Source of the DNA: Apostichopus japonicus
Taxonomy: Eukaryota > Echinodermata > Holothuroidea > Aspidochirotida > Stichopodidae
DNA length: 64,000 bases
Direction: 5' to 3'
Assembly: GCF_037975245.1 (NCBI RefSeq)
Contig: NC_092582.1
Span: 23,088,577 to 23,152,576, forward strand
In this document: in pieces, positions 1 through 64,000 of the stretch
How the letters are laid out: every line of letters starts with the position of its first letter
Position numbering within the stretch: position 1 is the first letter of the stretch
The notes under the pieces: generated by a model
What the model was told of the DNA's origin: nothing
Seen by the model: only the letters and a program-made list of their open reading frames with translations
Database searches by the model: none
Made by a program: the position numbers and the translations under genes

Positions 1-260
1 GATCTGTATTAGACTACAAACCATCATATACCATACATACCATAGGAATTACCAGGGATTGATGATGGTGGTGGTTTAGTGATACAGATCTGTATTAGGG
101 TACAACCCATCATCTACCATATTTACACCATAGGAATTACCAGGCATACATGATGGTAGTGGCATAATGGTACAGACCTGTTTTAGGGTACAAACAATGA
201 TACATTGGAAAGATCACAGAGATCAAATGGCTCGTGACACAAGTTCTCAGCTGGTACTGC

Positions 261-3200
261 CTACAGCAGAAACTTCTTAGTAAATGATGTGACCAAGCAC
301 GGCATCTGTTTAACTGCAACATCATTACCTTGGGTTTCTCGCTTAGCTATCTGGTTGTGCACCTGAACCAACAAATCTAGAAAGTGCTCCTTACCAGGAC
401 CCTTGTTATGCGCTATTGCTTTACACAAACAGTTGATATACCAAGTACCTTCTTGCTCGTTTCGCCAGGATCTCGTCCCTGTTGAGAAAGCATGATATGT
501 CATAAAGCTGCAGCAAAACAACAACAACTCTAACAGCTGCAGCACAACAACAGCTGCAGCAAAACAACAACAACTCTTACAGCTGCAGTACAACAACAAA
601 AACTCTAACAGCTGCAGCACAACAACAACTGTAACAGTAACAGCACAACAACAACAACAATAACAGCTGCAGCACAAGCAACAACTATAACAGCTGCAGC
701 ACAACAACTCTAACAGCTGCAGCACAACAACAAAAACTCTAACAGCTGCAGTAAAACAACAACTGTAACAGCTACAGCACAACAACAACAACGATAACAG
801 CTGCAGCACAAACAACAACTCTAACAGCTGCAACACAGCAACAACAACAAATCTAACAGCTGCAGCACAACAACATCAACAACTCTAACAACTGCAGCAC
901 AACAACTCTAACAGCTGCAGCCGACAACAACTTTAACAGCTGCATCACAACAACAACAACTCTTACAGCTGCAGCACAACATCAACAAATCTAACAGCTG
1001 CAGCACAACAACAACTCTGACAGCTGCAGCACAACAACAACTCTAACAGCTGCAGCTGACAACAACTCTACAGCTGCAGCACAACAACATCTAACAGCTG
1101 CAGCACAACAACAACTCTAACAGCTGCAGCACAAAAACAAAAATTCATACAGCTGCAGCACAACATCAACAAATCTAACAGCTGCAGCACAACAACAACA
1201 GCTGCAGCACAACAACAACAACAAATCTAGCAGCTGCAGCACAACAACAACTATAACAGCTGCAGCACAAAAACAAATATTCATACAGCTGCAGCACAAC
1301 AACAACTCTAACAGCTGCAGCACAACAACAACAAATCTAACAGCTGCAGCACAACAACAACAACTCTAACAGCTGCAGCACAACAACTCTAACTGCTGCA
1401 GCACAACAACAACTCTAACAGCTGCAGCACAAAAACAAAAATTCATACAGCTGCAGCACAACATCAACAAATCTAACAGCTGCAGCACAACAACAACAGC
1501 TGCAGCACAACAACAACAACAACTCTAACAGCTGCAGCACAACAACAACTATAACAGCTGCAGCACAAAAACAAATATTCATACAGCTGCAGCACAACAA
1601 CAACTCTAACAGCTGCAGCACAACAACAACAAATCTAACAGCTGCAGCACAACAACAACAACTCTAACAGCTGCAGCACAACAACAACTCTGACAGCTGC
1701 AGCACAACAACAACAAATCTAACAGCTGCAGCGCAACAACAACAGCTGCAGCGCAACAACTTTAACAGCTGCAGCTGACAACAACTCTAACTGCTGCAGC
1801 ACAACAACAACTCTAACAGCTGCAGCACAAAAACAAAAATTCATACAGCTGCAGCACAACAACAACTCTAACAGCTGCAGCACAACAACAACTCTAACAG
1901 CTGCAGCACAACAACTCTAACTGCTGCAGCACAACAACAACTCTAACAGCTGCAGTAAAACAACAGCTCTAACAGCTGCAGCACAAAAAAAAAAATTCAT
2001 ACAGCTGCAGCACAACAACAAAAATTCATACAGCTGCAGCACAACAACAACAAATCTAACAGCTGCAGCGCAACAACAACAGCTGCAGCGCAACAACTTT
2101 AACAGCTGCAGCTGACAACAACTCTAACTGCTGCAGCACAACAACAACTCTAACAGCTGCAGCACAACAACAACTCTAACAGCTGCAGCACAAAACAAAA
2201 ATTCATACAGCTGCAGCACAACAACAAAAATTCATACAGCTGCAGCACAACAACAACAAATCTAACAGCTGTAGCACAACAACAACAGCTGCAGCGCAAC
2301 AACTTTAACAGCTGCAGCTGACAACAACTCTAACAGCTGCAGCACAACAACAACTCTAACAGCTGCAGCACAACAACTCTAACAGCTGCAGCACAACAAC
2401 AACTCTAACAGCTGCAGCACAACAACAACAACAACTCTAACAGCTGCAGCACAACAACAACTCTAACAGCTGCAGTAAAACTTTCAACTGTCAAGGGTTT
2501 TTGTTTAACAAATGTTAATCTCTTGGCCTGAGAATATTTCTAAATGAGCTGTGTTTCTGGCACACATAATCACAACTGGTAGCATGGTATGTATAATTAT
2601 GTTGCACATTTTAGATGATTCGATTGGCAATTTTTACTCACTGTCGGAATAATTCCTTTAGTTCTTGCCTCATCTAGCACAGGCAGTGCATTTTCTACCG
2701 ATGCGGATGTACGATTTATTTTGTCATTTTTCGTCAAAAACTGACGGAACTCTCGGTAAATTTCGGAAGGAGAACTTTCTGCTATAAAATGCTGCCACCC
2801 TTTTGGTTATATACTATGTCGCAGTCATTTTCTAAGACTTTCGGCTTACTGTAGCTCTGCTTGTGTCTAATAATCACAAGAGGCCACCAACCGTAAGTAA
2901 CTCTCGACAGCTGGCGCATAGCCATGTATCGGGTACTCCGATTGGACATTTCCCTTGTGATATATTTAAAAAACTTGACCTGATTCAGCAACTTCTTTCA
3001 AAATGCACAAACTAAATAAAAGACTCTGGTTTAATATCTAACTACTGTACAAGTAAGAGCCCCCCCCCCCCACTTGTTTGGAAGTGTCAAGGTGTTTACA
3101 GGAAAGAGCGGGGGGAGCTTTTATAAAATAAAAACAACTCACCGGGTGATGTAGAGTATGCGATCAAGACATCTGCATTTTCCGGCCTTGAGAGTTGTGT

Positions 3201-5734
3201 TGGTGGGGTTGGAATGACCTGCGCTGGTGGATTACAGTCAGACCTATCGAGTATCCCACGAGCAGATTTAATCCCACGGCATGCTTGGATAACAAAGACT
3301 TTTGGTTTCCCTGGTGAAATGGAAGATAAAAACTAACTAAAAAGAATTTGTTTTCTAGGATGATCCCAGAAGATTGTTGTCGCTGCAATATAGCAATTTT
3401 TCGGGCCCATGCAGTAAATGTGTTTTAATATGGTAGAGTGCCCCCCCCCCCCCCCCACCACCACCATTGGAAGCATTGTAGGTTGCAACGTCATCAAAGT
3501 GCGATAGGAGTGTGTAGGCAGAAGCCAAGATGCAAAATAATTCCAAAATTGTCGAATTAAAAGTTGAGATAATTTCGGCTTTTTTTTGGTTCCTTGCTTT
3601 ATGCAAAGCAAGGAACCTATGCATTCAACTTGGCGTGTGTGTATGTGTGGGTGTATGTGCACTTGTTTTGTATTCTGACCGAGGACTTGAACAAAAGAAT
3701 TCCAGGTCCTCGGATGTGATTTCTAAAGAATCACCACGTCCTCGAAAGAATTCTATTGTTATGGGGTATTGTTAAGGTTAGGGTACGTGGATTTGAACAA
3801 TGGAAAAAACAATGGGGTCCTCGGTCTGAATGTAAAACACACCTGTGGGTGTGTGTGTGTGTGTATGTGACGCTTGGCTTGTGTACACGATATCTTAATA
3901 AGGAAATGATGTATCATGATCAAACTTGTTGGGTGGATAGCCCATAGTAAGAGGAAGATCCCTATTGTTTTTGGTGCCTGCAAAGGTCACCAAAGGTCAG
4001 TTAGATGCCAAAAACCAATATATTAAAAACAGCAATAACTCCCATTGACAGGGTCCGACATGGTTGATATTTTGGGAGTAGTTGTGAATGGGGTAAGGGA
4101 TCGTTTCCAAACATAACGGTAATGTGATCGAAGGTCAACAAAGGTCAATTAATGATAAAAACTAGTATTTTTGCGATAACTTGAGAACGAAATGTCCGTT
4201 AGGGTTGGGAGTTGCTTCAATGTAATCCAATTGTCGAACCGCATCTGGTTGACCCTTGACCTCAATTTGACCTCTGGTGACCTTTACATGTGTTTGGGGA
4301 TTTTTACAGTTTTGATGCTGTTTTCAGATGTCAAAGGTACCTTCTGATCATAAATGTCAATAGGTTGACCCCGTGTGACCTTTATGTGCGAAGTTATATG
4401 GGGTCAAAGTTTTTCGGTCGGAGTTAGGATGGTTGTACAGACTTGTCGTTTTGTTTTTTAGAACCAGGAGATTAAACTACATCTGAAACCAAGGTCAAAA
4501 GGTCAAAGGTCACATTAGAAAAAATGTGCTTATTTTGGGAGGAAACGAGCAAAAAAGAAAATGTTTGGTTTTGATGCTAGATTTGGATATCAAAGTGATC
4601 CAAGGTCACCAAAGGTCAGCTAATGTTAAAAAACCAGTATTTTGGGGGGAGAAAATGGGCAAAGAAAAAATGTTTGAATTTGTACAGTTTTGATGCTGTA
4701 TTTAGGTCTCACCGATCAAAAATGTCAATTGGTTGACCTCCGGGTGACCCTGTGTGTGTGAAGTTATGTATACAAGTTCAAAGTTAATTTTTAGACATTT
4801 AATGCAATTAAATCCCAATGCCAAGGTGTGACATGGTTGATATTTTGGGACAAGTTGTGAATGGGATGGTGGAACATTTTCAAACTTAAAGGTCATGTCA
4901 TCTGAGGTCACCAATGTTATCATATCTGTTGACCCGCTTGTAGGTGACCTTATATTTCTTACATTTTCGACGCCATATTTAGATCTCAAAAGTGCCTTTT
5001 GATCAAAAATCCGATCACATTTTGTGATCACAAAAGTGTTGGCTATAGTGTTGGTTACTTTATGGGAACATGTAGGACCACAATTACTTGGACTATTTGA
5101 GCCCAATCTTGCTTGATAATATTATGTGTATTGTCATATACACCAAGCAAGGAACCACAGTGACCTTGGGCTCTTGTTTTGTGTTGAAGGCGAGTCATGA
5201 GCAGCTTTAATCAACCACTGAGCGCTAGGCTTACGATAAAAAATGAAAAAACAGTTGAGAAAAACGTCAGTCACACCAAAACTTGACGAAATGCTCTCAG
5301 ATGAGAACAAATGAACCGTGTGCACTATCACCAGTCCCTGCTGCAGTATGAAAGACAAAGAGTACTCTCAAATGCCTTTTAAAAAGCCTTCACAATCTGG
5401 AAGATTGTAGACAGGATAGATGAGAAATATCACAAAAACACACAAAAAAACCCATCATCAAATGTTGTATGAGGAGACATCCTTCTAAAATGAACACTTA
5501 CCAACATTTGGTAGATAAAACCTTTACAGGAAAACACATCCTCAGGTAGCAAAAAAACAGGTAAATCTTCAATACTTCCATCCCACACAACCTCCTCCCC
5601 TCAAACCAACTTTCCCCTTTCCACACCTCTCCATCATTCCAATTGTGTGATATTTTTAGTAGCATGGTCCCAATATCTCAATGTATATGTGTGGCATATC
5701 TATACATATATATATATCTATATTTATTTATATT

Positions 5735-5832
<98 letters not shown>

Positions 5833-6001
5833 CAGAACGGTGAAAAAACGTCCAGCGTCCACTAGGATTCGAAGCCAGGCCTCCCGCCCTACACACGAAC
5901 ACCCTAACCAACTAGGCTGTAGGCACTTGCCCAACTGTATTGAACATTGCTACTTCTGTGTTTTGGTGACACATATTTTGCCTTACTCTAGAGATCAATT
6001 T

Positions 6002-6061
<60 letters not shown>

Positions 6062-9000
6062 TAGATATATATATATATATATATATTAAAGCCAATGTTG
6101 TCTGTCTCTGGTAAATATATTTACCAACAAGTTTAGGGGCGCTCCATCCATCAAAGTAGTCCCTGATGGCATCCACTGTGACTTGGGATGAATCAACCAA
6201 GACTATACTTTCCTGTTTACAAAAAAACAACATGTGTTAATTGCCTGTACAAGTTCGACACATCCACAGAGCTGGTTGGCTTAGTGGTTCTTTGCTATAT
6301 TTGGTATGAGAACTGTAAACAGTAACACTACAAACAAAGATACTTAAATGTGTTGACCATTACTTTTCAGTGAGATTCATTTTGCCATTGTTCAAATCCA
6401 TGTACCCCATCCTTAACAATACCCCTTAACAATAGAATTTCTTCTGAGGACATGTGTGATTCTCTTCAAGGAACCTCTGAGGACTTAAAAATTCCTTTGT
6501 TCAAGTCCTCAGTCTGAATACACACACACACACACACGCACACACACACACAACTTCATAGTCACATTCATTCATTCATGAATCAAAATATAAACATCTA
6601 GATTTTATTTGCAGTATGAACTATGAGACTTGACAACCCAAAGAAGAAAAAAAGGGGGCAAAATAAATGTCTGTGGACATACTTGATTGATTGTTCGCTC
6701 TAATAGCTGATCCTTTGTATTTGGACATGAACAGAAGACTCACCTTTTTGCCAGTCTGACCATCTTTTGTTATTTCCGTCTCGATGCCATGACTAGAGAT
6801 GATCAGAATGAAACAGCTGTAATTTCCTCCTCCGACCTCTGTATGTGCTTTCTTTAAACTGTTCCAAAACTCTGTCTGTCCCAACTCCTCTTCGATCTGA
6901 ATTTCATAATTGTGTAAGGAAGTTCGCAAGTTCTCAACTGAGGCTCTGTCTATCTCCGCACCTGAAAATGAAGAGGAACAATTTCCGTAATAATCATCAT
7001 AATAATAACAATAGCAATATGTATTTATACAGCGCTTTACATAAACAAATATCTCAAAGCACTGTGCTTGGATCTACAGTATTAAGAAAAGATTGAAAAG
7101 AGAATATAAGAGTAATAAAAGGTTATAAAGTTAATAAACAAAATTGTCGTTGTCATCATCACTGGAAACTAACCTTCAGGTAGTAGTTGGAGCATGTTTA
7201 TGGCCAGATACCTCATAGCTACAAACACAACAAGATGTGCATCCATCAAATGATGGAAACTCACCTTCTGGTAGTAGTTGGAACATGTTTCTGGTACGAT
7301 ACCTCATAGCTACAAATACAACAAGATGTGCATCCATCAAATGATGGAAACTCACCTTCTGGTAGTAGTTGGAGCATGTTTATGGTACGATACCTCATAG
7401 CTACAAACACAACAAGATGTGCATCCATCAAATGATGGAGACTCACCTTTTCGGGGCTCGTACTGCTCACATCCGTGGGGGGGCGGGCCTCGGAAGTAAT
7501 TGTTGATGAACAAAATGTAACCCCGGCCCGGTGTGTAATACTTTTCATCTTGCCCCATGGTAGTGTTATGGTTTGCATCCACGGTAATGCCTTGAGACAA
7601 GAGTAAGAAATGTGAAAGGAATGAGTGAAACAGTGTGCGTTATTTTTTGGCAAAACAACATTAAGAATAATATATGATGGAAACGACAAGCACGATCTTC
7701 ATTTCTTCTCCTAACCATATTCAATTGAGTAACAGCTAAAGTTTTCAATGCTACAGACAGACTTTTTGTTCCGTTTTCATTTAATAAGCATTTAATATCA
7801 GTAGATGTCCATTTCATATGCTATCCTTGTTACAGCGTATCACAGTAGTATTGGGCTTTATGGCTCTCTGATACTGTAACTAGACGTCCCCAACTACGGC
7901 CGAATTCCATTAAATGTACCTTCCGTTTCGCATTCGAACTCATACTCAAAATGCAACAATAAACTTCCATGAAATGTTCTCAGGAACACACCGTACACAA
8001 AACACTGGCACCGCTTACAAGTTTCCACGCTATTCTATGATAAACATTCACCAGTAAATACTGCACATTTTTAAACAGACCTCATTCAAAAATCTTCGCC
8101 TAACATTCAGCTTGATAATGTAGCTTTTTTATATGTAATGTTATACCTGGTTGGCTTTGTCCAGACGGGTACATGGAGTTTCCGTTTGGTCCATGACCAT
8201 ATTGGCCCGATGAATGTGACATCATACCTGGTTGGCTTTGTCCAGATGGGTACATGTTGTTCATGTTTGGTACATGACCAAATTGGCCCCCTGAATGCGG
8301 AGGTATGACTGACGTTGGGCCGTGGCTGAAGCTGCTCATCGAAGGCATGGCATCGCCTGATAGAAAGACAACATTCCATTCAAAATTGAGCTTGTATAAT
8401 AACATATGCACATGATTTTCATGAAATTTTGTCGGTGACTTTCTGCCGAACGAACGGGACATTGCTGCATGTTGAACCTCCATGTAACGATGAGTTGCGA
8501 CGACGAAATCGAATTAGCCAGATATGATAGTCAGTTCAGGAGTGATTGCACTCGTTTAGCTTGTTCTCGTTACTTGTTATGGGAGGCAATCAAACATGCT
8601 ATCTGCAGATATCATGTTTACAAGGAGTTCAAGTTTTGAAACCCTGGTGATCTTAAATGAACTCTGACCTACACCAATATGTAAAAAGTTCACACTACAC
8701 AAGGCGATCATACCAAGCATATAATATGAACTCCTTTGATGTTCAGGCCCTGGTGATTTTCACATTTTCCCTAAGGCAATGTAAATTCAAAGTTTTATGG
8801 AGAGATAAATAATCCTGTTCGTACTTTTTAAGGAGAAAATGAATCTTGCCATCTTTATGGCCAACATTTCAACCTTTTCATTTGAGGTTCTTGTTTATTA
8901 CAGTAGAGTGCCATTGGGCTGTTGAACTTACTGCTGTGTTTAATGTCAACATGATATCTAGGTCCAAAAGGTGGTTGTGGTGGCATTTGGTTGTACGGGT

Positions 9001-9935
9001 GAGGTCTTTGCTCGAAACCGTAATATGGTGGTGCAGCACCCACGGGTAGGTAACCTTCCACTGGTATGCCGGCTGGAAAGAATCCAAAAAAACGAAAGTA
9101 CAGTAGTTATCATATGGAGTTACAGTACATATTCTCGTCTGGTACAGTACTGATAGAACATCGACACAATGACGTCATGGTTCTATCCACCGTTTACCCC
9201 CCCCCTTCCCTCCCCCCAAGCTTCCTTTCCAAGTCAAAGCTTCAGGGTATATTAACCAAATAAACAAGAAATACAAAACGAAATAGGCTTCGACCCTTGG
9301 ATTCTTAGTCAGCTAAAGTACACTAGATTTTAATACCATATCAAAACTTATTGCCATGGTCAAGAAAAAGCGAAGAAGGGGAAGTGGCAGTTTAACAAAC
9401 AGCCTTGAACCCTAAGACATATTTTTTTTAAGAAAGACCAGAGTGATTTAATGCATACAGTATTTATGCCAAGTGGTTCAAGCTGCTGCCTGTTTGTGAT
9501 ATAAAGCAAAAGTGAGATTTATGTCTTTCCAGAGGATTAGTCAAATACATTTCAAACAACCAAAAACTCTCTTTGGTAATTTCAGTTGTTCTATGTTAAA
9601 TATTGTACAGTAAAATATACACGTTCAGAGTTCAACCTACCAAGATATAAGGCTCCCTCTGCCTCCTTTACTATTTCCACTGATTCCTCATTGTCAATCC
9701 TAAGCAGAAGCTTTTTCAATTTGTTGTAATCTCCTTCTTTGAATATTCTCTTCTGTTGCAACTTGCTGAATAAATCTGACAGGGATAATATTTTCTCCAA
9801 TTGTCCTGCTCCAAACCCACCATATTCTTTGGCTTTGCAATGGTCTTTCAATTTATTAAAATCATCTACCACCAAGTTGTTGCATAGGTCTTGCATCAGT
9901 TTGATGTGGATTTCGCTCTGTCCTCGTACAGACAT
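261..9935 (-). CDS. casp8: DED-containing initiator caspase (caspase-8/10-like)
   Basis: Initiator cysteine protease of death-receptor or innate-immune signalling, acting in cytosolic DED complexes. Assembled exons (minus, 5' to 3'): 9641-9935, 8932-9072, 8147-8356, 7447-7590, optional mini-exons 7356-7400, 7265-7309 and 7174-7218, then 6744-6961, 6125-6212, 3143-3310 and 261-478. Phases match at every GT-AG junction. Without mini-exons the coding length is 1482 nt, or 493 residues. Exon 1 encodes one DED (about residues 5-95, with a KKLLLRID motif). Exons 2-3 are a Pro/Gly/Gln-rich linker. Exon 4 has [10 protein letters not shown]. Exon 6744-6961 has the catalytic-His motif SSHG, exon 3143-3310 the Cys motif QACRG and the p20/p10 linker with Asp residues, and the last exon the p10 motif [11 protein letters not shown]. 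Vertebrate caspase-8 has two DEDs; only one is seen here. The start is the ATG at 9935; an upstream noncoding exon is possible. The intron at 2477-3142 shows only a short poly-C run. Confidence 0.9.
505..2476. repeat. CAGCTGCAG-rich minisatellite in the last caspase intron
   Basis: About 2 kb of tandem units of roughly 22-30 bp. Each has a CAGCTGCAG core (E-box CAGCTG plus CTGCAG) and a CAA/CTCTAA-rich spacer. On the minus, transcribed, strand the unit reads as a T/G-rich tract ending in GCTGCAG, resembling a 3' splice site. A higher-order repeat of about 298 bp is visible: 1117-1323 and 1415-1621 are almost identical. The true acceptor of the last caspase exon lies at 479-480, just beyond the array. 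Confidence 0.95.
3589..5156. mobile_element. Non-autonomous element rich in AGGTCA half-sites, in a caspase intron
   Basis: Bounded by a palindromic left end (GGTTCC...GGAACC, 3589-3617) and a right end AAGCAAGGAACC at 5145-5156. The interior (about 3980-4960) repeats AGGTCA and TGACCT hexamers many times, including closely spaced direct repeats near 4494-4512. There is no coding capacity. It lies in the intron between caspase exons 6125-6212 and 3143-3310. Element status is inferred from the matching ends; no target duplication was confirmed. Confidence 0.55.
3672..3831. mobile_element. Short inverted-repeat MITE (CCGAGGAC family), copy 1
   Basis: About 160 bp with ends ATTCTGACCGAGGACTTGA and GGGGTCCTCGGTCTGAAT, which are inverted repeats of each other. 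GT-rich microsatellites flank both sides (about 3630-3660 and 3843-3866). Related copies lie at 6368-6519 and 54408-54564. Confidence 0.7.
5695..5835. repeat. (AT)n microsatellite
   Basis: Almost pure TA dinucleotides with occasional TTTA interruptions, in a caspase intron. The apparent Tyr/Ile peptides here are artefacts. Confidence 0.95.
5852..5926 (-). other. tRNA-like sequence (SINE head)
   Basis: On the minus strand a box A-like TAGTTGGTTAGG is followed by a box B-like GGCTTCGAATCC at roughly tRNA spacing. It lies between two (AT)n arrays. No convincing acceptor stem was found, so a tRNA-derived repeat is more likely than a working tRNA. Confidence 0.5.
6001..6086. repeat. (AT)n microsatellite
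   Basis: TA dinucleotide run ending about 40 bp from the donor of the caspase exon at 6125-6212. Confidence 0.95.
6368..6519. mobile_element. CCGAGGAC-family MITE, copy 2 (degraded)
   Basis: Matches the copy at 54408-54564 and, inverted, that at 3672-3831: a GTTCAAATCCATGTACCCC-type interior, AACAATACCCC, and an end TTCAAGTCCTCAGTCTGAAT. A (CA)n microsatellite follows at about 6520-6552. The left end is eroded. Confidence 0.6.
6988..7066 (-). mobile_element. L2/CR1-type 3' tail fragment
   Basis: On the minus strand it reads AGTGCTTTGAGATATTTG, then GTAAAGCGCTGTATAAATA and an AT-rich ATT-repeat end, the form typical of 3' tails shared by L2-like LINEs and their SINEs. Similar tails occur at about 28630-28700 and 63935-63995. 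Confidence 0.5.
7174..7400 (-). repeat. Triplicated 45-nt mini-exon plus 46-nt intron cassette (91-bp tandem units)
   Basis: Three units spaced exactly 91 bp apart. Each has an acceptor (gtttgtag in two copies; the copy at 7265-7309 has atttgtag), a 45-nt open segment and a donor (gtgagt twice, gttagt once). Segments are 7356-7400, 7265-7309 and 7174-7218. They encode [30 protein letters not shown] and [15 protein letters not shown]. Both flanking exons and every cassette are phase 1, so 0, 1, 2 or 3 inclusions keep the caspase frame. The insertion point splits the conserved R-x-G segment: EPRK before, GAEID after. The 46-nt introns are very short, so splicing is not guaranteed. Confidence 0.8.
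8147..8390 (-). repeat. 81-bp (27-residue) duplication within the caspase linker exon
   Basis: The linker exon holds two copies of an 81-bp unit, each ending in [10 protein letters not shown]. The first copy also ends in CCAG followed by GTATGA, the same layout as the real donor at 8146-8147 (CCAG then GTATAA). A second, in-frame donor therefore exists after position 8228. Confidence 0.75.
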
Positions 9936-10015
9936 ACTTGGTTCCCCTCTTCTTCTTGGTTAAAGTAAAGAAGATCCTGCTCTAAGCTAAACTGCCTTGA
10001 CTGATTTTCACCTAT

Positions 10016-13000
10016 TAAAGAAAGCATAAAAGGTTGTTACCAAATCTCTTTTCATGGTAGCCTCATAGGAGGTTGCAACTTAATCGGACAAAGGGTGGGA
10101 GGGGGGGGGGGGGGATTGGGGACCAAGGTAGCATGACAAGATAATGGCTTCACAGTTCAAACTTCTATATGAACTTTTTGTAGTCAACAAACTAAGGGCC
10201 TTGAGAAAATATCAAGATAATCTTCCTGTTTTCCGAATATGTTTGTATGTGGTAACATGGATGATACTAAGATTTCAACCCCTCCCCCACCCCACACCCA
10301 TGTCTTGCTAGTACTTTAAGCCTGTTGTGCCACATATGTACATGCATTACACACCATAGCTATACATTGCTTGAACTTTTGAGATCTTGAGTACAAAGCT
10401 TCTATGGTACCTCGTTCTAAAAATTTGAACTAGATATTTCAAATAAACTATCAGAGCTGTCCCGACTAATTAATGTAAGTTAATTCTTGCAAAACCATTA
10501 ATCGAGCCTTAAATAATTTGGTCTTTTTGTCAGCTGCTGTAACTTCAGCTTCTATGGTCATTAGTTGCTTAAATTAGTTGCATTCTGTAGGAAGCTTCCA
10601 ACCACAAGTGTGTGAAGAGGAAGAGGGGTGGGGTATGGAGGGTGGGGGAGGTGGTGGTGGAGGGAGGGAGGGAGAAAGGGGACTGAAAAGCAGCTGTCTT
10701 GTTACAGAACCACATACCAAATGTGAAAATCAGCAAACTTTCACCTCTTGAGGTATTTTGTATACCAGTTTCTAGACTTTTAACATCTGTTGAAATTCAA
10801 ATGACTTGGAATGAGGTGGAACCAATTACCACATATGAAGTACTGTAAAGTTTACAATTTGAGTTTCAAGGAATTTCAGATATTGACCCCAATGACCTTT
10901 CACCTCTGCAAATTGTTTCCGCTTAACCACATCTAACAGGGAGGCATTAAAGGGTTTCTGCTGGCAAATTGTAGGGTTACACCATTACATTTTCTTTCTT
11001 TCTTTAAATTGCGATTTTGAATTAACCTGAAAAATAATGGTCAGTGCTTGATTAATTGCTTAATTATTAACAGACTTTAAGTCCAAATATTAGGGATGTA
11101 CAGTTGTCATAAACCATATCATAAATTGATTAAAACAAATTACTCAGTCCAACCTGTTGAAACTTTCACAGGTCTGTTGAATGCATTGGGAGTTTGATCG
11201 GGCTGCTGGTTTATAATGTTTTCCATGCCCTATGGCATTTGTATACATACATATGTACATGTATTTTAGATCCTCCTGCAAGCAGGAACTGGCGAAGAAG
11301 CCTCATTGGCTTATCAAAGCAGCAAGCTTACCGAAGTCAGTCTCTTACATTCATATTTAACGTCCATGATTATGAATTGTCAATTGTCAACAACTCTGTA
11401 ACTGGACGACATACATTAATCTTGGAGTGACTCGAACCGGGGACCTTATGATTGGAAGGCACCGGCGTTAACCACTGAGCCTCTTTTTTATTTTTCCACT
11501 TTTTTTTACCACTTTTTTACCACATTTACCACTAACATACTTCAATTAATGAGGATAAGGCAATGTTACACTACCGAATGCCAAAATGGAAATATACTGT
11601 TGTTGTCACATGAAAATTTTATAGTTTTTATTGGCTTATCCTGTTCTTCAAAATGATGTTGCTGACTACAAAATAAGGTATTGTTGTTTGACATGAATGT
11701 ATGGTCTTTATTTAAGCTGCTGGTTAATTTTGTTACCTTGTTAGGCCTAAAATTGATTCCGTAGTCAGCATTTGCAGTCTACGAATCCCTGTGTAGTATC
11801 TTCTGTTGGTTTTGTTGTACTGACAGAGATATTGGCCTAGCGAGTTACTGCGATGTTATGCTTTTGTTGGAAATTTAGCTTGTCGAAATGTTAGGTTCTT
11901 GGAATTTAGGCTGTTGCCAATTTTTAGTCTGTTAAAACAAAGTATATAATAGAAAATATCATGAAATGGCAATGACATTGCAAATATTAGAAATCTGGAA
12001 CAACTTAAACTTCATGCATGATATAAAAGAATACAAACAAATAATTAAAATTAACTTTTAGTTATACTCGAAAATGTACACAATAAGCAAGTCCAACGTC
12101 TATGCAGTTAATATGAATCTGGAAAACATCATTACAGTAACTATAATTAAATTCTTTGCACAATGTTGCACTTTATAAGGTGTCAATGTTAATTTACTTT
12201 CAGTTAGTAGTCTTAAAAATGTGCAGTGATAGAATAATCTTAATAATAATCTAGGATGGAGCAGTTAATTAATGCCGGTTGCAATCGGCATTGAGTCACA
12301 CTGTAATTCTATTGGCAATGTTCACTTACTGTGCAGCCAGCCATACTATAGGTCTTGGCCTTGTTTTCTGCAGCAACTCACATGTGCTCCTTACACCTAA
12401 CTAGTTTAGGCCTTTCCTTACTCAGAACATTGTAACAGAAGAAGTAGAAAAGGGGTAGCCTAGGCCTAGGTCTTTGAAAGGCTTAGCTAGGAATAGGACT
12501 AGTACTAGGAGGAGACATAGGACACAAAAGCCCTCAATAGATCACTTACTTAGGCCAGCCGAACTTTGCTGTCTGATCATGTTACTAGCGTTTTGCCTAA
12601 TACTATAGGCCAGATCAAGACGGAAGTCCTACATACCTGGCGTTGGTAGAATTAAGTGTCCTAAAAGTGGAAGTCGTCTGATCATCTAAATGATTTGTCC
12701 TAGCCTACACTACAGTAGATTTATATGCTACAATTATACTAGTAGTATACTAGTACTGTCAGCCTGTTTAGCCTAGGTTATTGTTAATGTTAGCCTATTT
12801 CGACCTAGGGTCCATATTCCTTAACTGAAGCTAGCCTAATCCATAGCCAAATTTGTACATATTTTAAAGCGTATAAACTAGTTATTTTACTGTAAATTGA
12901 TTTAGTACCTTCTTTCCGCCCACAGATTTGGCTGAAAGTTTCTTCCCACGTGAAGTTAAGTTTTGAATTGTAGATCGCAGTTTACTACGTTTTATTACGT

Positions 13001-13475
13001 AGGCGTCCCAATACTAACTACAACGTAAGAATCATTTATGGTGTTTCTTCCAGGTTCCAGATGCTAAAAATAGCTCCGGAAACTCCCGCAATAGAACTTT
13101 CTAACTGCTAACCCGACCGCTCAGATCTTTTCTGAAGATTCTATTGTCTAAAATAGTCGATGCTTACAGCTGTGCATTGCTAAATCGGGGTTTTCCTGGC
13201 AGGTTCATCCAATCATGTCCTGTTCCGATAGAATTTTCGGAAGAGTTCACTCAAAATTGGTTTGGCTAAAGGGATATGCAGGTGACACAGATCCGTAAAC
13301 ACATTTAGTTTATTTCCAAGGATTTTTTTTTCCCTTTTCAGTTGGACCTCCCATGGCAAGCTATACAATATATGTCAATAGACCGGATTAATAATGCTAA
13401 TCGAGCCATAGTAGCCATAGGTTGATGAGACGGAGTTGATGATGGGATGGGGAGAGCGGGGGATCCTGGAAGAGG
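10016..13475. other. Gene-free interval upstream of the caspase gene
   Basis: No exon with homology or good splice context was recognised. Contents include a G-run near 10091-10116, a purine-rich tract near 10615-10685 and a tRNA-derived SINE at about 11275-11480. The rest is unique AT-rich DNA. It must hold the caspase promoter and probably a noncoding first exon, but neither could be placed. Confidence 0.6.
11275..11480 (-). mobile_element. tRNA-Gly-like SINE fragment
   Basis: On the minus strand from 11480 it reads GGCTCAGTGGTTAACGCCGG (box A region), then an anticodon-like GCCTTCCAATCA resembling tRNA-Gly(TCC), then GGTTCGAGTCAC (box B). An unrelated body follows. The 3' stem does not close as a functional tRNA would. 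Confidence 0.55.
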
Positions 13476-13755
13476 AGTGGTGTGGCCAAGAGGATAAAGG
13501 CGGTGGCATTTGAAGCCATGAGGCCAAGCATTCTGAAGGTTCGTTTCCAGGCCGGTTCATAGTGAGGTGGGTTTTTCATCCAAGAGCAATATACGGTTTC
13601 CCCATCTGAAGTGACTTTCTAAATTGAAAAGATTTGAAATTCAAGTTAAAATGTTGAATTGGAAGCCACCGCACGTGTGAGTTGTAATTAATCCATAAGC
13701 TCTTGCGGGTTTCCCCCACATTTGTGGTCGCTTAAGCATCGTAAATATAAATGCA
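13476..13755 (+). mobile_element. tRNA-derived SINE, copy 1
   Basis: A head with TGGCCAAGAGGATAAAGGC and GGTTCGTTTCCAGGCCGG is followed by a body containing GGGTTTTTCATCCAA, GACTTTCTAAATTGAAAAG, GGAAGCCACC and CCCCCACATTTGTGGTCGC. The same order of blocks recurs on the minus strand at 62545-62825, so this is a dispersed family. Confidence 0.7.
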
Positions 13756-13882
13756 GATTATTATATTATATACTAATATTATTATTATTATATGTTATTT
13801 GTCATGTTACATTACATTATTGTAAGTCTACCACGACCCCTAATGGAACCCCGCCAAACCCGAATGGTTGGGCTCCTCTTAA

Positions 13883-14247
13883 AGGCATTGAAGACTAGCC
13901 CCAAACCGCGTGCCGTGCTCTGACAAGGTTAACTTTCCGTTGCTTGCAAGTGAAGTTTTCTTCTTGTCGCTACAAAATGCAGACAAGTAATGAAACGTAC
14001 GTGATACCTTGTTATCTTTTATCTAGACTTGAGATGTCCATCGCAGCTATGTATACTGTGTTGTGGGTATTGACCGTAGCTGTATGTATTGACTGTACCA
14101 CTATAGTGTCTAATTACCGATGGTAGCAAGCTGTGTGTGTATTTTCTGGGATCGATGGTGGTGTCTAACACTTCTATTACACCTCATTCGAAACTAGGTC
14201 AGATTACCAGCATGAGACATTTCTTTGTGCGCGAGTCTTCACACCCT
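13883..14247 (+). mobile_element. TTAA-flanked (piggyBac-type) MITE, copy 1
   Basis: TTAA sits at both ends (13879-13882 and 14248-14251). The termini AGGCATTGAAGACT and AGTCTTCACACCCT form an imperfect inverted repeat. There is no coding capacity. Other copies: 16366-16729, 52452-52768 and 55330-55694. Confidence 0.8.
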
Positions 14248-14558
14248 TTAAACCAAGTTGAAAACTTTCGATCCATATTTTCTGCTCCAGAAAATTTCTG
14301 TTGAAGAGGAACCATGAAAAGATAGTTGGGGCTTTTGCGTTTTGGTCACAGTTCGAAAGAACACATTTAGTGTGTGTTCTACACACAGCCACACACAATT
14401 AAATTATACAAAGTTTATTTATTTGGTAATACTTATTTTTGTGAGAGAAAGGAGGTTCTACTAGAAACTCGATCCTTAATGAAAGCCAATAATAATCTTA
14501 CAATGAACTATTACTTCTCATTTGATTTTGTAGGTTTTTAGCAAACGTTCTACTAATG

Positions 14559-15082
14559 TGGTGCGCCTAGTGTGCCACAAGTCCTGAAATCGACATATGC
14601 CAAAATTAAATTGACATAATTATGTCGGTTTCTCATGCTCTCATTGGAAAACCAGTGTTACTTTCTGTACGAGTGCTCCGATTGGCAGAGATCGACATAT
14701 GTGAATGACTATACTGGCATTGACAAACAGCAAAGCTGTCCGTATGGGCCATCATGGATTTGCACAATGAATTAAAATGCATACCAAGATACTGCTGGGT
14801 TTTTTTTTGTCGGTTCTTCCATGGTCATAATTGACAATTTTGGCATTTAAGCAAATCTTGATGAAGAAAACATAGTGAGCATAACGTTTTGCTATTCTTA
14901 TTCAACAGCTTGGCCTCTGGGCCTATTAATATGCATATGTAATTTGATCATAGCACGAAAAACGACATATGGCAATTTAATTCGACATATGTCGCTTTGA
15001 ACATGTGTTACTGGTCGTCCATTGAGAGCACAAGAAACCGGACATGTCGACTTCAGGACTTATGGCACACTCGACGCACCAT
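14559..15082. mobile_element. Long inverted-repeat (foldback) element just upstream of CDK9
   Basis: Left arm TGGTGCGCCTAGTGTGCCAC, then AAGTCCTGAAATCGACATAT and TCGGTTTCTCATGCTCTCA. The right arm at about 14990-15082 is its imperfect inverted complement over roughly 100 bp. The element ends about 230 bp before the CDK9 start codon. No open frame is present. Confidence 0.75.
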
Positions 15083-15310
15083 ATAATGGACCGTAATTAG
15101 ATGGCGCAAGACGGTTATCAGTAACTCTCAGGAACATGGATTGTTCTGTGTCGCTGAACTAACAAAACGTTATTTTAGTTCAGTGGGCCCTACTATACTA
15201 AACTCAGATTTCCACGATATAATGAATTTGTCGCCGTTTTTGCACCATAAATCATATATAATTCGACGAATGAGACCCGTTTGGGAAATTTAAACGCAAG
15301 GAAAACAAAT

Positions 15311-18300
15311 ATGGCAACCTATCAACGCGAAGTTATCGAATTTCCTTACTGCGAGGAAGTATCAAAGTATGAGAAAATCATCAAAATTGGCCAAGGGACT
15401 TTCGGGTAGGTCACTCATTTAATATATGGCCTAGTTTCGCGATGCACCTACAGTAATAACGTGATTTAGACTAAGCCTATCTTGAGTATAACTGAATGCC
15501 TCCACCAACTACAATTAAAGTGAGCGGAAGTATAGGGTATTTTTCTTTGTGATCCAACCAAAGTTCATGTTTCACATATCAAGTTGCATTTACTGTGTTT
15601 TGCCACCTCAAAAGTCACAATGTCGTTTACGTGCCCGTCTACTCTACTAAGTTGCTACTATAGCCTGTGTTAGGCCAAGTTCAACTTCAAAGTTCGTGAA
15701 CACCACCCTTCCCCCATCCCCCAGGTTAGAACAGCTGACACAGCCTCTGTATCATTCCCAGAGGTATGACAGTACATCTTGCAATTGCTCAAAAATTAAT
15801 ACTAAAGCTACAGTATTGTGTTATTATTCTTGACTATAATATTATGAGGAACTGAATTCTGGGCCTATGATAACTTCCAACATCCTAAAAATCAGATGAT
15901 TATTTTTGGTTGTATCTATTTACCTGGTTAATTAAGGAGCATGCTGCACTTGCCTATTCACCTGATCACAGTATGTGGCGATCATGTTAATAAGCATCAT
16001 AGAAATGCCTATTGAACAGATAATTGCTTCAATAAACGAGAGCACTAAAAAGTATTGAACCAATGATTACATAGAAATAGCTCCCACAATTCTCTTTTAT
16101 TGCTGTTTAGGGAAGTGTTTAAAGCAAGGCATCAGAAGACAAGAAAAATTGTTGCTTTGAAGAAAGTTTTAATGGAAAATGAAAAAGAAGGGGTAAGTAC
16201 CTCCATATTTGAAAAAAGCTATTATGTATTTACCATGATCCCCCATATATCAGTAATCTTATTCTTATAGTACACCACAGATTTTCTTATCCAAATCTTC
16301 CATTACACTACTTTATAAAAAGTCAGGCTTTAGTGTAGTCTTTCACAGTCCTGAGTTCCTTTCAAAGGCATTGAAAACTCGCCCCAAACTGCATGCCTCG
16401 CTCTGAAAAAGTTAACTTTCCATTGCTTGCAAGTGAAGTTATTTTCTTGTCGCTACAAAATGCAGGCAGTAATGAAACGTGATACCTTGTTATCTTTTAT
16501 CTAGACCTGAGATGTCCATCGCTGCTATGTGTACACTGTGTTGTGGGTATTGACTGTAGCTGTATGTATTGACTGTACACTAGTGTCTAATTACCAACTG
16601 TAGCAAGCTGTGTGTGTATTTTCTGGGATCAATGGTGGTGTTTAACACTTCTTTTACACCTCATTTGAAACTAGGTCAGATTACCAGCATACAATAACAC
16701 GTTTGTTCGTGCGCAAGTCTTCACACCCTTTAAGCCTGTAAGCAATCACAAAATAGTCATGACATTTGGATGTCTGGACTTTCAACAACAAAAAATCATT
16801 TTTACTCACCCTCTGGTATAGTTTTGGTTTTCTAAACAGAAACTTTAGAAAACTATATCTGTTTGTAAAATATTAGCCTCTGTTTTATTTTGAAAGTAGA
16901 TTCTCTTCTGTCTCTAAGAAGCTTAATTTAATTCTTTAATTCTGCTTTTTGTTGCAAATGGCAATCCATCACCTCATCATCAAGTTCCCAATTCTTACAC
17001 TCTCACTGTGCATACATGTGTGTTTCATCTTTTTAGTTTCCAATCACGGCCTTGAGGGAAATAAAGATTTTACAGCTCTTGAGACATGAGAATGTGGTGA
17101 CTCTGTTAGAGATATGCAGAACAAAAGGTAATTTACTATGGGAACAGTTGAAAGTGCATTGAAATAAATGGGGGTGGGAGGAGCATGTTGGGGGGGGGGG
17201 GTGGGGGGAGAGCAAGTGATGGGGAGAAGGTCAGCATGAAAAACTTCTTGTCTGTAGCAACCTTAAGAACCATAAGTATTAAAGGGAGACAAACTAACCC
17301 AACTACTGTATTATCATGACACTGTGTGATAAGAAGGAATAACTTATTGCGATGTACAACTCCTGCTGCCAGAGAAGAATTGAATTCTGCTCAACCTGGC
17401 AATGAAAGTGTTTCAAGTATATCACTAATACTACTGTATGCTGAAAGGCTACAGAAGCTTTGTTATCATTATATGGTCATGTCTGTCAGAATTTACTGAC
17501 CTGATTTACATATAAATCGACTTGGAATCTAAGGGTAACAAATGCTAGAGAAATGTTTTCCTTTTCTTCAATTCTTTGTGAACCATAACGGTTTCTTTTC
17601 TATAGTAAGTGAGAACATACATACATACTAGTGACAGTATATCAGACTGAGTCGTACTGAATGAAAGATAATTCCTTGTTTATTCAATCAGCAACTTGTG
17701 ACGTCAAAGCTTTAGGACTATGAGCTTGTTTTCCCTTATCAGAAATGAATTTTTTTCTCTTTCAAGCGTCAGCGTACAACCGTTACAAGGGGAGCATATA
17801 CTTGGTCTTTGAATTCTGCGAGCACGACTTAGCAGGACTTCTCAGTAACAGTAACGTTCAGTTTTCCCTCGGAGAGATCAAGGAGGCCTTGAAGCAACTT
17901 CTGAATGGCCTCTATTACATCCATCAAAATAAAGTACTCCACAGAGACATGAAGACTGCGAACATTCTGCTCACGAAAGACGGCCGTTTGAAACTCGCCG
18001 ACTTTGGGCTCGCCAGGGCATTCAGTTTCCCAAAGCCCGGCCAGCCCAACAGGTACACCAACAGGGTGGTGACACTCTGGTACAGGCCGCCCGAGTTGCT
18101 GTTAGGGGAGAGGAATTACACCCAGGCGATCGACGTCTGGGGCGCCGGCTGTATAATGGCCGAGATGTGGACGAGAAGTCCAATCATGCAAGGCAACACG
18201 GAACAACATCAATTGACTCTGATCACGCACCTCTGCGGATCCATCACCCCCGAGGTCTGGCAGGACGTAGATCAGTTGGAACTCTACCAGTCCCTCGAGC

Positions 18301-18641
18301 TACCCAAAGGTCAAAAGAGAAAGGTCAAAGACAGGTTAAAGAGTTACGTCAAGGATCAGTACGCTCTGGATCTGATCGACAAACTTTTAGGATTGGATCC
18401 GAAGACGAGGACCTCGACCGACGAGGCTCTGAATCACGATTTCTTCTGGGAGGATCCGATGCCCTGCAGCCTGACGAGGATGTTGTCTCAACACACTCAG
18501 TCAATGTACGAATACTTGGCTCCGCGGAGGCGAATTCAGCAGAACCATCCACCCAGTCACCCTGCACCACCTCCACCTCGCCAAAATGCAGCGACCAGTA
18601 AATTAGGTTTGAATACAGCAAGCTTTGAGAAGACATATTAG
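15311..18641 (+). CDS. cdk9: Cyclin-dependent kinase 9 (P-TEFb catalytic subunit)
   Basis: Nuclear Ser/Thr kinase that, with cyclin T, phosphorylates the RNA polymerase II C-terminal domain and releases paused polymerase. Exons: 15311-15405, 16111-16192, 17037-17127 and 17767-18641, all GT-AG and in phase, 1143 nt, 380 residues (human CDK9 is 372). Seen in order: glycine loop IGQGTFGEV split by intron 1, ATP-binding Lys in VALKKVLM, PITALRE helix opening exon 3, HRDMKTAN catalytic loop, ADFGLARAF, activation-loop Thr in RYTNR, WYRPPE, and a Pro-rich tail. The N-terminus FPYCEEVSKYEKI matches the family. Most of the kinase lies in one 875-nt, visibly GC-richer last exon. A TTAA MITE sits in intron 2. 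An alternative CDK is very unlikely. Confidence 0.97.
16366..16729 (+). mobile_element. TTAA-flanked MITE, copy 2 (CDK9 intron 2)
   Basis: Same family and orientation as 13883-14247. The right flank is TTAA (16730-16733) and the left flank has mutated to TTCAA. It lies wholly within the intron. Confidence 0.8.
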
Positions 18642-19330
18642 CAACTATAGGCAAATTACTTTTTTCCTGCGGGTTTACCCTCTGGAATGGATACCCAACT
18701 TCAGGAAACTCTTACATAATGAAACACTTTAAGGAAACTCTTTTTAATAATCCAATTTGTTTTGGAATTTGATGGCTTTGAAGTGGTCGGAATTGACATT
18801 TCTCAGACCACAGGACGATGGATATGTTCTATTTTCGTGCATGATTCTTGCGTTGTGGTAGAGTTGTTCATGTGTTTCGGAGATTGGAGAAACTAGGAAA
18901 TGTTCTCCGACCAAGTGAGGAATCTTTCATTGTCCTACCAGTGTGACTCCTCAGTAAAACAGATCTTGTTCGATCATAAAATGTCATAATCTTGTAGATA
19001 ACAACTTTGATTGGTCAAGTTATGCTTCAAAACATGATGAAGAACATGTGGGCGATGGAGTACTTGTGTTTCTTTCATAATTTCTTCGTTTCCGTAACTT
19101 TCAGATGGATGTGGTTGTCCGATCAACTCCAATCTTAGTTTGAGTGGTTTTTGATAGGTTCGGAAAACTGTTGACCAAACAACAAGTTGCAATTTACAAC
19201 TGAAGTATGGTCCCCAGTACTCCCCAGAGTACAAGTGTGGTGTCAGTGGGACCATTCATCATTGTAGAGTGTGGTGTCAGTGGGACCATTCATCATTGTT
19301 AAGTGTGGTGTCAGTGGGGCACGTTATTAC
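18642..19330. other. CDK9 3' region with a short tandem repeat
   Basis: Follows the CDK9 stop and presumably includes its 3' UTR; no clear polyadenylation signal was assigned. Near 19230-19318, three copies of a roughly 40-bp unit with GTGTGGTGTCAGTGGG and CATTCATCATTG lie in tandem. Apparent minus-strand frames here are not conserved. Confidence 0.6.
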
Positions 19331-19334
19331 CCTT

Positions 19335-20450
19335 CCTACGGTCCTACCACCGAAACCATCGATCCAGTGAATGTCAAGGAAATTCGCTCATTATAACAAC
19401 TTCACTTCTGATTGCTTCAAACAGCAAGCCATCAGCATCTTCCCAGCTGTTAGAAGAATGGTAAACAATACCAATAGTAATAACACTACTGGACCTCTTG
19501 GAGTTGTATGTGGAAAACTCACCCCAGACAGAATTGACAAAAGAACCTTGCAACTCAGACTTCTCAACACTTACAATATCATCCCTAACATACAGTAAAA
19601 CTCTCCCACCAATACCATTAGGAGTATCCCTACTATCCTGAAGATACACAACATACCCTGGGTAAGAAACCTCAGCACTATCAATGTCCTCCCTTATCCA
19701 AGATTCTGTGATATGAAACATGTCAGGCTTCAGATCCTAAAGAAGAACATTTAATTCATCAAATTTGTGACGAATATTTCTAGCATTGGTAAAGACAATC
19801 TTCAGCTTATCCCTTTAACTCTGTACCTTAGCATCCTTCCTGATGAACTATTACTATCACATTCATTGCGATCAAAACAGCCATAAGAACCTCCTAAATA
19901 GTGCAGTGCCATGGCTTAACAGGGACATAAAAAAGAAAACAAATTGAGATAGAAAGTCAAAATTTTGAGATTTAAAGTCAAATTTGGGTATTTGGGGACA
20001 GTATTTTTATACTTTCTATGTCCCTATAAAGCCACTGTACTGAAGAAACAGAATCCTTATCAAAATTATTGCCTGTTCTCATCGTCCCCAATTTAGTTTA
20101 AACATTTCTGTTCAACAGATAATTTCACTTTCATACCAAACAACGAGGCCCCAGTATTAGCTAAGTGCAAACCCATCCCTGGCAAACAAATCCCTTCTAG
20201 GCTACCCTGGAAACATGACCACATGTCAACAAATGTGAAGGAGAGGTCAGAACAGCCTAGTCAAGAAACTTACCAACTTATATATGACAGATCCTTCTTG
20301 TCAAACATAGGCAGTAGACCACAGATAACAACTTTAGTACGAGTTGAAGCTAAGCGACACAACAATTCCTGATACCTGGACCGAATTATTTCAAATGTTT
20401 CTGTACATTATTGGTACCACAACCACCTCAGTTTTGTTAATTAACCCTTT
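19335..20450 (-). pseudogene. CR1/L2-like LINE remnant (ORF1 esterase end plus ORF2 endonuclease start)
   Basis: On the minus strand, about 20450-20060 reads as the end of an SGNH-esterase-like ORF1: GTNN near the start, KVVICGLLPMFD, then GLHLANTGASLFG and a stop. Further on, 19800-19374 reads as an APE-type endonuclease: KIVFTNARNIRHKFDEL, an in-frame stop, then DMFHITESWI and GGRVLLYVRDD. A frameshift precedes DIHWIDG near 19370. Stops and frameshifts show it is dead; no reverse transcriptase part remains. Confidence 0.75.
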
Positions 20451-20504
20451 CACTAACATCCTGGGTTTTGGCCCCTGGCAAACAATCCTGACCCATTTTG
20501 ATCG

Positions 20505-20995
20505 GGGTATGCCCGATATTCATAAGGTCCGCTATTCATAAGGGTCATAGTTCATAAGGTTCGTTATTCATAACGTGCATTTTTTCGATAAATAGGTTCG
20601 CTATTCATAATGGAAATAAAGGTTCGTTATTCATAATAAAAAGGGATCATAATTCATAAGGTCCGGTATTCATAATGGAAACAAAGGTTCGGTATTCATA
20701 ATGGGCAAAAACGGTTCGATATCCATATAGGACAGAAAGGTTCGTTACCGTATTCATAATGGGACAAAGGGTTCGATATTCATGAACACAGGGTTCGTAA
20801 TCAATAATAGACAAAAAGGTTCATTATTCATCATAGGAAGAAAGGTCCGATATTCATAATGGAGCGTAGGGTCCGTTATTCATAATGGGAAAAAAGGTTC
20901 GTTATTCATAATAGGAAAAAGGGTCCGATATTCATAATCGATCAAGGGGTTCGTAATCCATAATGTGCAAAAAGGTTCGTTATTCATAACAGGAG
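20505..20995 (+). repeat. Tandem array of a roughly 30-bp ATTCATAATGG unit (left arm)
   Basis: About 16 degenerate units with the consensus GGTTCGTTATTCATAATGGG plus a short AAAA/ACAAA spacer. The same unit in the opposite orientation occurs at 21955-22190, so the two arrays form a large inverted repeat around a different core. Confidence 0.9.
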
Positions 20996-21078
20996 AGAAG
21001 TGCGTCATACAAGTGCAAAAGACGTCCTCCATTTTCCTATCGACCACGGTACGGAAACGGCATAAACTTGTACGTAGA

Positions 21079-21603
21079 CCCCCTCCCCTTTGGAAAATTT
21101 TTAGTTTTGAAACGTCCTTAGATGCAATCTGGTGCATATTTTAAGTCAAATTTGATTTGCCGACGGATCTGAAAGTGGTGACTGAAATGGGGGAGGGGTC
21201 TAAGGGTAGGGGGTCTACCCCTCCCCTTTGGAAAATTTTTAGTTTTGAAACGTCCTTAGATGCAATCTGGTGCATATTTTAAGTCAAATTTGATTTGCCG
21301 ACGGATGTGGAAGTGGTGACTGAAATGGGGGAGGGATCTAAGGGTAGGGGGTCTACCCCTCCCCTTTGGAAAATTTTTAGTTTTGAAACGTCCTTAGATG
21401 CAATCTGGTGCATATTTTAAGTCAAATTTGGCACGGAAGAAGCTCCCGTTCTCCTTTTCTCTATTCAGCTTTCCTTCTTTCTTCCCCTTCCGCTCTCTTC
21501 ACCTTTTCTCCTTTTGCCGACAGACCCAAAATTTGCCGACAGCGACCAAATTATTGGGGGGGGGGTGTGACACCCCCCACACCCCCCGCTCGCTACGCCC
21601 CTG
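21079..21603 (+). mobile_element. hAT-like fragment with internal 139-bp tandem repeat
   Basis: Units starting CCCCTCCCCTTTGGAAAA recur at about 21079, 21218 and 21357 (139-bp period). They run into a unique segment ending CGCTCGCTACGCCCCTG at 21603, a hAT-type terminus. Segment 21430-21603 is nearly identical, inverted, to 23336-23500, and parts of the tandem unit match the other end of that element. The left terminus is missing. Confidence 0.65.
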
Positions 21604-21954
21604 AGAATGGTCTGTAGGGGCGCTTTCGACACTAAGCGGAGCGCCACCACAGGTTGGCGCGTAGCGTACAGAAATTTTTGGAGCAAAGATATTCCCTCTA
21701 TAGATCGCCGGAAATGACCCTTTCCGGGCCTGGCTAATTTGCAGATAAACGAAGAATAAATAGGTGTCATCGCCAAATTACACCAACAAAATGTGACAAA
21801 TGTCAAAAGGTAGATGAGAGCGCAATAAAAAAGTCAATAATCGCGGATAAGTAAAAAGTGGTAAAGAGCTGAAAAGGGCGCCATTTGAGTCCGTCAGGGG
21901 GGGGGGGACATCCGCCCCTGACTGTATGGACGATCCGCCACTGCCCTTTTCCTC

Positions 21955-22190
21955 ATTGTGAATGATACCGAACCTTTTTGGCTAGGCCTATATTACAATG
22001 ATGAATAACGGACCCTTTGTTTCAAAATGAATAAACAACGAACCATTTTCACCATTATGAATATCGAACTCTCTTACCAATTATGAACAACGGACCTTTT
22101 TATTTCATTATGAAAAACGAGTTATGAACATGAACCTTTTTGCTCATTATGAATAGCGAACTTTATGAGCAATGGACCTTATGCAGACCT
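21955..22190 (-). repeat. Tandem array of the ATTCATAATGG unit (right, inverted arm)
   Basis: Degenerate units of the ATTATGAATAACGGACC form, the reverse complement of the array at 20505-20995. Followed by unrelated sequence with no coding signal up to about 22536. Confidence 0.85.
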
Positions 22191-22814
22191 GTCAACCTGT
22201 TTGACCCCAAAATAGGGAGAATAACATTTTTCAGGGCCAAAACACAGGGAGAACAAGGGGAAAATAGGGAGGTTGGTAATTTTCAACTGAAATGATATAA
22301 ATACGTATAGTCTACTTATGCAATACAGTGAGAGAATCATCCAATCAGTGTTTCTTGTTGTAGTTTACAGCAGCTCGCTTCGCTTTCTACGGGGTTTCTT
22401 TGTAGTAGGCTTCCATTTGAAACAGGGAACAGTGGACTCTGGGTACTGTGACTTCATGGCTAGTAATATTCTAGATAGAGTCCCCCACAGTACCAACCTT
22501 CTTTAGATTAAACGTGAGCTTAGTCTCAATTTGTACCAGGGGCGGATCCAGGGGGGGGGCCGACCCGGCCCCGGCCCCCCCTTTTTGGAAATCAGTTGCG
22601 TTTTTTTTTTTATGTGGGAGTACTTCAAATTCCTAATAGGCATAAATTGGTGAAAGAAAAGCCTAATATATATCCAGCTGCTCTTCCCTGAAACGTGATC
22701 GTTTTTATTCCAAATTTGAAACTAAGGCAATAATCAGGCCTACGCGACATCACGTATTAATTAGATACGGCTCAGTACTAAAGTGCTGACTATTACTGTC
22801 AGGGAAAATCAATG

Positions 22815-22932
22815 CACAGTTAGCAAGTATATCATAATTATCTGAATGAAAGGGGGTGTAGGCGGTTTTACACTATCTAACGCAACGTAGTCGCCAAGAA
22901 CCTGAAGTATTTTTAAGGGAGGGCCCGAGGAA
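22815..22932 (+). pseudogene. Inverted partial copy of a Penelope-like element
   Basis: About 110 bp nearly identical, in the opposite orientation, to 25149-25255, which lies at the upstream end of the reverse transcriptase remnant. It contains GGCGGTTTTACACTATCTAA, encoding an RRFYTI motif. Confidence 0.7.
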
Positions 22933-23335
22933 CATGAACTTAGAGCATGCTCCTCGTGGTGAAACATAATTGCACCTATTAGGTGAATTGAGTGTACTGG
23001 TAATAGTAGAGAGACTAGTGTAGGTTCTTATGACCAACTAGACCGGTTTCTGCTCTCAAACTTTATAGGAGGAGCTTCATCATTAGTAGCCTTTGAATAT
23101 TTTATATTCGGCCTGGGCGTCTCGTTCTCAAAATGCATCTATTTTCTGTGCACGAGTTTTTATGGACTCATAGTGCAGCTATAAGAGCATCTAAAAGAGC
23201 TTCGTGTGAACCTTGAGAGTCAGCTGATTGTTAGTTAGTATGAAACCTTGAGTTAACAAGTAAATCTTTGAGATTTTGGGCCCTTTTGTAGGCTAGAATC
23301 GGTTCTTTTGGAAACAGTTTGGATAATTCCGCGTG

Positions 23336-24140
23336 CAGGGGCGTAGCGAGCGGGGGGGGGGGGGGTGTCACACCCCCCCCCAATAATTTGGTCGCTGTCG
23401 GCAAATTTTGGGTCTGTCGGCAAAAGGAGAAAAGGTGAAGAGAGCGGAAGGGGAAGAAAGAAGGAAAGCTGAATAGAGAAAAGGAGAACGGGAGCTTCTT
23501 TATCGGTTATTTCGATTTTCCAGTTCTTCATCTGATAAACTCATTCACCAATCCAATCACCCGACGCCTGCAAGTTAAAAACCTCTCGGCAAATAACTGA
23601 TAATGTCACGGCCGTCAGTATAGCTACTGTAGCCAGGCTCAGCTAGACGAGTGCCAGAATCGCCGGCAACTCAGTGAAAGAAATGGAATTAAAGGCTTCC
23701 GTATAGGCCGCAGCCCATGAGTCGTGCTATCGTGTGACAACGTGTTGTTATTATCCTCTGTTCAGAGGAATGACGTCATCGCAGATGTCATTCGTTCTCC
23801 GTGGAAAACTTAAGGACACGGCTCACGAATTGTACACAATTTTTAACGTTTCTCGCTTGTATATCAATGAATGTTGTTATTTCTCATTACCGGAAAGTTT
23901 TCTGAACATTTTCATCACGAAGTTTCACTATTTCAACGATCGGTGAAAGAGAAAACACAGTTCGATAATTGGTCCCAATTAATTCTTCTTCTGCCGACTG
24001 CCATAAAAATAATATCGAAATGGAAATTCTACGGTTCCCTTTAGACCCCTCCCCCATTTCAGTCACATCTTCCAGATCCGTCGGCAAATCAAATCCTCCA
24101 CACCCCCCCCCCCCAACAAAAAACCTTCGCTACGCCCCTG
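23336..24140. mobile_element. Non-autonomous hAT element with perfect 8-bp target duplication
   Basis: Terminal inverted repeats CAGGGGCGTAGCGA (left) and TCGCTACGCCCCTG (right) bound 805 bp. The flanks are TCCGCGTG at 23328-23335 and TCCGCGTG at 24141-24148, an exact 8-bp target site duplication as hAT transposases make. It has no transposase frame. The perfect duplication suggests a fairly recent insertion. A relative lies inverted at 21079-21603. Confidence 0.9.
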
Positions 24141-24164
24141 TCCGCGTGTTGCGAGATTAAGTGC

Positions 24165-25340
24165 CAATGTTTCAAAACTAAAAAATTTCAAATGCGCGGT
24201 TTTGATATGGGGTGTATAGGTAAGCTTGAACACCATTGGTGGTTCCTTTTGTTTAGGTTTGGTAGTGAGGTATTGCCCACGGTTTTCAAATTTTATGCCT
24301 TTCGTGGCTGAGGCAATTTCCTCTTTCTTATAGTTACGGAGTAACAGTTTCTCTGTGAACGCATTCTTTTTCTGTAAGAAATCAGTCTCATTGTTACATA
24401 GACGTGCGTATCGCAAGACTTCCCCTTTAATGAAGCCTTTAAAAGTGGCAAGTGGGTGTGCAGAGTTTCTGTCGAGGTATTTAAGGTTTCCGTGGGTTTG
24501 GTGTAGACTTTGGTGTCTAATAACCCATTGGTTTCAAACCTTGGACCTTTGAAGATTTTCAAATCTAGGTATGTTACCTCGGTGTGTAATATTTCTACCG
24601 TAAACTTTAAGAAGCGGTGAATTGTTCAAGTTCCTGAGGTGAACCGTCGTAAAGCAATAGAATTTCATCTCTATAGCGGAGCCATTTTAAGATTTTATTA
24701 TCTGTCGGTAAAATCTGGTTTTCCAGTCTATGCATGACGATATCACAGATTTCCGGAGAGGCTTGGCTACCCATGGCGCAACCGATCTTTTGTAGATAGA
24801 ATTGGTTATTGAACTCGAAACAGTTTCTTGTTAAAAATAAGTTCAATTAGTTTGCGCATGGATATGGAAGATATTTTATTTATTCCATATTCGTTTTTTC
24901 CGCCTTTTCATAGACTTCTTGACATATATCTAATGCCTCCTCTTGGGGAGTATTAGTATACATGGAGACGACATCGAGTGTAGCAAGTACTACTGCTTTT
25001 GGTAACGGGGTGGCTTCCACAATTTTCAGAATGTGATTTGTGTCTTTCACATAGGCCTAGGTGCTTTGTTTTAATACAATAGGAAGCAAGAAATAGTCCA
25101 CAAATTCCGATATTTTTTTCGGTCGGTGATCCGTTTCCGCTTATTATCGGGCCCTCCCTTAAAAATACTTCAGGTTCTTGGCGACTAAGTTGCGTTAGAT
25201 AGTGTAAAACCGCCTACACCCCCCTTTCATTAATAAGTATATCATAATTATCTCATTGAATATATCTTGTTTTATGTTTTTTCTTGGGGTGAATCTGGTG
25301 TCATAATTTTCGCGCAAAAGAAAAACGAATCGACGCAATA
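24165..25340 (-). pseudogene. Penelope-like retroelement reverse transcriptase remnant
   Basis: Minus-strand reading, with breaks: RRFYTI near 25210, GPIISGNGSPTEKISEFVDY (25150-25085), VKDTNHIL, ATLDVVSMYTNTPQEEAL (about 24980-24925), YLQKIGCAMGSQASPEICDI (about 24795-24740), RYRDEILLLYDG where family members have YxDD, and DTKVYTKPTETLN (about 24510). This order of motifs is that of Penelope-like reverse transcriptases. Several frameshifts and stops make it non-functional. No GIY-YIG domain is joined to it here. Confidence 0.8.
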
Positions 25341-26306
25341 ATAGTGTATCCATTGTACATGCACTGTTGAGCGTTGTTAAATATGTGTCTATCGAGAAAA
25401 AATATGTGCACAAAAAAGGGTGTCTGCAACGTTTCTGGTTTTCTAGTTTTTGGCGAAATGTTTCACCATTTTGCATCTAACCACTCACAATTAACCAAAA
25501 GTTTCCAAGGGGGAGGGGGACAACCCCTCCCCCTAGACCCCTCCCCCAGGACGCAGATCACTAAAGTGCTGCCATCGGGATGTGGGCCCCCCCCTTTCTC
25601 AAAATCCTGGATCCGCCCCTGTGTACACATGTACTTTTTAAGAAAAGGCACCCAGTAAAGAACCTGGGCACGAAAACCAAACTTTTGAACGACTGATCCG
25701 CTCTCAACCCCAGTCCCCGTGCATCGGGACTGTGAATGTGATCATCGTCGGGTGTGTATCACCATTCCCCTCGAAAGGGAACAGATACTTCACATGATGA
25801 AGCGATTTTTATACATGTGCGTTATGTATGTCTTTTTCGTAACGATGGCCTCCCATAATTGGTTACAAGCATGGAGGTAACTGTTGCGAAACGAAATCGC
25901 TGCATAACGTGTAGCTTCCATTTGAAAAGAAAATAACTTAGTAGTTTTATTGATCAAGGCTAAGTAAATTTACCTCTAGGATCTGTTGTGCAATGAGTAG
26001 TATATATTGGAAAAAATGTGTGTAATGAAATGATTTTAATTTGTGGATTAGGCTGTACTATATATTTTCTACTGAAAACATGACAATGAAGAACATATGA
26101 AGCCATCATGTAGTGATATATGTTCTCTTATAGTGGAAGGTTAATACATTATATGTGTCAACATTGTGCATGTGGTTCGGCGCGCTACGTATCCGATGTA
26201 CATAAGGTATATGACTGCATCATACGTAGGTTGTTGCAAAAGTCAGTTGCAAGTTATGCCCCAAAAAAGTGTCTTCTAAATCTTCATCCTTTGTCGGTCT
26301 CACGGA

Positions 26307-29300
26307 ATGGCAGGGGATAATGCTCAAAGTCTCGTGAATGGTCATACAGAAAATAAACGTCCATTTCTAATCGGTGTGGCTGGTGGCACGGCTTCTGGGA
26401 AAGTAAGTCCTGTTTCAAGTTCCTTTGTTATTGATGCTTCATGATGTCAGAACGTAGCCTAGGCCTACACTAGTCTATACAGTTGGGCTACAACGACTGA
26501 CAGCTTTAGACTGAGTATATTCAGTATGCTTTTATAAGTTGTGTTCACGTGCATATGATTTCTATCAATAATTCTTTCTCCATATCATACTGTACCATTA
26601 AAAATTATTTCAGTAACAAAGAGCACAACGTGACCAAAGCAATTGTGTAATGATAATTATATACTGTACTGTAGTGTAGCCAATCAATGATATAGGCTTA
26701 AAATTAAATTAGGCCTAACTTAAGTTAGGCTTAGGTTATCTTGTTTAAGGTAGTCTAGCCTAGGTCTAACTTAGGCTACACTATACTGCACTAAGTGAGT
26801 TACATGAATACAGAATAGCAAACAGCTCCTCCTTGAGCAATTGTTTGACAAGGACCCAGGAGGTGCAGTCATAATCATTAAACAATGCTAGTATTATTAT
26901 TACGACTCAGTCAGAGTACTGTGGTTCCACACCAGGGTGTAGGCTCATAAACTTTTCTGCTTAAATGCATTTGCAGAATATCCTGCAACTACTGACTCTC
27001 ACAGATGATGACCGTAAGTCCCTGCACATGATGTAGCCACCAATGTATTGTCATCTCAAAAGCCCTGTGTATGAGTTGCTGGATATTCTGCAATTGCCCC
27101 AATTTTTTAATATGAAATAATCCCTTTACGTGCAGTTAAAATTAAATTAACAAAAATATTCTCCGTCACCATCATGACTCTATTCCAGGATGGAGGCTCA
27201 TTGGTCTTTTAAAAGCATTTTCTTCTAATAATATCTCTATGAGCGCTGTCAACATGACATTATCAACATTGGTTTTGATCACCCAATGGAACTGTGTGTC
27301 CACCTCAGGACGGTGGCTGGGTGGACTTGGACATTTTAGGGGGCATTTTCTTTATAACATAATATTAATATGATTTTATTCACTGTGACTGCCAACAGTG
27401 GTGGGGTTATTCTGACAGTTATTCTAACCTAAGGCAAACTTTCAAAACTGTTACTAGCCTACAGTAGACTAATGTACAGTAGGACATAGGTTCTCCACAG
27501 CAAAAGTAAAACAACTTCCAGTGTCTAAGAAGCTGCTTGTTATGCTAATACAAGAAATCAAGCAGAAATTTCCAGTTACCTGTCTTATTTTCAAAATTTG
27601 ACCAGTATACCAAAAAATATCAGCCAATCAAGCTTTACTATTTGGTCAAAGAAGTGGCTTTACACTATGTTTGCTTTTGTTGATTCGTATTGAAGCGGAC
27701 TTCGTTGGCAATCATTTGCTTCAATCTAGTCCCTGAATATGCAGGGTATGATGTTAGTTTTCAAAACTTTGTGCAGCATTTTCAAAGGCTCTGAAATTCT
27801 GAAGTAGGAAGTTAGGATCAGATCTTAAACCTGGTGTCCAGCATGTAAACCAGAAAATTTGTTAAATCCATTTATACTAGAGACAACTTCAACATTGATT
27901 AGAGTATGGTAAGTCTTGAGAATTGAAGTGGGCCGATTACTGTCAATAAAAATATTTTACAAAGGGGGATTTTGTAACCTTGACTAGTAGAAGATGGAAA
28001 AAATAAACAACAACAATTATTGCCCAATTGGTGCAAAGTTTCGGAACAATACTAACTGCAACTTTTAGGGGCTACCTCCGATATTAATACCATGGAAAAC
28101 TGCAAAAGCCCCTTCATGTTTGACTGTACATCTAGTTAAGTTAATAATTCACACTCAATTTTTACCTCCACGTTTTCATCTCAACAGTCAACCGTCTGCG
28201 AGAAAATTGTGGAGGCGGTCGGTCAGACGGAACAGAGGAAGATTTGCATCATCAGTCAGGATAGTTTCTATCGTGACCTATCGCAGCAAGAACAAGCAAA
28301 GGGTACCATTAACTTTGACCATCCAGGTGAGTGAACAGGGTGAATTAAAAATAACAATAATAATAATAATTTTATATTGTCACATTATTACAATGCATTT
28401 TCCATTTTGCATTTATAGCGCTTTAAAAATTAAAAATTTTTGACATATAAATATTTTAAATTTTAGGAATTTCCCATTTGCATTTTTTTTTTTTTTAATT
28501 ATTTTTTTTAAATTTATTTTTTTATACAATTTGTCAGATTGTATATAACAAATTTTCTACCCTTTTTATACCTTACATTATCGATTTGAAGATTTATATA
28601 TTTGTATATCATGTTTGTTTGTATTTTACTGTAAAGCGCCTTAGAGCAATTTCTGATTGGATAAGGCTCTAGAGAAATTTTGTGTAATAAATAAATAAAA
28701 AAAATAAATTGAAAGAAACATCCTGGTGTTCTCGCACAGCTACAGTACAAACTGAATATTAGAAATGATTGGCAAAGACTACATATCATCCCAGAATGAT
28801 CCACTCTATGCTTCAGCCTGCTGCCAAAAAATGTCTTTTGAAATGTATAGAGCAGATTTTTAGCTCATACCAGCATGCTGGTGTGAGCTATTGTTACAGT
28901 GCAGCGTCTATCACTCTATCCGTCAACAATTGGTAAAACCGCTGCCACTCGCACAGTGTTTGATGGAATATCATGAAACTTGGACACAAGGACCATTGGG
29001 TATAGGGCCATCAGAGATGGTCCAAAATTTGGGGTCAAAGGTCACCTGTGGGCCGTAATGGGCCATTTTGTGGAAATACGCAAAATGCTTCTTCTCCTAC
29101 AGATTCCATGGTACAATGTTGAGGGTTTGTCACGATAGTACTATGGTAGTTTTACCTTCAGGGTGTTCATGAATTTGAGATCAAAGATCAACTAGGGGTC
29201 TTTTGTGGCCCGGGCCGCGGCCCTATATTTTCAAATTGCTCCTGTTCGTACAGTGTATGGCCAATTATAATGAAACTTGGTCACAATGTTCCTCGGGATG

Positions 29301-32300
29301 AGAGTTACGAGGGGTGTTCGGAAAATTGAGGTCAAATGTCATTTAGGGGGTCATCGGGGGTCATTCTTTGTAATATTTTCAAATATCTCAATCTCCTCAA
29401 GATTTTGATGGATCATATTCAAAGTTGAACTGATGATTGTTGGATTGTGTATGAATGAGGTGATGCCTAAATTATTTTTGGTCAAAAGTTAATTAATTAC
29501 AATTAATCCCCATTGTTTAAACAAATCTGAGACTTCACTTTTTGCCAAAGCTCCTTTAATTTGTCTCCCAGTTTCTGCAGTGTTTGTTTACATTTGTGGT
29601 AAAGCACAGGCTGTTAGTGGAATTAAAGCAGGACAAGGAGTTGTTATTAACTGTTGAACTGTAAGCATGAGAGCCCTATAGCCAATCAGCACTTGCCGAT
29701 TCTTAGAAGTCTTTGAGCCTGAGGTATGTAGGCAGCTTGTGAAGTTATGTCTTGTAGGGAGTGCTTGTGAAGTTCTGTCTGCTAAGGTAGAGGGGAGAAA
29801 GTTTAATAGGGTAGGTCAGTGGTATTGTCTGAGAGAGTGGGTAAAATAGGATTTAAAGGGGAAAATAGGAATTATAGCCAGTGGTGTGGCCAGGGTTCTG
29901 CTAACAGGGAGGGGGGGGGGTATCCCTCATGGGCCCAAAATTGGTTTTGTGGGCCATACATTTTTAAGCTCGAAAAGGTATGAGCTTCTGCACCATTGGT
30001 GCTCTAGTTGAAAATTTTTCTTTTGGGGGGGTAGGGGGTTTGGAGGGGAGGGAAATGTGGGGTTGTTATTCACTGCTAAACTGCGACTATAGCTCATTGT
30101 GTTGATTGATGATAAAAAAAAATATCAAAACTCAAGTAATTATTATTGAAATAATAGAACAGTGGGTTTTGAAACCTTGTTGACTAAACACTTACTGTAA
30201 AACCTTCTTTCAGAGTACTACTACTATGCATTATGCCAGAACCAACTCGTTTTTGTTTCTTTGATTTTTCGTGCCCTATGTATGCCATGGTCTTGCCAAA
30301 CTATTGACATTTTTATTACAGACAGCTTTCATACAGTTTTTGTTTCAAATATGCTTTATGTGTAGTCCCAACTGATTCTGTTGAAATTGATGAAGTTTAA
30401 GCTTTGAAGTCTAGAAACCTAAAATTTTACAAGATTCAGACTTCAGTATCCTTCTTTACACTGTAGTTTACACTGTAGTTTCCTATAGGTGTAAATATAA
30501 TAAAAATGCACACTGTATGGTATGGTTTGCCTACTGTATGGTATTCCTACTGCATGGTACGCAGGGATGTGCTCACGCTGGGCAGCACCAGGTGGTTGCG
30601 CCCAGCAGTTCTGAATGCCGCCCAGCACAAACAGTATTTTAAACATTTGCGCTCAGCACTTTTTTGATGATAATTTGACAAATTTTACCATAACCAAAAT
30701 TTAGGAAAATACATGGCACAGAATAGGAAAAATAGCACCACCTAAGCATACTTCATGTGCAAAATCTGTCCAGTGGGAAGGGGGTACTGTACCCCACCCA
30801 TGAGATCCCTCTCCCAGGGTGTGGATCACACTACCGCACAATCTGCCCGGAACCCAAATATTCCTGAGCACATCCCTGGGTACAGTATGGTATGCCTACG
30901 GTATGGTATGCCTACTGTACGGTATGCCTGCTGTATGGTTACTATGGTATGATATCATTGGTATGCCTGCTGTATGATATGGTACTGTATGCCTACAGTA
31001 TGGTATGGCATGCCTGATTTATGGTATGCCTATTCTATGGTATGGTATGCCTGCCATATAGTATGGTATACCTACTGTATGGTATGCCTACTGTGTGGTA
31101 TGATATGCCTACTTTATGGTATACCTACTGTACTGTAACTAAAGATAAACTGTGTGTTCCTTGTCCACCTAGTACCGTACAGTGTCAGGTATGCAATTAG
31201 GGCCAATCTCTCAGATATTAAAGACTATCGCAGTTAAGTTGATTATGCATGCATAAGTGTAAATTTGTTAAAATTAAGAATATGAAACATAGGTACAGTA
31301 CAGAAGAATTTGTTCATAGCCCGACTGATCTTTCTCTGTTTACAATGTTTTGATAAAATGATTTGAATTTAATTCCATCTAGTTTGAACATGATCACAGC
31401 AAAGACTTTGAACTTTTACCAACCATTCAAAATATATTTAGCAAATAGAAGGAACATACTGTATAAATTGGTGTAGGCAAATTACTATTTGTTTTTGATG
31501 AAGCCTTGGATCACTAAGATGACATGACATTTGGTATGTTTACATTTTGAAAGGAAAAACTATACAGGTCAACGAGTAAACTAACAAGTCAAATTTTCAC
31601 AAGACCAAGGCTTTCCAAGTACTGTGATCCATTTCCTGGAGGGGAACATGTTTAATACATATTGCAACATATTGCAACATATTTAGTACGTAATGTATAT
31701 TTAATACGTGGCCATCATCTGTAGCCCCTGGCTCTCTTAGGTACAGTAGTCAGAAGATACTGTATGGAGATGGGGTTGTCAAAGTGTCAAACTGTACCCT
31801 CTGGCATACAGTATAATGTAACCCTTTAAACTGATAACAGAAGCGATATGAACTGCTGATAAATAATTTTCAAAATAATAGAAACTAGGAGTTAGTCAAA
31901 GCAATTTAGCTCTACCATAAGCATACAGTATGGTTAAGATGAGATGAGGCTAAAATTGATCAAGGTATGAATTTTTCTATCAATTTATAGATGCCTTTGA
32001 TGAACGGTTGATGACATCCGTGTTGAGAGACATAGCCGCAGGAAAAACTGTCCAGATCCCAGTCTATGATAAAGTCGCAAATGCAAGGTACCTTCAAATT
32101 CTTCAGAAAGCAGTTTTTCCTATTTTGAAACAATTGAAAGTTTGATCCTTCAGAGCAAATTACTCAAGATGAGATTGCAACTCCCACTTTGTTTTTTTTA
32201 ATTTAATTATTTTTATAATTTTTTTTATATTTATTCCCACTAAAAAAAATTGAACTGAAATGTGCCAGTCAGTACTGTTTTCCATAATTTGTAAATATTC

Positions 32301-35300
32301 TAAACATTAAGGACATAAGGAAATACTTGTTATTTACAAATTTGTTCATTTTAACGAAAGCATCTGAAAACCAATGATTAATTTTCAAAAAAACGTGCTT
32401 AAAAAATGTCTGGATTAGAAGATGCGAAAATGACATCTTGATGGCTGGTTCATTTGTGACTTCATTTACACCTTTTTCAGAAACTTTGTGACTGAGTCAG
32501 TGGCCCACGTCATGACAAATGAGTTGCACGAATCATTGTGTTTCTCAATAATGTACATTTATTGGGAAATATTATTCTTCAAAACAAATTCCAATTTTGA
32601 TGGTTACTTGACTTTTGAGTACCTTGGGGCAGCTGTGCAAACATTGCAATTGTTTATATATGTATTTATTTATTTTATGACATTGAGATCACAAACCAAC
32701 TATTGTACTGCAATACAAAATCCTTAGTAAAATGAAAAATGTTTTTGAAAGAAAAAAGTTATCTTAGTTGAAACAACGATATCTAGAGTTAAATAGAAAC
32801 TACATACAGTATGCAGTATTGAAATCCTAGAATTTCACAATCGTTACTAGTGATCAAAAGAAACGAATTGACTGGCTAAACCAATTTCTCACGGGCACTC
32901 TCATGAAATTCTACACACATCAGTGACCGTACAGTCTGATTGGAAACAGCTCAATCAAATCAGCTGAACAATGAAATGGTAATTCAGAGCTTTTGATTGG
33001 TACGGAAGTCATGCCGATTCTTTGACTGCTGATGGTGACCGACTTACCATGTGTTTATGTTCTTAAAGTCTGAAAAATGTCAGGGCCGTTTTTTGTCTCT
33101 TTCCTACTGGCAAATTATGAAAAACGACGATGGCATTTAGCCAGTAAATAGCCTCAAAATTTGAGGCCTGGATGCAGTGGTTTGGGTTTACAGCAAAAGT
33201 GAAGATATATTTGTCTTCTTTGTAACCGTCAGAAATTAGAATTCACATGCGTCGTAATGAGGGCGTATTATACGTATTATAGTGGGAAATAAATGCAGAA
33301 GAACCAACAGATACAATTAGAAAGGTAGTACGCAGCGGATCTGCAGAAAAAGTTGGTTTTTGGATTACTGGAAAGATATATTCAGACAGGAGAATATGGT
33401 GATCATTTATAGTAAAGGGGGGGGGCGCTCATGTCATTTTTGTGAGTTTTACTGTATTTTGAGTTCAACGATTTGCATCACGAAAAGCTACTAAAAATCC
33501 TGTTCTTCGTCTTTTCTTGCCCAATAATTTCATGTGACATTCCAGGTTAACTTATCGTATATAGGAATCGGGGATAGATCAAATGAATTTGGTTTGGTCA
33601 CTTGTTGGTGAAGCATGAAACTGGCTATATATATATCATCTTGAGATTTTAAACGTTTTAAAACTTTTTCTTGTGCTTTGCAGAAAAAAGGATGAGTTCA
33701 AAACCATCTACCCGACAGACGTGGTAGTCTTCGAGGGCATCCTGGTTTTCTACTTCAAGACCATCCGAGACTTGTGGCATATGAAGCTCTTTGTCGACAC
33801 CGATGCGGATACAAGATTGTCCAGAAGAGGCAAAGATTTTTGAGTTTTCCTACTCTTTGTCTCTGGTTCTATGTATATATACACATTTATGACGTGGTCG
33901 ATTTAGAAGGGGGAAAAATGGGAAAATTCTAATTTCAAAAACTTAAAAAAATGCTAAAACTTCATAAAATTTCAAATAGGATGGTTGCCTCCATCTTGGA
34001 AGGCCGGTCTCCGAAGGAAAAGTATTCTCATCTGGCCTGCCATTTTAATGTGGCCAATGTTAAGATAGTAACAATGTAACATAAAGGGACCTGTGCGTAA
34101 TTTTGACAGCATTTGCTGCTATAGTTCCATTCCCCTTAGAATTTCATTTCTTTATCTGGCATACAATAAGCTACTATCCATTCCTTCCACCTGTGTTTAC
34201 CAGAGAGATAGATGTGCGTTTATTTTTGCCACGTTCTGTGTTTTTATGTGTTGCCTGGTGGCCTGAGGTGATTAATTTATCTCCATGGAGGAACCAAAAA
34301 CATTTCAGTAGTCTTGTAGACAATCAGTTTGTTTTAATAATAAATGCAGTTATTGAGACCTTGTAATATACAGTACATGAAAGATTGTGTGGACTCGTCT
34401 AGCCTGTTTGAAGGACTAGACCAAAACACCAGGCATAGTTTATCCGAGAGAAAACTAGCAAAGATTGTTTAAAAATCATTCTTGTGGTGCCAGATTACTT
34501 GATTTCTTACAAGATTGCAAGCTTTGAGGAAGTTAGTTACAAATCGCAGTCCTTCCAAATCAGTTATTTTCAAGTGTGGACAGAATATATGGTGACATAC
34601 AGCATTGACTCATTGCTAACACTGCCCCTGATTGGTACCTGTAAAATATATCACAATTGACTTGTTTACAAATTTGCAAATGAGAAAATCAAAATCAAGC
34701 CTTTACATAGCTTTGCTTTAGCAATGTTTATTTCAACAGATGAATGTTTCTTGTTGCTTTTGTTGCCCTTTAGGCTTTCCAAAAGAGTGCAGACTATTAC
34801 AGGACAGTGATTTCTTCATTATACATAATTTGTTTTTGATCTTTAATCTGTTTATACTATACAGTGTTGAGAGATGTCAAGGAGAGGGGTCGCGACCTCC
34901 AGACAGTCCTGTTGCAATATGTAAATTATGTCAAGCCAGCTTTCGAAGAGTTCTGCCTTCCGACCAAGAAATACGCTGACGTCATCATTCCAAGAGGTGC
35001 TGAAAACACAGGTAAGACTACCACCGTTTTTAAATTCACAAATTCTGTCAAGATTCCAGATTGGGCTGGAGTCCAGTTAGAAATTAAGAATGTGGGACCA
35101 TGTCTGCCTGAATTTTTTAACACTGCCTACTCATTCATTGTGGCCATGGGTGAAGATAGGATGCCCCAGGTGCTGAACATCACCCTTAACTTCCCTACTG
35201 TGTAAATGAATATTACCTAAAAACAAATAGTCTTGAAGCCACTTTTTCATGTCGTCGGCACCAACTTATTCCCCTCATGCAGTATGCTGATTATGTAGTG

Positions 35301-36318
35301 GATAATGATTTACAATCAAGCACAATTTGGACAAGATTGTTTTGTTAACTACCTTCCGAGGTGGTTAGGCTTCATTGTGACATACACTAATTAGGGTAGG
35401 ATAGTGTTTGCTGTGGTAACAGGAAAAACTGCAGGAGAGAACCGTTTTGCGTCAGAGTGTGAAAATACAGGAGAAGTTGCCAAACAAATCATGTATGATT
35501 CTTTGGGGTGCTTTGTACATTGGTTTTGTAATGCTTTGCACAGTGCACAAAATTTGAAGATTTTGTAAACATGTTTTTAAAACTATTTTGTTGACATTGT
35601 TAAATAAAGACAGATGCACATCAGTGTACTAATTGTGTTTCGGCGTATATGACTCTTCAACCTTTTAAAGATCAGTAATGTAGCAGAAGGTATATGGCTA
35701 CCATAAGTTTGAAAGTAACTGAATGACATTGCACTGGTCACTACTAACTTAACACAGGCTAATCTGTGGCATAATTCATAAAGAATGAATTATGCATTTT
35801 TGTGAATAGAATTTTAGTTACGTTCATCAAATGGCAAGTACTTTGGAGAAAAAAAATTGTAGCTGATAGGGTCTCATACGTGACAGGGTTTTGAGCAGAC
35901 CTTTCTTGTGGGAAGATCTTGATAGTCAGGCCAAGCCCCCTCCCCTAATGTGCATGGTATTACCTATACACATGCAAATTTTTAATTTGCAATTATAAAC
36001 TGGCTGTCGGTGCACATACCAAGTTGCTCCTGTGTCAGACTTGTGACATAGAAGTCACTATTTCAGAAAAAGTTGCTCCTTGATCCCAATTTTTTGTTGT
36101 TGATTCCACCGCTGATTTTTGTATCCTTTTACACGGTAGTCGCAATTGGTCTGATAGTCCAACACATTCGGGACATTCTCAACGGCGGCCTCAAAGCCAA
36201 AGTTGACAACTGGCACAACATGGTAGGAGACGGTCTAACCGTGAAGGAGAAACCGGCCACGGGCCGCACCCGTAAGGTGTCCCAGTCCCTGGACGGGAGT
36301 GGAGGGAGGCCGCACTAG
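26307..36318 (+). CDS. uck2: Uridine-cytidine kinase (UCK1/2-like)
   Basis: Phosphorylates uridine and cytidine to UMP and CMP with ATP, the rate-limiting step of pyrimidine salvage, in the cytosol. Exons: 26307-26402, 28188-28326, 31991-32087, 33684-33829, 34865-35011 and 36140-36318. They total 804 nt, 267 residues (human UCK2 is 261). P-loop [10 protein letters not shown] lies at about residues 23-32, with intron 1 directly after the Lys. Other motifs: [23 protein letters not shown]-like [25 protein letters not shown], the lid [34 protein letters not shown] and the C-terminal GGRPH shared with UCK2. Intron 4 (33830-34864) begins with GC rather than GT; all other introns are GT-AG. The last exon is GC-richer than its surroundings. 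UCK1 versus UCK2 is not resolved for an invertebrate. Confidence 0.96.
28340..28720. mobile_element. L2/CR1-type tails in UCK intron 2
   Basis: One AAT-rich tail with ATAGCGCTTTAAAA (inverted) and one plus-strand tail with GTAAAGCGCCTTAGAGCA, ATAAGGCTCTAGAGA and TAATAAATAAATAA. They are the 3' ends of short LINE/SINE copies; no coding remains. Confidence 0.45.
28862..29986. mobile_element. Non-autonomous element with AGCTCATACC ends in UCK intron 2
   Basis: Left end AGCTCATACC (28862-28871) is matched by the inverted GGTATGAGCT at 29977-29986. Near 29033 it holds GGGTCAAAGGTCA, a direct-repeat-1 nuclear-receptor-type site. A G-run sits near 29911-29921. No open frame was found. Confidence 0.5.
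30511..31135. repeat. TATGGTATGCCTACTG minisatellite in UCK intron 2
   Basis: Irregular tandem copies of a roughly 16-20 bp unit, TATGGTATGCCTACTG, interrupted around 30560-30880 by unrelated sequence. It ends about 850 bp before exon 3. Confidence 0.85.
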
Positions 36319-37416
36319 CACACACGTAACACCTCACCAACTCAAATGTCTCCGTGTTTTGCCAAACGGGGACGATGGATAATCTGCCAAATAAGGAGAT
36401 TGGGAGACTAAGTTCACAGGTTTGTCGCAGAGTGGCGGTGGAATCGCCAATCTCACTCAGGTCTCGTTGTAAGAGTTGCGAAAAGAGAATGTGTATCTGT
36501 GAGATTTATTCCATATGGAAGTGGAAAGTTGCAGAGAAGGTCTTGTTTCGAAGAAATTCTTTTCTTTAAATATTCTGGAGAAAGAAGCCAAAGCTCGATA
36601 TTGGATTGGCATTAGAGAGAGAAAAGAAAAAAAAAGAGTGTGTTTTATACTTTGGAGTAAATGGTAAAGCCACAATGAAAACATTTTCTTTTCTTTTGGC
36701 CTAAGAGGCAAATAACTTTCCTCGTTAACTTAATCGTTCGAAGGAACGGACATTTTATGTCAATATTTTTATGAAGCAACCTCGTTTTGACTTCTTTCAC
36801 ATTTCTTCATTTTTTTTGTGAGATATATTTTCTCTCTGCAAGCAGTGTGTCACGTAATGCCCAAAATTTGGTAACTGCTTGGCGGTTTTACTTTACGTCG
36901 ACCCTTCCTCTGTCACCTTTCATGATTGGTCAGTACTTTCTTGACTCATCGATCATGGCATTTGAATTTCCAAATTTCTGGTTACAGTTGATTTAGGAAT
37001 GTGTTCCATAATGAACTTTTTTTTTGTTGTTCTCTTTTCGGTTGTTATGTGTTTCTTACAGAAGCATCACAATTCCCCCCCTTTTTTCCATTCCAGTATT
37101 CTATTTTGCTAAATTGTTATTGTAATGATTTTTTCTATATTGTTATTTCGGAAATGACCTTGTTACACAGAGTGCAAGAAGAGAATAAGTTAAACTTACT
37201 TAAAGTGCGTGCGAACTACAATTCATCAGTGCTGTGATGTGTGGGTCACATTCCCATTTAACTGTACAGAAAGTATGAACGGGTTATTATTATATTACTT
37301 TTAAGTTTAACAAGCATTGTGACATCAGATGCATTCCTATCGAGAGAATCAGATGTAGATGAAAAGGTAATGAGGCTTTTGTTGTGACTTTTTTATTTCT
37401 AAACTCTTCTGTATTG
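36319..37416. other. UCK downstream region
   Basis: Probably the 3' UTR and beyond, following the TAG at 36316-36318. T-rich, with no recognisable coding sequence or mobile element. The poly(A) site was not placed. Confidence 0.5.
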
Positions 37417-38265
37417 TACTGTACTGTACATTGCAGTACATAACAGTAATGTGGTTAACTGTACTGTATGTTACTGTACTATGCAGTGATATATACTCTA
37501 TATTTATTCTCCTGTGCTGTTCCATACACTAATGTTCTACAGTGTACAGTAATGTGCTTGACTGTACTATGCTGTATTCTAATGTACTGTATGTTACTGT
37601 ACTGTATGTTACTGTACTGTACACTAATATACTATAGTGTACTTAATTGTATCTGTACTGTACATTGCAGTACATAACAGTAATGTGGTTAACTGTGCTG
37701 TATGTTACTATTCTCCTATGCTGTTCCATACACTAATGTTCTACAGTGTACAGTAATGTGCTTGACTGTACTATGCTGTATTCTAATGTACTGTATGTTA
37801 CTGTACTGTATGTTACTGTACTGTATGTTACTGTACTGTATGTTACTGTACTGTACACTAATATACTATATAGTGTACTTTATTGTATCTGTACTGTACA
37901 CTAATATACTATAGTGTACTTAATTGTATCTGTACTGTACATTGCAGTACATAACAGTAATGTGGTTAACTGTACTGTATGTTACTGTACTATACAGTGA
38001 TATATACTCTTAATTTATTCTCCTGTGCTGTTCCATACACTAATGTTCTACAGTGTACAGTAATTTGCTTGACTGTACTGCGCTGTATTCTAATGTACTG
38101 TATGTTACTGTGCTGTATGTTACTGTAATGTACACTAATATACTATAGTGTACTTTATTGTATCTGTACTGTACATTGCAGTACATAACAGTAATGTGGT
38201 TGACTGTGCTGTGCAGTACTCTACTGTACTGTATGTTCCTGTACTGTACAGTAATAATAAGTTTA
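37417..38265. repeat. Higher-order repeat (about 233 bp) of ACTGTA motifs
   Basis: The anchor TTGCAGTACATAACAG recurs at 37431, 37665, 37942 and 38175 (spacings 234, 277 and 233). Within each copy, CTGTATGTTACTGTA units are repeated; the second copy has a local expansion. GTAC/TACTGTA palindromes would allow hairpins in RNA or single-stranded DNA. Confidence 0.9.
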
Positions 38266-41200
38266 ATGCAGCTTTTTGTGTAGATTTTTACATATGTTTG
38301 ATGCTAACCACCCGTAGCAATGCTGAATTGACTAATGGTCTTTCACTGCCATGAGGTTTAATCGTCAAACAGTGTCAAGATCAACTCAAAAAGGTGTTTT
38401 AAACTTTGAAAGGAAAATACAGTGACCTTTCAACCCTTGTGCAAAATCCATCTGCCTGGATAAGAAATCTGCATTAATTCCCTGATAGGCATGCTTCTGA
38501 TGTCACACAATGGTTTAACTTCCTAAGATACAGTACAGGGTCATATGACCTGCAGCACATTGTTGCAGTGTTAATCTGAGTGAGACTAATTCATGGTTAC
38601 TACATGTCTCGAGTAAAAATTTCAGTGAGAGCCGTGGGTTTCCGTTCATTCTGAGGGTTTTGCCTGCATGATACACTCGAGGCCTTACGATGTCAATATG
38701 TTTTGTACAAAGATACGTATCCGAAACTGGAGCTGGCACGGCAGTCTGCTTCTCGATTGTTTTATGCGTATGATCAGTATTAAGGTCATGCACTGTGGCG
38801 TGCCAAAAGCGCTGGGAAATTCTTCCATAGTCATCTTAGCAATTCAGGGATTTGTTAGTTGTCTAGTCTTCTTAGCATATCTTAGACTGTGTTAACCTTT
38901 CAAACCTATGTCGTCCGATAGAAAAAGCCGAAGCGGCGGAGAGAGTGTGTGGTATCAATATACCGTCTTCTTGAGGTTCTTATTTATAGCCTACTCGGCA
39001 TACTATAGTTAACACTCTGGCACCAAACCAGAGACCGGTGGTGCGGTGTCGTTAATACCCAGAGTCTGTGCATTTGTTTTCAACTTTACAAAGAGTAACA
39101 AAGTGCAAGGTTTGAAATCATGCAAAGCCTCTTAGAGGTGAAACTGGCCATCTTTTTTAAAAAACTTAAAAACATGTAACGAAGGGAAGAATTATTTCAG
39201 TTTCTAAACATAGCAATGTCTTTGAAGAAAGTTTGGAGGTGGGGAGGGGGCGGAGGGGTGATACAATTGGATATGTTTGAGCTGGGTATTATGCTCCTAA
39301 AATGTTCCCCAAAAATGTGCAGAATGGTTGAAATTTGTTGCTGTTTTATACTTCTTTAAGTAAATCTTGAAAAGAGGGGGAAAAAACCTTAAAAATAGAA
39401 AATGAAAAAGCAAGAAGCAAAGTATGAACTGCTCGCCAAGAGAAGTTTGTTTGAGAAATTTAAAAATTTGAAGAAAAAAAAAAGAAAACTTTGAGAGTAT
39501 AAAAGTTTGATCAAGTGCAATCACTGGAAACAAAAGAAAATTTGTAGATCTTCTCTAAAATATTGGAAAACAATACTAATTAAAAGACAATAAACAAGTA
39601 AGTTATTTCACCTCACAAAGGAAACAATACGTGTGCTGTCCATGCTTATACACAAACATATAACTCTGAGCGCTATTAGAGCTTTCAAACTAATGAGAAT
39701 ATCTGGTGCAAAGCAGTATTCTATGAAAACAAGTTTGAGCAAAAAATGTGTTGTGTATGAATATTTCTTAATATGAAAAAAAAAAGTTTTTTTCTTCTAT
39801 TTCTTTGTTTCTCCTGCAATTTTTTTTTCTTGGTTTTTTGCGTAATTTCTACACTGCGTTGTACAACATGCCGATGATAACAAACAGTCTAAAAATAAAG
39901 TAAGCATCTGGTTACAAGGGGGGGGGGTGAAATATTGATATTGAAACAAACAGAAAGATTGTGCCCGAAAGAAAATCTCGGAATGTTCATCAAATGATAT
40001 CGTACCCCCCGAGGAGAGAAAACATCCTACTGAGATAGATTGTTTCTTTGGTCTACATATTTTTGTTACAGGTTTGTCTTCCATTTAAGTGACATATAAT
40101 CTATCACTTGGACATTTCTACCTGTCACGTGACAGTCGTCTAGTTCTGTTCAAAATAATGCACAGAGAATCCCAGAAGTTGAAACCGTCGGAAGGTAAGA
40201 ACCCCTCGGAATTTCACGAGGAAACTAGAATGTCATAAGGATTTTTTGAGCAATACGAATCAAGTTGAATCCTGTTTAAAGCAGAATTATTAAAAAAAAA
40301 AAAAAAAAGAGATCAAATCTGTTCTGTAACTTTGCTCTATGCATGAGACCATCAACACAAGTTTGGCGTTGTTTCAATATCATGATCATCCCCCAGCAAA
40401 AGTTATTAAGTAGCTAACAGAGAGACCGATCGGCTAGCCGATCTAAAAGGGCAGTGCCTCTGCGAGATTTGAATAAATTTTGAATGACTAACTGTACAGG
40501 GCTTGGATCCCAAAAAACTGTTTTTTTATTTATTTTTATTTTTAATACTTCCAACGCTGCAAGTTTGTCGTCACAAGTATGAAGGGTTCTAAGGTCACAT
40601 CCATTCTTAATTTAATATCTTCATTTTATACTGCCAGTTTAGTGAGTTGAAAGATTAAATAACCTGTATTAAAGTATTCACTTTAAAGCTTACAGTGTAA
40701 GTTTTTCCTATATGAATATGTACAGTAGCACTGGTAGCTATAAACAGCCACACAGAAACTGGCTAACAATAGTCTGAAGGTGATTGCTTAGAGGGACATA
40801 CTGTACCAGTGGCTTGAACGATATGAAAACAGATCTTGTACAGTCTTTAGCTTTTTTTGGTTCATTTTTTATTCTAGAAGAGAAAAAAAAACATTACTTG
40901 CCTTCTTTCTTCTCTTTTCTTCCCCCTTTTCATTTAACTTATTCATTTTTTTTGTTTTATTGGTAGTTTGTTTAAAAGCAAAGTGTAGCCTATGTGGGGT
41001 GAAATTCCAAAACTGGACTCTCTGGTGCTTTGGTACATTTATATGCATTGTTATTGTAGAATAAACTGTCTATACAATAATGTGTAGACAGTCAATTAGG
41101 GGTCAATCAACGGTCTCACGTGCGTGTTTTGCAGGAACGGGGTTCAAACTTCAAAGCGAGGCCTCAGGCCGAGTGCATCCAGCGATAGGGTAAGTTTGTG

Positions 41201-42870
41201 CATTATCCTGTGATGAACGCACGGTATACCATTGATTAACCCCTAATTGAGAGTGTCTGAAATCTTGTCATACATATTCATTAGTATGTTAGTGCATCCA
41301 GGGATAGGAGTTTGCATTTTTACTTTAGCAGCAAAACTATTTTTTCTTTTACATTTGTTTGTAGGTTAAAACTGGTACTCACATGCTAATATAAATGACT
41401 TGATGAAGAAGTATTAAACAGCAACACACAACCAAATTAAGCTTTGACAACTAGTTTGTTTGGAATTCAGGTTTGAGTGAAAGAACAAAGAAGCTGAAGT
41501 AACAATGAAGGAAGTATTTAAGAAACAATGAGTTTAACGTAAAAGAGTGGATGAATTCACACACTCACACTCACAAACAAACCCATACCCTCCCCCACAC
41601 GCATTGTTTATTTTGCAGAAAACTTTTCTTTTTTCTTTTAGATTTGTTTGTAGGTTAAAACTGGTACTCACATGTTAATATAAATGTATTACATACTGTA
41701 TAGTAATAATATGCATATGTCATTGGTGGATTGGAATGATGTTGCCATGAATATTCAGTGTCCATTGTAGTGTCACCTTTGAACTCAGGGATGGATTTTA
41801 ATTGAAATTTTCAATGTTTTGGTGACAAAAAGAAGGAAACCAGAGCTGCACGGGGAGAAAAGCATAAACAATTGCCTCATATACGTAACTGAAATTATTG
41901 TAGACTACAGTACTCTGTGAGAAGGAACGGTGTTAAATCTCGATAAGTGGATTACATGATGCGCCGTTGTACGATATGTCACTCTGTCTTGGTGTCGATC
42001 AATGGAAATAACATTGTACAGAGCTGATGGATCGTTAAAAAAGGTCATAGGTCAATTGAGTCGATTTGATTTTTAACCGTCGTTCTGTTCATCAAGTTTA
42101 TAGTATAAGCATTCCATGTAACTATCACTGGTGATGGACCACTTCTAGATGGGTCATTCCTTTAATAAGGGGGTGGAGGGGGTGGGGGGGGGGAGAGGAG
42201 TGTAGGGGTTTGCAATTTATAATAGTTCTGGTGGATACTTGGTGCATAGGGCATAAGCAAGATAGTTTCTGTGTTATTGTTTTCGGTGGGATTCACTCGG
42301 TTTAAAAGTAATTATAAGAGAGACTGCAATGTCTCTGTACATACAGGTAATTCATTATGTAGTACAATGAAAACAATACTAGTATTGTCTCACATGTGGA
42401 CCCCCCTCCCCTGCCCCCCACCATCCTCCGTCCTCCGCCTTACTTAAAGGAATGACTCACATAGCTCTGGTAATAAGAATTTTAACAATGTTAATATTTT
42501 CACCTTGTTCAATGTGTTGAAATCTTCACCTCTGTATTGAATAATGGACGAAAAAGGTTTGTACGGCTTGCGACTGAAGCTGGCTCTTTCATTAAACAGA
42601 ATCAGTTACAGAATCTTCTACCTCACCAAATTAAGAATCTAGTGCTCAATTACGAATCTACAGTCACACCTATAAATATCGATAAATGAGAGAAACATTG
42701 TGAAAGGAGGAGATCCTTTGGTTGTGTCCTTCTAGAAAATAAAAAGAGCCATTTCTTATATCGTTCTATTTTTGACTTTCTGACGTTATAACCGCATCGG
42801 TGGGGTCTCACCGATTTCAGGCCGGAAAACAAAATCCGATTCCTTCATGTTTTTCCAATGATGTTTATGT
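38266..42870. other. Gene-free stretch between convergent genes
   Basis: No exon or coding homology was found. Short low-complexity tracts occur near 40290, 40525 and 42180. A 50-bp segment containing GTTTGTAGGTTAAAACTGG is duplicated at about 41360 and 41648. Confidence 0.5.
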
Positions 42871-42875
42871 TTACT

Positions 42876-43000
42876 ATGCATAGGTTACTATGCATAGGTT
42901 ACTATGCATATGTTACCATGCATAGGTTACCATGCATAGGTTTCTGTGCATAGGTTACTATGCATAGGTTACTATTCATAGGTTACTATGCATAGGTTGA
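42876..43000. repeat. 14-bp minisatellite TATGCATAGGTTAC
   Basis: About nine near-perfect copies; each unit contains the palindrome ATGCAT. It abuts the inverted-repeat element that starts near 43015. Confidence 0.9.
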
Positions 43001-43014
43001 CTGTTTGTTGAAGG

Positions 43015-43430
43015 AACGGAGGTCTCCAACCACACCTAGAATCGACAGAGGGCGCTATCATATCGGTCCAATGTAGTTCAGCGAGGCTTGAAAGATTTTA
43101 ACGGTGCAGCGAGTTGATCACTAGTTAGTGTGTAAAATTTCTTTTGCAAAAGAGATCTTTGAAAAGGTTTTAAAAATAGGTTTTGAGGTCAACCTGATTG
43201 TTTTGAGCTCCTTGTTTTCCAAAACAATTTTTAATTTTTTCCACTTTGGCCAAATTGCAGAATTTATACCTTGAACTAAATGATTACCCAGCGTATCATC
43301 CAGCAAGCGCTTTCACAGGATGGCATTATTTTCAGATATCTCTGTAGACAGTATAGCTGAGAGGCATTTATAAGACCGGCATGATAGCGCCCTCTATAGA
43401 AGCGTTGGAGAGTCCCGTTGCAACAAACCT
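43015..43430. mobile_element. Inverted-repeat MITE-like element
   Basis: Left segment GGAGGTCTCCAACC with GAGGGCGCTATCAT (43018-43062) is matched, imperfectly inverted, by ATGATAGCGCCCTCTATAG and GTTGGAGAGTCCCGTT at about 43380-43425. No coding capacity. Confidence 0.5.
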
Positions 43431-46060
43431 TTTTTTTACTGCTATTCTTCATTACTGCAAGTTTAATGTGTACCTTATTCATTCACTCTCTAATCAACTC
43501 ACAACACTGTGGTGATTAGCTCTCTCTGTTTACACCTTGTCACTTTAGAGATTTTAGAAAAAGATCATTTATTTTTCTCTGTTTAATATAGCCGTTAAAA
43601 ATGGGTGCCAACTTCATACAGTTTTTATGAACGAACCAATTACAAAATACAAATTTTATGCTATACTTGTTACATGGGTATCTCCAGAGTTTGTTGGAGG
43701 ATAAAATCCTCGAATTAAGATTCATAATTTGTAATATTGAGATGGTAATATTAAATATTGAATGTTACAGGGATAAGGTGTGTGCCTTGTATTGTATGTA
43801 ATTTCATTCATCGTTAATTTTACCATTTTGCCTAACAACCTTATTTTTATTTCATCATTACATTTAAGTTTACTCTTGAGAGAGTTGAGAGAATGACTCA
43901 AACAGGCTGAGGGAATGGGAGATCCAAGATGGCAATTTGTCTGAAATATGTTTGGTAGAGACCATAGTATTGTCCCCAAATATGCTATAAAATATGCTGA
44001 CAATGGTCACCCTATGCTGAGACTATGACACCTGGTTTTCAATTACCAACCAGGTCTTTTTCTTGACAAAGATTCTATTGTCTTCTCAGTGATCTCCCAG
44101 ATGGTGTTCACAGTTGCTCTCCTCATTTTGCTCCTCGGTAGCCTCATTGGTCTCCTCAGGGGTCCCCTCAATCTCCAAGAGGCATTTTGAGGGTCAGAAT
44201 TTGTTGAGGAAGCACTCTTGGGAATCCTTGAGAATATTTTGTAGCATGCTAAAAGTTTGGGGACAATACTAGATTACCATTGAACCAGAGACTTTGGCTG
44301 TAGAATCCTGGTTTATCCTGTGTGTTTATATTGAAGCCATTTGGTATAAGAGCTTTTTGCTGAGACTGAGAAAAGTGGACTGCCTTAATACTCAAGGTGA
44401 TGAAGAGAAGTGTCTTTTTCTTTTGATCCAACACAGATAACATAAATATGACAACAAATCATGGCTTTTCTTGTTTTTTTCTTTCTTTCTTTCAAATTGT
44501 CCATGTTTTTCTTGAGTACTTTTGATAGATTTTCAGAGACAAAGAAATAAAAGACAAAATGCACAAATTTGCCTGACTTTAGCCTCTTTTTTTTATGATT
44601 TCTGTCAAGTGTCCGAGTTCAAAGTTAAATACGCATGATGTTATTCTGAAGGTTGAAGTATCTTGAACTAAGCAGTACTGTTTGTTCCAACAGCTTGTGT
44701 GTGTTTTATTAATACCAATGCATAGGTGACCATCATAAAATTACAATAAGTAAAGTAATACGTAACTATTATTTATTCATCGCAGGTGCGTTCCTATCCA
44801 ATATAAAGTGTTTTAACAAAGAGTTAGGATCCATAGGCATTGCAATATCAGTGACAGTGTCACCAAGGAAACCCTTTCTCATGTGTGATGCATGTTATAA
44901 GCCTGTTTTTACTCCTCTCTAACAGCTAGGTTTCACGCCAAGTCACATTCTTGGCTATTGTGTATGATATGGAACGCTAATATATTACATTGGGTCTGAA
45001 ATTTGTGCCTCAAGGTCAGCAAAGATTTGTTACTTAGCTCACTACTACTTAACATTGTTCTTTGGTACTTCCGATTACACTAAATTGTTACTACGTGGGT
45101 CGACCGACTCTGGTTTGCATGTCACACATTTTTCCATACGACACAACTTTGTACTCACGAAGAATAGATTGGTACTTCTGTATATGTATGCATACAAGAT
45201 TTTTCTCCAGGGCTGAATCTGCACTTCTGAAAGATGTAAACTTAGGCTGCTATCTGGGTCCTGCAATCAAGGGTTTCTTATTACCTCAGCTCCTGCTTAT
45301 CAAATGCTACCAAGAATGGAAAGTTTGTAGTAATCGGCTAAATAAATCAAATCTTCCTTTGGTTCTCGTTCCGTTGTCGGTACCGCAGTTTTGTTTCGTC
45401 TCTTGCAAACTGCTCACTTTTCTTCTGATGTGACTAACAGACTCCAGTCAGTGTCTGTCTGTTCCTAGGGATACAATTGACTGGCAGAGTTGGTTTGTCA
45501 TACTTGTCAACACAACAATGATCTGGTATTCAATCCTGTAGACGAGTATTTATGCTTTGGGCTATTACTGGGCTGTGTGTTATCTCATACAGTGTCCATG
45601 GTCCAGACTTACGGATAACGGGGTCCAGCATTCGTATTCACTCCTGTCCAGACTTTGCACTGGTCAAAGAAACCAACGATGTGGTACTCGATCCTGTTGA
45701 CAAGTTTTTAAACTTGGGATTTTACTCCAGGGCTGACTGTACTAAGTGTCCATTGAGTACCATTAAGTACTAACGATCTGGTACCCAATCCTGTTGACGA
45801 GTAATTAAACGCAGGATATTAATACTCCAGGGCTGTCTGTACTAAGTGTCCATTATCCCAACACATGGATGATGTGGACTGCTATCACGGTCCTGGTTTC
45901 ATGCTTGAATTCCTTGATGTTGCACGTGTCAACACGGCAATGATCTAATACTCTGCTTGGTAGAAGATCATGTAGCCAGTACCCATAGTTGGACTGTTAC
46001 TCAAAGGCTGTTTGTGCTTCATCCATCGTCATTCCAAAAGGACAGACCGACCGTTTAGTT
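43431..46060. other. Gene-free stretch with degenerate repeats, downstream of ARP5
   Basis: From about 45450 to 46000, diverged units of roughly 110-130 bp recur with GATCTGGTA, AATCCTGTTGACGAGT, TACTCCAGGGCTG and TGTACTAAGTGTCCATT. Nothing coding is recognised. Part must be the ARP5 3' UTR. Confidence 0.5.
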
Positions 46061-48541
46061 TCATCTCTTCGCGGTTGGATAATAAGTGTTTGACGCTGAG
46101 TGTTCTTTCAAATATTCTCCTCCCTTCTCCAGATAATCTGCTTTGGTTATACTGCCCTCACTCATGAGATTTGGATCCATGCTCCACTTTGCTGCACCTT
46201 TCCATGCATCAAGAGCGGGATCGGCTTTGAAGATGAAAACAGAAACGGGGTTTAAAAATGAGAAAGAAGAGGCAGCTTGCTTATTAAACAGGAACCCATT
46301 TTCAAGAAATTAATGCCAAAAATAATGGGGGGGGGAGGGGGAGAGGAACAGGAAAAAAAGGAACATCTGATACTGTCCATGTTAATCATTGCATCTGAAT
46401 ATTTTGATAAGTTAATGATATATTTTATATTATACAGCCATGAGCCAAAATTGTTTGCTCTTTTCAAATATTCTCTACAGAGTACAAAGTAGCAACGGTT
46501 GCTTCCTTTCTCCCTACATCATTTAAGTCCGTATCTTCCCACATTCCCCACCTCCTCCCCCCCACCCCCTCTACTTTCCTTTGGAATTTCAGTTGAAATA
46601 AAGAGAGTAAACAATTGTCTGTATTCCAAGATTACTCTCCACTTACCTGCTTTAGTTACTTTAAATGTAGACTGGAATGGCCTGACAGCCCTAAGTTCTG
46701 CCTCTACTCTCTCCACCATGCTTGGATAGGCAGCGAGTCCACCAGTCAGGTAAACATTCTGCAAAGATATAGACCAAGAGATGAATTGATGAAAGTAAGC
46801 ACAACTCTGATTCAACTAGGACCAATTACCAATACAACATTAACTTGAAAAAAACTACATTCTATACCTGTGCCTTTTAAAATTAAGTCCTTTGCAGTGG
46901 ATCTTTTCCACACAGAGCTAATTTTAAAATTCCACCTGATGCACTGAAGGGGGTTGGAGAAAGAGGGGGGGGGAGCATAAGAGATGACAAATGCTGATAA
47001 TGTAAATTGTTCATATCTGAAATGTACTTCCAATGTAAATAACAATGCAATGTGAAAATGTATCTGAAAAGCACGGACCAGGGGCACCATGCATGTATCG
47101 TGATGTGCATTGTGGGACCAGGTGCACGATTAATGTATCGTTATTTGCATTGTGGGACCAGGTGCACCATGTATGTATCGTTATGTGCATTGTGGGACCA
47201 GGTGCACCATGTATGTATCGTCATGTGCATTGTGGGACCAGGTGCACCATGCATGTATCGTTACGTTTATTGTGGGACCAGGTGCACCATGTATGTATGG
47301 TTATGTGCATTGTGGGACCAGGTGCACCATTAATGTATTGTTATGTGCATTGTGGGACCAGGCACACCATGTATGTATCGTTATGTGCATTGTGGGACCA
47401 TGTATCATTATGTGCTGGGACCAGGTGCACCATGTATGTATCATTATGTGCTTTGTGGGACCAGGGTCACCATCTATGTATCGTTATGTGCATTGTGGGA
47501 CCATGTATCATTATGTGCATTGTGGGACCAGGTGCACCATTAATGTATCATTATGTGCATTGTGGGACCAGGCACACCATGTATGTATCGTTATGTGCAT
47601 TGTGGGACCATGTATCATTATGTGCATTGTGGGACCAGGTGCACCATGTATGTATCGTTATGTGCATTGTGGGACCAGGTGCACCATGTATGTATCGTTA
47701 TGTGCATTACTGTTACAAGTACATTAAGCAAATGAGGAAAAGTTTTTCACTCCTCTCAAACACTATAACTACAGTACAACCCACCAGAACCAAAACAGCA
47801 AACCTGGAAGGATTTTCAAAAGATGGAAAAAAATGGAGACTGTATCCTGATTACTTTCTATTATTTGGCAACCCTTTGTTGTTACCCATCTATCAGTATA
47901 GTGATATTGGTTTCCCAAAGAATCTACCCACAAGCCCTTATATAAAAAAAATATATAGATATTTCATTATTTCAAATACCTGCACAAGTTTGCTTTGGTT
48001 ATCTTGGTCGTACAGAGACAGGATGAATTCCATCGTCTCTGCCACTCCCCCTTGATCCATTCCGGCGATCGACGGTTGGAATAATATCTCGGGAACTCTG
48101 ATTAATTCGGTACCCAGATGAAGCTGGTAATATTCCGCCACGTCAAATGTCATTTTCTTTTGGATGCTGTGTGAACTTTAAAAAAAAAATTAAACAAATG
48201 TAATCTATAACAGATAAGACAGTTAAACGGCTGTAGGAGTAGGAGGCAAGAAGGGATGGACTTATTTATAGTGTATTTCTGCGATTGCATAACAATTAAA
48301 CTCGGGATGGGTCTGACTAAAACCCAGGGGTTACCTTTGTCACTTAACAAAGGACCTGCACAATCAACTGATATATATAAAGCAGCAAGACCGACATCAC
48401 AAGAATTTCACCCAAAGCCAAATTTTGCTGTCCAAAAACCCTACCTACTTAATAAAAGATATGTATAGTTTTATAATCATAAAGGGTTATGACGCCAACA
48501 CAAGCGCCTTTGAAATCCGATGATCACGATGATGATGGTGG

Positions 48542-48606
<65 letters not shown>

Positions 48607-51600
48607 GTGATGGTGATGGTGATGGTGGTGATGATGATGATGGTGATGATGATGATGATGGTGATGATGATGGTGATGATGGTGGTAATGATGTTGATGA
48701 TCATGGTGATGGATTAACACAGGCTTATCACAAGTCATAGCTGCATCGTCACTACACCATAGCTACAACACTGAATAAGTTACTTCAAAATCATCATACA
48801 GAATCACTGAAAGTGTGTCCTCATGACAGAACTGGTTCCATGAATGTTCTTAAGAGTATGTAATGGAAGGTGAAAATAGAAATACTGAGGCCTCTTAGTT
48901 TGTTTACGACAGAAGTGGTTCATTTCTTTTTATCCTACTTCATGATGGCCTCCACATCTCGTAGAAGTTGCTCAAGGGCTCCGACTTTACGACTCTCCCC
49001 TTCCTCTGGCCTCATCTTCTCCTCCTAGAAGAGAGAATTAAAAAATGGTTATTATTTAAAGAACTATAGAAACCATTGGCAAGAACAGGATTTTAAAAAC
49101 TTCAGAATTACGTTTAAGGTAATCTAGCCTGACGTAGGTTGTGATCCGTATTTATAATTTCCTTACTGAGGGCGCCAGTCCAAAATTGCGGTAGCCTGTA
49201 TACCAAGTAACCAATATCATTCAATACAGTCCAGTAAACAGAAGAAAAGAAATTTTAGCTTTTCTATTATTACATGTGTGTATGAAAGATATCAGAAACA
49301 TGCTGTATCAAATCATGACTGACAAATGTACACACACATACAAACATATATCACATGATCACACATACTCCATATCTGTAATATGGGCTCAGTATTAAAG
49401 TAAACTTGTTTCTTAGATTGATCAATGTGAACACACATTAGCACCAACCTACCAACTAATTCATACATTTTACTAACATGTTTCCAGTCTATTGCTGGGA
49501 ATGTCTTTTTTCACCAAGTCAAATTAACTCCACTGAAAGTTACGTTGCTGTTAGCATTTGTAGAGCAAATATTAAAGGCAGATAAGGGAGAAGATAAAAA
49601 TTGATTCCTTAATCCTATCGGACATTACCATCAACTCTAGTGCGACCAGCAGCTTCCGTTTAGTTTCTTGCTCTACGTGGGGAAGTAGAAGACGAAAACA
49701 TTTTTTAAGGTGAAAAAATGTCTGACAGTTTAAAATCCCCTGCCCTGTCAGTCCCTCTCCGCCCCCTGCCCTGTAAGTCCCTCCCTCCCCTTGCCCTGTC
49801 CCTCCCCTTGCCCTGTCAGTCCCTCCCTCCCTCCCATCCCAAGCACATATAAACAAAAATGACAAACCAACAAGTGTCTTCACTTTCACGATAAACTTTA
49901 ACCATTAGCTGAAATTCGCAACAACCAAATACTTTATACCTCAAAGTTAATCTAGAAATAACTTTTGACATTCTTGCTAGATCCTATTTTACAAAATAAA
50001 GTAATGTCAATATTCCATTTTGCGTGAGTACTTTGTGACTGTCTCACATATCCAAAGTTAGATCTATTCAACAAGATACAATATTTTCAGTTTTATCATC
50101 TTGACATACAATCATAGACTTACAATGATAGATACTCATTCATTGACAAATCATCAGCCACACAGAACTGATTATTCCTTTTTAAGATAATTGCTGGTTG
50201 CTATGGGTCAGCCATTTTGAATCTCTCCTGTGGACTCTGCCATGTGGGTGAATTACAAGAGGTCACCCTTTTCTGTCTGCTTGCTATGCAGAAGTCCTTG
50301 TTTTGTATTAGCTGCTAGTAGTTAGTCATTTCATGGCAGGTAGCTATGCATTAACCATGTAAATGACTGGGTGTTAAATGTCGGCCATTTTAAGGCTGGT
50401 TGCTATGGATCAGACATGTTTCTACTGGTTGCTAGAGGTCAACCATTATCACCTCTTTACCTGAGAAGTCTTCAGTGTCTATTTCTTGAGCCTCGTCTTT
50501 CTCCTCCCCATCTTCTGTTTCTCCATCCAGAAATTTCTGTCTTAGGACTTCCTTCTGATTGAGCCAATCAGATCGGTTCTCACATAAACTATGATGACAA
50601 TTCTTCAACCCTTCTGACCAATCATGAAAGGCGTTATTGTCAGCTGTGTCTTTAAGTAATGTAATTCCCTTCTGGAGCTGCTTGACACAGTTCTCCGCCA
50701 GACTGTTGTACTTGTTTAACGTATTGAAGAGAGCTTGGAATGCAGACGAAACATCCGAATGAAATTCTTGCCACTGTTCTTGAAAATCAGGAATCAAATT
50801 TTGCTGTAAAAAAAAAACATTTAAGTAGTCCTGAAATGTTTTTGTCATTTGCTTACAAACAACTTGACACATCTAAACAAATTAATGAATAACTGAATTA
50901 TTGAATTAAACTGGGTTATTACAATGATGCGGTAATAATAAGTCTTATCATCAGCCCATGAAATCTTTCTTTCAATTTTGATGCCTCATTAAGATTGAAC
51001 AAACAACAAGCTCTGGTCAGAAAATGTCTCTGAGCTTGTTCTGCATTCAGTTCATGAATGCATTGCATTTACTTAAACTGCACACCCAAGTTCACTCCCC
51101 ATTTGAATTGTAAAAGAGTGCAATATTTGTTTGTCTACAGTTTGTATGTACTCTGTAATTTAGTCCCAAAGGGATATTAAGCAGACCATTTTTGACGGAC
51201 AATTTTTATTATTTATTTTTTTTTATTGTAAAATATTGTTGTTTTACATAAATTGATAAAGCTATTACAAACTGTCTACCCCCTTTTTTGTGGGCAATGA
51301 GCAAAATGCATCCCAGAATTAACATATAGAACGCTGCTGCACTGGTTATTCTAGTGAATCTGTCAAAGGCAAGTAGAGTGTAATGTAAATGCTATGTAAA
51401 TTTTGAAAATTAAAGGAACTCTGTAACATATCAAGAAATTGTATGTCTATATAAATATTGAATTCTAATTAGCACACTATTCCTCACCTCCTCCGTGGTC
51501 CACATTTTGACAACATCGTCAATTTCCTTGGTCAGTTTCTGTAAACGGGCTTGCTTTGTATCGTCAGACCAACTGTTAACCTAGGGATGAGAGACCCATA

Positions 51601-51616
51601 TGACAATGATAAGAAT

Positions 51617-51649
<33 letters not shown>

Positions 51650-54600
51650 ATCTATATGTATTTATAAACAGATATATATTTGAAACGGTTCATGGTATAT
51701 TTGAGTTTCACGCACATTGACTTCTTTTCACTGCGGCGATCATCAGGCAACTGAATCTTGCCAGGACAACTTTTTCCTTTGGTGGCTGTCAGAAGGCTTC
51801 TTTGAACGGTTGCCATGACGACATTTGGACACAAATTTGTTACACTTGTTGACTGAGTTGTAGGTTTTGGCGGTGCTGCTTCTTAATGTGAAGAACTTTC
51901 CTTCCATACAGAGATTACACTGGACGGAGCTGTTGTCATGTTTATTAGAGTGATTTAGGATTTCCCAAGAAATGGAGTTACTCGATTTTATTCTTTTTAA
52001 GTACCAGATATGCTTTTGAAGAGTCCACTTTATTTTTGGTAACGTTCGTTGCGGAATGATTTGGTGTGAATGTTGTACCATGCCTTGAGGCTTCCACTAG
52101 CCAGACTGCCCCCTGTCCGGGGAATGTCTAACCAGAAATATAATCTACAAAGCAAAGGTCACTAATGGTCAAGAGACAGCCATAGTTATCGTGCTAGGCT
52201 TTGAAGATTAATCTAACGTGTTGTCTCCATTGGATCTCACTAGTGGTTTGACATTATTACCTACTGAATGTAGTATGTACAGTCTTAGCTGATATACCTT
52301 GCACACTGACAATATACCGATACAGCAAGAATTACTCAACTCATTGAGTGTAAAGTACTGACAGAAGAGTAAGTATGATGTCACTTGCAGGAAGGAAACT
52401 TACTGTAGTTGCAATACTTAGTACTGAATCATGGCTGTTTAGTTTACTTAAAGGCATTGAAGACTCGCCCCAAACCGTGTGCCGCCATCTGAAAAAGTTA
52501 ACTTTCTGTTGCTTGCAAGTGACGTTTTGTTCTTGTCGCTACAAAATGCAGACAGTAATGAAACATGATAACTTGTTATCTTTAGCTGGACCTGAGATGT
52601 CCATTGCTGTATCGTCTATACACTGTGCAGTGGGTATTGACCCCAGCTGTATGTACTGACTGTACACTAGTGTCTAATTACCGACGGTAGCAAGCTGTTA
52701 CACCTCATTCGAAACTAGGTCAGATTACCGGCATTAGACGTTTCTTTTTGCGCTCGTCTTCACACCCTTTAATACAGAGGTAATAAGGGGAAGGTGCAGG
52801 GAGAAGGCATGGTCAAATGAGGGGAACGTAGGGAACTAGCAGGAGAGCAATATTAAACATTGCTCATTGTTTTGTAGGAGGCTGGTTAAGAGAGCATTAG
52901 TGGGTGAGCTGATGACCAGGGGGGTGACTTTGGGTAATCTGCTTATAGCAGTGAGTTTAGGCACAATGAATGAGTTAGTTTTGTACAATACAGTTACTCA
53001 CAAATAAGGTATGTTTGAATTATTGAACAGAGTAAAAGAGTGGTTGTTGGGGAGGGGTAGGGATATGGGGAGAGTGAGTTACAGAAGTGAATGGATGTGT
53101 TAGGAAGAATGAATATGTAATTATTTCAGGAGTACTTCAGATTGATTTATCCTCATGACTGGTGGTGTATGGGAGAGTGGAGTGGGGTGAGTGGGTGGGG
53201 GGGGGGGGGGTGGAGGGAGAGATGAATTACTCACAGGAGTGAATGGTAGCTGAATCTTGCAGACGTTCCTCTTGTAATAGTCAGGGTCAGACCAAGATTT
53301 TAGTTCGGACTTGTAATCGTTGGAGATGTGGGCAAAGTTCCACAGAAGCTCCTAAAAAAAAAAAAAAAGATAAAAGAGAGTATTAAACGGCTCCTTTGAA
53401 AACTGGCCCATGGGTGTCTTTGCCGACTGAACGCAACAGAGCCAGCGATATTAAGTTTAATCTTCAGACATTCTTGAGCATCATACATTATGGAAATAAT
53501 GGCTTTGATTAAATGATTTTCTATTACCCATAGTGTTTTGTGATTGCGGTCGTCAGTTGACTTTTTAGCATTCTAGACTATTAGGACCGAACTCCAGTAA
53601 ACTTTGCATACGTACTGACCAATCACTTGATAGAACTAAATCTAATCAATCCTGTACATCATATTAAAGAAATTTAAAAATAAACAGTTATTTCGATCAA
53701 AATAATGAATGTAGTTCACGCAAAGGGACCAACCACATCCATCAGGGCGAAAGACTTTCCGCGTAATACTACTATGTAGCAAATGTGGTATGTTTGGACT
53801 GTTCCTGACTATCAGAAGTGACAAAAAACCTTGGTGAGGAATTAACTCTAGTACAATGACTTAGAGAGAGAGAGCAGGGGTCTACCATAAAGATGGGAAC
53901 TCCAAAATGGGAGACACCTCAACCGTCCTAACCGCACATAATTCTTAAAGGTACTGAACTTTTGGACTGCTCTGACACAGGTTTCAATCCAGCCAAGAAA
54001 GAAACAATCGAGCAATTTGTCCCCTGCCACCTGCTCCCTTACCCCATCTTCACCTCACCATTACCTTGTCCACAGATCCTGAATACCCCCCCTTCTACCT
54101 TCTAATTATGTTTCTTTGTTTCCCCTCTTAATCTGTATCTTCTACTGATATTCCCTTGTCACTTTTCTACTTGATCTATCTGTCTTAATTAACTATCTTT
54201 CAATCTTCTCATTGTATCCTTATGTGCCAATTTCCATACATATATGCTCACTTTTGTTTGCATATTGTTTTTTTGATTTTTTATATTTTAAAATTTTTCT
54301 CTATTTGTAGAAGTTGTCCTGTCTGCAAATTCTATTTGATTTGATGTGAAGATCTTCCATGGTTGAATGAAGCATCACACACACACACACATACATGTTT
54401 GTGTTTCATTCAGACCGAGGACCCCATTGTATTTTCCATTGTTCAGATCCACGTACCCTAACCTTAACAATACCCCATACAATAGAATTCTTCCGAGGAC
54501 GTGGTGATTCCTTAGAAATCACAACCAAGGACCTGAAACTCTTTTGTTCAAGTCCTCGGTCAGATAGCAAAACAAACGCACATGTCCACACAAGCACACA

Positions 54601-57600
54601 CACAGACATTAACTTTCATACATTAATTTCAACACACAATTTCAAAGTGGACATGCAGGCACTTTATTAATCACAGCTTTGCATTATTGAGTACAACAAT
54701 CTTGCTGAGGACAAACATGAATGAAATCTCACAAAAAAGTAAAGAGTTAAATCTATACTTTGCCAAACTAAGTGGAGCCTTTTATTTCAAGTGCCAAGTA
54801 CCTCAACCCTGCTGTTGTTGATGGCTGAGAAATGAGAAGGGTATTTCAGTTGAAGAGCCCGGCTCAAGAAAGTAGCTTGTTGATATCCTCCGACATTGAC
54901 CCTCCGGCACATGGCGGTTTCCAATCTGCTGTTGAGGTACGGGAGTATGCAGGTGTTGTGATAACCGAAGGAGACCACCAGACCATCTGAAGTGTCTGTC
55001 CAACATGATTACAGAGGAACAATAAATCAATTGACATTTTACTGTATTAAACAAAACTCTACTATATGGTGACCAAAAGGTATGGTATGATCACCTAACT
55101 TTAATCACTTTTCAATTCCCCTAACTTGAAAGATTTTAAAGTGAAGCTATCAGTTTATGAGGTATTCTCAATGTACAAATTGTTAAGTACTTACCTCCCA
55201 GAAGGTCTGGTATATACATTGACCCTAATAGGCTAAGAGTAACATCTTAAAGTGCTCTTTTGGTACAAGTTGATGGGGTAGCATTCAATTCCATGCAGAG
55301 TTGTGCCAAGTCGATTTATGTGCATTTAAAGGCATTGAAGACTCGCCCCAAACCATGTGTGGCCTTCTAAAAAAGTTAACTTTCTGTTGCTTGCAAGTGA
55401 CGTTTTGTTCCTGTCGCTACAAAATGCAGACAGTACGGTAATGAAACGTGATACCTTGTTATCTTTAGCTGGACCTGAGATGTCCATCGCTGTATCGTTT
55501 GTATACAGTGCTGTGGGTATTGATCGCAGCTGTATGTACTGACTGTACACTAGTGTCTAACTGGCGGTGGTAGCAAGCTGTGTGTGTATTTTCTGGGATT
55601 GATGGTGGTGTTTAAAAGTTCTGTTACACCTCATTCGAAACCAGGTCAAAGTACCTGCATTAGATGTTTCTTTTTGCGCTAGTCTTCACACCCTTTAAGC
55701 TACTACCTGTAATTTCCTGGATTGGATTCTGACACAGTAGACACACATGGTTACATAGTTACCACCATAGGGTTTGTTATGGCATAAGTAGAGGGGGTAG
55801 TTCCAAATAGAGCTGTAACAAGTCACTTCATTTTGAAGTAGAATTTCATAGGACTTCATTACCTGTAAATTTCAGTGGGCAAAGGAGGATAATAGTCACT
55901 ATTCAGTAGTGAATGTAGCACCATCATATATTTGGTATACTTAATATTTATATGAAAATGCCCCTAATATTGAATGTAATGTTATCATAGGTTAATAGCA
56001 GTTACTCTAAAACTCTTTCATTTATACAAGAGCAGAAAACATTTGATTCTCCAGCAAGCCGTTAGTTTTAGAGTAATCTCTATGCTTGTAGTTGTGTTGC
56101 ACCAGGGACCGACACTACAGTCACCTCCATACAGTTTGGTATGGTTCTTATACAGGAGGGTTGTGCACACATCCAGGCTAAGTTGTATTAAACAAAGCCC
56201 TTGAAGGCTTTGTCCTTTCATTACCAAATATTTCCTGACTCTGGTGTGATACAGAGGGCAAAGCTGGGTAATAGTGACCGTCAAAGGGTTCGCTCTCAGT
56301 ACAAGTCGAGATGGTAGGGGCGAGGGGGGGGGGGCTAATTCTCGTGGCAACTTAAAAGGCTAGTAAAGAAGCCATTGAGCTGGCATGGTCTGGTACAAAC
56401 TTAAAGATAATATCACTCACCTCCCATTGGCTGGCTATGGTGTAAACTAAACAGAGCATCTACTCCGTAAGCAACCTTCGGAACTTGGTAGCACTCAAAC
56501 AACAGTTCAGACATTACTACAGGGGATAGAGAAAATGTTATATTATATAATATATATCATATATAATATTATATTATGTAAAGTTTATGCCAGACTGACA
56601 ACTTTAATAATAAAGGTACATGTGGTTTGCTTAATACCCCAGGGCAATACAAAGGGAAGGATAGAAATAGAATGTCACATGCTTTATATATATATATACT
56701 GTATATATACTTTTCAGCATCATAGAATGGGCACACCAATTTTGTAAAGAGAAAAAAAACTGTGTTGATCCATGTCTGATGTAAAGTTCATTCTTTTTCG
56801 CACAATTTAATGTAATATAGTAGTACCCACATAAATTGAACACTAGTACTGTTTGGCTAGCAGACTTTTAAAGCACTTTTCCTGGCGGCTTCGCTTTGAA
56901 CTTAAATATGGTCAACTGGCAATGACAAATGGTTGAGGCAACGCCTGTCATGATCACAAGTATTACTCTATGATACGTCCAATACATATGAATGTACATA
57001 TGTAAATAACCAATAGCAACAAACAGTGTTGATCAGGAGGTCCAATCAAAATTGAAGAAATTATTTCGTGGCCAATGAGAATGCCACGGAGAGATTTTTG
57101 TAAATAAATCAACAACAGCATTAAACCAAGTTTGCTCTTTATTTTTCCTCTGTGACTAGTCCTCCCAAAAAGTATGGGTCCCTTTCATGATTGAAGACTT
57201 AAATTGTAAGAAATACATTAAAATGAAGGTGAATTCTGTGAGAGGCATTGTCACATGATATTGGAGTAATGTAGAACTATGTAACAAGTAATAAAACGGT
57301 CTAACAAGTCAACTCACAGTGACGACTGTAGTTAGGATTACACAGCACTTCTGTCATCAGGACTGGGTGCTCAACGAGCTGGCCTTCAGATTCGATACCT
57401 AAATGATGGAAAACATGGTCAAATATCTGCTCCTGAACGTCAAAATGAGTGACAACGTCTCGATCAAACTGGGTGCGCAATAACCACCTCACGGCTTCGA
57501 GGTTACTGATGTTGTTTCCTATCTGGACTTCGCCTTCTCTCTTGCTCCGCTGTCTGGTCACGAAGTTACGAAAATCCAGTTTGGGCTCCGCGTCGTTCCC

Positions 57601-58307
57601 CCAGCCAGCTCTGCATCTGAAGGAACCTGTGACGTAAGAAAAAAACTGCATAACGTAAGAAAAAGTTCATAGTTTGGCTTGTAACTGGTCGTCGTGGTAA
57701 ATTATCGTGTGCAATCTTTTCAATGTCAGTAGTTTTTCAATATTGAGAGAATTTTTTTATCCACATTGTTATGAAGGGTTTTGTTCACCTCATTATTATT
57801 ATTATTATTACTCACTACTTAAATGCAACTGAAACAGCAAACGATGGTTTCTTTTATAAAACAAACCTGAGTACACTGTGAGTCAATTATTACATTCAAC
57901 TGAAGAACGTGTAGTTAAAACTTGTAAGAATTGTTTCACAGAACAAATTAAATTGGAAGAAAGTTCATGATTAAGCCAAACATTTTCAGAAACAAATCAT
58001 ATGATATTCTTGCTTACTGTATAGTTAAGGTACATCACTGAAATAGATCAGCTTAAAACATATACAGTGGAAGGTTATAGTACTCAGATGATGAGGTGTG
58101 TGCTATGGGTGTCTCTGTCTCTCCATTTACTGAAACATCTATTAGAAAAACCAGATTCATCTAAATTTTTAGAAGCCTGTGTTATGAACACTTACCATTA
58201 TCAATCACAACTGGGACTTCATTTCCTTGTGGAAAAGTGGGATATTTATGGAGCTGCTCTTCTTGGTTGCTAAGGAAACTGTCTTTGAACTCGTAAGTGC
58301 CAGTCAT
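46061..58307 (-). CDS. actr5: Actin-related protein 5 (INO80 complex subunit), central junction unresolved
   Basis: Nuclear actin-fold subunit of the INO80 chromatin remodeller. N-terminal exons (minus): 58196-58307, 57318-57626, 56421-56516, 54802-54995 and 53235-53351, encoding 276 residues in phase. Motifs include VVIDNG then [48 protein letters not shown] and [12 protein letters not shown]-terminal exons: 47980-48166, 46647-46758 and 46061-46224, about 153 residues, with [29 protein letters not shown] and [13 protein letters not shown] before the stop. Exon 53235-53351 ends in phase 0 but exon 47980-48166 starts in phase 2, so a middle piece is needed. Four exons between them (48935-51580) fit the upstream phase but end in a stop; see that entry. 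The start ATG follows the family N-terminus length. Confidence 0.88.
47078..47712. repeat. 40-bp minisatellite in an ARP5 intron
   Basis: About 16 copies of a 40-bp unit containing TTATGTGCATTGTGGGACCA and GGTGCACCATGTATGTATCG, with a few deleted units. The unit has no stop codon in any plus-strand frame, which creates long spurious frames. Confidence 0.95.
48516..48716. repeat. (GAT)n trinucleotide microsatellite
   Basis: About 200 bp of GAT/GGT triplets between ARP5-region exons. It would read as poly-Asp, poly-Met or poly-His depending on frame and strand; none has splice or homology support. Confidence 0.95.
48935..51580 (-). CDS. Four coiled-coil-like exons inside the ARP5 gene (insert, alternative tail or nested gene)
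   Basis: Exons (minus): 51488-51580, 50461-50803, 49629-49672 and 48935-49024, with good GT-AG sites and phases 0/0, 0/1, 1/0 and 0/stop. They encode 189 residues: charged, Gln/Glu/Lys-rich, probably helical, with [25 protein letters not shown], an acidic [19 protein letters not shown] stretch and a final [13 protein letters not shown]. They join in frame to ARP5 exon 53235-53351; exons 1-5 plus these four total exactly 466 codons with the stop. Position and length fit the charged insert of ARP5 (276+189+153 residues is close to human ARP5, about 607), but I see no clear sequence match, and the TAG at 48935-48937 blocks reading into the last three exons. A nested gene with an unseen 5' end is the alternative. 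Confidence 0.6.
50170..50445. repeat. Degenerate GGTTGCTATGG repeats
   Basis: Units with GGTTGCTATGG, a TCAG motif and CCATTTT recur at roughly 50-90 bp spacing, ending next to the donor of exon 50461-50803. Confidence 0.5.
51618..51645. repeat. (AT)n microsatellite
   Basis: Short TA run in the intron upstream of exon 51488-51580, adjoining the Penelope fragment. Confidence 0.9.
51743..52081 (-). pseudogene. Retroelement C-terminal fragment (GIY-YIG-associated, Penelope-like)
   Basis: Minus-strand reading includes [19 protein letters not shown], a CNLCMEGKF motif and NKFVSKCRH, followed by stops. This Cys pattern after an IW.LK segment is the tail found after GIY-YIG endonuclease domains of Penelope-like elements. 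Only the tail is present. It lies in the ARP5 intron between exons 53235-53351 and 51488-51580. Confidence 0.65.
52452..52768 (+). mobile_element. TTAA-flanked MITE, copy 3 (internally deleted)
   Basis: TTAA at 52448-52451 and 52769-52772. Same family as 13883-14247, but it lacks about 45 bp after GCAAGCTGT, where other copies have GTGTGTATTTTCTGGGAT. Confidence 0.85.
54408..54564. mobile_element. CCGAGGAC-family MITE, copy 3
   Basis: Ends ATTCAGACCGAGGACCCC and GTCCTCGGTCAGAT are inverted repeats; the interior matches 3672-3831 in the opposite orientation. A (CA)n tract precedes it (54375-54392) and CA-rich sequence follows (about 54575-54605). Confidence 0.75.
55330..55694 (+). mobile_element. 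TTAA-flanked MITE, copy 4
   Basis: TTAA at 55326-55329 and 55695-55698. Full-length relative of 13883-14247, in an ARP5 intron. Confidence 0.85.
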
Positions 58308-61121
58308 TTTCACCTTAGACTAGGAAAACAGGGTTTGGCCCCACTGAATGTCAGACTCAGAGTGTCATTGATGTGAGATTGTATAAGACCTGTGCTATAT
58401 AGGTGGAAAGGAAAATGGAAATAAACTTAGCACATAGAATTTATAATACAGTAACAGATCACCATCTGCTAGTTTTGATTGTATCTATTGACTCTGCAAA
58501 CAGATAAATATACTGTCATTGACTGTACATATGAACATGTAAATGAAAATTAATATACGTACAAACTATACGAACTAAAGGATTCCATAAATGCTGGACC
58601 TCTGGCCACCTTATGCTCACCATTTATCTAGTGCTTGGACTATTTTGGGAACTGCCAAACTCAGTTCCATGGTTACTTGCATGGCAGCCAGAGTAAAGGC
58701 CCACACTAGTGCCACTGTTTTACATGCTGCCAGACTATAATATGATTATGTTTTGTGTTATAATTACACCTGGCAGCCAGATGAATAAGGAAAGGTCTAA
58801 TGTCCTTGTTCATTTGTCTGTTGGATACACCCATTTCACATTCCTTGATGTAAGTTACATAGGCCTTCCCATACAAAGAAGTCCTGCAGGAATCCTATAC
58901 GATTCCTGTATATGGAACAGGATTCCTTCCAAACGTACAAGAATCCTTCATATGCATGCAGGATGTGGCCAAATCCTGGCATAAAATCCCACAGGATCCT
59001 GCAGGATTTTATGCAGGACTTTTCAGGCTTAACATCAATGGCATATTGCAACAGTGATAACTGGTTAATTAATATTCATTACCACTGTGTGAGATAGCAA
59101 TCTCAGATTCTCAAACTGAGGTAAAAGATCCCTAATTGTTCAACTAACTTAAGATCTTATGTCCAAATAACACTAGGTCCTATAGCCTAGGCCTAAAACT
59201 TTACTACATACAGTAGCCTGTGCCTAACGTTTAAGTGTGTTGCTGTGTTCAGGGCCTAACTAGTATAAATCAGTGTTACTTAGTCAACTTCATCGCAAGG
59301 CCTTAACTAGAAGTGAAATTGCTTACACAGCGACGAAAGATCCACTGTTCTAACGGTTTTTTCGATGTTTTATCAAGAAGGAAAAGTCGCTCTTTCAAGT
59401 TTACTTACGTTGCGACAAGAACCTGACAAGTAAGCTAGTACTGCACCAACTTATGCCGCTACTGGGCCAACATTATACATGTCTTACGGGGCGCCGGGAA
59501 AAAAATTGTAATACTATGCGCCTATGCCGACGCTATACGCACGGGGAATTCCCTATGATTCAACCATAGGATTCACCTCAATTCGTCATAATTTGCACAT
59601 ACTGTTAGCATATATAGGACGAGCCGCAAGTGCGTGAAGCTTCTTTCGTTCTTATGGAACCGGGCAACTATCATTCTGATCCCTCAGCTATAGACCAATA
59701 ACTGATATTTTGTAAAATCTATGAACATTCGTAGATTTTATGAAACGTTGGATCAAACAGACGAGCAAACTTAAACCAGACGTAGGCCTATGCTGTGATT
59801 GGAATTCTTCGCATAGCCTAACTTGTTCACGTAAGAGTCGGAAGTACAGTACTTGTAGCACTGTAGCCTAACTCTAATCACATAATCACGAACAAAGTAA
59901 GTTTGGATTTTTCGTTTCAAAATCGCAATCAGAAATTTGTGTGCTTATCTATATACATGCTTGGGAACATAGAGAAAACTAGCAATGTTTTTTGGGAAAT
60001 GCCATTGTTTTCTGCAGCCCAAATATTAGTCCAACCATTACTTTACATAGCCTACAGCTAGTATAATGTCATTGCATCCATACAGTAGGAGATCTGTAAA
60101 CCATGAATGCGTTTGATAGTCAAGATTTTGATTCCGTTGGAATTTTCCCAATGTTCTTAGCAATGTCTCGATATTTAAGGATAACAAATTGTTAATCTCC
60201 CTATTTTTGTGGAAAACAGTTGGCAGTTCTGTCAATGGTTAATTGATATTTCACCTAGAATTTCAATGTGGTACTATATGTTAATAGTATATCAGTATGT
60301 CAACAGACTGAATCTTGCCTTATTTTTCAGAGGAAAAATAAAAATTCATACCTGCAATGCAATCAAACAATAAGGTTTAAGGTGGATGATTCGTACCCTT
60401 TGGAAAGATGTTTGTCTCTCAAATATCTTAAATGGATGTATGATTGGACAATGTTGCCCTACAGTAGTTCAGGTTTGAAATATCAAGGCTATTATTTTGA
60501 GACAGTGATAAGTGACAGTTTAAAGTACAAACTGCATGCTGTTCTTCCGAGTCTATCAAATTCAGGATGTTGACAATACTAGTAGTATAACTATCCTAAA
60601 CCATTTAATGTACTACTATAATGGTAGAATGTGATATATAATATGATTAGCCATCAGGTTTGGAAATCAGATTCACAAGTTGAACACTACTAAATACTCT
60701 GGTTGTAACATAACTTAAAGAACAATGGGCCATAATATATTCAACTGAGCTATCTTTGATCACACCAATAATAAAGGGGAGTTTTCAACAAAAAAAGGGG
60801 GAAAAAGGAAGAATTAAAGGTAGTCATTATAGGCCCCAAATTATAGCACTCTTTAATTGCTAGAAGTTTTCAAAAAGTACTTTCCTGGAGGTCTTTACTC
60901 AGACATTTTTAAGGAACACACACAAGATGACTGAATGTCTCAGTTAGGCAAAATTTTCCTCCAAGGTGGTTGTAATAAAAACAGTTTTAAGAATTTTGAC
61001 CAAAGGTGACCATATTTATACTATCTACTGTACCTAGCATATTAGGGGCCAATACAGAATACCTTTTAAGTGTCTTGTTTTCTTTAAACCTGTCTTGTGT
61101 TAATATTCTGTGTCAATACAG
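58308..61121. other. Divergent intergenic region between ARP5 and the CARD gene
   Basis: Must hold promoters for both genes. At 58860-59035, copies of AGGATTCCTG and TCCTGCAGGA in both orientations suggest a small foldback element. A good donor, ACAAA|GTAAGT, at 59896-59897 could end a noncoding first exon of the CARD gene that splices to the acceptor at 61120-61121. No coding exon was seen. Confidence 0.45.
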
Positions 61122-61131
61122 TATCATAACC

Positions 61132-61467
61132 ATGGCCATGTCAAGAGATTACCGAAAAGTGCTGGACAGGTGTTTGGTTCAACTCTGCAACGATTTGGAC
61201 GTTGACTCTATTATGCCTCACCTCATGGCTGAAGGACTGATCACTGAGAGCGATAAAGACAAGCTTGGAGCTGAAGCGGTACGTTCCAAACGAGTATCAG
61301 ACTTTGTGAGCATCTTGAAAAGGAAAGGAAACAGGGCATTTGAAGTGTTTGTGAAGGCTCTACGAGAAGACGAGGGCAGCAGACATTTAGCTGATCAATT
61401 GGCAGAGGTTTATAACGGAATAAATATCGCACAACCAAGCCAAGTCCCTATGCAGGCTTCGGATTGA
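61132..61467 (+). CDS. CARD-only protein
   Basis: A 111-residue protein, almost wholly a caspase recruitment domain (about residues 4-90), which pairs with other CARDs in apoptotic or inflammatory complexes in the cytosol. Visible: an N-terminal helix RKVLDRCLVQLCNDLDV, IMPHLMAEGLIT, ESDKDKLGAEAVRSKRVSDF, and the helix pair KGNRAFEVFVKALRE and HLADQLAE. A short Gln/Pro tail follows, then a TGA. The start has a strong context (AACCATGG), just 10 nt after an acceptor-like TACAG, so an upstream noncoding exon is likely. No catalytic or NACHT domain follows within 2.5 kb. It could be an adaptor or a decoy inhibitor like vertebrate CARD-only proteins; the partner is unknown. Confidence 0.85.
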   Translation: MAMSRDYRKVLDRCLVQLCNDLDVDSIMPHLMAEGLITESDKDKLGAEAVRSKRVSDFVSILKRKGNRAFEVFVKALREDEGSRHLADQLAEVYNGINIAQPSQVPMQASD

Positions 61468-61779
61468 TTTTCCTACCAGTATCACCATGGATTTTATGAT
61501 GAAAATCTAAAGAATTTTGTGCTCTTTTTTTATCATTACTTTTTTTTGGGGTACAGAACCAACATCAGATGGGTTGACAGAACAAATGTTTGGGAAAACA
61601 TTCCTAGCTGCATATAAACAGTTGGCCTACTAGCCTAACCAATTTGTGTTACAAAGGACATAATTATTTTTGCATAATTCATAAATTGGTCTCATCATGT
61701 AGTTCATAACCAACATTTAAAAAATTAACAGAGCTCTATACTCTTTAGCTCTTATTTATAATTTGTTTCTTAGTGGATT

Positions 61780-62100
61780 TACAGGTTCAAGTCCTGGCCA
61801 GATCATTGCGTTGTGTCCTTGGGCAAGGCACTTTATCTCCATTGCCTCTCTTCACCCAGGTGTATAAATGGGGACTTGCGAGGTAACTTGTAAATATAGT
61901 TGCGTGCGCTGGTTTGTGGGTGCACCCTATGTGGTTGTGGTGCATCATGGTGCCCCAGGAGAGATTGATTGAATTGTGCACACTTTGGTGTGTAGGTGTG
62001 ACAAGATACCAATGACCAGGGTTATGTTGTAAAGTCGTGTGAGAGAGCCTTGGCTCTGAACAAGATTGTAAACCTAAATAAAAATAATAATAATAAAAGT
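61780..62100 (+). mobile_element. SINE with tRNA-like box B and MIR/CORE-like segment
   Basis: Contains GGTTCAAGTCCTGGCCAGA (box B), then CTTGGGCAAGGCACTTTAT, TGCCTCTCTTCACCCAGG and GTATAAATGGGGAC, a layout resembling MIR/CORE-type SINEs. It ends in AAATAAAAATAATAATAATAA. It lies about 310 bp after the CARD stop and could supply that gene's AATAAA signal. Confidence 0.65.
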
Positions 62101-62544
62101 AAGAAATGTTAGCAGTGATCTGTAGTCTCTTTAAATTACTGAAGCTTTAACGACAAAAAATTCACACTTACGGTACTGTAGCTACCATAGATCTACAAAT
62201 GTGATTTGTTGCAGCTCACTCAAAGCAGGGAGTTGTTATGCTCAAAGTCATGCTGTCCGTCCTCTCTAGCATATTTTGTGGTCGGAGAAATGACCATCAA
62301 TGAAAGTGACTGGATCACTGAGTCTAGCTAACAAGACCTTTAGGATAGTTCCTAAGCTGCCAACTTAAAGCTCGATAGGAAAACAACTCTTTATGGATTC
62401 TTTGTTATGAATAACTGCGAATTGGATCTACGGCTGCTCCCAGGTAGTAAACATCTGCCATGTACAACTGCAAATGACTTTGGAATGTCGCTGCAGTGTT
62501 TCTCTGCTGTTAATAACATAGAAACGATGATAATAGTCAGCAGT

Positions 62545-62825
62545 TATTTTTACGAAGCTGAAGCGACCACAAATGTGGGAGGAATCCCCCACAGGCTTAT
62601 GGATTACAACTTACATCTCAGGTGGCTTTCCAATTTACCATTTTAACTCAGATTTGGAATCTTTTCAAGTTAGAAAGTCATTTCAGATGTGAAATCCGTA
62701 GATTGCTGTTGGATGAAAAACCCCTTAGTATGACCTGACCGGGTATCGAACCCGGAACCTCCCAATTGCTAAGCCTTAATATAGCTTCAGATGCCAACAC
62801 CTGTATCCATTAGGCCACAGCACCA
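62545..62825 (-). mobile_element. tRNA-derived SINE, copy 2
   Basis: On the minus strand, 62825-62733 is a tRNA-Arg-like head (TGGCCTAATGGATA and GGGTTCGATACCCGG). The family body follows: GGTTTTTCATCCAACAG, GACTTTCTAACTTGAAAAG, GGAAAGCCACC and CCCACATTTGTGGTCGC. The acceptor stem does not pair, so it is not a functional tRNA gene. Confidence 0.7.
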
Positions 62826-63934
62826 GTATACCATGACATAAGTTAGTAACATAGCTTCTCTGGTGTCAAAACAATGTGTAACCTACTGTATATTACGGGC
62901 AAAAAATATTCCACACTGCTCGTTGTAAACTTGATCACAATATTATCTTGCCCCTAACTCAAGATATGGTTGATTGAGTATGACCTCATTTGACTGGCTA
63001 AACCTTCAACTACTCCAGGGAACTTGTATCACAGTAGTAAGGAGTATGTGAATGTCATATGGGCAAATGCTCATCAATTTGTTTAGTTTTGGCCAAGTTG
63101 TTTGTTATACTCTTTTTCTGGCATGCAAACTGTACATGCCTCAGAGTCCATTTCTGCCTATCACCAATGTGTTTGCCCACTGTATTTTACATGACTGTAT
63201 TTATCTGCATTTATTTTGGATGCATACAATTCCCACCTCTGACACCATGCGTAGGCCTAATGTTTGTGTCAGCTATGAGAATTTAGAAATGATATGGAGT
63301 GTCTATATTGAACTCTATTTATCTGTAAGTGTCTTATATGTATACTGGACTGGTCAGATATGAATGCCTAAAAATTCCTACTTCTGACACCATGTGTAAT
63401 GTTTTTCAGTAATGAGAATTCAGACATAACATGTGGTATTCATATATGTGTATTTTACTTGTGAATTTCTCAAAGTATACGTGAAAGGTCGAGGTGGCAC
63501 TTATACTGTATGTACATTAAGATGTAGCCTACAATAGTTCCAAGTTTATGTGGAGAGCTGCATGGTCACTTATTAATAACCAATTTGCATACAACCCAAG
63601 AGCGCATCTGACTCACTGGTACTTTTGAGTCGGTACACAAGATTATTCTTATAGACTAGCGTTATCAGTCAGCTTCCCTGTTCTTGTAAATACCACACTT
63701 TTTCAACTGTGCAATGTGGACACACTCAATGCGAAATCAATGGATCTGACTTTTCATACAATTTGATAGAAAATTCTCAAAATCAGGACATTCTTATTAC
63801 CCTTTCCCATTGAGATCTCCAATTCTATTTGGGATGCTTGAATTTTGCATTCAGGAACAAAAGATCATTGTATACATATCTTTACTGGGATTGTCTCTGG
63901 GACAGGTTGTCATCGACCAGAGGTGAATATAACT

Positions 63935-63995
63935 TCTGTAAAGTGCTTTGAGACCATTCGCTGATATTAAGTGCTATATAATATTGAACATTTTT
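63935..63995 (+). mobile_element. L2/CR1-type 3' tail fragment
   Basis: GTAAAGTGCTTTGAGACC, then GATATTAAGTGCTATATAAT, at the window edge. The 62850-63930 stretch before it shows no supported gene. Confidence 0.5.
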
Positions 63996-64000
63996 ATTAG

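Follow-up and report, generated by a model that had tools for sequence, protein, structure and literature searches.

A tandem array of three candidate 45-nt cassettes at the S1-pocket junction of a sea-cucumber DED-caspase gene

The caspase gene and its surroundings

The window, that is, the whole 64-kb stretch of sea-cucumber DNA analysed here, carries a complete protease gene on its minus strand (9935 to 261). It consists of eight coding exons for 493 amino acids, and its seven introns are all of the GT-AG type (Table 1). A Pfam search finds a full caspase domain (PF00656, E 3.6e-40), and the SHG, QACRG and R-x-G motifs of the gene align with those of caspase-8 (6px9) at E 1.4e-23; the Peptidase_C14 domain, the catalytic His and Cys and the S1-pocket Arg that define a caspase are all present. 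The first-pass annotation had taken the gene for a caspase, and with both the His and the QACRG motifs in a complete gene this identification is sound. Caspase-8 is characterized by two tandem DEDs. Its active site is QACQG according to the part of the source available (PMC9330033). Neither feature is found in the present gene, where a single weak DED-like match in exon 1 (PF01335, 26.3 bits, under the curated cut-off of 35.9) is combined with QACRG. The nearest solved structures among the best 60 of 211 matches are those of human caspase-8 (86.7 bits), with a narrow lead over the best caspase-3 (83.9 bits). Because of QACRG and the one DED, the gene is classed on its sequence as a DED-caspase, caspase-8-like, and not as caspase-8 proper.

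Exon 3 contains a duplication at 8143-8297 (27 codons), both units of which end with CAG/GTAT (the slash marks the junction). Since its inner donor (8228, score 4.0) outscores the outer one (8147, score -0.5), an alternative 27-residue end of this exon is possible. The last intron of the gene includes a 1.9-kb minisatellite with AACAGCTGCAGCACAAC-type units (544-2475) and, at 2778-2642 on the minus strand, an open exon-like stretch of 137 nt with AG before and GTGAGT after it. The end phase of this stretch mismatches exon 8, and no Pfam match to it was found up to E 1. Elsewhere in the window, a CARD protein is encoded on the plus strand (61000-61464, PF00619 E 2.3e-16), a second gene of the cell-death type. 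An actin-family match is located on the minus strand at 57304-57666 (PF00022 E 1.9e-10), and a stretch at 46522-46815 on the same strand, to which Pfam itself gave no match, seems to be the terminal part of this actin-related gene. This gene (46.5-57.7 kb) is presumably ARP5-like.

Table 1. Coordinates of the caspase gene, of the array in its fourth intron (positions in the window) and of a tandem exon pair elsewhere in the genome
Feature	Position	Strand	Remark
Coding exon 1, single DED-like domain	9641..9935	-	PF01335 E 8.9e-06
Coding exon 2, Pro-rich linker (Pro/Gly-rich)	8932..9072	-	
Coding exon 3, with 81-bp in-frame tandem duplication	8147..8356	-	
Coding exon 4	7447..7590	-	end ...YEPRK-G (phase 1), donor AAG/GTGAGT
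46-nt intron, exon 4 to C1	7401..7446	-	palindrome CCATCATTTGATGG at 7438-7425
Cassette C1	7356..7400	-	45 nt, 15 residues
46-nt intron, C1 to C2	7310..7355	-	
Cassette C2	7265..7309	-	45 nt, 15 residues; strong donor; 137 nt from exon 4 donor
46-nt intron, C2 to C3	7219..7264	-	
Cassette C3	7174..7218	-	45 nt, 15 residues; weaker donor GTTAGT; 228 nt from exon 4 donor
212-nt intron, C3 to exon 5	6962..7173	-	
Coding exon 5	6744..6961	-	begins GAEID, carries SHG catalytic His
Coding exon 6	6125..6212	-	
Coding exon 7	3143..3310	-	QACRG active site
Coding exon 8, up to stop codon	261..478	-	
CARD-caspase exon A	C11:1001871-1001704	-	168 nt
CARD-caspase exon B	C11:1001637-1001470	-	168 nt

The array and its position in the catalytic domain

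The fourth intron holds three tandem 91-bp units on the minus strand, each of them a 46-nt GT-AG stretch followed by a 45-nt segment that is open in phase 1 and has an acceptor and a donor of its own. This is the arrangement that the first-pass annotation had described, down to the exact 46 nt of the introns inside the array and to the shared phase 1 of all junctions, including those of the flanking exons 4 and 5. The array amounts to 3 x 91 + 11 nt (about 287 bp); its left edge is the exon 4 donor, and the first 11 nt of the 212-nt intron (GTTAGTTTCCA) form a partial fourth unit. TTTGTAG stands before each cassette, AAG/GTGAGT after copies 1 and 2, and AAG/GTTAGT after copy 3. No frame other than that of phase 1 stays open in each of the three copies. 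The palindrome CCATCATTTGATGG is present in every 46-nt intron, once per unit. A reading of the array through as one exon is ruled out by stops in frame. The units are adjacent, homologous and equal in length and phase, with splice sites of their own, and to this extent they appear to match the description of tandemly duplicated exons.

The cassette-free junction, EPRK-GAEID, aligns with the S1-pocket Arg of known caspases (R-x-G; R-N-G in human caspase-8), and each cassette would place 15 residues between R-x and G, two residues behind this Arg, both as previously proposed. The Pfam score is 138.5 bits without cassettes versus 129.4 with three, the cassette-free form fitting the family best, and the alignment of the three-cassette form begins at residue 309, directly behind the insert (264-308). 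The cassettes match no residues of solved caspases; they constitute an insertion, and not a set of segments standing in for one another.

A search of the genome with the catalytic domain (E up to 10) gave 26 places, of which five belong to the caspase gene and 21 lie elsewhere. Nine of these 21 were inspected, in 9.9-kb stretches. R-x-G lies within one uninterrupted exon in seven of the nine, and an R-x-G exon was not found in the other two (L031 and L036). An intron with an insert at the R-x-G site therefore appears unusual among the caspases inspected here. More than half of the matches (14/26), all weak (E 0.08 to 9.3), fall on one genome contig, also labelled C1 (13.8-14.4, 17.4 and 21.5-21.6 Mb). 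A local expansion of the caspase family is possible there, because at least three inspected stretches (L032, L033 and L035) carry caspase-type exons.

A CARD-caspase elsewhere in the genome (L028, C11:1001871-1001470, minus strand) has two tandem homologous phase-0 exons of 168 nt. They are 66 nt apart, 37 of their 56 residues are identical, and both encode VYRM..PRGLALIINN....R-x-GT-VD, each with its own R-x-G. For caspase-9 of Holothuria leucospilota, the available part of the report gives a His-Cys distance of 43 residues, a CARD at 1-90 and a domain start at 146 (PMC9330033). With one of the two exons, and with exons joined by eye, the CARD-caspase has a domain start of about 151 and a His-Cys spacing of 43 residues; since spacing and domain start match those of the H. 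leucospilota protein, one exon per transcript fits. These two exons are strong candidates for mutually exclusive splicing, by which part of the substrate pocket would be exchanged.

The copies of the array differ at 4, 5 and 7 sites per 91 bp (92-96% identical), with eight variable sites overall. Contrary to the earlier statement that all of these differences change the amino acid, one of the six variable exon sites is synonymous (CCA/CCT, Pro, of copy 3), and three neighbouring ones (CGTACC/CTGGCC) possibly go back to one event. The copy differences give no signal of selection, with 6 of 45 exon sites and 2 of 46 intron sites varying (Fisher P 0.16). Because the copies are so similar, the array looks young or homogenised and is unlikely to represent an ancient, conserved means of tuning; the near identity also suggests that the copy number may be polymorphic between individuals. 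A DNA search of the 672-Mb genome with the cassette matched only the cassette itself (common words were skipped, which makes this a lower bound), and a degenerate pattern with up to three mismatches recovered the three copies alone (again, counts are lower bounds). A transposon or a dispersed repeat as the source of the cassette is unsupported, no further copy having been found in the genome. The array probably arose by unequal exchange between GTGAGTTTCCA and GTTAGTTTCCA, which would have stood at the ends of a single ancestral unit. As the array begins at the exon 4 donor, this strong donor is repeated in copies 1 and 2. The three cassettes represent one duplicated event and are not independent of one another.

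Room for splicing and possible explanations

The array intron spans 485 nt from end to end, and each of the 14 further introns measured in the window has at least 531 nt: 531-2814 nt for the others of the caspase gene (n=7 with the array intron), 639-844 nt for CDK9 (n=3) and about 1.0-3.6 kb for uridine kinase (n=5, approximate values from tblastn ends). In human constructs, about 90% or more of splicing is lost when the distance between donor and branch point falls below 47 nt, as far as the available part of that study goes (PMC11291888). A distance below 50 nt is acknowledged, in the accessible text of another, as one way in which mutual exclusion may come about, which applies to 57 human clusters or 9% (PMC5740500). 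Branch-point candidates in the 46-nt introns, judged by eye, are located about 19-29 nt from the donor. This room rule, which is derived from human constructs and not from the sea cucumber, is not absolute, since in humans introns as short as 43 and 49 nt are still removed from transcripts, by a route left unexplained in the available part of the report (PMC4463651).

The first-pass annotation had allowed any number of cassettes from 0 to 3. The frame is indeed kept on all paths, but five of the eight paths require a 46-nt intron, and only three (none, C2 or C3) avoid it. Given the far longer introns of the window and the human donor-branch minimum of about 46-47 nt, the physically usable products are probably limited to the cassette-free form and to forms with a single cassette, either C2 or C3. 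C1 is predicted to be unusable because its sole upstream donor is 46 nt away. The spacing predicts that no two cassettes are included jointly, yet the canonical protein requires none of them.

The explanation that we prefer, tentatively and with rather less than even confidence, is that a single optional 45-nt cassette behind exon 4 was tripled recently together with its 46-nt upstream intron, and that the copies are mostly skipped. Exon 4 would be joined to exon 5 in the main transcript to produce the canonical caspase. The 46-nt introns would be too short for splicing, and at most one cassette would be included for this reason: C1 would be dead, C2 and C3 would exclude each other, and a minority of transcripts would contain exactly one of the two. 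Placed after the S1-pocket Arg-Lys and before the next Gly, the 15-residue insert would presumably distort the substrate pocket, and the resulting weak or inactive caspase might still pair via its DED and dimer face to act as a damper. This explanation is favoured by a gene that is complete without cassettes, by the donor scores and by the fact that the sole common open frame is the phase-compatible one; the CARD-caspase of the same genome, with tandem homologous exons at the same S1-Arg region, may be added by analogy. Against it stand the weak cassette acceptors, the failure to find a match elsewhere in the genome that would point to conservation, and the lack of a sign of selection in the copy differences. 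Scored with a splice weight matrix, the cassette donors (8.3, 8.3 and 3.8) are inside the range of the real donors of the gene (-0.5 to 8.3, n=7), while the acceptors (3.2, 2.3 and 3.2), with TAG and a G-rich tract, are at or slightly below the weakest real one (3.2 to 8.0, n=7). The same rule of room also bears on the origin of the array: an ancestral single-copy cassette, 46 nt behind exon 4, would be unspliceable and therefore silent. This weakens the idea that the cassette was originally a working exon, and either it never was an exon or the duplication first made copies usable.

The main rival, almost as likely as inclusion of at most one insert, is a neutral intronic minisatellite, in which the donor region of exon 4 was duplicated with part of the intron, every unit inherits its GT from a single donor and its AG from a single chance occurrence, the open frame is fortuitous, and none of the cassettes is spliced. 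It would account for the near identity of the copies with no further copy found in the genome, for the strength of the C1 and C2 donors, both of them copies of the exon 4 donor, and for 46-nt introns that appear unspliceable. Tandem repeats are common in the window (61 TRF rows, some overlapping), and an open frame of 15 codons by itself has, by arithmetic, a probability of about 1/2. The combination of an acceptor, a length divisible by 3, a right-phase frame and a donor is much rarer, however. With the scores of the cassettes themselves as thresholds, an equally good open phase-1 stretch of 24-150 nt occurred in 0.4% of 20,000 simulated introns (first-order Markov, 325 nt, or 303 plus edges), and in none of seven other intron pieces of the caspase gene (five introns in full, the final 212 nt of the array intron and a 653-nt portion of the last one). 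In the 64-kb window outside the array, with both strands covered, no stretch passed on the plus strand and eight on the minus strand, namely exon 4, two whose end is the inner exon 3 donor, and five others, one inside exon 8, that are not known exons of the caspase gene. One cassette as an accident is unlikely, yet not absurd.

It is unlikely, though worth consideration, that the duplication itself created a usable exon from a pseudo-exon too close (46 nt) to exon 4. Copies 2 and 3 would have been moved away from the exon 4 donor, to 137 and 228 nt, and copy 2 would have acquired a copy of this strong donor; the length of the array, which possibly differs between individuals, would determine which copies are usable.

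Free cassette exons, with the 46-nt introns spliced and 0 to 3 cassettes included in any combination, are distinctly improbable. Every path keeps the frame, splicing of 43- and 49-nt introns has been described in humans (PMC4463651), and the 46-nt introns fold at -10.7 to -12.2 kcal/mol, with a hairpin lying between the two splice sites that might alter the room needed. However, the lengths of the introns measured in the window speak against such splicing, and the branch-point candidates are far closer to the donor than the published minimum of 46-47 nt; the human introns concerned, as described there, are G-rich and without usual branch sites, unlike those of the array.

Even less credit is given to competing RNA structures, in which CCATCATTTGATGG palindromes would pair across units and choose a cassette in the manner of a docker-selector system. 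The 297-nt region folds at -94.8 kcal/mol versus a mean of -73.7 kcal/mol in 200 shuffles (z -4.3, with pairing between units), and such systems have been proposed to arise when stem-loops are duplicated in part, according to the part of the paper available (PMC6071210). This z-score, however, is inflated by the repeats because shuffling destroys the duplication, every palindrome is able to fold on itself, and single introns reach a z of just -1.8 to -2.3. RNA structure as the main mechanism is rejected, the low z-score being largely a product of repeats. An assembly artefact, with extra units mis-assembled from one or two true copies, is just as improbable: near-identical tandem units are hard to count, but these differ at eight sites in total, and the array is just about 287 bp long, with unique flanks on both sides and one locus found in the assembly.

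If the cassettes were used as preferred here, with at most one insert, they would provide an in-frame splice switch exactly at the substrate-pocket Arg of an animal initiator-type caspase, and a plain physical rule, the room for the spliceosome, would decide which copies enter. If both the array and the CARD-caspase pair were used, this lineage may diversify caspase pockets by exon duplication. If the array is unused, it is a caution that tandem repeats seeded by a donor mimic exons.

Comparison with known systems

Inhibitory caspase forms made by splicing are known in vertebrates (caspase-2L/2S, caspase-8L and caspase-9b), and these isoforms truncate or delete catalytic parts. The array differs in that it would, if used, add an in-frame insert of 15 residues at the S1 pocket. 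Cassette splicing of caspase-2 has been described in the accessible part of one source (PMC8003524). Among the titles listed for the terms searched, none dealt with a caspase carrying such an array of tandem or mutually exclusive exons, and the available parts of three papers found for sea-cucumber caspase-8 give no caspase-8 length or isoform (PMC7836458; PMC9330033; PMC10531719).

The introns of the array resemble some of the human ultra-short introns (<66 nt) in being of the GT-AG type and shorter than 50 nt. In contrast, the human 43- and 49-nt introns are, from what is available of the report, rich in G, and their 3' and branch signals are poor, whereas the array introns are duplicated and have a strong donor (PMC4463651).

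Known tandem mutually exclusive exons, as far as the available parts of the sources describe them, are likewise homologous, of equal length and in the same phase, and are separated by introns too short for joint inclusion (PMC9013439; PMC5740500; PMC6071210). Their versions substitute for each other and one is always needed, while the cassettes of the array represent inserted sequence, of which the canonical protein has none. The CARD-caspase pair shares with the array the same region of a caspase, the tandem arrangement and a very short intron, but it consists of full 168-nt substitutes and is presumably much older. Of the two, the pair appears to be the closer match to mutually exclusive exons.
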